This document shows, one piece after another, positions 1-42,464 of a stretch of 42,464 nucleotides of DNA. Position numbers and translations under genes: made by a program. This stretch comes from Verrucomicrobiota bacterium. Lineage in GTDB: Bacteria > Verrucomicrobiota > Verrucomicrobiia > Verrucomicrobiales > DEV007. The stretch's first letter is position 1. Every line of letters starts with the position of its first letter. The notes under the pieces are model-generated. The model was not told where the DNA came from. It searched no databases and worked only from the letters and a program-made list of their open reading frames with translations. The stretch is taken from NCBI GenBank assembly GCA_018970725.1, contig JAGWVU010000043.1, positions 1-42,464 on the forward strand, given 5' to 3'.

Positions 1-223
1 AATAGAATTTCTGAAACTAAACGAGAACTACTTGCACGTAACGCACTACATAGTCTTTTCTTCTCCCGTTCTGACCGGACGATTCCTCGTCTTGATCAGA
101 ACCAACTTCTCAAAGATCTGCTGGCCCCGCTTCCACCACCCGAATCAACCGACACTCTCGCGTCTTTCATCCGACTGGCTTCTGCTTGCCGTCCCCACGT
201 TTCCGGTGAGGGCGTGAAACCTA

Positions 224-374
224 GTCCAAGTCCCGGCGCTCGCAAATGCTTTTTGCTGTTTTGAGATTTTTTCTTCCGCCACCGGGCGTTGTCCGGAACG
301 AATAAAGGGCGGGGAATCCCCGCCCTCCCGGACGGCCCTCTGGTGGCGTGTCCGACTCCCGGCGCGCGCAAACG
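224..374. repeat. Imperfect 25-bp direct repeat pair
   Basis: Two 25-base copies, at 224-248 and 350-374, agree at 21 positions. They share the cores TCCCGGCGC and CGCAAA. The pair flanks the gnd terminator-like hairpin. The origin is unknown; it could be a dispersed intergenic repeat of this genome. Confidence 0.45.
300..325 (-). terminator. Terminator-like hairpin after gnd
   Basis: The 9-base arms GGGCGGGGA (307-315) and TCCCCGCCC (317-325) are perfectly complementary. Read on the minus strand the hairpin is followed by TTTATT, a short U-rich tract. It begins about 70 bases past the gnd stop codon, a plausible place for intrinsic termination. The U tract is short, so termination strength is uncertain. 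Confidence 0.5.
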
Positions 375-397
375 GCCGGAGGATCTCCCGGAACTCT

Positions 398-1840
398 TCA
401 GCCGATGACTTCGGGCCACTCGGTGTGGAAGAACTGTCCGGCGGGTCGGTCGATCCGTTCATAGGTGTGGGCCCCGAAGAAGTCGCGTTGCGCCTGCAAC
501 AAATTGGCGGGCAGGCGGGCGCTGCGGTAGCTGTCGAAATAGGCGAGAGAGGCGGAGAACGCCGGGACGGGGATCCCGTTGACGACCCCGAGTGCGACGA
601 CTTCCCGCCAAGCGGTCTGGCTGCGGTGGAGGATGTCCTGGAAGAACGGATCGAGCATGAGGTTGGTGAGGCCCGGGTTGCGCTCGTAAGCTTCGGTGAT
701 GCGGTTGAGGAAGCGCGCCCTGATGATGCAACCGCCCCGCCAGATTTTGGCAATGGCCCCGAGGTTAAGTCCCCAGTCATGGGCGGCGCCGACCTTGCGG
801 ATCAGGGCCAGGCCTTGGGCGTAGGAGACAATTTTGGAAGCATACAAGGCGTCGTGGACCTTGCCGATCAATTGCTCGCGGTCGATGGAGATGGACGGGG
901 TGGGTCCATGGAGTGCGGCGGAGGCGGTGACGCGCTCGGCTTTCATGGAGGAGAGGACGCGGGCCTCCACGGCGGCGTTGATGGTGGAAATGACCACGGA
1001 ATGTTCGGCGGCGTTGAGCACGGTCCATTGACCGGTGCCTTTCTGCCCGGCCTTGTCCTGAATGAGTTCGATCACGGCCTGGCCCGTTTCGGGATCGATC
1101 TGCTCGAAGATCTTGCCGGTGATTTGAATCAGGTAGCTTTCGAGTTCCCCGGCGTTCCATCCGTTGAAGACCCGGGCGATTTCAGCGGAGGAGAAGCCCG
1201 CGGCCTTGAAGATCTGGTAGGCCTCGCAAATGAGCTGCATGTCCCCGTATTCGATCCCGTTATGCACCATTTTCACGTAGTGCCCGGCCCCGCCTTTGCC
1301 GATGTGGGTCACACAGGGTTCTCCGTTGACCTTGGCGGCGATCGCTTCAAAGATCGGTTTGACCAGTTCCCAGCTCTCGACGGGGCCTCCCGGCATGATC
1401 GCGGGCCCTTTCCGCGCCCCTTCCTCCCCTCCGGAAACGCCGGTGCCGATGTAGAGCAACCCTTTCTCGCCCAGCGCCTTGGAACGGCGTTCGGTGTGAA
1501 TGAAGAAGGTGTTTCCCCCGTCGATGATGAGGTCCCCCGGCTCGAGCAGAGGCACGAGGGAATCGATGATCGCGTCCACGGCGTCGCGGTCCGCCTCATT
1601 GAGAGCCGCCGTCGATTTGACCAGAAGCATGATCTTGCGCGGCCTTTCCAGCGAAGCGACGAAGGATTCCAAGGACTCGCAGCCGACGAGGCGTTTGCCG
1701 GGATGCGCGGCCACGAATTCGCCGGTCACGGAGGCCGTGCGGTTGTAAACGGAGACCGTGTAGCCCCGGCTTTCCACGTTGAGGACGAGGTTCTGTCCCA
1801 TGACGGCCAGCCCGATTAATCCGAAGTCGCTCTTGCTCAT
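398..1840 (-). CDS. gnd: 6-phosphogluconate dehydrogenase, decarboxylating
   Basis: This enzyme oxidatively decarboxylates 6-phosphogluconate to ribulose 5-phosphate with NADP+ in the cytoplasmic pentose phosphate pathway. The 480-residue product has the usual length for the long form of the family. An N-terminal Rossmann segment (GLIGLAVMGQN, residues 7-17) binds the cofactor. IIDGGNTFF (105-113) and GTGVSGGEEGARKGP (132-146) are family motifs. The active-site stretch KMVHNGIEYGDMQ (190-202) holds the expected catalytic Lys190 and Glu197, and WRGGCIIRARFL lies near the C-terminus. I chose the ATG at 1840 because it gives the canonical beginning MSKSDFGLIGLAVMG; the frame stays open upstream to 2002 but that part overlaps the divergent moaE and has no family match. 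It stands alone, divergent from moaE across 79 bases. Confidence 0.97.
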   Translation of the reverse strand: MSKSDFGLIGLAVMGQNLVLNVESRGYTVSVYNRTASVTGEFVAAHPGKRLVGCESLESFVASLERPRKIMLLVKSTAALNEADRDAVDAIIDSLVPLLEPGDLIIDGGNTFFIHTERRSKALGEKGLLYIGTGVSGGEEGARKGPAIMPGGPVESWELVKPIFEAIAAKVNGEPCVTHIGKGGAGHYVKMVHNGIEYGDMQLICEAYQIFKAAGFSSAEIARVFNGWNAGELESYLIQITGKIFEQIDPETGQAVIELIQDKAGQKGTGQWTVLNAAEHSVVISTINAAVEARVLSSMKAERVTASAALHGPTPSISIDREQLIGKVHDALYASKIVSYAQGLALIRKVGAAHDWGLNLGAIAKIWRGGCIIRARFLNRITEAYERNPGLTNLMLDPFFQDILHRSQTAWREVVALGVVNGIPVPAFSASLAYFDSYRSARLPANLLQAQRDFFGAHTYERIDRPAGQFFHTEWPEVIG

Positions 1841-1919
1841 GAATGGTATGCTCTGAAAGGTGTGATGGTGTAGGTGGTGATGCGGGAAAGCCGCCGCCAA
1901 CAGTAGTCCTTCTTTTCCG

Positions 1920-2321
1920 ATGGCAACCGAAGAATTCAGCGTCTCGATCTCCGAGGCTCCCGTGGAGGAAGCGGAAGCCGGGTGGAAGTTGCACCCGGCC
2001 AACGGGGCCGACCTCCGTTTTCTCGGCGTGGTCCGGGAGACGGAGAACGGCCGGCGGATTGCCGGGATCGATTACTCCAGCTACGGGCCGATGGCGGAAA
2101 GGGAGTTGACGGCGATCTGCCGCGCGTTGAGGGAGGAACGGCCTGCCCACCGGGTGCTGATTCATCATCGGACCGGCTTCGTGCCGGTCGGGGTGGCGTC
2201 CCTGCTGATCCGCGTCGGGACGCCGCACAGTGCGGAAGCTTTCGACTTGGCACGGGAATACCTCAAGCGAATCAAAGCCACGGTGCCGGTCTGGAAAACG
2301 ATACGATACGAAATCCCTTGA
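1920..2321 (+). CDS. moaE: Molybdopterin synthase catalytic subunit
   Basis: MoaE is the large subunit of molybdopterin synthase. With the sulfur carrier MoaD it converts precursor Z (cPMP) to molybdopterin in molybdenum cofactor synthesis. The 133-residue product shows the family pattern: FLGVVRETENG followed by IDYSSYGPMAEREL, then HHRTG and, near the end, EYLKRIKATVPVWKTIRYE, which carries the lysines expected near the active site. The length is slightly under the typical 140-150 residues. No moaD or other moa gene is visible in this window, so the partner must be encoded elsewhere. Its TGA stop overlaps the TTG start of pgsA (TTGA at 2318-2321), which suggests translational coupling despite unrelated pathways. 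Confidence 0.88.
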   Translation: MATEEFSVSISEAPVEEAEAGWKLHPANGADLRFLGVVRETENGRRIAGIDYSSYGPMAERELTAICRALREERPAHRVLIHHRTGFVPVGVASLLIRVGTPHSAEAFDLAREYLKRIKATVPVWKTIRYEIP

Positions 2322-2902
2322 ACCTTCCGAATCAACTTACGGTGGCCCGCCTCGGTCTCACGGGCCTGTTCGTGTTCCTGCTCTCGGAGGAGCGGATTCC
2401 CCATGGAAAAACCCTCGCCTTGCTGACGTTCGGGATCGCGGCGTTCACGGATTTCCTCGATGGTTATCTTGCCCGCAAACACTCGCTGATCACGAACTTC
2501 GGGAAGCTGATGGACCCGTTGGCCGACAAAATCCTGATGGCCTCGGGGTTCGTCATGCTGGTGGGCCTGGGCCTGATCGAAGCCTGGATGGTGGTCGCGA
2601 TCCTGAGCCGCGAATTCCTCGTCACCGGGCTCCGGCTTCTGGCCACCGCGCAGGGCAAGGTGCTGGCGGCGGAGAATCTTGGAAAACACAAGACCGCCTG
2701 GCAAATCATCACGTTGCTTTACTTTTTGGCTTATCTGGCTTCGGCGGAGCCGCTGTTGTCGCCCGTGGCCGGAGTTTTGCATTGGCCGCCTGCCTCTCCG
2801 GCCGTGGCGGGCCGGCTCCTGCTTCTGGTTTCCCTGGTGCTGACCGTGTGGTCCGGCCTGAGTTTCGCTTGGAAGAGCCGTCGAATTCTCGGCGAAGGGT
2901 GA
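2318..2902 (+). CDS. pgsA: CDP-diacylglycerol--glycerol-3-phosphate 3-phosphatidyltransferase
   Basis: PgsA makes phosphatidylglycerol phosphate from CDP-diacylglycerol and glycerol 3-phosphate, the committed step to phosphatidylglycerol, in the inner membrane. The CDP-alcohol phosphotransferase signature is complete: DFLDGYLAR, eight residues, then GKLMDPLAD, giving the D-x2-DG-x2-AR-x8-G-x3-D-x3-D pattern. Several hydrophobic segments fit the usual multi-span topology. I chose the TTG at 2318 as start because it gives a classic PgsA beginning, MNLPNQLTVARL, and a 194-residue protein of normal length. The frame is open further upstream but there only shadows moaE. The start overlaps the moaE stop. 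The M14-like gene follows 16 bases downstream, so the three genes probably form one transcript. Confidence 0.93.
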   Translation: MNLPNQLTVARLGLTGLFVFLLSEERIPHGKTLALLTFGIAAFTDFLDGYLARKHSLITNFGKLMDPLADKILMASGFVMLVGLGLIEAWMVVAILSREFLVTGLRLLATAQGKVLAAENLGKHKTAWQIITLLYFLAYLASAEPLLSPVAGVLHWPPASPAVAGRLLLLVSLVLTVWSGLSFAWKSRRILGEG

Positions 2903-2918
2903 ACCCCCGTTTTCCCCG

Positions 2919-3659
2919 ATGCGAGAACCCGCCCCCGTCTATCTGCAACGTTTCGCCCGGTTCGCGGACTTGCAGGGATTCACCCGGGAAACCGCCCTTC
3001 CCGCCGAAGCGGGGATTGAGCTCTGGACGCGCCCGCCGGCGGAAGAGGATGCACCGGTCATCTTTCTCTCGGGCGGGATCCACGGCGACGAGCCTTGCGG
3101 GCCGGAGGCGCTGCTGCGCTTCGTGGCGGAGTGGAAATTTTCCGGGGCGGCGGAATGGATCCTCGCCCCGCTTTTGAATCCGACCGGCTTCGAACCGGGG
3201 ACGCGCGGCAACGACGCCGGAATCGATCTCAACCGTGATTTCCTGCGCCGGGCATGCGGGGAGACGAAGGCTTTGGTGGATTGGTGGCAAAGGCGCCCCC
3301 GGCCCTGCCATCTCCATTTCTCCCTCCACGAGGACTGGGAAGCCGATGGGTTTTATCTTTATGAAATTGATACCAGCGGGCGCGGCGAGACCCTCTCCCC
3401 CCTCATTCTGGACAGCGTGTCGGCCGTGGCGCCCCTGCAACGGAACGGCCCGGTGGATGGCCATGCCCTGGCCGCGCCGGGAATGATTGTCCACGATGCC
3501 GTGGCCGACGAACCGGAGGGGTGGCCGGAGGCGATCTGGCTGGCGCGGACCTGGCCCCTGCAGTCCTACACATTCGAAGCCCCTGGCCAATTGCCGGAAG
3601 AGACGCGGGTGGAGAGTTTGCTCGCGGCCCTGCGCGGGGCGTTGGGCGGCCTCCGCTGA
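2919..3659 (+). CDS. M14-family zinc carboxypeptidase/deacylase-like protein
   Basis: This 246-residue protein resembles the M14 metallopeptidases of the succinylglutamate desuccinylase/aspartoacylase and murein peptide amidase (MpaA) type. The first two zinc ligands are in GGIHGDEPCG (His55, Glu58). DLNRDF (103-108) is the substrate-carboxylate motif, His137 in SLHED is the likely third ligand, and Glu220 in SYTFEAPG is the likely catalytic glutamate. There is no signal peptide, so a cytoplasmic role such as trimming a recycled peptide or acyl-amino acid is likely. The substrate cannot be told from sequence. It is the last gene of the moaE-pgsA run and converges with yejF across only 25 bases. 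Confidence 0.8.
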   Translation: MREPAPVYLQRFARFADLQGFTRETALPAEAGIELWTRPPAEEDAPVIFLSGGIHGDEPCGPEALLRFVAEWKFSGAAEWILAPLLNPTGFEPGTRGNDAGIDLNRDFLRRACGETKALVDWWQRRPRPCHLHFSLHEDWEADGFYLYEIDTSGRGETLSPLILDSVSAVAPLQRNGPVDGHALAAPGMIVHDAVADEPEGWPEAIWLARTWPLQSYTFEAPGQLPEETRVESLLAALRGALGGLR

Positions 3660-3684
3660 AAAAACGATCCCGTGGCGAGGGCGG

Positions 3685-5322
3685 TCACGACCTTCGCTTG
3701 CGCACGCCGCCGGGGACCGGCACGGCATCGATGAGCCGCCGGGTGTATTCCTCCCGCGGCTGGGCAATCAGGGCATCGACCGGGCCTTGTTCGACGATCC
3801 TGCCGCCCTTCATGACCGCGACCCGGTCTGAAATCTTTTTCACGACCGCCAGATCGTGGGAGATGAAGAGGTAGGAAAGACCGTGACGCTTCCGCAAATC
3901 GATCAAGAGATCGATGACTTTGGCCTGGATCGTGACATCCAAGGCGCTCACGGCCTCGTCACAAACGATGAACCGGGGGCGCACGGCGATGGCCCGGGCG
4001 ATGCAGATCCGCTGACGTTGGCCCCCTGAAAACTCGTGAGGATACCGATCCACGTAATCAGCCTGGAGACCGACCTCTTCCAGCCAACGAACGGCGGCGT
4101 CGCGCGTGGATTCGCCATCCAGCAGACCGTGCTCCACGAGACCTTCGGTGACGATTTCCTCGACCGTGAACCGTGGATTCAGGGAGGAAAACGGATCTTG
4201 GAACACCATCTGGAGGTGACGGCGCCTCGGACGCAGCTCCCGGTTGGTCATCTTGAGCAAATCCTCTCCATCGAACAGAACGGCCCCCTCGCGAGCCGCA
4301 TCGAGCCGCAGGATGCTGCGCCCGAGCGTGGTTTTGCCACTGCCGGATTCTCCGACGATTCCCAGGGTTTCACCGGGATAAATCTCCAGACTGACCTCAT
4401 CCACCGCTTTCACGTGGCCCACGACTCGCGCGAAGACCCCGCGACGGACGGGGAACCATGTCCGCAAATTCCTGACCTGAATCAACGGTTCCTGGGCCGG
4501 GAGTTCCTCGCGCCTTGGAGGAGGCGGGGCGTCGAGCCGAGGAACGGCCCGAAGCAGCGCCTGGGTGTAGGGCTGTGATGGCGCGTGAAAAATCGTATCG
4601 ACCGGACCACGCTCCACCACCTGACCGTCCTTCATGACCATCACGCGGTCGCTCAACTCCCAGATCACCCCCATGTCATGGGTGATAAAGAGGATGGAAG
4701 TGTTCTCCCGCTTCATCGCCAGGATCAGATCGAAAATCTGCGCCTGCAAGGTGACATCGAGCGCGGTGGTCGGTTCATCGGCGATGATCAGCCTGGGCTC
4801 CAGCATCAGGGCCATGGCGATCATAACCCGCTGGCGCATCCCCCCGGAAAACTGGTAGGGAAAGGCGTGGGCCCGGTTGGAGGCGTCCGGGATCCCGACC
4901 TTTTCCAGCCAATCCACTCCGATTTTCCAAGCCTCCTCAAACCTGACACCGGGTTGGTGGAGCCGCACGGTTTCCGCCAGCTGCCACCCCACCGGAGCGA
5001 GCGGGGACAGCGCGGTCATCGGCTCTTGAAAGATCACTCCGATCTCCGAACCGCGAATCTTGCGGAGTTCCTCGATGGGCAGGCGCAGGAGATCCCGACC
5101 GTCGAACAGGGCCCGCCCGCCAAGGATCTGTCCCGGCGGCATGGGAATGAGGCGCAAGCAGGACAGCGCCGCGACCGACTTTCCACTGCCGGACTCGCCG
5201 ACGAGACCGACCACCTCGCCCGGCCGGATGTCGAAGGAAACATCGCGCACGGCATCGACGCGGCCCTCGTCCGTTTGGAAGGAGACAGAAAGGTTCTCGA
5301 CCTGGAGAAGCGGGGCGTCCAT
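3685..5322 (-). CDS. yejF: Peptide ABC transporter, duplicated ATP-binding protein (YejF-like)
   Basis: A 545-residue fusion of two ABC ATPase domains that powers the adjacent permeases. Each half is complete: Walker A GESGSGKS and GESGSGKT, signature motifs FSGGMRQR and FSGGQRQR, and Walker B regions LIIADEPTTALD and FIVCDEAVSALD. The C-terminal oligopeptide/dipeptide-transporter extension (YTQALLRAVP and YTRRLIDAVP) occurs after both halves. This layout matches YejF/GsiA-type proteins rather than separate DppD and DppF. The ATG at 5322 gives MDAPLLQVENLSVSF, a normal ABC beginning, and lies 4 bases after the yejE stop; an upstream extension to 5379 would overlap yejE. It is the last gene of the yejA-B-E-F operon. 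Confidence 0.93.
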   Translation of the reverse strand: MDAPLLQVENLSVSFQTDEGRVDAVRDVSFDIRPGEVVGLVGESGSGKSVAALSCLRLIPMPPGQILGGRALFDGRDLLRLPIEELRKIRGSEIGVIFQEPMTALSPLAPVGWQLAETVRLHQPGVRFEEAWKIGVDWLEKVGIPDASNRAHAFPYQFSGGMRQRVMIAMALMLEPRLIIADEPTTALDVTLQAQIFDLILAMKRENTSILFITHDMGVIWELSDRVMVMKDGQVVERGPVDTIFHAPSQPYTQALLRAVPRLDAPPPPRREELPAQEPLIQVRNLRTWFPVRRGVFARVVGHVKAVDEVSLEIYPGETLGIVGESGSGKTTLGRSILRLDAAREGAVLFDGEDLLKMTNRELRPRRRHLQMVFQDPFSSLNPRFTVEEIVTEGLVEHGLLDGESTRDAAVRWLEEVGLQADYVDRYPHEFSGGQRQRICIARAIAVRPRFIVCDEAVSALDVTIQAKVIDLLIDLRKRHGLSYLFISHDLAVVKKISDRVAVMKGGRIVEQGPVDALIAQPREEYTRRLIDAVPVPGGVRKRRS

Positions 5323-5326
5323 GGGA

Positions 5327-6925
5327 TTACTGCAGCTTGCTGTGGCTCCGGGGATCGAAAGCGTTGCGGACGCCCTCACCGACGAACACGCCGAGGAGCC
5401 CGATGAGGAACAAGGCCAGCGCGGGGTAAAGAATCAGCCACCAGGCCCAGGGGAATTCCTGTCCCTGGGCGAGCAAAGCGCCCCAGCTCGGGGTCCCGGG
5501 GGGAAGGCCGAAGCCGAGGAAATCGAGGGCGGCGAGCGAGGAAATGGCCCCGACGAGGGAAAAGGGAAAGAACGTGATCAGCGGTACCAGCGCATTGGGC
5601 ATGACATGCCGGAAAATGATCTGCCAACGACCGATCCCCATGACCCGCGCGGACTCCACGAACGGAAGTTTGCGGAGTTTGAGGAATTCACCGCGGATGT
5701 AATACGAGGTGCCGACCCAATTGAAAACGCCGTAACCGATCAGCAGCACGAGAAACCCGCGGCCGAACACGGAACCGAGGAGCATCATGACGTAGAGGAA
5801 CGGGAGGGACTCCCAAATCTCGATGAAGCGCTGCCCGAACATGTCCACCCGGCCGCCGAAATAGCCTTGCACCGCACCGACGACTACGCCGAAAATCTCG
5901 GTGAACACGACGAGGAAGATGCCAAAGAGAAGGGAGACGCGGGTGGCGTGGAGGACTTGCACGAGGACATCCCGACCGCTGCTATCGATCCCCAAGGGAT
6001 GATTTCTCACCGGGTGGAACGGGAAAAAGACCGTCTCGTGTTCAAAGGCGGCCTGATAATTGCCATCCTCGAGGGAAAACGAGAGCGGCTCGACAGGGGT
6101 GTCGAGGCTCACCGCGAAGCGCTTCCGCACGCTTTCCGTGACGCGGGCGCGGTCCGCCTCCGGAATGGACATCCAGAAATCCGGCGCCCCTTCCGGACCG
6201 CCCGTGGCGCGGAAGAAAATTTTGCGGGTATCCGCCACGCCCCCGGACGCCGCATCCCGCAAACTGAGCCGCACGGAAACGGGCGGCCGACTGCGTGGCC
6301 GGTATGCGCTGAACACGATTTCCACTCCGGCGGTCCCGGAAGGGAAGGCGGCTTCCGGGGCCTCCCGGTTGCTCATGCGGATCTCGATGGCCTCCCGCAC
6401 TTCATCGCCATAAGGAAATGCCTCCCGCAAATCCTTGCCCGTCAGGGAGCCATCGGACACCCCTCCGAAAAAGACGCCACCGCCGAGACTCTGGACGATC
6501 TTTCCCTGACCATCGAGGTTGAGGCTGGCGACGCGTGGCCGCTTGCTGATCCGGACCAGGACGCGATCCGGCGCCTCCACCGCCTCGGGCGGAATTTTCT
6601 CGGAGGGGCCGAAGCGGATCGGCGGGAAAATCATCCAGTTGCGCCAGGACCCGGCGAAGGCTTGGGACGCGGCGATTTTTTTGTAGTCGGGCCGCGTCAT
6701 CCGGCCGTTTCCGGTGAAGGTGTCCTCCGGAAAATAGTGGAAGACCGGCAGGTAGAACTTGCCGTCATAAGAAACGAGCAAGGGCTTGTCGTTGGCGATG
6801 AAATCGACGCCCAGGCTGAGAACGAAAATCACCGTCAGGATCCAGAAAGACCACCAGGCGCGGCGGGTCTTCCGGAACCGGTGGAGGCGCTTTCGCGTGG
6901 TGGGATTGAGACGCGGGCGGAACAT
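5327..6925 (-). CDS. yejE: Peptide ABC transporter permease, YejE-like, with large inserted domain
   Basis: This is the second permease of the Yej-type oligopeptide importer. Residues 1-105 match YejE closely: a basic start, a membrane segment at about 24-43, then IANDKPLLVSYDG and APIRFG-like PPIRFG. Residues about 305-532 hold the binding-protein-dependent permease domain with HPLGIDSSGRDVL, five membrane segments, and the EAA-type loop around ESARVMGIGRWQIIFRH. Between them lie about 190 residues that the 341-residue E. coli YejE lacks. This block follows the first membrane segment, so it should be extracytoplasmic; it looks beta-rich and soluble. I chose the ATG at 6925, which is 2 bases after the yejB stop; the frame runs open further upstream but only as a shadow of yejB. 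Confidence 0.9.
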   Translation of the reverse strand: MFRPRLNPTTRKRLHRFRKTRRAWWSFWILTVIFVLSLGVDFIANDKPLLVSYDGKFYLPVFHYFPEDTFTGNGRMTRPDYKKIAASQAFAGSWRNWMIFPPIRFGPSEKIPPEAVEAPDRVLVRISKRPRVASLNLDGQGKIVQSLGGGVFFGGVSDGSLTGKDLREAFPYGDEVREAIEIRMSNREAPEAAFPSGTAGVEIVFSAYRPRSRPPVSVRLSLRDAASGGVADTRKIFFRATGGPEGAPDFWMSIPEADRARVTESVRKRFAVSLDTPVEPLSFSLEDGNYQAAFEHETVFFPFHPVRNHPLGIDSSGRDVLVQVLHATRVSLLFGIFLVVFTEIFGVVVGAVQGYFGGRVDMFGQRFIEIWESLPFLYVMMLLGSVFGRGFLVLLIGYGVFNWVGTSYYIRGEFLKLRKLPFVESARVMGIGRWQIIFRHVMPNALVPLITFFPFSLVGAISSLAALDFLGFGLPPGTPSWGALLAQGQEFPWAWWLILYPALALFLIGLLGVFVGEGVRNAFDPRSHSKLQ

Positions 6926-6927
6926 GG

Positions 6928-7962
6928 TCAGGCTTCCCCGGCGAAGTTGATGCGGGGATCGATCAACACATAACAGAAGTCCGAGAGAATCCGCCCGGCC
7001 AGATAGACGAGCGACTGCAACGCGATGACCCCCATGAAGACGGTGTAATCCCGGGTGATGATGGCATCGAGACTGAGCATCCCGATGCCGGGGATGGCGA
7101 AGACGCGCTCGATGAGCACGGAACCGGCGAACATGATGCTGAGGATGCCGCCGATGCCGGTGGCAATCGGGATGAGGGCGTTGCGGAGTGCGTGGAGCCA
7201 GACGGCGCGCTGCATGGTGCCGCCCTTGGCGAGCACGGTGCGGACGTAGTCCTGACCGATCTGCTCGAGCAGTGAATTCTTCATGAGCAGGGTGAGGATG
7301 GCGAAATTCCCGATCACATAACACAGGACGGGGAGGAACATGTGCAGTGCCTGATCCTTGACGCGATCGAGGAAACCGAGTTGCTCCCAGTTTTCCGAGC
7401 GGAAACCTCCGATGGGAAACAAGGTCCAGAACCCATCGACCGTGCCAGCGAAAAAGATCTTCAGGAGCATGCCGAAGGCGAAGGCGGGAATGGCGTAGAG
7501 GACGAAGACAACCACGCTGGTGGACACATCGAAGGCGGCTCCGTTGCGCAGGGCTTTGGCAATCCCCAGCGGCACGCAGATCAGATAGGTCAGCACAAAA
7601 CCGCTGATGCCGAAGGTCAGGGAAATGGGGAAGCGTTCCGCGATGAGTTGCCAGACGGTCTTGTGGGTATAACGAAAGGAATCAAGCGCCAAACCCATGC
7701 GCCCGGGCCCGAGCCATCGCCAATACCGCACCGGGATCGGCTGATCGAACCCGTAATGCTTCTTGATGGCCTCGATCTGGCTTGCAGACATCGTGGCACT
7801 GGCCATGCCGCCCCGTCCCCCGGCCCCGCGCATCTGGGCGATCGCCTGCTCGACCGGTCCGCCGGGCACGAACTGACAAACCGTGAAGCAAAGCACCGTG
7901 ATCCCGAGAAAGGTGGGGATCACGAGGAGGATACGGCGGACAAAATAATTGAAGCGCTCCAT
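6928..7962 (-). CDS. yejB: Peptide ABC transporter permease, YejB-like
   Basis: The first integral permease of the importer, 344 residues, close to E. coli YejB (364). It begins with MERFNYFVRRILLVIPTFLG, a first membrane segment typical of DppB/YejB proteins, followed by FVPGGPVEQAI, a motif that matches YejB specifically. Further membrane segments follow, with the EAA loop near RTVLAKGGTMQRAVWLHALRN split around residue 245. The C-terminus ends in IDPRINFAGEA, again YejB-like. It forms a channel with YejE and takes substrate from YejA. The gap to yejA is 16 bases and to yejE 2 bases, so the four genes are one operon. In other bacteria Yej transporters import peptides such as microcin C; the natural substrate here is not shown. 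Confidence 0.93.
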   Translation of the reverse strand: MERFNYFVRRILLVIPTFLGITVLCFTVCQFVPGGPVEQAIAQMRGAGGRGGMASATMSASQIEAIKKHYGFDQPIPVRYWRWLGPGRMGLALDSFRYTHKTVWQLIAERFPISLTFGISGFVLTYLICVPLGIAKALRNGAAFDVSTSVVVFVLYAIPAFAFGMLLKIFFAGTVDGFWTLFPIGGFRSENWEQLGFLDRVKDQALHMFLPVLCYVIGNFAILTLLMKNSLLEQIGQDYVRTVLAKGGTMQRAVWLHALRNALIPIATGIGGILSIMFAGSVLIERVFAIPGIGMLSLDAIITRDYTVFMGVIALQSLVYLAGRILSDFCYVLIDPRINFAGEA

Positions 7963-7978
7963 CGTCGCACGCTCCGGG

Positions 7979-9784
7979 TTATTTCACGGCGGGCACCTGC
8001 CCGGGCTGGGACTTGAAAACTTCATCGAACGTCACGGTGGCGGGACGTGGCGGCAGCGGCAGCTTGGCTTCCATGGCCGCCTGCAAGTCTGCTTCCTGAT
8101 CCGGGTCCAGCCAGAAAAAGCGCTTGGCCGCCGCCTCGTCGTCGATCGCGCCGAGCACATGTTCCGGCATCCCGAACTTGTTCCAATAAAGCAAGCGGTG
8201 GTGGCTGCGGTTCCAGAGCAGCACGTAGGGGATTTCGGCGGCCAGAATCCGGTCGATCTTGCGGATCGTCTCATTCCGTTTCTCGGCGTCGAATTCCTCG
8301 CGCATCCCGTCGATCAAGGCATCGACCTCCGGGTTGGCGAACCCGGTGATGTTGTTGCCGGACGGCTCCTTGACCCACTTGGAATGCCAGGACCCCTCGG
8401 GATCGTTAAAAATGCTGGCGCCCCAGGCGGCCCAGGTCATGTCGAAGTTGTATTCGTTCATCTCCCGGGTCCACCCGGCCCAGTCGGTCTGGTTGATGGA
8501 CAACTCGATCCCGACATTCTTGAGGACCTCACGGAACGGCAGCACGAACTTGCTGGAAGAGGCGTCCCGTTCCAGGAAGGTGATCTTGAGAGCGACCCCC
8601 TCTTTCTCCCGGATCCCGGTGGCGGGATTGGGAACCCAGCCGGCCTCGTCGAGAAGTTTGCGGGCTTGGTCGGGGTCAAAGGGGATGAGGGGATTGGGAC
8701 AGGGCTTGGCGGCGCTCCAAAGATCCTCCCAATACGACCGATGGAGGAAATATTGGTTGAACATCAGGGTCCGGTTGAATTCCTCGCGGTTGAGACACAG
8801 GGCGATGGCCTGGCGCACCCTGACATCTTTGAACTTGTCCCGGCGAAGGTTGAAGGCGAATCCTTGGAAGCCCAGCGGATTGTGATTGGCCACCCGTTGT
8901 TTCACGATCCAGTTCTTCTCCACTTGTTCGATCTTGGTGCCCTCGACCCAGCGATGGGAGATATAGACCGAAATGAAATCATAAGCCCCCGTCTTGAAGG
9001 CATCATAGGCCATGTCGTCATCCGGATAGAAGCGGAACTCGATCTCATCGAAATTGAGCATGCCTTGGTTCTGGGGCCAGTCCGCGGCCCAGTAATCCTG
9101 ACGTTTCCGCATCCGCAGATAGTTCGGCTCCTTGAGTTCCCCCATCTCATAGGGACCGGACACCACGGGGAAGCCGAAGTTCACCTTGTTGAAATCCTGC
9201 TGCTCCCACCAATGTTTCGGAAGGACCTGGAATGTGCCGACACTCACCAGGTTCCTCCAATGCACTTCCTTGGCGGTGAAGACGACGGTGTGCTCTCCTT
9301 CCGCCCTGACCGAGGCAAATTTGTCGAGGCCGACCTTGTGTGAGCCGGTGAGGTTCTCCGGCTTCATGATGGCGTCGAAGGTCCAGACCACATCCGCCGC
9401 GGTGATGGGCCGGCCGTCGCTCCACTTCGCCCGTTCGTCGAGTTGGACGGTGATGGTGAGCTTGTCGTCACTGACGCGCCATTGTTTGGCGAGCGCGGGT
9501 TCGAAATCCCGGGTCAACTCGTTGATCGACATCAGGTTCTCGAACATGAGCCCGAAGATCTGGCTGGAGCCGACATTGTTGTCGAGGTAGTAATTGAAGC
9601 TCTTGGGAAACTGGCTGAGCCACTGGGAGAATTTGCCTCCGGGCTCGGCCTGGGGTGAGGCGAGGGGGGAGGAAGAGGGTTGCCAGGTCGCGGGCGGAAA
9701 GGTTTGATCCCCCCGGGAGGCAGGGACGATTCCGAGAACCACGAGGCAGAGGGCGGCGGAGCGGGGAAAGGAAAGAGACGGCAT
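7979..9784 (-). CDS. yejA: Extracellular peptide-binding protein, YejA-like
   Basis: A 601-residue family 5 solute-binding protein, the periplasmic receptor of the Yej-type importer. An N-terminal signal peptide is clear (hydrophobic SAALCLVVLGIVPASRG, cleavage near residue 25); no lipobox cysteine is seen, so it should be soluble. The binding-protein pattern includes YYLDNNVGSSQIFGLMFENL, LAKQWRVSDDKLTITVQLD, KWSDGRPITAADVVWTFDAI and, late, FNDPEGSWHSKW with NPEVDALID. The first gene of the operon, it starts at an ATG 134 bases from the divergent M32 peptidase gene, so the promoter of the operon lies in that gap. Confidence 0.93.
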   Translation of the reverse strand: MPSLSFPRSAALCLVVLGIVPASRGDQTFPPATWQPSSSPLASPQAEPGGKFSQWLSQFPKSFNYYLDNNVGSSQIFGLMFENLMSINELTRDFEPALAKQWRVSDDKLTITVQLDERAKWSDGRPITAADVVWTFDAIMKPENLTGSHKVGLDKFASVRAEGEHTVVFTAKEVHWRNLVSVGTFQVLPKHWWEQQDFNKVNFGFPVVSGPYEMGELKEPNYLRMRKRQDYWAADWPQNQGMLNFDEIEFRFYPDDDMAYDAFKTGAYDFISVYISHRWVEGTKIEQVEKNWIVKQRVANHNPLGFQGFAFNLRRDKFKDVRVRQAIALCLNREEFNRTLMFNQYFLHRSYWEDLWSAAKPCPNPLIPFDPDQARKLLDEAGWVPNPATGIREKEGVALKITFLERDASSSKFVLPFREVLKNVGIELSINQTDWAGWTREMNEYNFDMTWAAWGASIFNDPEGSWHSKWVKEPSGNNITGFANPEVDALIDGMREEFDAEKRNETIRKIDRILAAEIPYVLLWNRSHHRLLYWNKFGMPEHVLGAIDDEAAAKRFFWLDPDQEADLQAAMEAKLPLPPRPATVTFDEVFKSQPGQVPAVK

Positions 9785-9918
9785 GTGTAGGGTGTTTGAT
9801 CGGCGGAATCGGCCCGCTGTTCAATGGAAAACATCCATTCGATGCACGATCCCCGCCCATGGTCACGGAGGAATCGGTCCTCGACTTTCCGCCGCGGCTG
9901 GGTTTTGGTGGGAAACCG

Positions 9919-11412
9919 ATGAGCGAACTGTTGCCCCTCCCCTACCGCAAACTGCGCCAGCGCGGCGATGAAGCGTATCTGCTGGCCACCGCCTGCGGGC
10001 TGCTTGAATGGGATCAGGAGACCGGCATGCCCGGGGGCGCGGTCGAGTTCCGCTCGGCCCAGATCGCCCATCTCGAGGGCAAGGTCCACGCGCTGATGAC
10101 CGGCCGGGCGGTGGACGAATGGATTGCCGGGAGCGAATCCCATCCGTTTCCTCCGGACAGTCCCGAGGCGATCAACGTGCGGGAGTGGCGCCACGAATAC
10201 AACCGCGCGGCCAGGCTCCCCCGCCGGCTGGTGGAGGAATTCGCCCGCGCCCGTTCCCTGGCGCATGCCGCCTGGCAGGACGCCCGCGCGAAGGCGGAGT
10301 TCCCCCTCTTCCAGCCGCATCTGGAAACCATCCTCCGCCTGAAGTTGGAGATGGCGAAGTGCTGGGGCTATCGCCAGCATCCCTACGACGCGTTGCTCGA
10401 AGGTTACGAACGGGGCGCGACCGTGGCGCAGCTGGACGCTCTCTTCGACCGGCTGCAACCGGAGCTGGTGGATCTGGTGGGAGCAGCCACCGGCCGCGAG
10501 GGAAAGGACGCCCGCTGTTTGCTGGGGACCGCGCCGGTCGCCGCGCAACAAGCTTTCAACCGCGAGGTCGCAGCCGGGATCGGGTTCGATTTCGAGGCCG
10601 GACGGATCGACACCGCGGTGCATCCCTTCTGCACCACCCTGGGTCCCCGGGACATCCGCCTCACGACCCGATATGCGGAAAACGATTTCACCTCCTCGCT
10701 CTTCGGCGTGCTGCACGAAGCGGGGCACGGGATGTATGAACAGGGATTGCCCTTTGATCCGACCCACCCCGCCCTGCCCCGTGCCCGGGCGGTTTCCCTG
10801 GGAATCCACGAGTCCCAATCCCGGCTTTGGGAGAACCACGTGGGCCGGAGCAAGACGTTCTGGAAACGTTGGTTACCCGGGGCACGGCGTCACTTCCCCC
10901 ATCTGGAAGGCGTCAAACCAAAGCAGGCGACGCATGCCGTGAACACGGCCCGGCGCTCTTTCATCCGGGTCGAGGCCGACGAGGTGACCTACGATTTGCA
11001 CATCCTTCTGCGCTACCGCTTGGAAAAAGCGCTGGTCTCCGGGGAGCTTGCGGTGTCCGACGTTCCCGGGGCCTGGAATGAAATGTTCCGGCAACTCTTC
11101 GGCCTGAACGTGAAAAGCGACCGGGACGGTTGCCTCCAGGACGTGCACTGGAGTTTCGGCCTGATCGGCTATTTCCCCACCTACAGCCTGGGGAACATCA
11201 ACGCGGCGCAACTCTTCCAAGCCGCCATGAGGGATTCCACGGTGGCCACCGATCTGGAGGAAGGTCGTTACGAGAGCCTCCTGGCCTGGCTCCGGGAGCA
11301 CATCCACCGCCACGGCACGCATCACCTTCCGGCGGACCTGATCCGGCGCGCCACCGGAGAACGGCCCCGGCCAGAGTATCTGCTCAATCACTTGCGGGAC
11401 CGCTACCTATGA
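9919..11412 (+). CDS. M32 carboxypeptidase (thermostable carboxypeptidase 1/Taq type)
   Basis: A cytoplasmic metallocarboxypeptidase of 497 residues, the normal length for family M32, which removes C-terminal amino acids with broad specificity. The zinc-binding HEAGH is at residues 266-270, with a following glutamate in HESQSRLWEN (297-306) as third ligand. The M32 signatures DTAVHPFCT (231-239) and DIRLTTRY (245-252) are present, as is GYFPTYSLGNINAAQ near the C-terminus. I prefer the ATG at 9919 because it gives the usual short leader before the conserved LLATACGLLEWDQET; an in-frame ATG at 9859 would add 20 residues without family match. The stop overlaps the cobT start (ATGA at 11409-11412). 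Confidence 0.93.
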   Translation: MSELLPLPYRKLRQRGDEAYLLATACGLLEWDQETGMPGGAVEFRSAQIAHLEGKVHALMTGRAVDEWIAGSESHPFPPDSPEAINVREWRHEYNRAARLPRRLVEEFARARSLAHAAWQDARAKAEFPLFQPHLETILRLKLEMAKCWGYRQHPYDALLEGYERGATVAQLDALFDRLQPELVDLVGAATGREGKDARCLLGTAPVAAQQAFNREVAAGIGFDFEAGRIDTAVHPFCTTLGPRDIRLTTRYAENDFTSSLFGVLHEAGHGMYEQGLPFDPTHPALPRARAVSLGIHESQSRLWENHVGRSKTFWKRWLPGARRHFPHLEGVKPKQATHAVNTARRSFIRVEADEVTYDLHILLRYRLEKALVSGELAVSDVPGAWNEMFRQLFGLNVKSDRDGCLQDVHWSFGLIGYFPTYSLGNINAAQLFQAAMRDSTVATDLEEGRYESLLAWLREHIHRHGTHHLPADLIRRATGERPRPEYLLNHLRDRYL

Positions 11413-12374
11413 GCCCCGAAACGGTCCGGGCCGCGCTGGACGCCAAGACCAAACCCCCCGGGTCGCTCGGACGGCTCGAAGAACTTGCCGTGCGGATCGC
11501 GGTTCTTCAAGAAACCCTCCGGCCCCGCCTCGACCGGCCGCACCTCATTACCTTCGCCGCCAATCACGGGGTGGTTGAGGAAGGCGTCAGCGCCTACCCG
11601 CGTGCCGTGACCGCCCAAATGGTGGCCAACTTCCGCGCCGGTGGGGCGGCCATCAGCGTCCTGGCCCGCGAGGCGGGGATCTCCCACGAGGTGATCGACG
11701 CCGGGGTGGAACCGGGCACCCGGAATTTCACCCGGGAATCGGCCATGACCGGAGCGGAATGCGCCGCGGCGATGGGTTTGGGCCGGGATGCGGTGGGGCG
11801 CGCGATCGGCGCCGGGGCGGACGCCATCGGCATCGGGGAGATGGGCATTGGCAACACGACCGCGGCGGCCGCCTTGTTCGCCGGTTGGCTGGATTTGGAT
11901 CCCGCCCTGGTCACCGGGGCCGGGACGGGTGTGGCGGGGAGCGCTTTGGCCCGGAAACGCGAGGTGGTGCGGGCGGGCGTGCGGCGGCATGCGGAATGCC
12001 GCGTCGATCCCGGGCGATGGCTGGCAGCCGTGGGAGGTCTGGAGATCGCGGCCATGTCGGGAGCCATCCTCGAAGCCCACCGAAGGCGCACGATTCTGGT
12101 GGTGGATGGCTACATCGCCACCGCGGCTGCGATGATGGCCTTCGCGATGCAACCGGAGAGCCGCGAGGTTTGCTTTTTTGCGCACCAATCCGCGGAACTG
12201 GGCCATCCGCTGATCCTGGAGCGCCTTGGAGCGCGCCCCCTGCTCAGCCTCGGGCTCCGCCTCGGTGAAGGCACCGGGGCGGTTCTGGCGATGCCGCTCC
12301 TGCGGTCGGCCGCCGCGATTTTGCGGGAGATGGCGACGTTCGCCTCCGCCGGAGTCTCCCCGGGTGAGGCCTGA
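11409..12374 (+). CDS. cobT: Nicotinate-nucleotide--dimethylbenzimidazole phosphoribosyltransferase
   Basis: CobT activates the lower-ligand base by transferring phosphoribose from nicotinate mononucleotide to 5,6-dimethylbenzimidazole, making alpha-ribazole phosphate for cobamide assembly. The product is 321 residues, slightly shorter than most. Family motifs are present: KTKPPGSLGRLEE (13-25), FAANHGVVEEGVSAYP (49-64), GIGEMGIGNTT (141-151), and the catalytic glutamate in LGEGTGA (Glu287). The ATG start overlaps the M32 peptidase stop, so translation is probably coupled. No other cobamide gene is in the window. The gene could therefore serve base attachment or remodelling of a salvaged corrinoid, which is inference. 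It converges with the next gene across only 9 bases. Confidence 0.93.
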   Translation: MSPETVRAALDAKTKPPGSLGRLEELAVRIAVLQETLRPRLDRPHLITFAANHGVVEEGVSAYPRAVTAQMVANFRAGGAAISVLAREAGISHEVIDAGVEPGTRNFTRESAMTGAECAAAMGLGRDAVGRAIGAGADAIGIGEMGIGNTTAAAALFAGWLDLDPALVTGAGTGVAGSALARKREVVRAGVRRHAECRVDPGRWLAAVGGLEIAAMSGAILEAHRRRTILVVDGYIATAAAMMAFAMQPESREVCFFAHQSAELGHPLILERLGARPLLSLGLRLGEGTGAVLAMPLLRSAAAILREMATFASAGVSPGEA

Positions 12375-12383
12375 AGGGGGCTC

Positions 12384-14393
12384 TCAACGAGCTTTGACCC
12401 GCCATTCCTCGTCGAAGAATCCGGCGGCGGCCACCCGGCCCGGTTGTTTGTCATCCGGCGGCACGGTGACATCGATGAAGGCCCAGTCGGGCAACTTCGG
12501 ATTCTGCTGGGAATTGTTGCGGTCATCGTTCTCCCGGAAGGTGGGCCCGCTGTTGAGAACGAGATACCGGGAAGGCTGGAGCGGGTTCGGGTAGATCAAG
12601 ACAGGGACATGAGTGGCCGCGGGCACGGAGACCGAGCCGATCACGGCCCGTTCGGCGTCCCAACCCAAGGGGAGTTTGGGCAGGACCTTGCGGATGATGG
12701 CGTTGGAACCGGCGTCGCCCCAGCAGACCAGATGGTAGCGGGCGGCGTCCTCCGGAGTCACCTCGGAAGCCTGCTTGACCCGCGCCTCACCGCGGAAAAC
12801 CTCGCGCCAGCGGCGCAGGAAATGGGCGAGTTCAAATTGCACCCATTGCTCGACCCGGGGATTCTTCGAGGAGCCGTCCGGAAGAACCACGAGGAATGGA
12901 TCCATGAAGGCGTCGTCCACCGGCCCCTGCAAGCCCGGGACCTTCCGCAAGCCGACGGGCGCCTGATCCGGCGGCACCGCTTTCCAAGCTCCGCCGGACT
13001 TGACGATCCGGAAATCGCCCCGGGGCTGCGGGTTGACGAACGCGGAGCCATCGACGGTCAGCCGCGCCCCGACCTCGGTGAGGGTGAGATCACGGACATT
13101 CCGGGTCTCCACCCGCCCCCCCCCGGGACCCTCCAAACGAATATCGACCCGGGAATCGAGCCAATGTTCCTCCAAACCGTTGAGCCGGAGATGCGGCGCC
13201 CGGTGATAGCGCAGGGTGCGGGTCTGGAACGAGATCTGGCCCGGCGGATTGGAGGCGGTCTCCTCCCCGCGGAGCGCCCGTTGCACGAAATCCGTCACGA
13301 TTTGGATCGACGCCGGATCATACTTGTGGGGCATGCCCGCGCCGATCACATGACGCAGCTGCCGCCCCTCCGCCTGGAAGGCCTCGCTCATGTATTCGGC
13401 GGCATCGCGCTGTTTGTCGACCTCCCCGCTGTAGGCGATCACCGGCAGGTTGAACAAATTGCGGACATAGAGCGGGACGTTGTAGACGCCCCAGAGCGTC
13501 TGGACGAACCCGGCGGGATATTGATCCTTGGGCAGGGAAGTGAAACGCGCCACATCGACAAACCCGGCCCCGGCGTGGACCACGGACCATTTCCAGGGGT
13601 GGTGCGCGCCAAGCTGCCACGAACCGGCGCCGCCCATCGAAAAGCCCATCATGACGAACTTCGGTCTCGCTTCCGGCCCGTAAAGCGCCAGGGCGGCGGC
13701 ATCGCAACATTCCAGGGCGTCTGTCTCCCCGGGCCCCTTCCACCCGATGCATTGACGGCCCAAGGGATGCACCATGATGGCGTCGGCGGGCTGGAACTGC
13801 CCCTTGCGGCTCATCCGGCCCGCGATGAAGTGCAGGTCGGTCTCCTTGTCCCCCCGGCCGTGCAGCCAGATCCAGAGAGGGGGAACGGGATCACCGGTCC
13901 GGACTTTCGCGGGATCGGGCAGTTCCATGCCCTCCGGAATTTCCAAACCGTAAGGCTGGGCGGAGCCGTCGATGGCCGAGTAGAATCCGCGGACGACCGG
14001 CCCCTTCTGCTTGGTCCAATACGCGTTGCCGGCCCCTTTCTCGAGCGCTTCGAGCCGCTTGCGGCCCTCGTCGAGCAAGACGCGCACCTTGTCGATGTCC
14101 TTAGGATTCCAGAATTCACCGATCTCCAGGGCGAAACGGCTCGCTTTGAAAAAAACTTCCACATCTGCGGCCAGACCGGGTTCACGGCGTCGCAAGGTGG
14201 CGAGCCGCTCCGCCACGGCTCTGGCTTCTTCGAGCAGGGGACCGGTCACCGAGGCCTCCGGGAGCGCCGTGGCCGGAGCCGGCAGCACCCGCGCAATGAC
14301 GGGACCTTCCGCGGCGCGGCCCGGGCAGATGGAAAACGCCGAAAGCAAAAGAACGAGCCACCCGGCCGGGCGCCCGCGAAACGTGGGGTTCAT
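12384..14393 (-). CDS. Secreted alpha/beta-hydrolase (prolyl oligopeptidase/esterase-like) with extra C-terminal domain
   Basis: A 669-residue exported hydrolase. Residues 1-28 form a signal peptide ending near GRAA. A helical region (about 50-125) precedes the alpha/beta-hydrolase core: LWIWLHGRGDKETD (oxyanion-hole HGRG, residues 173-186), nucleophile Ser252 in GFSMGG, probable acid Asp326 in YSGEVDKQRD, and probable catalytic His356 in GAGMPHKY. The layout resembles secreted feruloyl-esterase/polyhydroxybutyrate-depolymerase-like enzymes. Residues about 390-669 are a second, mainly beta-rich region with no motif I can name. The substrate is not known; a plant or algal polymer ester is possible. 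I chose the ATG at 14393 because the signal peptide begins there. The frame upstream runs through the divergent gene and is a shadow. Confidence 0.8.
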   Translation of the reverse strand: MNPTFRGRPAGWLVLLLSAFSICPGRAAEGPVIARVLPAPATALPEASVTGPLLEEARAVAERLATLRRREPGLAADVEVFFKASRFALEIGEFWNPKDIDKVRVLLDEGRKRLEALEKGAGNAYWTKQKGPVVRGFYSAIDGSAQPYGLEIPEGMELPDPAKVRTGDPVPPLWIWLHGRGDKETDLHFIAGRMSRKGQFQPADAIMVHPLGRQCIGWKGPGETDALECCDAAALALYGPEARPKFVMMGFSMGGAGSWQLGAHHPWKWSVVHAGAGFVDVARFTSLPKDQYPAGFVQTLWGVYNVPLYVRNLFNLPVIAYSGEVDKQRDAAEYMSEAFQAEGRQLRHVIGAGMPHKYDPASIQIVTDFVQRALRGEETASNPPGQISFQTRTLRYHRAPHLRLNGLEEHWLDSRVDIRLEGPGGGRVETRNVRDLTLTEVGARLTVDGSAFVNPQPRGDFRIVKSGGAWKAVPPDQAPVGLRKVPGLQGPVDDAFMDPFLVVLPDGSSKNPRVEQWVQFELAHFLRRWREVFRGEARVKQASEVTPEDAARYHLVCWGDAGSNAIIRKVLPKLPLGWDAERAVIGSVSVPAATHVPVLIYPNPLQPSRYLVLNSGPTFRENDDRNNSQQNPKLPDWAFIDVTVPPDDKQPGRVAAAGFFDEEWRVKAR

Positions 14394-14399
14394 GCCTGC

Positions 14400-14428
14400 A
14401 CCCAACACTCCACCCGTCGCGGTGTCAA
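14400..14428 (-). promoter_or_regulatory. Possible promoter for the secreted hydrolase
   Basis: On the minus strand a perfect -35 box TTGACA (14423-14428) is followed by a 17-base spacer and TTGGGT (14400-14405). The -10 match to TATAAT is poor. The ATG follows only 6 bases after the -10, so a transcript from here would be leaderless or nearly so. Confidence 0.3.
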
Positions 14429-14476
14429 CGTGCTTGCCGAACCCGCGGGTCCGGATAATCTGGTCGACCGCTCGCA

Positions 14477-16864
14477 ATGAACCGACTCCCTGCCAATGAC
14501 TTCGAAGCCGCGCTGGCCCAACACCGGGCCGGGGACTGGACCGGCGCGGAAACGGTCTACCGCCGGTTGTTGTTGGAGGAACCGGACCGGGTTGAAGTAA
14601 GGCACTCGCTCGGTTTGCTGCATTTCCAACGGGGAGAATACGCCCGGGCGGAAACGGAACTCTCCGGCGCCCTGACCCTGGCACCGGAAAATGCGGCGCT
14701 CCACAATCATCTCGGCGCCACCCTGGTGCAGATGCATCAGTTGGACCGGGCTCTGACCATCCTGACCCGGGCGACCGAACTGGACCCCGCCTCAGGGGAG
14801 ATCTGGTTCAATCTGGGATGCGCCCTGCGCTCGGCGGAGCAATCGGAACCGGCTCGCGAGGCCTTCGAACGGGCGGTGGAGTTGTCGCCCGGTTTTGTCG
14901 CCGCCTGGTACAACCTCGCCAACGAACTCCGGGAACAACAACGTCTGGACGAAGCCATCGCCGCCTTCCGGCACGCCTTGCAGCTCCAACCGGACCATGC
15001 CAAGTCGTCCCGCAACCTCGCCATCACCCTGGCGCGTCTTGCCGAAACGCGTCGCGAGGCCGGCCTCCTCTCGGCCGCCTTGGACGCCTTGGAAGAAGCG
15101 GTGCGGCTCGATCCCGGAAGCCCCGAAATGCGGGTACGCCTCGGGCTTGCCCTGCAGGCACTGGAACGGCATGCCGAGGCGGAAACACGCTATCTGGAGG
15201 CCCTCGACCTGCGGCCAGACTACCCGGAAGCCCTCGGCAATCTGGCCGGGGCGCTCTCCGCCCGCAACCTCCACGAAGAGGCTCTGCAGGCTTGCGACGC
15301 CGCGCTCGCCGCGAGGCCGGATTTTCCCGAGGTCCTCGTCAATCGCGGCAACGCCCTCTGGTCGACCGGTCACCGGGAGGAAGCGCTGCAGGACTACGAA
15401 CGGGCCATCGCCCTGGCGCCCGGTTACGCCGAGGGCCATTACAATCTGGGCAAGGCGCTCTCCGAACTCCGCCGGGTGCCGGAGGCGGAACGGCATTTTG
15501 AAGAAGTCCTGCGGAGGGAACCGGACCATGCGGGGGCCCATTTCGCCTTGGGACTGGATGCGTTGCGCGCGGGCGATTTCGAGCGTGGATGGGAGGGATA
15601 CGAGTGGCGTTGGCAGCTGAAAACGTTCGGGCATCTCAGTCCCCGCGGGCTTTGGGACGGAAGCGATCCCGCCGGAAAAACCATCCTGATGCGCTGTGAA
15701 CAGGGCCTCGGCGACTTCATCCACTTCGTCCGTTACGCGGCGGACTTGCGTCGTCTCGGGGCGGCGGTGATCGTGGAATGCCCGCGTCCGTTGCTGCCCC
15801 TGATGCAGGGTTACCGGGGAATCGACCGGCTCGTCCCCCGTGGCGAAGCCCCCGGATCGTTCGACGCCTACGCGCCGATGGCTTCGCTGCCGCGTCTCCT
15901 CGGGACCCGGCTGGAGACGATCCCGGCGGAGATCCCCTATCTGGAGCCCGCGGCCGAACTGTTGGACCGATGGAAGCAGCGACTCGGCGACCGCTCCAAG
16001 TTCCGCATCGGAGTGGCTTGGGAAGGCAATCCGGACTACCTCAAAAACCGGGAACGGAGCTTTCCCCTGTCAGCCTTGGCCGGGATCGCCGGCCTTCCGG
16101 GCGTGGAATTGGTCAGTCTGCTTCCTGGCAAAGGGCAAGGAGAAGTCACGGTGTTGGGTGAGGACTTCGACACGGAGTCCGGCCCTTTCATGGACACGGC
16201 GGCAGTGATGCGTTGTCTGGATCTGGTGATCGCCTGTGACAGCGCGCTGGCGCATCTCGCCGGAGCGCTCGGGGTGCCCACCTGGCTGGCTTTGGATACC
16301 GCGCCCGACTGGCGCTGGATGGAAGAGCGTGAGGACAGCCCTTGGTATCCCCACCACCGGATTTTCCGCCAGACCCATCCCGGAGACTGGACCGACGTCT
16401 TCGAACACATGCGGCACCGGCTCGAGAGGGAACTGCCATCCCGCCCCCCTGCCAAGAGTCCCACCCTGACCGTGGAAATCTCCCCGGGAGAGCTTTTCGA
16501 CAAAATCACCATCCTCGAATTGAAGAACGAGCGGATCACCGAGCCTGCCAAACTGGCGAATGTCCGGCTCGCCCTCGATGAACTGACCGCGACGCGGGAC
16601 GAAAAAATTCCCGCACCGGAAAAACTGGATGCTTTGGTATCGGAACTGCGTCACGTGAACGGGGTGATTTGGGATGTCGAGGATGAATTGAGAGAGTGTG
16701 AGCGCCGGGGCGATTTCGGCGGACGTTTCGTGGAGCTGGCCCGCAGTGTCTACCAGAACAACGACCGCCGGGCCGCCCTGAAACGGGAGATCGACGAGTC
16801 GCTCGGCTCGCGTCTGCTCGAGGAAAAGAGCTACACCGCCTACCAAAACGCCACCGGTTCATGA
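14477..16864 (+). CDS. TPR protein fused to glycosyltransferase-like (GT9-type) domain and DUF6165 domain
   Basis: A 795-residue three-part protein. Residues 1 to about 385 are a run of tetratricopeptide repeats, with recurring patterns such as WFNLGCALR, WYNLANELREQ and HYNLGKALSEL. Residues about 390-660 resemble the GT-B C-terminal fold found after TPRs in heptosyltransferase/GT9-like proteins: CEQGLGDFIHFVRYAADL, GVAWEGNP, RSFPLSALA, DTAAVMRCLDLVIACDSALAHLAGALG, then DWRWMEER. From residue 664 on it matches DUF6165 (ISPGELFDKITILELKNERI, KLANVRLALDEL), a domain often seen next to glycan genes. It may add sugar to a protein or surface glycan; acceptor and donor are unknown. Its stop overlaps the next start (ATGA at 16861-16864). 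Confidence 0.85.
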   Translation: MNRLPANDFEAALAQHRAGDWTGAETVYRRLLLEEPDRVEVRHSLGLLHFQRGEYARAETELSGALTLAPENAALHNHLGATLVQMHQLDRALTILTRATELDPASGEIWFNLGCALRSAEQSEPAREAFERAVELSPGFVAAWYNLANELREQQRLDEAIAAFRHALQLQPDHAKSSRNLAITLARLAETRREAGLLSAALDALEEAVRLDPGSPEMRVRLGLALQALERHAEAETRYLEALDLRPDYPEALGNLAGALSARNLHEEALQACDAALAARPDFPEVLVNRGNALWSTGHREEALQDYERAIALAPGYAEGHYNLGKALSELRRVPEAERHFEEVLRREPDHAGAHFALGLDALRAGDFERGWEGYEWRWQLKTFGHLSPRGLWDGSDPAGKTILMRCEQGLGDFIHFVRYAADLRRLGAAVIVECPRPLLPLMQGYRGIDRLVPRGEAPGSFDAYAPMASLPRLLGTRLETIPAEIPYLEPAAELLDRWKQRLGDRSKFRIGVAWEGNPDYLKNRERSFPLSALAGIAGLPGVELVSLLPGKGQGEVTVLGEDFDTESGPFMDTAAVMRCLDLVIACDSALAHLAGALGVPTWLALDTAPDWRWMEEREDSPWYPHHRIFRQTHPGDWTDVFEHMRHRLERELPSRPPAKSPTLTVEISPGELFDKITILELKNERITEPAKLANVRLALDELTATRDEKIPAPEKLDALVSELRHVNGVIWDVEDELRECERRGDFGGRFVELARSVYQNNDRRAALKREIDESLGSRLLEEKSYTAYQNATGS

Positions 16865-18309
16865 CGGAACTCGACGTGGTGCGCCTCGCTTTCCGGGAAA
16901 AACGGTATGCCGATGCCGGCCGGCTGGCTCGCGACTGGCTGCAAAGCCATCCCGGAGATGCCGAGGGCTGGCGTCTCCTTGGTCTGACCTTGGCGGCCGC
17001 GGGAGAACTTGCCCCGGCCCTCCAAAGCTACGGCAAGGCCCTCAACCTCCGGCCCGATTTCTTTGAAGCCCGCTTCAACCGCGCCAATGCGTTGCGCTCC
17101 GCGAACCGTCTGGATGCGGCCCTGACAGATTACGACGCCGCCCTGACCCTGCGCCCGGAACACCCGGCCACTTGGAACAACCGGGGCATCGTCCTTCTGG
17201 AAACCGGCCGCCATGAGGAGGCACTGCAAAGTTTCGACCGCGCCCTCGCCTTGCAACCGGATCATCTCGGTGCCTTGAACAACCGCGGGAACACCCTCCA
17301 GCAACTGGGCCGCTATCTCGAAGCCGCGACTTCCTACGACCAGGCCCTGGCCTTGCAACCGGATCACCCGGACTGCGCCGCGCACCGCGCCTTCCTGGAA
17401 CTGCTGGCCGGAGATCTACCCCGAGGTTGGGAACGCTTCGAGGCACGCCGCCTCCGCGAATCCTGGAAGACCACCGCCCCCCGCTTTCCCGGTGAGGAAC
17501 TCTCTTCCCTTGAGGACGCCGCGGAAAAGACGATTCTGGTCTATGGCGAGCAGGGGATGGGCGACACCCTCCAATTCTGTCGCTATGCCAGCTTGCTCGC
17601 CGCTCGCTCCAAGGGTGTCATTTTCCTGCCACAACCCAAAATGGGCGGGATCTTGCGCGGCCTCGAAGGCGTCCGCATCCTGGGCAACGACAACCTCCTC
17701 TCGGCCACCTGCGACTCCCACATCCCGCTTCTCTCCCTGCCACGGCTCTTCCGGACGGATCTCGATTCCATCCCTGCGCAAGTCCCCTACCTGAGCGCCG
17801 AACCGGAACGCATCCAGCGCTTCAAGGAACGCATCGGCACCGCCGGATTCCGCATCGGCGTGGCTTGGCAGGGCAATCCCGCCTACCCGCTGGACCGCCA
17901 TCGCTCTTTCCCTCTCGAGGCCTTGGCCCCGCTCGCCAGCCTCCCCGGTCTCCGGATCATCAGCCTCCAGAAACACGACGGGACCCGACAACTCGAAAGC
18001 CTCCCCGCCGGACTCCAGGTGGAAACCCTCGGCGCGGATTTCGACAGCGGGCCGCACGCCTTCCTCGACACCGCGGCCGCCATGCATTGCTGTGATGTGG
18101 TGTTGAGTTGTGACACGTCCATCGCCCATCTCGCCGGGGCCCTCGCCCGCCCCGTCTGGATCGCCTTGGCCTCCGTGCCGGACTGGCGCTGGCGACTCGA
18201 AAGCGACCGCACCGCGTGGTATCCCACCGCCCGCCTCTTCCGCCAAAACCGGGCTGGCGACTGGGCCGGAGTCTTTGAACGCATCACCACGGAACTCTCT
18301 TCCCGATGA
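16861..18309 (+). CDS. TPR protein with glycosyltransferase-like (GT9-type) domain
   Basis: This 482-residue protein is a shorter paralogue of the preceding gene. About 180 residues of TPRs ([58 protein letters not shown]) precede the same GT-B-like domain: [75 protein letters not shown] and DWRWRLE. There is no DUF6165 tail. The pair probably arose by duplication, with the domain gained or lost in one copy. The start overlaps the upstream stop and the stop overlaps the rnhA start by ATGA, so three genes are translationally linked. Role in protein or envelope glycosylation is inference. Confidence 0.85.
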
Positions 18310-18794
18310 AAGCGGTCACCATCCACACCGACGGCTCGGCCTTGGGAAACCCAGGCCCGGGCGGCTATGGCGTGCTCCTCGAATTCCGCGGCCATGTCCG
18401 GGAACTGAGCCAGGGGTTCGTGCGGACCACCAACAACCGGATGGAGCTGCTGGCCGCCATCGTGGCCTTGGAAACCTTGCGGGAACCTTGCGCCGTCAAG
18501 CTTCACTCGGACTCCCAATACCTCATCAACGCGATGACGCGGGGATGGTTGAAATCCTGGAAACGCAACGGCTGGACCCGGGGACCCAAGAAAGAAACGC
18601 TCGTCAATGCGGACCTCTGGCAACGTCTTGATGAGGCGGCGGCCCGGCACCGGATCGACTGGCAGTGGATTCGCGGGCACAATGGTCATGATGGAAATGA
18701 ACGCTGTGACCAGCTCGCCCGGGAGGCGGCCTCCGGAACCGCCCTGAAGCCTGACGAAGGCTATGGGAACCCCACCCCGCCGCAAACCTCTTGA
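18306..18794 (+). CDS. rnhA: Ribonuclease HI
   Basis: Ribonuclease HI cleaves the RNA strand of RNA-DNA hybrids and helps remove R-loops and replication primers. The 162-residue protein has all the metal-binding carboxylates: Asp9 in [15 protein letters not shown], Glu47 in NNRMELLA, Asp69 in LHSDSQYL and Asp135 in GNERCDQLA. The flap histidine His125 lies in [12 protein letters not shown]. The basic handle region [12 protein letters not shown] is also present, as in E. coli. The ATG overlaps the stop of the upstream glycosyltransferase-like gene, so expression is tied to those genes even though the functions are unrelated. Confidence 0.96.
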
Positions 18795-18824
18795 CCACAA
18801 AATTCCAAACCCGCGAGCCCGCAC

Positions 18825-18853
18825 TTGCCCACCCACAAAAATCAGGCTAATTG
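18825..18853 (+). promoter_or_regulatory. Possible promoter for the secreted 210-residue protein
   Basis: TTGCCC (18825-18830), a 17-base spacer, then TAATTG (18848-18853), ending 9 bases before the ATG at 18863. The match to sigma-70 consensus is weak, especially in the -10. It argues against a TTG start at 18851, which would fall inside the -10. Confidence 0.25.
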
Positions 18854-18862
18854 CTCGACACC

Positions 18863-19495
18863 ATGAAACGCCACGTTTTGTTCTGGACCGGTTGCTGGCT
18901 TTGCGCCTGGGCCGGTCCGGTCGCCTCCGCCGGGGAGCTGCGCATCCCTTTCGCCGGCTTCGAGCCCGGAGTCGAACGCCTCGAATTCTGGAAGCCCTAC
19001 CGGTTCGGCCAGGGCAGCTCTTTTGAACGCATCAGCACCACCAAAAACGCCCGGAGCGGTCTTCAGGCCCTCGCGATTTCCGTCGCCTCGGGTGGCGGCG
19101 GCCAGGGCGTCCTCGTCGATCTCCCGCTGGAGGGCGTGGTCGCCGGCAGCGAAATCGCCTTCGGCGCCCAAGTCCGGCTCCAGGAGCCAGGCCAACTCGC
19201 CGCCGGATCGGTCAACCTCCACGTCGAACTTCTCGCCGGTGACAAGCCCATCCTGCGCACCGACCGGGTCGGCTCCACCCTCCCGGTGAACGCGGGCAAC
19301 GCCACGACCGACTTCAAGGACATTGTTTTTCGTTATCGCGTCGACCCGGCCCATCTCTTCAGCGGGCGCCGCCTGACCGAAGTGACCGCCCTCAGGCTGA
19401 TCATCGTGGCCCTGCAACCCTTTCTTCCCGGTCCCCAGAAACTTCTCGGAACCCTCTTCATCGACGACGTCACCGCCTCGGTCACCGGCCCCTGA
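18863..19495 (+). CDS. Secreted protein of unknown function, possible beta-sandwich
   Basis: I do not recognise this 210-residue protein. It begins with a clear signal peptide (MKRHVLFWTGCWLCAWAGPVASAG). The rest is one soluble domain rich in alternating hydrophobic residues, with GLQALAISVASGGGGQGVLV, GSEIAFGAQVRL, FKDIVFRYRV and a terminal GTLFIDDVTAS. That ending, and the general pattern, recall jelly-roll carbohydrate-binding domains, whose last strand often reads like FYIDDV. This is a resemblance, not an assignment. The ATG at 18863 is preferred over a TTG at 18851 because it begins with the basic residues of a signal peptide. It converges with the TPR/transglutaminase-like gene across 76 bases that hold a hairpin. 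Confidence 0.7.
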   Translation: MKRHVLFWTGCWLCAWAGPVASAGELRIPFAGFEPGVERLEFWKPYRFGQGSSFERISTTKNARSGLQALAISVASGGGGQGVLVDLPLEGVVAGSEIAFGAQVRLQEPGQLAAGSVNLHVELLAGDKPILRTDRVGSTLPVNAGNATTDFKDIVFRYRVDPAHLFSGRRLTEVTALRLIIVALQPFLPGPQKLLGTLFIDDVTASVTGP

Positions 19496-19503
19496 GGTGT
19501 GAC

Positions 19504-19558
19504 CGGTGAATTGGCTGATGAAGCCACGCCTGGCTCCGCTTCACCAGCCACCTCACCG
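19504..19558. terminator. Imperfect palindrome between convergent genes
   Basis: Outer arms CGGTGA (19504-19509) and TCACCG (19553-19558), and inner arms around GGCTGATGAAGC (19513-19524) and GCTTCACCAGCC (19538-19549), form a long stem with a 13-base loop. It sits between the stops of two converging genes, so it may act as a bidirectional terminator. There is no run of T on either side, so an intergenic repeat element is an alternative. Confidence 0.45.
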
Positions 19559-19571
19559 TGTTTAGGCTGAA

Positions 19572-22568
19572 TCACCGGATCAACAATTGTTTTTCCTCGG
19601 CGGTCAGGAAGTTGGAAGCCTGCTGGCGCGCGGCGGTGGCGGCTTGGGTATCGCCCAGGGTATCGAGCACCGTGGCGTAATTGAGCCAGATCATGCCTTC
19701 CCGGGGAAAGCGGACGGACGACTGGGCGAGGAGGTCGCGCGCCTCCGCATCGCGACCGCTCTGGTGGAGGAAAAAACCGAAATTCGCGGGTCCCTTGGGG
19801 TCCTGGGGTGCGAGACGCAGCCATTCCCGGTAGGCGGTCTCGGCGGCGGGCCGGTCCCCCAGAATCGATTTGGCGACGGCGAGGACCTGCCAGGCGCGGA
19901 CATCCGTGGGGAAATCCCGGGTCAAGCGGGACGCCACGTCCGCGGCTTCCTGGGCGCGCCCCATCCGGAGGTGACCGGAGGCCAACGCGAAATCCCGGGT
20001 CCGGTCCTCCGGATCCAGGGTGGCCGCCTTTTCGAGACGCTGCAAGGCTTCCGCACGGCGGCCGGTCAAGGTGTAATAATCCCCGGCAGCGGCCTCCAGA
20101 TTCGCATTCGGAGTGGTCTGCCCCTCGAGCGCCTGGCGGATGATCGCATCCGCCTTGGCTTGTTCCCCGTTCTGCCAGAGCAGGACGGCGTATTGGCGCA
20201 AGGCATCGGCATCCCCGGGCACGATTTCGAGGACCTTGGCCCACGCATTCATCGCCCCCTGACGATCCCCTTGTTTGGCCAAGGTCAGGGCCAGTTCCCG
20301 CATCGGGCGAGGATCGTTCGGATTGCGCTCGATGGTCTCGGTGAGGATTTCCCTGGCGCTGGAGTCGTTCCCCTCGGCGCGGTGCAAGGCGGCGGTGAGG
20401 ACTTCCCCGTTGACGTTCTCCGGATCGAGGGCCTTGGCCCGTTCCAGAGCTTGGCGGGCGCGATCGAGCTGCCCCATGCGCAAGGCGACCTCGGCCCGGA
20501 TGAACTGGAAAGCCGGGTTTTCTTGAAATTGCTCCTGCTGTTTTTCGAGCAGGGGTTCCGCCGAGGTCAGGTCCCCTTGGGTCGCCGCGTCCAAGGCTTG
20601 TTGCATCTCCGCCTGACCTTTGGACCTGGCCACTTTGGCGAAAGTCCAGACCCCCGCCCCCACGCAGACCATGACCGCGGCCCACAGGGCGACCGCCCGG
20701 ACCGGCACCGCCAAAGCGCGCCCCGGGCGGAGCGCGACCACGGTCTCCAGTCCCGCGAAAACAGCGTTGACCTTGGCGACGTATTCCGGCCAGCGCGAGG
20801 GCTCCACCTCGGCGGCGGTGGTCTGCCAGCGGTGGACGATCGTCGCCACCCCCGTTTCCCGGGTTAGTTCGAAGCTGTAATGGAACGCCGGATCGGTTTC
20901 CTCACGCTTTTCCGGCGCGGCCGCGCGGATCCCGGGATGCTCCACCCGCACCTCATGCCGGACGTCCATGGGATGCCGGAGCGCCCGGGCCACGGTCCGC
21001 GGGTCTTCGGGCCCGACCCATTCGACCGCAAGGAGCAACCCGTTGGCCCGGTAACGAAATCCGCCGGGCGATCCCCCTTCCGGAAGCCGGTGGCGCCCCT
21101 GCATTTCGAGGGTGTCGGCCTCCGGATTCCCGGACAGGGTCACGTTGCCCGGGTTTGCCGTCAGGGCGGGAAATTGCTCCCGCAAAACGCCGAGGTGCGC
21201 CTGAATGAACGCCTCCTGCCCGTCCCGCTCCAGGACCTCCCGCATTTCATCCGCCAATTCACGGGTAGCCCGGAGATGTTGTTCGACCCAACCCGACTCC
21301 CCGTCCCGGGCCAAATGAAAGGTCTCCTTCAGGGTCAGCTCCGAGGTCCCGGGAGGTGGCAACGCGGCCAACCCGCCGGCCCGGGGAACCACCGGCAGTC
21401 CAAACCCGTGGGAAGGTTGCGCCCAGGAGGACATCGGTCCCGGGCGGCTCCGCTCCGATGGATCCACGAAGCATTCGCGACCCTCGATGACGAGCCGGAC
21501 GACGACATGGTTGAAGGCGCCCGGGGTGGGCAGCAGCGAGCCGAGTTTTCCCTGCCAGTCCGGGTTCACCAGCAGGGGAACGGCATCAACGCCCCTCCCG
21601 CGCAGCAGGACGGTGAGCAGGGCCGCCTTGTCCGGCGGCGTGCCTTCCCCCCGCCGCAGCACCGTGTCCGGAAGGGCAGGACTTTGCATCTCCAGCACCG
21701 CGGTCCCGGCTTCCAAGTTCCCGATCTTCTCCTGCACGAACCGGACCAGGTCCGGCACGGACTCGGGAAACCCAGGGGCGCCCGGCGGGAGCGAGCCCTC
21801 CAGCGCCGGTTTCCAAACCCGGTGCACCCACGCGGCCACCTCATCCCACCCGTGCCAGGCGGAAGCCTCCAGCATGGGAAAATTCCAGACGCCGGGAGGC
21901 GCGTTCGGCTCCAAGCGGGCGACCGGCGGACGGACCTGCGTCCAGCGGGATCGTCCGGCCACGGAATCCGTCCGGGGAGGCTCGACGCCTTCGGGGACGT
22001 TCATGCGGAACCGGACCGGCACGGCCGGGTCATCGTGGATCGTGAATCTGGTGACTCCGCAAGGGACGCTCCAGACGAAGGCGTGGAAACAACCGAAAGG
22101 CCGTTCCCCGGCGGAACCGGTCGGCTTGAGCGACCAGGTGAGGTCGAGGGCGTCGCCCACCCCGAGCCCTTCCACCGTGGCCACCATGGTGACACGGCCG
22201 GAAACGGACCGGGACGGGCGGGATTGGAAACGAATTGAACCGGTCAAGCGGCGCGGCTCCCAAAGCGCTCCGCCTTCCTGACGCCAGACCGTGACATCGT
22301 GGAGGGAGAACCGGCGGGTGGTCGCGTCAAACTCGATCTCCAACTCGCGGAATCTGGCCACGGCTTCCGGGGTCAAGAGCTTCCGGACGATCCGGTTGGT
22401 GACGGTGCGGGAAGGGACGTGCTGCTGTTCATCGACCAGCAAAAGCGCGATGGAACCCTGACCGGGCGCGTCAAACTCCCAGTCCGGCTCCGAGGGCTCC
22501 CACCAAGGGGGCGGGTCTTCGACTCGGCAATCCTGACCGGGGATGGGGAGATCCTCTCGGATTGTCAT
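19572..22568 (-). CDS. DUF3857/transglutaminase-fold membrane protein with TPR domain, catalytic cysteine missing
   Basis: A 998-residue protein. Residues about 40-230 look like DUF3857 (ALLLVDEQQHV, ELEIEFDATTRRFSLHDVTVW). Residues about 270-375 follow the transglutaminase-like core: DKAALLTVLLRGRGVDAVPL, FNHVVVRL with His354, and FVDPSE with Asp369. The catalytic Cys expected in the G-x-C-x-D-K-A motif is replaced: GTPPDKA has Pro311 there. One strong membrane segment lies at about 622-645, with KVARSKG after it. The remaining 350 residues are TPRs (AFQFIRAEVALRMGQLDRAR and others). No N-terminal signal peptide is seen, so which side carries which domain is open. It is divergent from the DUF4407 gene across 257 bases. 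It probably serves as a scaffold rather than an enzyme. Confidence 0.82.
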   Translation of the reverse strand: MTIREDLPIPGQDCRVEDPPPWWEPSEPDWEFDAPGQGSIALLLVDEQQHVPSRTVTNRIVRKLLTPEAVARFRELEIEFDATTRRFSLHDVTVWRQEGGALWEPRRLTGSIRFQSRPSRSVSGRVTMVATVEGLGVGDALDLTWSLKPTGSAGERPFGCFHAFVWSVPCGVTRFTIHDDPAVPVRFRMNVPEGVEPPRTDSVAGRSRWTQVRPPVARLEPNAPPGVWNFPMLEASAWHGWDEVAAWVHRVWKPALEGSLPPGAPGFPESVPDLVRFVQEKIGNLEAGTAVLEMQSPALPDTVLRRGEGTPPDKAALLTVLLRGRGVDAVPLLVNPDWQGKLGSLLPTPGAFNHVVVRLVIEGRECFVDPSERSRPGPMSSWAQPSHGFGLPVVPRAGGLAALPPPGTSELTLKETFHLARDGESGWVEQHLRATRELADEMREVLERDGQEAFIQAHLGVLREQFPALTANPGNVTLSGNPEADTLEMQGRHRLPEGGSPGGFRYRANGLLLAVEWVGPEDPRTVARALRHPMDVRHEVRVEHPGIRAAAPEKREETDPAFHYSFELTRETGVATIVHRWQTTAAEVEPSRWPEYVAKVNAVFAGLETVVALRPGRALAVPVRAVALWAAVMVCVGAGVWTFAKVARSKGQAEMQQALDAATQGDLTSAEPLLEKQQEQFQENPAFQFIRAEVALRMGQLDRARQALERAKALDPENVNGEVLTAALHRAEGNDSSAREILTETIERNPNDPRPMRELALTLAKQGDRQGAMNAWAKVLEIVPGDADALRQYAVLLWQNGEQAKADAIIRQALEGQTTPNANLEAAAGDYYTLTGRRAEALQRLEKAATLDPEDRTRDFALASGHLRMGRAQEAADVASRLTRDFPTDVRAWQVLAVAKSILGDRPAAETAYREWLRLAPQDPKGPANFGFFLHQSGRDAEARDLLAQSSVRFPREGMIWLNYATVLDTLGDTQAATAARQQASNFLTAEEKQLLIR

Positions 22569-22755
22569 ATGCTAGCAATGAGAAGAAAGGGCGCAAAAGT
22601 CAAGGGAAGCCACCCGCCCGGGTGTGAATGGGATGGAGGGTCGTCCAGAACGGAATCGGTGGGCGATTTTGCTACGGGAAGACAGGCTTTGTGGCGGGAT
22701 TCCCCGGAATTCCGTCCCACGTCGATCACAATTTCACCTTTGACGACAAGGAGTC

Positions 22756-22784
22756 TTGCAACCCATCGCGGAAACGTCTAGAAG
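22756..22784 (+). promoter_or_regulatory. Possible promoter for the DUF4407 gene
   Basis: TTGCAA (22756-22761), a 17-base spacer and TAGAAG (22779-22784) match the sigma-70 consensus at 4 of 6 bases in each box. It lies 41 bases before the ATG at 22826, in the 257-base gap to the divergent gene. No good matching box is seen for the opposite direction. Confidence 0.35.
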
Positions 22785-22825
22785 CGGATCCTTCGTCTCG
22801 CGATTCTCCCTCCCCAGTCAGCGAA

Positions 22826-25800
22826 ATGTCCCCTGTAGAGCCTCCCGATTCCGTATTAAAGCCGTCCGGCGTGCGCAAGCTGCGACGGGTTGACGCGTTG
22901 GAAGCGCAATCGCAAATCCCCGAAAACCACCATGGCGGTGACGTTTTCGAGCGGCCGACTTACCTTCATCGGGTCGAACAAGCCGCGAAACCCAGCCCGC
23001 CGGCTCCGGTTTCCTCCCGGTCCGTGGCGCCACCAATCGTCCCCGAGCCCCTCCCCTTCCCGGTCGCGAAGGCGCCGGAAAATCCGCCCGCCCCTCCCAT
23101 CGACGTGGTCGCGGCTCCGGTGGTGTCGGAGTTTGTGGCCCCGATCCCCGAGCCCGCATTGCCGGAGACCCATTGGGAGAAGGACGAGGAGGAACCGCTG
23201 GCCTCCGACCTTCGCGCCAATGAGTGGAGCAGGGCGGCGGAGGCCGAACTGGCGGCGCTTCAGGCGGAGCGGGAGCGCGAGGCACGGGAGGCACAGCTGG
23301 AGCGGGAACAGCAGCAGCGGGAAGCGATCCGCCGCGAACAAGAGGCGGCCCGCCTTCAGCGCGAAAAAGAGGAGCGGCTGGCGCGGGAGAAAGCGGAGGA
23401 GGAACGGAGACACCGGGAAGCGGAGGCATTGTTGCGGGAACAGCAGCAGGCCCAAGAGCTTGCGCAGAAGCAGGCCGAAGCCGCGGAAGCCCGGCGCCGG
23501 GAACTGCTGGCAGCCTACCAGCAAGTGGAGGAACCCGAAGCGGACGTTCACGAGGTCTTCGGCAAGGCCGGGGAACTCTTCGTCAAGGCCGCGAACCAGT
23601 ATCAGGAACGGAAGTCCCTTGGCCACAACTTCGATTCACCTCCTCTCAGCTTCGACCTTCCCGAACCAGAGCCTGCATCGTTAATCTCAAACCTTCCGCC
23701 CCACCAACCCGAACCGGAACCTCCGAGCACCGCTCCGCTGGATCCACCTCGTTTTGGGACCACGCCAATCGAGGAAGAATCGATCCAGGACGAAATCGCC
23801 CCTCCCCCGGATGAGCTCGCGCCGGGAATGGTATTCAACCGGATCGTCCCGCCCCCTGCGCGTGACCTGTCGCCCAGGCCGGTTCCGACCGGGGCCCCAC
23901 CAATCTTCACCCCGGGACCGCCCATTGAGGAACCCGCCGCCCCGACACTCAGGGTGGTGACCCGCCCCGTGGTCTCCGAACCCGCGAAGCTTGTCGAGCC
24001 GACGGTCATCCCCCGGCCCTCGCTCCCGCCGGTGGATCCCGAGAAGATTCTCGACGCAGCCTACTTCGAGAATCAGAAAGCGATTCGGACGAGGATGATT
24101 AAAGTCCTCGAGGAAGAAAAAAAACTGCGCAAGGAGCAGATCGCTCTACAACGGGAAGATCAAAAGCTGAAGCGGGAAGAGCTGAAGCTCATCAAAAAAC
24201 AGCAGCGCTTGCGGGATGAGGAACTCAGGGCCAGCCGCAAGGAAGAATTCAATCTTGGCGCGTGGTTGGCCGGCGCGGGAATGGCGGATCTCCGGGATTG
24301 CTCGCCTTCGGAGCGTGCGAAGGTCTGCGCCACCGGTTACACCGTCCTCGTGCCGACCATTTTCTCCCTGCTCTCGGCTTCCTACGCCACCTCCACCCTG
24401 ACGACCAATCCTTACGTCATCGGTTTGGTGGCGGTCGCCTGGGCCGTGATCATCCTCCTGGTGGACCGGGCCATCATCGCGACCTACTCGCCGAACATGA
24501 GTTTTCTCGGCAAGGCGGGCACCATCGTGATCCGCTTCGTGGTCGCCGCCTTGATGGGGATCACCGTCTCCCACCCGCTGACGCTCCTGATTTTCAAGGA
24601 CACGATCAACGCCCGGATCGAAGAGGAGCGAACCGTCGAAATCGCCACGAAACGGGAGCAGTTCGCCACGGGCAAAAAGTCGGTGGAGCAAAAGCTGGCC
24701 GCCGCTCAAACGGAGCTGCAAAAGCAGCAGAAACTTTTTCAGGATTCCCTCGATGCCAAGGTGGAGCCCACGGTCGCGGTGGCGGATGTGGTGGCCGCGG
24801 CGGGAAGTTTGACCGACGCGGAACAGAGCTTGTTGAACCAGCGGATCGAAACCGCGGCCAAACCGTTCCAAGCGGAGTTGGATGACCTTCAGGCCCGCGT
24901 CAAGGCTGGCGAAGCCCGGAGGGACGTGCTGCAGAAAGAGACCGCGGAGTGGCGCGCTCAATACGAGGCGGAGCTGGGAGGCACGCGAAGCGGTCGTTCC
25001 GGACCTGGCCCGCGTTCCGAAGCCATCGCGAAGATGGAACTCAAGCCGCGCCAGGATGAGCTGGCCACGCTGCAAGTGGATCTGACGGCTTCAAGAGCGC
25101 GGCTTGGCGAGTTGCGGAAATCGATCAGCGAATCCTCGGAGCGCTTGCGCAAACAGATGGAGGACGTGGCCCGCACCCGGGCGGAGAAAGCGAAGGCGGA
25201 GAACGATCGCCTCGCCGCCATGCAGAACGAGATCAAGGAGAAAAAACTCACTGTCATGCTCTCCGAGGGCGATGGCATCCGGAAAGGAATCCAGAGGGCG
25301 ATCGATTCCGCGCAAGCCGAAACCGAACGGATCCAACGCGAACTCGACGACCTGACCACCCAGGAGTTGAAGGTGATGAACGACCTGCGCACCAACCCGC
25401 GCCGGGACATGCTTTCCCAATCCATGGCCCTGCACCACCTGTTCGAACATCCCGAACTCGGCGGGGAAGTGGCTTGGATCGCTTACGTCGTGCTCGCGGC
25501 CCTGTTCCTCGCGATCGACACCATGCCGATCCTCGTGAAGTTCACCGCCAAGAAGGGCGAGTACGACCAACGGCGGGAGTTGGCCTACAACATGGCGGAC
25601 ATCCCGGCGGAACTGAGGAAACCGGATGCCCGGGGGGCCGAGGACCTGCGGCGCAGGGCTTTGGACTTGAGCCTGCAGGAACAACGGGTCCGGGTCCAAG
25701 CCCTGCACAAACAAGCCTTGGAGAACGAGGGGAAAGCCTTGGAGGAGCAAGCCAAGGTGCACCAGAAAGAACAGGCGGCCATTCTCGCCCGGGCGGAGCG

Positions 25801-26176
25801 GGACGCGGCTTTGAAACTGAAGAATCTCGAACTCGAGGAGAAGGAACGGGCCCGGGAGCAGAAGGTGGCGGACGAGAAACGCAAGTTGGCTCAGGCCGAG
25901 CGGCAGGCCAAGCTGGAGCAGCTCGAGCTGGCCGTGAAGGAAGCCGAGGCCAACGAGGCGCTCGCCAAGGCCCATCTCAGTGAGTTGAACCTCAAAGTGG
26001 TCAAGAACGATCCTCAGGGCCTCCTCAAGCACCAACTCCACAAGGAGCAGGTGAAGCGCGGAGAGGAACGTTTCGCCCAGCGCCAAGCGGGAGACGAGCC
26101 CAAGACCGATCCGGCCGAAGACCTACCCGGAGAGCCCCAGCCGTCGGCGGACTCGGCCGGGGCTCCCGGGGCGTGA
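22826..26176 (+). CDS. DUF4407 membrane protein with long proline-rich and coiled-coil extensions
   Basis: A 1116-residue protein. The N-terminal 475 residues are Pro/Glu-rich with a long charged coiled coil (about 132-245, rich in E, R, Q and A), a second proline-rich stretch, and another coiled coil near 420-475. The DUF4407 core starts near 480 (LAGAGMADLRDCSPSERAK), with membrane segments at about 505-525, 530-552 and 566-590 and the family's LVDRAIIATYSP. A long helical domain (about 595-865), probably extracytoplasmic, leads to a fourth membrane segment (WIAYVVLAALFLAIDTMPIL). A last coiled coil runs to residue 1080. The family is of unknown function. I chose the ATG at 22826, which begins MSPVEPPDSVLKPSG; upstream in-frame codons lie within the promoter region. 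It converges with the DUF1501 gene across 9 bases. Confidence 0.85.
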   Translation: MSPVEPPDSVLKPSGVRKLRRVDALEAQSQIPENHHGGDVFERPTYLHRVEQAAKPSPPAPVSSRSVAPPIVPEPLPFPVAKAPENPPAPPIDVVAAPVVSEFVAPIPEPALPETHWEKDEEEPLASDLRANEWSRAAEAELAALQAEREREAREAQLEREQQQREAIRREQEAARLQREKEERLAREKAEEERRHREAEALLREQQQAQELAQKQAEAAEARRRELLAAYQQVEEPEADVHEVFGKAGELFVKAANQYQERKSLGHNFDSPPLSFDLPEPEPASLISNLPPHQPEPEPPSTAPLDPPRFGTTPIEEESIQDEIAPPPDELAPGMVFNRIVPPPARDLSPRPVPTGAPPIFTPGPPIEEPAAPTLRVVTRPVVSEPAKLVEPTVIPRPSLPPVDPEKILDAAYFENQKAIRTRMIKVLEEEKKLRKEQIALQREDQKLKREELKLIKKQQRLRDEELRASRKEEFNLGAWLAGAGMADLRDCSPSERAKVCATGYTVLVPTIFSLLSASYATSTLTTNPYVIGLVAVAWAVIILLVDRAIIATYSPNMSFLGKAGTIVIRFVVAALMGITVSHPLTLLIFKDTINARIEEERTVEIATKREQFATGKKSVEQKLAAAQTELQKQQKLFQDSLDAKVEPTVAVADVVAAAGSLTDAEQSLLNQRIETAAKPFQAELDDLQARVKAGEARRDVLQKETAEWRAQYEAELGGTRSGRSGPGPRSEAIAKMELKPRQDELATLQVDLTASRARLGELRKSISESSERLRKQMEDVARTRAEKAKAENDRLAAMQNEIKEKKLTVMLSEGDGIRKGIQRAIDSAQAETERIQRELDDLTTQELKVMNDLRTNPRRDMLSQSMALHHLFEHPELGGEVAWIAYVVLAALFLAIDTMPILVKFTAKKGEYDQRRELAYNMADIPAELRKPDARGAEDLRRRALDLSLQEQRVRVQALHKQALENEGKALEEQAKVHQKEQAAILARAERDAALKLKNLELEEKERAREQKVADEKRKLAQAERQAKLEQLELAVKEAEANEALAKAHLSELNLKVVKNDPQGLLKHQLHKEQVKRGEERFAQRQAGDEPKTDPAEDLPGEPQPSADSAGAPGA

Positions 26177-26185
26177 GGGGAGCCC

Positions 26186-27565
26186 TCAGGAGACAATCGC
26201 AGTGGCCACCGTGCCGCTGACATCCGTGAGCCGGAAATCACGCCCGGCGTAGCGGAACGTCAGTTTCTCGTGATCGAGCCCGAGGAGATGCAGGATCGTG
26301 GCATGCCAGTCATGGGTATGCATCCGGTCCTCCACCGCCTCATAACCGTGATCATCGGTGGCGCCGTGGGAGAAGCCCCCCTTGACTCCGCCCCCGGCCA
26401 TCCAGGTGGTGTATCCTTTGTTGTTGTGATCCCGCCCGTTGCCCTGGCTGTGCGGGGTGCGTCCGAACTCTCCCGCCCAGATCACCAGCGTGTCCTGGAG
26501 AAGACCGCGCTCTTGCAAATCCGTCAGCAACCCGGCGATCGGTTGATCGATCTCCCGGCACCGGGCCGGCAAATCCTCGTCGATGTTGCGGTGATGATCC
26601 CAGTTCCCATGGGTCAGTTCGACGAACCGGACCCCGGACTCGACGAGCCGGCGGGCCACCAGACACTGGCGTCCGAACGATCCGGTCTCGTTTCCCTCCA
26701 CACCGTAAAGCGCCCGCGTTGCGGCGGACTCGGTGGAAATGTCCATCACCTGGGGCAGCTTGTCCTGCATCCGGAAAGCCAGTTCAAACGATTCGATGAC
26801 GCCCTCCACCTCCGGGTGATGGACATCCCGTTGCAGTTTGTCCCGGTTGAGGGATTGAACAAGGTCGAGCTGGATCCGCTGCAAGTCCCGGTCGAGACGC
26901 GGGTTTTCGATGTTGGGAATCTTCGGTGCGTTGTCCTCCCGGGCCATCCGGCGGAAACGGTTGTCCCCTCCAATCCGGGTGGCCTGATACATGGCGGGCA
27001 GGAAGGCGCTGCCAAAATTCTGGGCGGCTCCCGTGGGCGCATTGAGCGCGACGAATCCGGGAAGATCCGCGTTTTCCGTTCCCAGACCGTAAAGGGTCCA
27101 GGCACCGAGCGAGGGCCTGACGAATTGGGAGTTCCCGGTATGCATCGCCACCTGGGCCTGCGGATGATTCGGGAAATCCGTGTGCATCCCCCGCAGCAGG
27201 CAGAGATGGTCCGCCTGGCCGGCCAGCCGGGGGAACAACTCGGAAATCCACAGCCCGCTCCGGCCGTGCGCGGCGAACTTCCATGGTGAGCCCATCAGCT
27301 TCCCTCCCCCATACTTGCCGGCCTTGCCGTCGTCGGCGGAGAGTTTCGGCTTGTGATCAAAGGTGTCGACATGGGAGGGCGCGCCCTGCATCGACAAAAA
27401 AATCACCCGTTTGGCCCGGGCGGGCAGCGGAGGGGTCTTGGGGGCAAGCGGGTTGCCCTCGGCCAGGGCGCGTTCGTGGGCGAGGGCGGCGAAGGCCAAA
27501 TACCCAAAACCACTGGACAACCCCTTGAGGGCAAGGCGGCGGGAGGTGAAATCGGCTCGATTCAT
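26186..27565 (-). CDS. DUF1501 protein (sulfatase-like fold), Tat-exported
   Basis: A 459-residue DUF1501 protein of the kind abundant in Planctomycetes and Verrucomicrobia. The N-terminus has a twin-arginine motif (SRRLALKG) followed by a weak hydrophobic stretch, so Tat export is likely. Family landmarks are VIFLSMQGAPSHVDTFDHKP, SELFPRLAGQADHLCLLRGM, GVRFVELTHGNWDHH and WAGEFGRTPHSQGNGRDHN, and a C-terminal HDWHATILHLLGLDHEKLT. The fold is related to alkaline phosphatase/sulfatase, but the reaction is unknown. It follows the DUF1549/1553 gene by 14 bases and is certainly in its operon. I chose the ATG at 27565 because it begins the Tat signal; the frame further upstream is a shadow of the neighbour. 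Confidence 0.93.
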   Translation of the reverse strand: MNRADFTSRRLALKGLSSGFGYLAFAALAHERALAEGNPLAPKTPPLPARAKRVIFLSMQGAPSHVDTFDHKPKLSADDGKAGKYGGGKLMGSPWKFAAHGRSGLWISELFPRLAGQADHLCLLRGMHTDFPNHPQAQVAMHTGNSQFVRPSLGAWTLYGLGTENADLPGFVALNAPTGAAQNFGSAFLPAMYQATRIGGDNRFRRMAREDNAPKIPNIENPRLDRDLQRIQLDLVQSLNRDKLQRDVHHPEVEGVIESFELAFRMQDKLPQVMDISTESAATRALYGVEGNETGSFGRQCLVARRLVESGVRFVELTHGNWDHHRNIDEDLPARCREIDQPIAGLLTDLQERGLLQDTLVIWAGEFGRTPHSQGNGRDHNNKGYTTWMAGGGVKGGFSHGATDDHGYEAVEDRMHTHDWHATILHLLGLDHEKLTFRYAGRDFRLTDVSGTVATAIVS

Positions 27566-27579
27566 GGCAGGATCGGGGT

Positions 27580-30045
27580 TCAGTTCAAAAAACGGAATTC
27601 CGCGGAGGCGAACAGGCCTTGGCAAAAGGTCGTGAAAGCGAGGGCCCGGGCTTTTTCCAAGTCCATCGTCCGGCTCGCCCCGGCGATGAATTGTTGGAAG
27701 AAGGTTTGGCAGCTGGCGATCTCCTGTTCCGTCGGAGGGCGGCCATAACAGATCAGGAACGCGCGGTGGAAACGCTCCCGCACCGATCCCGCTTCCCGGC
27801 CGAGACGACCGGCCATCTCCTCCGCCTGCCGCACCACGAAGGGGTTGTTCATGAGATAGAGCGATTGGCCGGGCACGTTGGTCGACTCCCGCACGCCACT
27901 CACCATATTGGGGTCGGCGGCGTCGAACAGGGCCATCCCTTCCGGCAACTGATCCCGGATCACCGGCAGATAGACCGACCGATGCGGATCCGGTTGGTTC
28001 ACGATGTCCGGGTTGAAGCGCAACTGCAGCGCGGAATCCCCCATCACCGCGACGAGGGAACCGACGCGCCGCTCCGGATTCAGGCCGCCGCCGGCCACCA
28101 ACATGGCGTCGCGCACCGCCTCGGCATCCAAGCGCCGGGGCGTGGCCCGCCAAAGATAGGTGTTCTCCGGGTCCACGGTGTGGTTCGACGAGTCGAAGGT
28201 GCTGGCGAGGCGGTAGGTCCGGCTCAGGACCATCTCGCGGATCATGGCCTTCACGGACCACCCGTTTTCCACGAACCGGAGCGCCAGATGGTCGAGCAAT
28301 CCGGGGTGGGAGGGCCGCTGGCCGGTGTTCCCGAAATTATCCGGGGAGGTGACGATCCCCTTTCCGAAGAGCCCCTGCCAAATCCGGTTCACCATGACGC
28401 GGGCGGTCAACGGATTGTCCGCGGAAGCCATCCAACGGGCCAGTTGGAGGCGTCCGCTGGTTCCTCCGGGGACGGCGGGGGCGGAGGCTTGAATGACCCG
28501 GGGAACCCCGCGCGGAACCTGCTGCGCCGGCTTCTCCAGATCCCCGCGGATCAAAACCACGGTGTCCGCGGGCACCGCCCGGTCCTGGACCCCCATCGCG
28601 AAGCTCTTGGTCCGGCCCTGTTCGTCGATCCCATTGAGCATGGTCCCGATGGAATCGATCTGGCCCCGGAGCCGGATCAAGTTCACCAGGTTGTTCATTT
28701 CTTTCCCGCCGTTCAGCCGTTGCCTGACCTCCGCCGAGCGCGCCTCCGCGATCTCTTTTTCCGAGGAAGCGAGGCGTTCCTTGAGCCCGGCGATCTCCCT
28801 TGGCGAATAGGTCTTGATGGGCTCCGCGTCCGGAATCGGCAGCAGCAGGGCCTCGGTCGGCCGCCGGTTCCCGAGGCTCGGCAAGGTTCCGTAAAAGGTC
28901 TCCGTGCTCAGGAAAATGCCCGCCAGCGCATAGTAATCGGTGGTGGGAATCGGGTCGGTCTTGTGGTCGTGACACCGGGCGCAAGCCACCGTCAAACCTT
29001 GAAAGGCCTGGAAGGTGGCGTCGATCTGCTCATCCGCCACATCCAGATGGAATTGGCGGGTGTTTGGCTCGTTCAACCCCTTGGTGCCCACCGCCAGAAA
29101 GCCGGTGGCGATCAGGTTCTCCTGAAACTCCGCATCCGTCCGGGCAGGCAACAGATCTCCGGCGATCTGCTCGAGGAGGAACCGGTCGAACGGCTTGTCC
29201 TCGTTGAAGGAATCGATCACATAGTCGCGGTAGCGCCAGGCATGATTGAAGGGAACGTTCACCTCCTTGCCGCTCGAGTCCGCGTAACGGGCCACGTCAA
29301 GCCAATGCCGTCCCCACCGCTCGCCGAAATGCCGGCTGGCGAGAAGGGCATCCGCCTTCTCCGCCAACGCCCGTTCCGGGTCGCCCTTCCAGGCGAGCAC
29401 GAACGCCTCCACTTCCTCCGGGCCGGGTGGGAGGCCGATCAAGTCGAAATGGAGCCGCCGGACCAAGGCCGCCGGATCCGCATCCCCCACCGGGTGCAAG
29501 CCCTTCGCCCCCAACCCGGCCAGCACGAAGCGGTCGATGTCGGTCCGCGCCCACGAGGCCTCGCCCGCCCCGGGAACGGCGCTGGCGACCGGTGGCTGGA
29601 AGGACCAGAAGCGGCGCCCGGCCTCGAGATCGATCCCGCTCTTGACCGTGACCGCCTCCCGCACCCGCGGATCCGGTGCGCCCATGGCGATCCACGCGCG
29701 GAAATCCTCGATCACCGCTTGGGGCATCTTGACTTTCGGGGGCATCCGGGTGTCCGGCTCCGCCCAGCCGATGGCCTCATACAGGAGGCTCGCCTCCGGA
29801 TCGCCGGGCACGAGGACCGGACCGGAATCCCCGCCCGCAAGCAACCCCTCCCGGGAGTCGAGCACCAGACCGCCCCGGATCTTTCCGGAGGTTGCATGGC
29901 ACTCGAAACAGTATTTGTCCAAGGCGGGCCGGATCTTCGACTCGAAGAACGCGGCGGCCCCGGATGTGGGCGCAGGCGCGGCCGCGGCGGAGAGGCCGGA
30001 AGTCAGCGCGAGGGCGGGGACGATGGCGGCGAAAACCAGTTTCAT
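27580..30045 (-). CDS. Planctomycete-type cytochrome C + DUF1549/DUF1553 protein
   Basis: An 821-residue exported protein. A signal peptide (to about residue 22) is followed by a cytochrome-c-like PSCyt1 domain with one haem-binding CFECH (residues 46-50), then DUF1549 (from about 155: TDIDRFVLAGLGAKGLHPVG, RRLHFDLIGLPPGPEEVEAF, ERWGRHWLDVARYADSSG) and DUF1553 (from about 530: RLQLARWMASADNPLTARVMVNRIW in parts, HPGLLDHLA). The MPPKVKMP near residue 100 is usual for the haem domain. Such proteins nearly always occur with a DUF1501 partner, as here, and are suspected to act in periplasmic redox breakdown of complex carbohydrates; that function is not proven. I chose the ATG at 30045, which begins the signal peptide. 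Confidence 0.93.
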   Translation of the reverse strand: MKLVFAAIVPALALTSGLSAAAAPAPTSGAAAFFESKIRPALDKYCFECHATSGKIRGGLVLDSREGLLAGGDSGPVLVPGDPEASLLYEAIGWAEPDTRMPPKVKMPQAVIEDFRAWIAMGAPDPRVREAVTVKSGIDLEAGRRFWSFQPPVASAVPGAGEASWARTDIDRFVLAGLGAKGLHPVGDADPAALVRRLHFDLIGLPPGPEEVEAFVLAWKGDPERALAEKADALLASRHFGERWGRHWLDVARYADSSGKEVNVPFNHAWRYRDYVIDSFNEDKPFDRFLLEQIAGDLLPARTDAEFQENLIATGFLAVGTKGLNEPNTRQFHLDVADEQIDATFQAFQGLTVACARCHDHKTDPIPTTDYYALAGIFLSTETFYGTLPSLGNRRPTEALLLPIPDAEPIKTYSPREIAGLKERLASSEKEIAEARSAEVRQRLNGGKEMNNLVNLIRLRGQIDSIGTMLNGIDEQGRTKSFAMGVQDRAVPADTVVLIRGDLEKPAQQVPRGVPRVIQASAPAVPGGTSGRLQLARWMASADNPLTARVMVNRIWQGLFGKGIVTSPDNFGNTGQRPSHPGLLDHLALRFVENGWSVKAMIREMVLSRTYRLASTFDSSNHTVDPENTYLWRATPRRLDAEAVRDAMLVAGGGLNPERRVGSLVAVMGDSALQLRFNPDIVNQPDPHRSVYLPVIRDQLPEGMALFDAADPNMVSGVRESTNVPGQSLYLMNNPFVVRQAEEMAGRLGREAGSVRERFHRAFLICYGRPPTEQEIASCQTFFQQFIAGASRTMDLEKARALAFTTFCQGLFASAEFRFLN

Positions 30046-30176
30046 GGCGGTCAACGGGTGGAGACGGATCCGGACGAGGCCGGTTACCACATCCCCTGAA
30101 AAAAACCGCGCCCCGCCGTCACGGGAAAGCTCAAAGTTTTCTTTCAGAAATCCGGCCACCGTGATACAAAGCGACA

Positions 30177-30205
30177 TTGACATCCGATTGCGGCACGGGT
30201 TAGCG
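30177..30205 (+). promoter_or_regulatory. Possible promoter of the pilus/secretion cluster
   Basis: A perfect -35 TTGACA (30177-30182), a 17-base spacer and TTAGCG (30200-30205). The -10 is a poor match to TATAAT, but exactly the same -10 at the same spacing lies before the rtcB-like gene at 40499-40527. It would give a leader of about 75 bases before the first pilB-like gene. Confidence 0.42.
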
Positions 30206-30285
30206 TCCGCATCCCGCAGGTCCGAACCCCGGCGGGAACGGTTCCCTCCGGGCCCAGTCACGAATCCAGTTTCCCCCCACACACT

Positions 30286-31974
30286 TTGTATTCCAACGAG
30301 GCATTCATCGTCGATCTGTTGCAGGAAAACGGCATCTTGAGCGGCGCGACCATCTCCGCGGCGAGCCAACACCGCCGGAACAACGAGTCCACGCTCGAGA
30401 CGTTGCTCCGCATCGGTCAGGTCCAGGAGATGGACATCACCAACACGCTGGCCGTCGCCAGCAACATGGACGCGGTCGATCTCAATCAGTATCCGATCGA
30501 TCCCGCCGTCGTGAAGGCCGTCAGCCCATCGGTCTGTGTCCGCTACACCATGTTGCCCATCTCGTTCGATGGCCATCAATTGCGCGTCGCGGTGTCGGAC
30601 CCGATGAACATGGAGACCTTGGACAGTCTCCAGCACGTGCTTCCCTACCCGGCGGAGTTCGTGTGCGCGCCCCCCGCCCAAATCCGCAAATGCATCGCGG
30701 ATCTTTTCGCCGGCCAACTCAGTCCGGAAGACGCCGCCCGGATCGGCGGTACGGCCGTGACCACCAAGGGCTCCGACGAGGCCAAAGGCGGTGGCAACGA
30801 GGAATCCGCGATGGTCAATCTGGTCAACCAGATCCTCAGCGACGCCTTCCAAGCCCGGGCCAGCGATATCCACATCGAGCCCTTGGAGAAAGAGGTCCGG
30901 CTACGCTACCGCATCGACGGAGCCCTCCACCACATCGCCAGCCACCCGCGCAAATTGCTTGCGTCGATCGTCAGCCGGATCAAGATCATGACGGGCAGCA
31001 TGTCGATCGCCGAGAAACGGATCCCGCAGGACGGCCGGATCCAGGCGAAGATCGGCAAGAAGGAACTCGACCTCCGGGTCAGCACCGTGCCGACCTCCCA
31101 CGGGGAATCGATCGTCATGCGGATTCTGGACAAGAGTTCCCTGGTGCTCGGCCTGCCGCAACTTGGGTTCATGGCGGACGACAACGAAACCTTCAGCCGC
31201 CACCTCCGGCTGCCGGACGGCATCGTACTCGTCACCGGCCCGACGGGTTCCGGCAAGACGACGACACTTTACGCCTGCCTCAACGAGATCAACAAGCCGG
31301 ACAAGAAGATCATCACGGTGGAGGATCCGGTCGAATACCAGCTCAGCGGGATCAACCAGGTCGGGGTGAAAGCGGACATCGGGATGACCTTCCACTCCGC
31401 CCTCCGCGCCATCCTCCGTCAGGCGCCCAACATCATCATGATCGGGGAGATCCGGGATCTGGAGACCGCCACCATCGCAATCAACGCTTCCCTGACCGGG
31501 CACCTTGTGTTCTCCACCCTCCACACCAACGACGCTCCCAGCGCCGTGGCCCGTCTCGAGGACATGGGCGTCAAGCGCTTCCTCATTTCCTCCGCGGTCC
31601 GCGCCATCATGGCGCAACGCCTTGTCCGCGGCCTTTGCAAGGAATGCAAGCGCCCGGGCGAGCTCTCCGACCTCGAGATCCGGCGCCTCGGTCTCGACGC
31701 CGGCCAGTTGCAGACCGCCAATGTCATGGTCCCCCACGGCTGCCGGGAATGCCGCAACACCGGCTTCCGCGGCCGGATCGGGCTGTTCGAAATCTTCAAC
31801 ATCGATGATGAAGTCGCCCGGCTCATCAATGCCGACCTGACCACCCCCCAACTCCGCAAACGGGCCCGCGAACTCGGGATGCGCACCCTCCGTGAGGACG
31901 GAATCCGCAAGGTCCTCGCCGGAATCACCTCCGGCTCCGAGGTGATCCGCGTCACCATGCAGGACAACAACTGA
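30286..31974 (+). CDS. Type IV pilus/type II secretion assembly ATPase, first copy (PilB/GspE-like)
   Basis: A 562-residue cytoplasmic hexameric ATPase that drives pilus or pseudopilus assembly. The N-terminal 140 residues form an MshEN-like domain (VDLLQENGILSG). The motor domain has Walker A GPTGSGKTT (318-326), the Asp box around VSTVPTSHGESIVMR, Walker B IIMIGEIRDLETA and the His box STLHTND. A tetracysteine zinc site is formed by GLCKECKR and GCRECRNTG. The likely start is a TTG at 30286, since the conserved N-terminal domain begins right after it and no ATG fits. No Shine-Dalgarno sequence is seen. A second, related ATPase gene follows 25 bases downstream. Confidence 0.9.
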   Translation: MYSNEAFIVDLLQENGILSGATISAASQHRRNNESTLETLLRIGQVQEMDITNTLAVASNMDAVDLNQYPIDPAVVKAVSPSVCVRYTMLPISFDGHQLRVAVSDPMNMETLDSLQHVLPYPAEFVCAPPAQIRKCIADLFAGQLSPEDAARIGGTAVTTKGSDEAKGGGNEESAMVNLVNQILSDAFQARASDIHIEPLEKEVRLRYRIDGALHHIASHPRKLLASIVSRIKIMTGSMSIAEKRIPQDGRIQAKIGKKELDLRVSTVPTSHGESIVMRILDKSSLVLGLPQLGFMADDNETFSRHLRLPDGIVLVTGPTGSGKTTTLYACLNEINKPDKKIITVEDPVEYQLSGINQVGVKADIGMTFHSALRAILRQAPNIIMIGEIRDLETATIAINASLTGHLVFSTLHTNDAPSAVARLEDMGVKRFLISSAVRAIMAQRLVRGLCKECKRPGELSDLEIRRLGLDAGQLQTANVMVPHGCRECRNTGFRGRIGLFEIFNIDDEVARLINADLTTPQLRKRARELGMRTLREDGIRKVLAGITSGSEVIRVTMQDNN

Positions 31975-31999
31975 TCTTCATCCCCCGCGCCCCCCCTTG

Positions 32000-33664
32000 A
32001 TGAACGCCGACACCATCATCGACCTTCTCGTCAACCGCGAACTGCTCTCTCCGGATCAGGGCCAGTATTTCCTCGAGGAATCCCGCCAGAACGGCACCAG
32101 CATCGTCGATACCCTCGAGAGCCATCAACTGATCACCCGGGACGGTCTCTACAACCTCATCGCCGACGACATCGGCGGGGTTTACTACGACCTCTCCGGG
32201 TTCGAGCCCTCCCCGCAGATCCTCGCCACCCTCCCCGCCGGAACCGCCCGCCTGCACCAGGCCCTGCCCATCCAATTCGACGAAACCTCGCTCTACATCG
32301 CGCTGGTCGACCCCCTGGATCCGAACACGGTGGAGGATCTCCGGTTCGCCTTGAATCAGGAAATCCGGATCGTCGTGGCCGACCCCGCGCGCATCCTGGA
32401 ACTCATTAACAAAAGTTACGCTGAAAAAGCCCCGGACGACTTCTCCGACGTGATGTCGGAACTCAGCGGCCTGACCGGCTCGACCGACGACGCCGAAGCG
32501 GAGGCGAACTCCGCCCCGATCATCCGCTACGTCGACCTCGTCCTCTTCCAAGCCATCAAGGAACGCGCCTCGGACATCCACTTCGAGCCGTTCGAGGACG
32601 ACTTCAAGATCCGCTACCGCGTGGACGGTGCCCTCTACGAGATGGCCCCACCGCCGCAACACCTGCAGCTCTCCATCACCTCCCGCATCAAGGTGATGTC
32701 CAACCTCAACATCGCCGAGCGCCGCCTGCCGCAGGACGGACGCATCATGAAAACGATCGGCGGCCAGGCCGTCGACATGCGGGTCTCCACCCTGCCCACC
32801 CAGTTCGGCGAGTCGGTGGTGCTGCGGGTTCTGGACCGGAGTTCGGTCAACCTGGACCTCAACAACCTCAATCTGCCTCCCTACATCGCGGAATACATCG
32901 AGGAAACCATCATCAAACCCAACGGGATCTTCGTCTGCACCGGCCCCACCGGCGCCGGCAAGACCACCACGCTCTACGCCTGCCTCCGGAAGATCAACAC
33001 CATCGACACTAAGATCCTCACCGCCGAGGACCCGGTGGAATACGATATCGACGGCATCATCCAGGTCCCGGTGAACGAGGCGATCGGCCTCAATTTCGGC
33101 CGGGTCCTCCGCGCCTTCCTCCGGCAGGACCCCGACCGGATCTTGGTCGGGGAGATGCGGGACCTGGAGACCGCGCAAATCGCCATCCAGGCCTCCCTCA
33201 CCGGGCACCTTGTCTTCTCCACCCTGCACACCAACGACGCCCCGGGAGCCGTGACGCGTCTGGTGGACATGGGTTGCGAGCCCTTCCTCGTGGCCGCCAC
33301 GATGCAGGGCGTGCTGGCCCAACGGTTGCTGCGCACCATCTGCCCCAACTGCAAGGTCCCCTACCCGCCCAACGATACCATCCTCTCCAAGTTGAAGCTG
33401 ACCCGCAACGACGTCGGCGCCCAGAAATTCTACACCGGCGCCGGCTGTCCCACCTGCAACAACACCGGCTACAAAGGCCGTCAGGGGCTCTTCGAGCTGC
33501 TCGACATGAACGACACTCTTCGTGATCTCGTCACCCAACGCGTCGGCACCGTCGTCCTCAAACAGAAGGCCATCGAAATGGGGATGAAGACCCTCCGCGA
33601 AGACGGCTTGCGCTGCATTTTCGAGGGGATCACCACCATCGAAGAAGTCTTGAAATACACCTGA
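32000..33664 (+). CDS. Type IV pilus/type II secretion assembly ATPase, second copy (PilB/GspE-like)
   Basis: A 554-residue paralogue of the preceding gene. The N-terminal MshEN-like domain (IDLLVNRELLSPDQGQYFLE) and motor domain are complete: Walker A GPTGAGKTT (315-323), Asp box VSTLPTQFGESVVLR, Walker B ILVGEMRDLETAQ, His box STLHTND. The zinc site is made of TICPNCKVPYPP and GCPTCNNTG. It is PilB/GspE-like rather than a PilT retraction ATPase, because it keeps the N-terminal domain and the tetracysteine loop. The two copies may form mixed or alternative hexamers; that is inference. I chose the ATG at 32000 over a TTG at 31997 one codon earlier. Confidence 0.92.
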   Translation: MNADTIIDLLVNRELLSPDQGQYFLEESRQNGTSIVDTLESHQLITRDGLYNLIADDIGGVYYDLSGFEPSPQILATLPAGTARLHQALPIQFDETSLYIALVDPLDPNTVEDLRFALNQEIRIVVADPARILELINKSYAEKAPDDFSDVMSELSGLTGSTDDAEAEANSAPIIRYVDLVLFQAIKERASDIHFEPFEDDFKIRYRVDGALYEMAPPPQHLQLSITSRIKVMSNLNIAERRLPQDGRIMKTIGGQAVDMRVSTLPTQFGESVVLRVLDRSSVNLDLNNLNLPPYIAEYIEETIIKPNGIFVCTGPTGAGKTTTLYACLRKINTIDTKILTAEDPVEYDIDGIIQVPVNEAIGLNFGRVLRAFLRQDPDRILVGEMRDLETAQIAIQASLTGHLVFSTLHTNDAPGAVTRLVDMGCEPFLVAATMQGVLAQRLLRTICPNCKVPYPPNDTILSKLKLTRNDVGAQKFYTGAGCPTCNNTGYKGRQGLFELLDMNDTLRDLVTQRVGTVVLKQKAIEMGMKTLREDGLRCIFEGITTIEEVLKYT

Positions 33665-33709
33665 TCCCGTTCTTCTCCGTCCCACCCGTCCTCCGACTCT
33701 CTTTCCATC

Positions 33710-34996
33710 ATGCCCAATTTCGAGTATATCGCCCTCGACTCCCGTGGTCAGGAAACCACCGGAACCCTCAGCGCCCCCAACGAGGCGGAAGCCTATCAAA
33801 TGCTGCGCCGCGAAGGGCTCTACCCCACCAAGGTCGGGGAGGCCGGCAAGGGCGGGGTCGGTGCCACGGCCAAGCGCAAGGCCACCAAGGCGGCCAAGGG
33901 CGGCGGAAAGAAAAAGGGCGGCAAACCCGCCAAGGTGACCGGCAAGGTCGCGCCGAAAATCCTCATGCTCTTCACCCGGCAGCTCGCCACCTTGGTCGAT
34001 GCCGGGTTACCCCTTCTCAAGGGCCTCTCCGTCCTCGGGGAACAGGAGAGGAACAAGATCATGAACAGCGCCATCCACACGATGGCGGACAGTGTCCAAA
34101 CCGGGAGCACTTTCTCCGAGAGCTTGGGGCAACACCCGAAAATCTTCAACAAGCTCTACGTCAACATGGTCAAGGCCGGGGAACTCGGCGGCGTCCTTGA
34201 AGTCGTCCTCAACCGTCTCGCGGAATACCAGGAAAAGGCCCAGAAACTCAAGAACAAGGTCGTCGCCGCCATGGTCTACCCGATCATCGTCATGGTGATC
34301 GCCGTCGCCATCCTCATCTTCCTCCTCGCGTTCATCGTCCCCCAGTTCCAGAAGATCTTCGACGAAATGTTGCGCGGCAAGCCATTGCCCGCCATCACCC
34401 AGTTCGTCATCAATGCGAGTGACTTCGTCGGAAACAAATTCCCCTTCCTCATCATCGGCTTCGGCGTCCTCTTCGCCACTTGGAAGCTCGTCCAAATGAC
34501 CCCGGGCGGCCGGCGCTGGATCGACAGCGTGGCCCTCAAAATGCCGATCGTCGGCGGCGTCCAGCAAAAGACATCCATCGCCCGCTTCTCCCGCACCCTC
34601 GGCACCCTCGTCAGCAGCGGCGTGCCCATCCTCCAGGCGCTCAACATCACCCGGGATACCGCCGGAAACATCGTCGTGGCCGAGGCCATCGACAAAGTCC
34701 ACGAGGCGGTCCGGGAAGGGGAAACCATCGTCACCCCGCTCGAAGCCAGCAAGATCTTCCCGCCCATGGTGATCAGCATGGTCCAGGTCGGTGAGGAAAC
34801 CGGCCAGTTGCCCGACATGTTGATGAAGATCGCGGATGTTTACGACGACGAGGTCGATACCGCCGTCGCCGGGCTCACCGCCATGCTCGAACCCATCATG
34901 ATTGTCGGCCTGGCGCTCATCGTCGGCACCATCGTGCTCGCTCTTTTCCTTCCGCTCGTCAGCATCATCACGGCCATGAACGAAGGTCTCAACTGA
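33710..34996 (+). CDS. Inner-membrane platform protein (PilC/GspF-like)
   Basis: A 428-residue platform protein on which the assembly ATPases act. The short N-terminal GspF-like segment MPNFEYIALDSRGQE is followed by a 35-residue Lys/Gly-rich linker (about 46-80), which is unusual. Two GspF domains follow, each with the family pattern: FTRQLATLVDAGLPLLKGL and FSRTLGTLVSSGVPILQALN, and VKAGELGGVLEVVLNRLAEY and VQVGEETGQLPDMLMKIADV. Three membrane segments are seen near 195-220, 245-265 and 395-420. It lies 45 bases after the second ATPase gene and 20 before the pseudopilin gene, so the four genes form one operon. Confidence 0.94.
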   Translation: MPNFEYIALDSRGQETTGTLSAPNEAEAYQMLRREGLYPTKVGEAGKGGVGATAKRKATKAAKGGGKKKGGKPAKVTGKVAPKILMLFTRQLATLVDAGLPLLKGLSVLGEQERNKIMNSAIHTMADSVQTGSTFSESLGQHPKIFNKLYVNMVKAGELGGVLEVVLNRLAEYQEKAQKLKNKVVAAMVYPIIVMVIAVAILIFLLAFIVPQFQKIFDEMLRGKPLPAITQFVINASDFVGNKFPFLIIGFGVLFATWKLVQMTPGGRRWIDSVALKMPIVGGVQQKTSIARFSRTLGTLVSSGVPILQALNITRDTAGNIVVAEAIDKVHEAVREGETIVTPLEASKIFPPMVISMVQVGEETGQLPDMLMKIADVYDDEVDTAVAGLTAMLEPIMIVGLALIVGTIVLALFLPLVSIITAMNEGLN

Positions 34997-35016
34997 TCTT
35001 TCCCCCCCATCATCCC

Positions 35017-35586
35017 ATGCATCTTCCCTCTTCCTCGAAACGCCGCCCCGCGCCCCGCGGGTGGACCATGATCGAACTCCTCTTCGTCATGTCCATCATG
35101 ATCGGTCTGGCTGCCATCATGGCCGCCTCCATCGGTCCCGTCCAAGCCAACATGTCCCGGCAGCGCACCCGCGGCCTCATGAAAATGCTGGGCACCGGCC
35201 TCCAGCAGTTCCACGCGGAGTATGGTTCCTATCCGAAGTGCGACGACCTCAACCAAGGCGCCAACATCCTCTACCGGACTCTCTTCGGGGATTACAACGA
35301 GGACGGCAAACCGGACTGGAGCGCCACCGGCGGGAAGGACGACTCGGTGAAAACCTTCGTCGGAGACCTCAACCCCGGCGTGGTCGATCCCATCACAGGC
35401 TCAACCCAAAACGCCTTTGTCCGGATGGTGCAGAGCCGGTATGTCCTCGTGGATTCGTGGGGCACCCAGCTTTACTACGTGTCCGGGACCAAGGCGAAGC
35501 ACAACGCCACCTACGATCTCTGGAGCCTCGGGAGCGACCCGGACCCGTCCGACGCCAACGATTCCATGTGGATCAAGAACTGGTGA
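35017..35586 (+). CDS. Type II secretion-like pseudopilin (GspG-like)
   Basis: A 189-residue pseudopilin. The N-terminal 14 residues are basic (SSSKRRPAPRG), followed by the prepilin peptidase site and hydrophobic helix WTMIELLFVMSIMIGLAAIM. Position +1 after the glycine is Trp rather than the usual Phe, while the key Glu at +5 is kept. The C-terminal domain resembles the major pseudopilin: LQQFHAEYGSYPKCDDL, a Gly/Asp-rich loop, VLVDSWGTQLYYVS and YDLWSLGSDPDP. No other pseudopilin, prepilin peptidase or secretin gene is in the window. It is the last gene of the cluster and is followed by a strong terminator. Confidence 0.9.
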   Translation: MHLPSSSKRRPAPRGWTMIELLFVMSIMIGLAAIMAASIGPVQANMSRQRTRGLMKMLGTGLQQFHAEYGSYPKCDDLNQGANILYRTLFGDYNEDGKPDWSATGGKDDSVKTFVGDLNPGVVDPITGSTQNAFVRMVQSRYVLVDSWGTQLYYVSGTKAKHNATYDLWSLGSDPDPSDANDSMWIKNW

Positions 35587-35625
35587 AACGGGCGGGAACG
35601 CTCGCCCGCACCAATTTCAAAGCAC

Positions 35626-35661
35626 AAAAAAACCGGAGGGCTGGGGCCGTCCGGTTTTTTG
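35626..35661. terminator. Strong bidirectional intrinsic terminator
   Basis: AAAAAACCGGA (ends 35636) and TCCGGTTTTTT (begins 35650) form an 11-base stem with a GC-rich 13-base loop that can itself pair partly, followed by a T run on the plus strand and a matching A run on its 5' side. It can therefore stop transcription from both the pseudopilin gene and the converging TIGR04073-like gene at 35688. Confidence 0.85.
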
Positions 35662-35687
35662 TCTTGTGAAGAATCGGAACCACACGC

Positions 35688-36095
35688 TCAGAAGCTCTGG
35701 CGGCGCACGTAATTCGCGGAGGTGAAGCCGGCGGAAACGGGATACTCGGTGTAGCCGTGCACGGAATCAAAGGTATCGGACGCGTAGGGAGCCCGGTAGC
35801 TTTCCTTATACATTGGGGTGCGGAAGTTGACCAGCTCGTAAAGACCGTATCCGATCCGCGACCCGGCGCGATCGAGGCCATTGACGATCCCATGGGACCA
35901 GGCGGCCACATTGCCTTCCTCATCCAACGTCCGTTGGAAGGTGGCGGTCACCTCCAAGGGGCCGTAGAAAATGTTCGCCAGCGCCCGGCTCAATTTGCGG
36001 GCCGGCGTGTATTTGTTTCCGGGGGGAGATTGGATGTCAGCCACGGCCATCGTTCCGAGACCGGCCGCCAGCAGCACCGCAAGAACCTTCTTCAT
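35688..36095 (-). CDS. Small secreted protein, TIGR04073-like (exosortase-system-associated)
   Basis: A 135-residue exported protein. The signal peptide is MKKVLAVLLAAGLGTMAVA. The mature part has the pattern ARKLSRALANIFYGPLEV, AWSHGIVNGLDRAGSRIGYG and LYELVNFRTP, which resembles the TIGR04073 family of putative exosortase-associated proteins. The C-terminal 50 residues are rich in Tyr and Ser (YKESYRAPYASDTF). No exosortase and no PEP-CTERM-type sorting tail is seen here. The function is unknown. It converges with the pilus/secretion cluster through a shared terminator and is divergent from greA across 93 bases. The family call rests on memory of the pattern. Confidence 0.72.
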   Translation of the reverse strand: MKKVLAVLLAAGLGTMAVADIQSPPGNKYTPARKLSRALANIFYGPLEVTATFQRTLDEEGNVAAWSHGIVNGLDRAGSRIGYGLYELVNFRTPMYKESYRAPYASDTFDSVHGYTEYPVSAGFTSANYVRRQSF

Positions 36096-36102
36096 GCGGG
36101 AA

Positions 36103-36131
36103 GCCTAAGACAATCCGGAGACGATTGGCAA
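36103..36131 (-). promoter_or_regulatory. Possible promoter of the TIGR04073-like gene
   Basis: On the minus strand, TTGCCA (36126-36131), a 17-base spacer, then TTAGGC (36103-36108). The -10 shares its TTAG with those at 30200 and 40522. The ATG at 36095 begins 7 bases after the -10, so the transcript would be leaderless. Confidence 0.38.
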
Positions 36132-36188
36132 CCTTTTATCCAAAAATTGCTTGGTCTTCGTTCGATACCGCCTAGGCTTGTGATTCGC

Positions 36189-38039
36189 ATGGACGAGGAG
36201 CTCGCAAGGCTGTTGGAATCAGCCAAAATTGACCGGGAAACGGCCACCAGAATCGACCGTTTGCCCCCCGGGGCATTTTGCATCCACAAAAGTTGGGGGG
36301 TGGGCAAGGTGGAGTCCTGGGACCTCCTCGGTGACCGCATGGTGATTCACTTCGAGGGCAAGCCCGGGCACTCCATGAAATTGCAGTTCGCCGGCACCGC
36401 CCTCGCCCCGCTCCCGCCCGATCACATCCTCGCCCTCCGCTTCGAAGACCGCGCCTCACTGAGTCGCATGGCGGAAAAAGATCCGGTCGAACTTGTGCGG
36501 CTCGTCCTCGCCAGCCACCAGAACGAAATGTCGCTCGACAAATTCGATGAAGTGGTCAAGGGCACCATCGTTCCCGAGGGACGCTACAAGTCCTGGTGGG
36601 ATGGCGCCAAGAAGCAACTCCGCGGGGACCGCCGCTTCGTGATCCCCTCCAAACGCAACCAGCCGATGCAGCTGCGGCGGGACGACCAATGCCCCGCCGA
36701 GGACATGGTCCGCGAGGTGCTCCAAAGCCCGGATCTCCGGACCAAGGCCAAAGCGGTGGAAGCCATCCTCCGCAACGCCGATGCCTTCGAATCCCCCGCG
36801 ACCCAGTTGCAGCCGGTCGTCGATGACCTCAGCGAGTCGGCCCAGAAAGGAGCCAAGCTCCTCCTCTCCCAAGCCATCGAACTGCTCCTCGCCCGCGCCG
36901 ATCTCCTCCAGCGCTTCCCCGAACTCACCTTGACTCCGGGGCACTCCCAGTTGGCCGATCTTTTGCGCATGGAACGCGAGGCGCTCGGGGAAACCCTCCG
37001 CAGCCTCGGAGTCTCCCGCCAACGCCAGGCGCTCGAGGCTTTCCCCCATGCCTTCGGTGAGACCTGGACCGCCGTCGTCTTCGGCATGCTCAACACCGCC
37101 GGCATTCGCGGCGTCGGTGAACTCGCCAAATTCGTCGTCGACCAAGGTCGCGGCACCGAACTCGATGACTTCCTCCGGGCCGGTCTTCAGCAGCGGGCCC
37201 ACACGTCCGATCTCATCGCCTGGATCTGCAAAGAACGCAAGGGACGCGCCGCCAACGTGGTCGATCTGGAATTGGCCGCCGTCATCATGAACAGCTTGGA
37301 GCGCGATCACTTCGGCGACGAAACCCGGCGCACCAATCGTTTGGCGGAAACTCTCCAGGAAGATCCCGAACTCATCCCCGACCTCATCGAAAACGCGGAC
37401 ATCAACATGGTCCGCGGCTTCGCCCGGCGCCTCATGATGAGCCCCGCGTTCGACCAGCTCAGCGTCAAATCCCTCCTCGCCCGGATCGTCAAACGCCACC
37501 CGCAGATCCAGGACCTCATCACCGGCAACCAGGCCGACGAGCAGGAGCAAACCATCATCGTTTCCTGGGAGAGTCTCGAGTCCAAACAAAAGGAACTCGA
37601 AACCCTCGTCAACGTCCTCCAACCCAAGAACCGGGAGGAAATCAAAATCGCCCGCGAATACGGCGACCTCCGGGAGAACTTCGAATACAAGGCGGCCAAA
37701 CAACAGGAAGCCGTTCTCCGGCGCCAGCGCGAGGAAATGGAACGCGATCTCCATCGCGCCCGGGGAAGCGACTTCTCCTCCCCGGATGTTTCCAAATGTT
37801 CCATCGGAACTTACGTCGATATCGAGGACGCCGCCGGTCACAAGGAAACCTTCTGCATCCTCGGCGCCTGGGACAGCGATCCGCTGAAGAGCATCATCGC
37901 CTACACCACCGGAGCCGGGCAGGCCCTGATCGGAAAAGCCGTCGGTGAAAGCGCGGACCTCCCCACCGAAAACGCGGACGAGACCCGGCGGGTCACCATC
38001 AAGGGCATCCGTCCCTACCGCACCTCGGAAAAGGGCTGA
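36189..38039 (+). CDS. greA: Transcription elongation factor GreA with long N-terminal extension
   Basis: A 616-residue composite. The C-terminal 160 residues are GreA: a coiled coil with the acidic tip DLREN (493-497), preceded by KIAREYG and followed by NFEYKAAKQQEAVLRRQ, then the GreA/GreB C-terminal domain (GTYVDIEDAAG, IIAYTTGAGQALIGKAVGES). GreA rescues backtracked RNA polymerase by stimulating transcript cleavage. Residues 25-75 (GAFCIHKSWGVGKVESWDLL and following) resemble a Tudor-like CarD/TRCF RNA-polymerase-binding fold. Residues about 80-450 are helical with no named domain. Normal GreA is about 160 residues, but chlamydial GreA is about 700, so the extension is a PVC trait. I chose the ATG at 36189, just before this conserved part. 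Confidence 0.9.
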   Translation: MDEELARLLESAKIDRETATRIDRLPPGAFCIHKSWGVGKVESWDLLGDRMVIHFEGKPGHSMKLQFAGTALAPLPPDHILALRFEDRASLSRMAEKDPVELVRLVLASHQNEMSLDKFDEVVKGTIVPEGRYKSWWDGAKKQLRGDRRFVIPSKRNQPMQLRRDDQCPAEDMVREVLQSPDLRTKAKAVEAILRNADAFESPATQLQPVVDDLSESAQKGAKLLLSQAIELLLARADLLQRFPELTLTPGHSQLADLLRMEREALGETLRSLGVSRQRQALEAFPHAFGETWTAVVFGMLNTAGIRGVGELAKFVVDQGRGTELDDFLRAGLQQRAHTSDLIAWICKERKGRAANVVDLELAAVIMNSLERDHFGDETRRTNRLAETLQEDPELIPDLIENADINMVRGFARRLMMSPAFDQLSVKSLLARIVKRHPQIQDLITGNQADEQEQTIIVSWESLESKQKELETLVNVLQPKNREEIKIAREYGDLRENFEYKAAKQQEAVLRRQREEMERDLHRARGSDFSSPDVSKCSIGTYVDIEDAAGHKETFCILGAWDSDPLKSIIAYTTGAGQALIGKAVGESADLPTENADETRRVTIKGIRPYRTSEKG

Positions 38040-38057
38040 GGCTGAAGCCCCCGCCCC

Positions 38058-38696
38058 TCACCGCCCGGTGATCCGGAGGCCCCGGATCCACGTCTCATCG
38101 CCGTGCTCCGTCAGCATGATCTTTCCGTTCCCGGGCGCGAATCCCGGCTTGTTCTTGAATTTGCTCCGGGCGATGAGCTCCGCCCATTCCGGAGAGCGCG
38201 TGTCCACTGACACCGCCAGTTTCCCGTTCAACCAATGCTCGATCCTGCCGTCCTGCACGATCACCTTGCTCTGATTCCACTCTCCCGCCGGTTTGTAAGC
38301 CTTCCCCGGATCCGGCTCCTTGATGTCGTAGACCGCCGCGGTGGTATGGGAGCCGCCTCTCAGTCCGTCGGCATGGGCCCGGTCGTCGATCATTTGGTAT
38401 TCGATCCCGAGCCACTCCTTGCCCGCCACCTTGGTCACCCAATACTTGATCCCGTTGTTCCCCCCCGTGGAGATCTTCCATTCCCACTCCAACACGAAGT
38501 TCCCGTAGCCGGCCTTGGAAATCAGGCTGCCCGGCCCCTTGCCCGTGAGGTGAATCGTCCCGTCCGAAAGTTCGCTCCATCCGGCCGGAGGCGGCCCCTC
38601 ATTGCCCGCACTGATGAAATCCGCCAGGGTCAACCGAACCGGTTCCGCAGCCGTCAGGCCGCCAACCGTCGCCAGAAAAAGAATGCAAGCTCGCAT
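38058..38696 (-). CDS. Secreted DUF1080 (3-keto-disaccharide hydrolase-type) protein
   Basis: A 212-residue exported protein. A signal peptide ([17 protein letters not shown]) precedes one DUF1080 domain, a concanavalin-like beta-sandwich: [65 protein letters not shown] and the terminal [11 protein letters not shown]. Domains of this family have been linked to 3-keto-glycoside hydrolysis; most are uncharacterised, and they are abundant in Planctomycetes and Verrucomicrobia. It stands alone, converging with greA across 18 bases and divergent from glnS. Confidence 0.9.
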
Positions 38697-38803
38697 GGAT
38701 GGAGTGTGGTTCCCATATCAAACCCATTTCATCCCGGGAAGCAAGCGGCGACCCTTTCCTTTCCCTTTGCGTTCGCTCCTCCCTGACCGAAATTCCCCGT
38801 CTC

Positions 38804-40486
38804 ATGCCAGAAACACCCGCCGTCCCCACCCTCGAACCCCGGGATTTCATCCGCGAGATCGTCCTCGAGGATCTGAAGTCGGGCAAACACGACCACGTCG
38901 TCACCCGCTTCCCGCCCGAACCCAACGGTTACTTGCACATCGGCCATGCCAAGGCCTTCTGCCTGGATTTCGGTCTCGCCCTCGAAGTGCCGGGCAGCCG
39001 TTGCCATCTGCGCATGGACGACACCAACCCGGTCAAGGAGGACGTCGAATACGTGGAGTCGATCCAGGAAGATGTCCGCTGGATGGGGTTCGACTGGGGC
39101 CAGCACTTTTATTACGCCTCCGATTATTACGAGCAACTCCACGGCCATGCGGTGGAACTCATCGAGAAGGGCCTGGCTTATGTCGATGAACTCACGGCCG
39201 ACCAGATGCGCGAATTCCGCGGCACCCTGACCGAACCCGGCAAGGAAAGCCCCTTCCGCAACCGCACCGTCGCGGAAAACCTCGACCTTTTCGCCAAAAT
39301 GCGCGCCGGAGCCTTTGAAGAGGGAGCGGCCGTGCTCCGGGCCAAGATCGACATGGCCCATCCCAACGTGATCATGCGGGACCCGACGCTCTACCGCGTC
39401 CTCAAGACGCACCACCATCGCACCGGCGATGCCTGGTGCATCTACCCGATGTACGACTTCGCCCACCCTCTCTCGGATGCCATCGAGGGGATCACGCACT
39501 CGCTCTGCTCCCTCGAATTCGAGAACCATCGTCCGCTTTACGACTGGTTTGTCAGTCACTGTTCCGTCCCGGCCAGACCGCGCCAGATCGAGTTCGCCCG
39601 CCTCAACCTCACCTACACCGTGATGAGCAAGCGCAAACTCCAGCAACTCGTCGCGGAAAAGCTCGTCGACGGCTGGGATGATCCCCGCATGCCCACCCTG
39701 TCCGGTCTCCGCCGCCGCGGTTATACGCCGGCCGCCATCCGGAAATTCATCGAGACCATCGGACTGACCAAGTTCAACAGCCTCACCGATGTCGCCCTCC
39801 TCGAACATGCCATCCGCAACGACCTCAATGCCAGCGCGCCACGCGTCATGGCCGTGCTCGATCCCATCCGGGTCGTGATCACTTCCTATCCGCAGGACCA
39901 AACCGAGGAGATGGAAGCCCTCATCAACCCGGAAGATCCCTCCCTCGGCTCCCGCATCGTCCCCTTCTCCAGGGAACTCTACATCGAGCGGGATGACTTC
40001 ATGGAAAACGCCCCGAAAAACTACTTCCGCCTCACCGTCGGTCAGGAAGTCAGGCTGCGCTATGGCTATTGGATCAAATGCGAGGAAGTCGTCAAGGACG
40101 CCGGCGGAAACATCGTCGAACTCCGTTGCTCCCACGACCCCGCCACCCGCGGCGGCGAAAATCCCCCGGACGGGCGCAAGGTCAAGGGAACCATCCACTG
40201 GGTCTCCGCCGCCCATGCCCTCCCCGCCGAGGTCCGCCTCTATGACCGCCTCTTCACCGTGGAACAAGTCGGCGATGACTTCACCTCACTGCTCAACCCG
40301 GATTCCTTGAAGGTCATCCCCAACGCCATGCTCGAGCCCGGCCTCGCCCGGGCTCAACCGGGCGACAGGGTGCAATTCGAGCGGATCGGCTACTTTTGCG
40401 TCGATCCCAAGCTCAGCAAACCGGGCCACCCGGTCTTCAACCGCACCGTGGCCCTCAAGGATACTTGGGCGAAAGTCAAGGCCTGA
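38804..40486 (+). CDS. glnS: Glutamine--tRNA ligase
   Basis: GlnRS attaches glutamine to tRNA-Gln. The 560-residue protein has the usual bacterial length (E. coli 554). The class I signature is [14 protein letters not shown] (37-50, HIGH at 45-48), and the KMSKS-like motif is VMSKRK (273-278). [41 protein letters not shown] and [10 protein letters not shown] are glutaminyl-specific. The beta-barrel anticodon-binding domain fills the last 220 residues. Its presence means glutaminyl-tRNA need not depend on the amidotransferase GatCAB. The ATG at 38804 gives a normal leader ([20 protein letters not shown]); upstream in-frame codons overlap the divergent gene's promoter. The rtcB-like pseudogene follows 67 bases downstream. 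Confidence 0.97.
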
Positions 40487-40498
40487 GCCGGGCCCCAC

Positions 40499-40527
40499 TT
40501 GACGCGTTCCCTCCCTCAAGGTTAGCG
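40499..40527 (+). promoter_or_regulatory. Possible promoter of the rtcB-like gene
   Basis: TTGACG (40499-40504), a 17-base spacer and TTAGCG (40522-40527), 26 bases before the ATG at 40554. The -10, the GG before it and the spacing are the same as at 30177-30205. The site appears intact although the gene downstream is broken. Confidence 0.42.
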
Positions 40528-40553
40528 CTGATCTCCATCCTCCGGAAACGGCC

Positions 40554-41581
40554 GTGGACATCACCAATCTATCCTCCGAGCCCATCGGCACGCTTTACTC
40601 CTGGAACCCTCACGGACTGGACGCGGAGCACATCGTCTTCCTGCCGGTTGCATGCCCCGGCAAGTCCCCCCTCCCCACTGGCACCGCGGTTCTGACACGC
40701 CAACCGGACTGGCGGCGTTTCGCGGTTTCCGATTGTGGTTGTGGCAGGCGGCTGTTGCGCTCCACCGTGCCAACGGCCGACCTCGATCTCGCTCGTTGGG
40801 ACCAACTCGCCAACCGACTGCGGGCCAACAAAGGACGTCCGGGGGATCTCGGCGGCGGGAATCATTTTCTCGATGCCTTGGTTCCCTACGACGACGGCCC
40901 CTTGCATTTTCTCATCGATACCGGCTCCCGCAGCGAGTCCGGTCATGTCGACGCGTTCATCGACCACCCGCCAGGTTTGACCGCGAGTTTGAGCGTGTGG
41001 TCCAGTGGGCGGCCGGGAACCGGGCCACGATCCACGAGGAGATTGCCCACGTTTTTGGCCAGACGGAACTGGTGCTTGACCTCCCCACAACACGTATGAG
41101 CCGTTTCCGGATGGCGGGGTGATCATTCGCAAAGGTTCGGTCCATCTTCAACCCGGTGAACTGTCCGTCATTCCCTCACACCTCTCTGGAGATGTCGTCA
41201 CTGTCCGGGCCACGCCGGAAGTGGAGGGCATTTTGTGTTCGATGAGTCACGGCACGAAAGATGTCCCGCAGTGATTGCAAACCCCTCGCGGATGCCTTCG
41301 ATTTCACCGCGCTCCGCAAATCCGTGTTGCTCCCCTCGGGAGTCCAGGACGCATCCCTCAAGACAGAAGGCCCCTACGCCTACCGCGACCTCGATGAATG
41401 CCTCGAACTCATCGAAGGTTACGTCGAGGAAGTCGCACGTTTTGGAGTGGTCGCAAGGCGGGTGAGGGGCACGGATGAAACGGATTCGCACGGAGATGGA
41501 GATCGGGTTCGCCGTGGACGGTCCTGCGTGTTTCGGTCCGCAGGTTGGACATTCTTGCCCGACCGTTTCCATGATCTGTAG
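40554..41581 (+). pseudogene. rtcB: Broken RtcB-family RNA ligase gene (three indels, 3' end replaced)
   Basis: RtcB joins RNA 2',3'-cyclic phosphate (or 3'-phosphate) and 5'-OH ends with GTP and Mn2+. Joined across frames, the product reads like a short RtcB: SDCGCGRRLL (metal motif DxGCG), LGGGNHF, IDTGSRSESGHVDAF, FDREFERVVQWAAGNR, PSHLSGDVV, SMSHGT, then MSRSDCKPLADAF and PSGVQDASLKTEGPYAYRD. The reading frame shifts at about 40967-40972 (one base missing in a C-run), again at about 41083-41086 (one C missing), and at about 41255 (five bases missing, removing the conserved GR of the HGxGR nucleotidylation motif). After about 41456 homology ends and repeat-like DNA follows to the stop at 41581. 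Assembly error could explain the first two, hardly the third plus the lost end. Confidence 0.85.
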
Positions 41582-41604
41582 TCAGGCAGGAATGCCTAAC
41601 CTAC
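41540..41604. repeat. Palindromic intergenic repeat, copy 1
   Basis: The left arm (41541-41564) and right arm (41581-41604) are imperfect inverted copies, with 20 of 24 bases pairing. A 25-base stretch of the left arm (41542-41566) recurs exactly at 41739-41763 in copy 2. It lies at the degenerate 3' end of the rtcB-like pseudogene. The layout is like that of REP or miniature inverted-repeat elements. Confidence 0.75.
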
Positions 41605-41612
41605 AATCACAT

Positions 41613-41724
41613 AGTGAAGCGGGATGATCGTAGCTCCCTTCACGCTCGGCTCGGGACACAGCCGTCCCGGCTGTGAAGTATTGCGGGCGTCCCGCCGGCA
41701 ACACCATCCTCATCCCGCTTCACT
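41613..41724. repeat. Inverted repeat with nested hairpins
   Basis: Perfect 15-base arms at 41613-41627 and 41710-41724 enclose 82 bases. Inside lie a perfect 8-base stem (CACAGCCG at 41657-41664, CGGCTGTG at 41668-41675) and a 5-base stem (GCGGG 41683-41687, CCCGC 41691-41695). No coding content is visible. It separates the two palindromic repeats at 41540 and 41737. Confidence 0.7.
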
Positions 41725-41736
41725 GCGTGTCGGCAG

Positions 41737-41804
41737 GTAGGTTGGACATTCTTGCCCGACCGTGTGAATCCGAATGATTCGGGCGGACAAAATGTCCACC
41801 CTAC
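41737..41804. repeat. Palindromic intergenic repeat, copy 2
   Basis: The left arm begins GTAGGTTGGACATT (41737) and the right arm ends AATGTCCACCCTAC (41804), an imperfect inverted repeat with a loop of about 15-20 bases. The left arm shares an exact 25-base stretch with copy 1 (41542-41566 against 41739-41763). The same element in direct orientation twice within 200 bases suggests a family dispersed in this genome. Confidence 0.75.
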
Positions 41805-41990
41805 GGGTTTACTTGAGTCAACAGTTGGCAGTGGACAGTCGTCAGCAAGGGAAGCCGCTTTGGCGGGCACCAATCCGCTCGCTACGGGTTTCACGGAAGC
41901 GTCCCAGACACCGTCAAAATCCTTGGATGGATGGTGAGGACTCCGCGCTCGCGGAGTCCTCAAGAAGGGTTTCCCTTCAATCCATACGAA
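41805..41990. other. Non-coding gap before the transposase
   Basis: Nothing that looks like a gene is seen. The gap holds the perfect hairpin at 41936-41961 and a small AAGGG/CCCTT stem at 41965-41977. It may contain the left end of the insertion sequence, but without the right end the terminal repeats cannot be identified. Confidence 0.5.
41936..41961. repeat. Perfect 11-bp hairpin upstream of the transposase start
   Basis: GAGGACTCCGC (41936-41946) and GCGGAGTCCTC (41951-41961) pair perfectly around a 4-base loop. It ends 29 bases before the transposase ATG. It could be part of the element's end, a block to read-through transcription into the transposase, or another intergenic palindrome. 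There is no T-run, so it is not a typical intrinsic terminator. Confidence 0.55.
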
Positions 41991-42464
41991 ATGACAGCCG
42001 AAGAACGCATTCCAGAGGCGTTGGCGCAAGCCAACGATGAGCAAGCGACCTCGATTTTCCACGATTCCCTGCGAAGGGTGGTCCGGATCGGCCTCATAAA
42101 CACCATGGCCGCCGAGGTCGAGATGCTTTGCGGGCCGAAGGTTCGGCCTGACGAGGCGGGAGGATTCCGCCGGGCGGGCAGCGAGCCGGGGCGGGTTTTC
42201 GTCAACGGCCGCAAAGAGAGGGTGACCCGGCCCCGGGTGCGCACGGACGCGGTGCAACAGGAATGCCTGGTGCATGCGCAACCGGTCACGCTGGCGAAGT
42301 TGCCTCGAAAAGCGAGGGAGGAGACCGTGCGGCTGTTCCGCCGCCTCTTCGTTGCCCAAGGCGCGGCGGCCGGAGAGGAAGCCTTCGCGGAGATCGTCCA
42401 GCACGTCGCCCGGCACAACGAAGAAGCGGCGGCGTGCCTGCGGGAGCGCGGGAAAGGGCTGCTG
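41991..42464 (+). CDS. IS256-like transposase, N-terminal part (cut by window edge)
   Basis: An open frame of 158 codons without stop runs off the right edge. Residues about 20-85 resemble the N-terminal part of IS256/mutator-type transposases: IFHDSLRRVVRIGLINTM, AAEVEMLCGPKV, FRRAGSEPGRVFVNGRKE, RVTRPRVR. The DDE catalytic domain would lie beyond the window or be missing. After PRVR (about residue 85) the sequence no longer follows what I expect of the family, so the copy may be degenerate. Long frames on the opposite strand here are composition shadows. It supports mobile-element activity next to the broken rtcB-like gene. Confidence 0.65.
   Translation, partial: MTAEERIPEALAQANDEQATSIFHDSLRRVVRIGLINTMAAEVEMLCGPKVRPDEAGGFRRAGSEPGRVFVNGRKERVTRPRVRTDAVQQECLVHAQPVTLAKLPRKAREETVRLFRRLFVAQGAAAGEEAFAEIVQHVARHNEEAAACLRERGKGLL

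What the first reader, a model, noticed from the sequence alone, without database searches (positions are those of the whole stretch)
36189..38039. GreA carries a possible CarD/TRCF-like domain and a 370-residue helical body
Ordinary GreA is about 160 residues. Here the GreA module, with an intact DLREN tip, is the tail of a 616-residue protein. Residues 25-75 read like the Tudor-like RNA-polymerase-binding fold of CarD and Mfd, followed by about 370 helical residues. Chlamydial GreA is also very long, so this may be an ancestral PVC factor that binds polymerase at two places and joins cleavage-factor and CarD/Mfd-type functions in one chain. The CarD-like part is my reading of pattern, not an established annotation.
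Basis: partly seen in the sequence, partly recalled or inferred. Interest (0 to 1): 0.62.

Follow-up and report, generated by a model that had tools for sequence, protein, structure and literature searches.

The report
GreA fused to polymerase-docking Tudor domain
This bacterium's RNA-cleavage factor GreA is the tail of a much longer protein, shared across its phylum, whose front carries a small Tudor-type domain most like the polymerase-binding tail of the PcrA/UvrD helicase, so the factor probably grips RNA polymerase at a second site.

Summary
Window 36189-38039 (+) encodes 616 residues with an intact GreA module at 457-607 and tip DLREN. It is no chance fusion: 282 of 288 genomes of the phylum match it, and in 78 of 79 genomes the best GreA_GreB_N match lies in an open frame of at least 621 residues.

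[quoted passage not shown] 6 of the 8 best Foldseek rows are UvrD/PcrA; hhalign 93.6% against PcrA/UvrD, 84.1% against Mfd. Most PcrA polymerase-contact positions are kept; K712 is not. The helical body looks like an alpha-solenoid.

New here: Pfam's PcrA/UvrD Tudor is over cut-off in none of 77 genome scans of this phylum, while RpoB carries a helicase-interaction-like hairpin (own: VVDGSTGEIL) in an insert aligned to E. coli residue 991 instead of SI1. Tudor signature and hairpin are both lost or remade in one clade (one event; no correlation elsewhere). I propose that GreA docks on that hairpin. Binding is untested.

The parts
36189..38039 (+). long greA gene, 616-residue protein plus stop
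   Evidence: single full match in own genome; 282 of 288 phylum genomes match
36189..36260 (+). residues 1-24: two short N-terminal helices; in 10 of 10 fetched loci from other classes an in-frame ATG lies 93-104 residues further up
   Evidence: model; start candidates (L039-L044, L046-L048, L050)
36264..36428 (+). residues 26-80: Tudor-like barrel, nearest the PcrA/UvrD C-terminal domain
   Evidence: AlphaFold2 of residues 20-84 pLDDT 91.0, pTM 0.77; Foldseek; hhalign; Pfam scan of 58 members
36285..36377 (+). residues H33, W36, F55, H61, M63, aligned to PcrA H681, W684, F705, K712, L714
   Evidence: conservation; PcrA residues and mutants from PMC5397179 passages
36429..37526 (+). residues 81-446: alpha-helical body, solenoid-like (HEAT/ARM-like shape only; no assigned family)
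   Evidence: model; VIA-align Z 7-9 to unrelated helical-repeat proteins over 166-450
37527..37553 (+). residues 447-455: low-confidence, probably flexible linker
   Evidence: pLDDT below 50 at 447-453
37557..37763 (+). residues 457-525: GreA coiled-coil (secondary-channel) domain
   Evidence: PF03449
37665..37679 (+). residues 493-497: DLREN tip
37794..38009 (+). residues 536-607: GreA C-terminal domain
   Evidence: PF01272; VIA Z 16.2 to GreA 9a7t_B over 450-608

Best explanation
This is a transcript-cleavage factor that holds RNA polymerase at two places. The C-terminal GreA module enters the secondary channel and stimulates cleavage of backtracked RNA as in any GreA. The N-terminal domain is a Tudor-like RNAP-interaction domain nearest the PcrA/UvrD C-terminal type. 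It most likely docks on the beta subunit, best candidate being the TGE-like beta-hairpin ('helicase interaction motif', HIM) that most of this phylum carries in the insert aligned to E. coli residue 991 (SI2, by recall). The helical body and linker bridge the two sites, so the factor can stay tethered while the coiled coil moves in and out. Shown here: domain order, predicted fold, phylum-wide conservation, conserved binding-face positions, no PcrA/UvrD Tudor over the Pfam cut-off in this phylum, presence and position of the hairpin, joint loss or remaking of Tudor signature and hairpin in one clade. Inferred: that the Tudor binds RNAP at all, that it binds this hairpin, and the tether function.
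For: Fold: residues 20-84 at pLDDT 91.0, pTM 0.77. Of Foldseek's first 8 rows 6 are UvrD/PcrA Tudors (7egt_B E 7.6e-3, 9dqs, 5dma, and 7egs, a UvrD Tudor solved with the RNAP lobe); ranks 3 and 5 are SGF29. Sequence: a profile of 58 N-domains finds 9dqs, 7egt and 5dma among 6 PDB hits. hhalign gives 93.6%, score 35.3, against 11 PcrA/UvrD Tudors (best of 100 column shuffles 16.8), and 84.1%, score 29.5, against 27 Mfd RIDs (best shuffle 22.7). Binding face in 58 non-redundant members: H at PcrA H681 in 48, W or F at W684 in 58, F at F705 in 58, M/L/V at L714 in 58. Partner: E. coli HIM segment 301-325 scores 54 against own RpoB fragment 957-981 (11 of 25 identical), next best window 13, best of 1000 shuffled segments 36. 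PcrA_UvrD_tudor is over cut-off in 0 of 38 relatives and 0 of 39 phylum genomes, controls 8 of 14. Co-occurrence in 72 genomes with both proteins: the best window for the E. coli HIM segment is the hairpin in 53 of 54 with Tudor score 56 bits or more (scores 24-54; the 54th is cut by a contig end) and 0 of 18 with 22 bits or less. Of 254 RpoB windows the hairpin ranks first for partial correlation with Tudor divergence (r 0.42).
Against: No binding data. The 18 genomes with low Tudor score form one clade (support 1.0), so the joint loss is one event; within the 54 others the correlation is absent (rank 221 of 254). The Tudor profile was built from 58 members that include none of that clade, and the score split was drawn after seeing the gap. 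In 4 of the 18 (G016, G019, G025, G028) the best window does overlap the remade loop, at 12-22; G055 has a window scoring 25 elsewhere. The published strict motif fits only 3 of 73 RpoBs (own, G257, G265), most having N for D; 37 of the 54 keep [TS]G[ED]. 7 of 73 RpoBs do have a [TS]G[ED] in the SI1 region, none in the first 30. PcrA K712 is His or Gln in the 58, and His 42, Tyr 7, Gln 5 in the 54. W36 is W in 17 of the 18 low-score genomes too, F55 is F in 11. The window's domain reaches no Pfam cut-off. VIA Z ties UvrD 7.2, CarD 6.8, Mfd 6.4 and a myosin SH3 7.5.
Confidence: 0.47

Rival explanations
1. The Tudor binds RNAP but at the beta1 site used by Mfd and CarD, so the protein combines cleavage-factor and CarD/Mfd-type docking.
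For: hhalign 84.1% to Mfd RID with score above all 100 shuffles; CarD 4l5g and Mfd 6x26 within one Z unit of UvrD; 7 of 58 members hit CarD_TRCF_RID, best E 0.0082.
Against: PcrA/UvrD Tudor is closer by Foldseek order, PDB profile hits and hhalign; the Mfd alignment is gapped across strands 2-3; the genome keeps a separate Mfd-like frame that would compete for beta1.
Confidence: 0.21
2. The N-terminal Tudor and helical body bind something other than RNAP (nucleic acid, a ribosomal protein, UvrB or another repair factor), coupling transcript cleavage to that machine.
For: Tudor/SH3/KOW folds bind many partners; PcrA's Tudor also binds UvrB through the same motif (PMC8318588 passages); Spt4/5 entries and histone-reader Tudors also match.
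Against: PcrA-type binding-face positions are among the most conserved; joint loss with an RpoB hairpin.
Confidence: 0.21
3. The N-terminal region is a structural extension with no second RNAP contact, and the correlation with the RpoB hairpin is coincidence on one long branch.
For: The loss is a single clade; correlation is absent inside the other 54 genomes; the TGE-like loop may just be how such inserts fold.
Against: Near-invariant residues across the 58 and 129 aligned members; hairpin ranks first of 254 windows, and the Tudor is the best of 10 GreA windows for it.
Confidence: 0.11

Closest known systems
NCBIfam NF004969 (PRK06330) 'transcript cleavage factor/unknown domain fusion protein', 718 positions (recalled as chlamydial)
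   Same: Full-length match 25-591, E 3.5e-46; residues 1-449 alone E 3e-20 over 25-222
   Different: 158 bits against a cut-off of 697; the match begins at model position 137, so the model is longer in front; its extra domain is called 'unknown'
NCBIfam NF011309 (PRK14720) GreA, 906 positions (recalled as spirochaetal)
   Same: Match 28-609, E 1.7e-56; residues 1-449 alone E 6.5e-21 over 28-188
   Different: 192 bits against a cut-off of 714; the match begins at model position 309
PcrA/UvrD C-terminal Tudor domain (PDB 5dma, 7egs, 7egt, 9dqs; PF21196)
   Same: Fold; H-x-x-W-G-x-G motif; aromatic and hydrophobic binding-face positions
   Different: At the front of a cleavage factor instead of the end of a helicase; K712 replaced; below Pfam cut-off
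DUF3553 (PF12073), function unknown
   Same: Commonest weak Pfam match: 36 of 58 members, best E 6e-5; window domain E 0.014
   Different: Below cut-off for the window's domain; the family has no known function to borrow
CarD / Mfd RID (PF02559)
   Same: Tudor-like fold, weaker profile similarity
   Different: Second-best by profile and Foldseek; no Pfam match for the window protein
Canonical GreA (1grj, 9a7t)
   Same: Residues 450-608, VIA Z 16.2, 28% identity; tip
   Different: Canonical GreA (157 residues in 9a7t_B) has no Tudor or helical body

Membership tests
GreA/GreB transcript cleavage factors | GreA_GreB_N and GreA_GreB Pfam domains above gathering score | tested here: met
   56.4 and 40.8 bits against 24.5 and 26.9
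GreA/GreB transcript cleavage factors | Acidic tip of the coiled coil (D and E of DLREN) | tested here: met
   124 of 129 aligned proteins keep D493 and E496, other 5 are gaps
GreA/GreB transcript cleavage factors | Stimulates RNA cleavage by RNAP | not testable with these tools
   needs biochemistry
NF004969 / NF011309 long GreA equivalogs | Curated equivalog score | tested here: not met
   158 against 697 and 192 against 714 bits
NF004969 / NF011309 long GreA equivalogs | Homology outside the GreA module | tested here: met
   residues 1-449 alone E 3e-20 and 6.5e-21, over 25-222 and 28-188
PcrA/UvrD Tudor (PF21196) | Pfam gathering score | tested here: not met
   no match for the window domain; 15 of 58 members match at E up to 10, best 0.0055
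PcrA/UvrD Tudor (PF21196) | Tudor fold comparable to 5dma, 7egs, 7egt, 9dqs | tested here: met
   predicted model; other Tudor/SH3 folds score alike
PcrA/UvrD Tudor (PF21196) | RNAP-binding residues H681, W684, K712, L714 | tested here: inconclusive
   H in 48 of 58, W or F in 58, hydrophobic in 58; K712 is His in 53 and Gln in 5, Tyr in 7 further genomes
PcrA/UvrD Tudor (PF21196) | Binds RNAP through the HIM hairpin | not testable with these tools
   only co-occurrence
CarD/TRCF RID (PF02559) | Pfam gathering score | tested here: not met
   no match for the window protein; 7 of 58 members, best E 0.0082
CarD/TRCF RID (PF02559) | Tudor-like fold comparable to CarD and Mfd structures | tested here: inconclusive
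   VIA Z 6.8 CarD and 6.4 Mfd, tied with UvrD and with SH3 folds
CarD/TRCF RID (PF02559) | Binds beta1 | not testable with these tools
   needs binding assays

The most novel reading that the evidence does not exclude
In this phylum the polymerase docking site that PcrA/UvrD uses elsewhere has been handed to the cleavage factor. UvrD has no recognisable Tudor domain, GreA carries a Tudor of that type, and the TGE-like hairpin it grips has moved from the SI1 insert to the insert at E. coli residue 991 of the beta subunit. The factor that undoes backtracking is thus tethered at the kind of site where, in other bacteria, a helicase reported to backtrack polymerase docks. Hairpin and Tudor were then lost or remade together in one clade.
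Probability: 0.32. Interest if true: 0.72.

Novelty: new variant of a known kind. Interest (0 to 1): 0.55.

Why it matters
One NCBI family title calls the front of long GreA proteins an 'unknown domain'. Naming it as a PcrA/UvrD-type polymerase-docking Tudor gives it a testable function in a whole phylum, and probably in the relatives covered by the two NCBIfam models. If the docking site is shared, bacteria have swapped which factor (a backtracking helicase or an anti-backtracking cleavage factor) occupies the same kind of motif on RNA polymerase. It would also give a role to a lineage-specific beta insert.

Tried and rejected
CarD as the closest relative: rejected as first choice, kept as second. 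An assembly or frame artefact: rejected. Specific fold for the helical body: only generic helical-repeat matches, Z 7-9, which the tool calls common. Weak Pfam hits XPC-binding and Spectrin on the body were taken as chance. tblastn with residues 1-449 found nothing in plasmids. The first genome-contig scan found nothing. Promoter scan found none; 6 terminator-like sites against 2.8 (sd 1.8) in shuffles. The two weak PF21196 matches (E 0.0026 and 0.0040, below cut-off) were read: G027's is a Tudor-like tail on an ORF that does not look like UvrD, G017's looks spurious. Correlation inside the Tudor-intact set failed. Literature searches: (no paper); in their listings I saw no paper describing this domain. 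I read passages of PMC8318588 and part 1 of its discussion, and passages of PMC5397179; PMC5906684, PMC2474590 and PMC3444138 were searched by term only. Subscription papers are not held, so absence in print is not shown.

Dropped rows: 3 of 30 Mfd loci read on the wrong strand (L148, L157, L160) left out, 27 used. UvrD Tudors: E. coli plus 10 of the 30 records. Of 80 loci (best 80 of 172 kept by the tool), 79 gave a frame, 72 complete, 31 used for the model at under 78% identity. G030 (RpoB, no GreA match) and G280 (no RpoB match) are not in the 72 pairs. The 58 and 129 sets include none of families f17, f22, f27, f28 and none of the Tyr61 genomes. In one search the frames taken for L218 and L229 were the wrong ones; chose frames by profile. 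Where one search set the first residue of a protein to M, that was by script.

Full report
Observation. The 616-residue ORF at 36189-38039 (+) is real. Residues 457-607 are GreA by Pfam and by fold (VIA Z 16.2 to GreA 9a7t_B over 450-608). The tip is intact. It is the only GreA_GreB_N match above cut-off in the genome (a second at E 0.81 is below it).

How general it is. 282 of 288 genomes of the phylum match the protein; most of the rows that were listed run over nearly the whole length, the list being capped. A census by GreA_GreB_N found it in 78 of 79 genomes, and the 78 best matches sit in open frames of 621 to 921 residues; three genomes have a second, shorter copy. Relatives with record titles (best 80 of 172 confirmed, from 175 candidate stretches) are all titled as Verrucomicrobiota of some kind; the nearest is 88% identical over residues 1-240. 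So the long form is the usual GreA of this phylum. In 10 of 10 fetched loci from other classes an in-frame ATG lies 93-104 residues further up. Two NCBIfam long-GreA models match through the N-terminal part: residues 1-449 alone give E 6.5e-21 (over 28-188) and 3e-20 (over 25-222); residues 120-449 alone only 5.1e-5. The full-length scores are far below the equivalog cut-offs, so I call it a relative, not a member.

The N-terminal domain. AlphaFold2 with 32 sequences gave mean pLDDT 87.3 for the whole protein; pTM is 0.50, so relative domain placement is not to be trusted. Residues 20-84 alone gave 91.0 and pTM 0.77: four strands, a short helix, a last strand. No Foldseek hit reaches E 0.001; of the first 8 rows, 6 are UvrD/PcrA Tudors (7egt_B E 7.6e-3, 9dqs, 5dma, 7egs) and 2 are SGF29; CdnL, CarD and Mfd come at ranks 25, 29 and 33. 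VIA-align ties them all with general SH3 folds, so fold alone does not decide. Sequence does better. A profile of 58 non-redundant members finds three UvrD/PcrA Tudor entries among six weak PDB hits (E 0.081, 0.34, 0.54). Of 58 members, 36 hit DUF3553, 15 PcrA_UvrD_tudor and 7 CarD_TRCF_RID, best E 6e-5, 0.0055 and 0.0082. hhalign gave 93.6% (score 35.3) against 11 UvrD/PcrA Tudors and 84.1% (29.5) against 27 Mfd RIDs; best scores of 100 column shuffles were 16.8 and 22.7; PcrA against Mfd gave 34%. The domain sits in the polymerase-docking Tudor group, nearest PcrA/UvrD among families of known function.

The binding face. In PcrA, H681, W684, K712 and L714 were mutated, and in the full-length protein K712A and L714A greatly reduced RNAP binding; W684 and F705 correspond to cage residues (PMC5397179, passages). 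By alignment these are H33, W36, H61, M63 and F55 here; the numbering rests on the 5dma match and on counting back from the end of a PcrA orthologue. In 58 members: H 48, W or F 58, F 58, M/L/V 58; the lysine is His in 53 and Gln in 5. In the 54 Tudor-intact genomes used below: H33 in 39, W or F in 54, F in 54, position 61 His 42, Tyr 7, Gln 5.

A candidate partner. PcrA's Tudor grips a hairpin with consensus [VIL]DxxTGE[VIL][VILT] in the beta SI1 insert, and its authors note some RpoBs with no clear motif there (PMC8318588, passages and discussion part 1). In this phylum [TS]G[ED] is absent from the SI1 region in 66 of 73 RpoBs (30 of 30 in the first set); six of the seven exceptions belong to family f2. 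But own RpoB has VVDGSTGEILIPANKKITKTLLRKL in the insert aligned to E. coli residue 991. E. coli HIM segment 301-325 scores 54 there, the next best window 13, the best of 1000 shuffled segments 36. The strict published motif fits 3 of 73 (own, G257, G265); most others have N for D. The two best UvrD-helicase matches of the genome end without a Tudor motif; PF21196 is over cut-off in 0 of 38 relatives and 0 of 39 phylum genomes against 8 of 14 controls, with two sub-cut-off matches that do not look like UvrD. The two sets overlap, so 77 scans are fewer than 77 genomes.

Co-occurrence. For 72 genomes I had both proteins. 54 have a Tudor score of 56 bits or more, and the best window for the E. 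coli HIM segment is the hairpin in 53 of them (scores 24-54), the remaining one being cut by a contig end. 18 have 22 bits or less, and in none is it the intact hairpin; in 4 the best window overlaps the remade loop at scores 12-22, and G055 scores 25 elsewhere. [TS]G[ED] is kept in 37 of the 54 and occurs in 1 of the 18, in an altered, longer loop. Of 254 RpoB windows the hairpin ranks first in partial correlation with Tudor divergence (r 0.42), and of ten GreA windows the Tudor is its best partner. Against this: the 18 are one clade (support 1.0), so this is one event; inside the 54 the correlation is absent (rank 221); the Tudor profile held no member of the clade. Two details fit but prove nothing. 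G046, sister to the rest of that clade, keeps a weak Tudor (22 bits) and part of the hairpin. In one subgroup of family f2, all 9 genomes have the hairpin changed to VT[RK], and 7 of the 9, and no other of the 72, have Tyr in place of H61.

Mechanism and verdict. The likeliest reading is a two-point cleavage factor: GreA in the secondary channel, Tudor on the beta subunit, helical body and linker (447-455) between. Domain identity I hold at about 0.9, RNAP docking at about 0.7, this particular hairpin at about 0.47. The long architecture is already in databases as a fusion with an unknown domain, so this is a new variant of a known kind with one new testable idea.

Noticed in passing
RpoB, locus L181 (G000:C4), fragment residues 957-981: Exact helicase-interaction-motif hairpin in the beta insert aligned to E. 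coli residue 991, not in SI1 where other bacteria have it; related hairpins through the phylum outside one clade.
   Followed up: yes
own UvrD-like ORFs, loci L199 and L200: The two best UvrD-helicase matches end without a recognisable C-terminal Tudor domain.
   Followed up: partly
L217, L219-L226, L228 (families f17, f22, f27): Long GreA of one clade keeps length and GreA module but has a strongly diverged N-terminal region (W36 mostly kept, other motif residues mostly lost); of the ten tips readable, eight read DFREN and two (L219, L228) DLREN.
   Followed up: partly
L230, L231, L232: Three genomes of family f6 (G010, G075, G060) have an additional shorter GreA/GreB-like ORF (253, 228, 386 aa).
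   Followed up: no
L215 (G027), around 1501-1581: A weak PcrA_UvrD_tudor match forms the C-terminal tail of an ORF that looks like a restriction-type helicase rather than UvrD (read from sequence).
   Followed up: no
RpoB SI1 region of G069, G137, G184, G193, G196, G286: The family f2 subgroup with the altered 991-site hairpin has TGE/TGD/SGD strings in SI1 in six of nine genomes; meaning unknown.
   Followed up: no
G030: A genome rated 99% complete with RpoB but no GreA match; probably an assembly gap.
   Followed up: no
window 33710-35586: GspF-like inner-membrane protein and pilin-like ORF upstream of greA (read from sequence, not searched).
   Followed up: no
window 38699-40486: Glutaminyl-tRNA synthetase-like ORF downstream of greA (read from sequence, not searched).
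   Followed up: no
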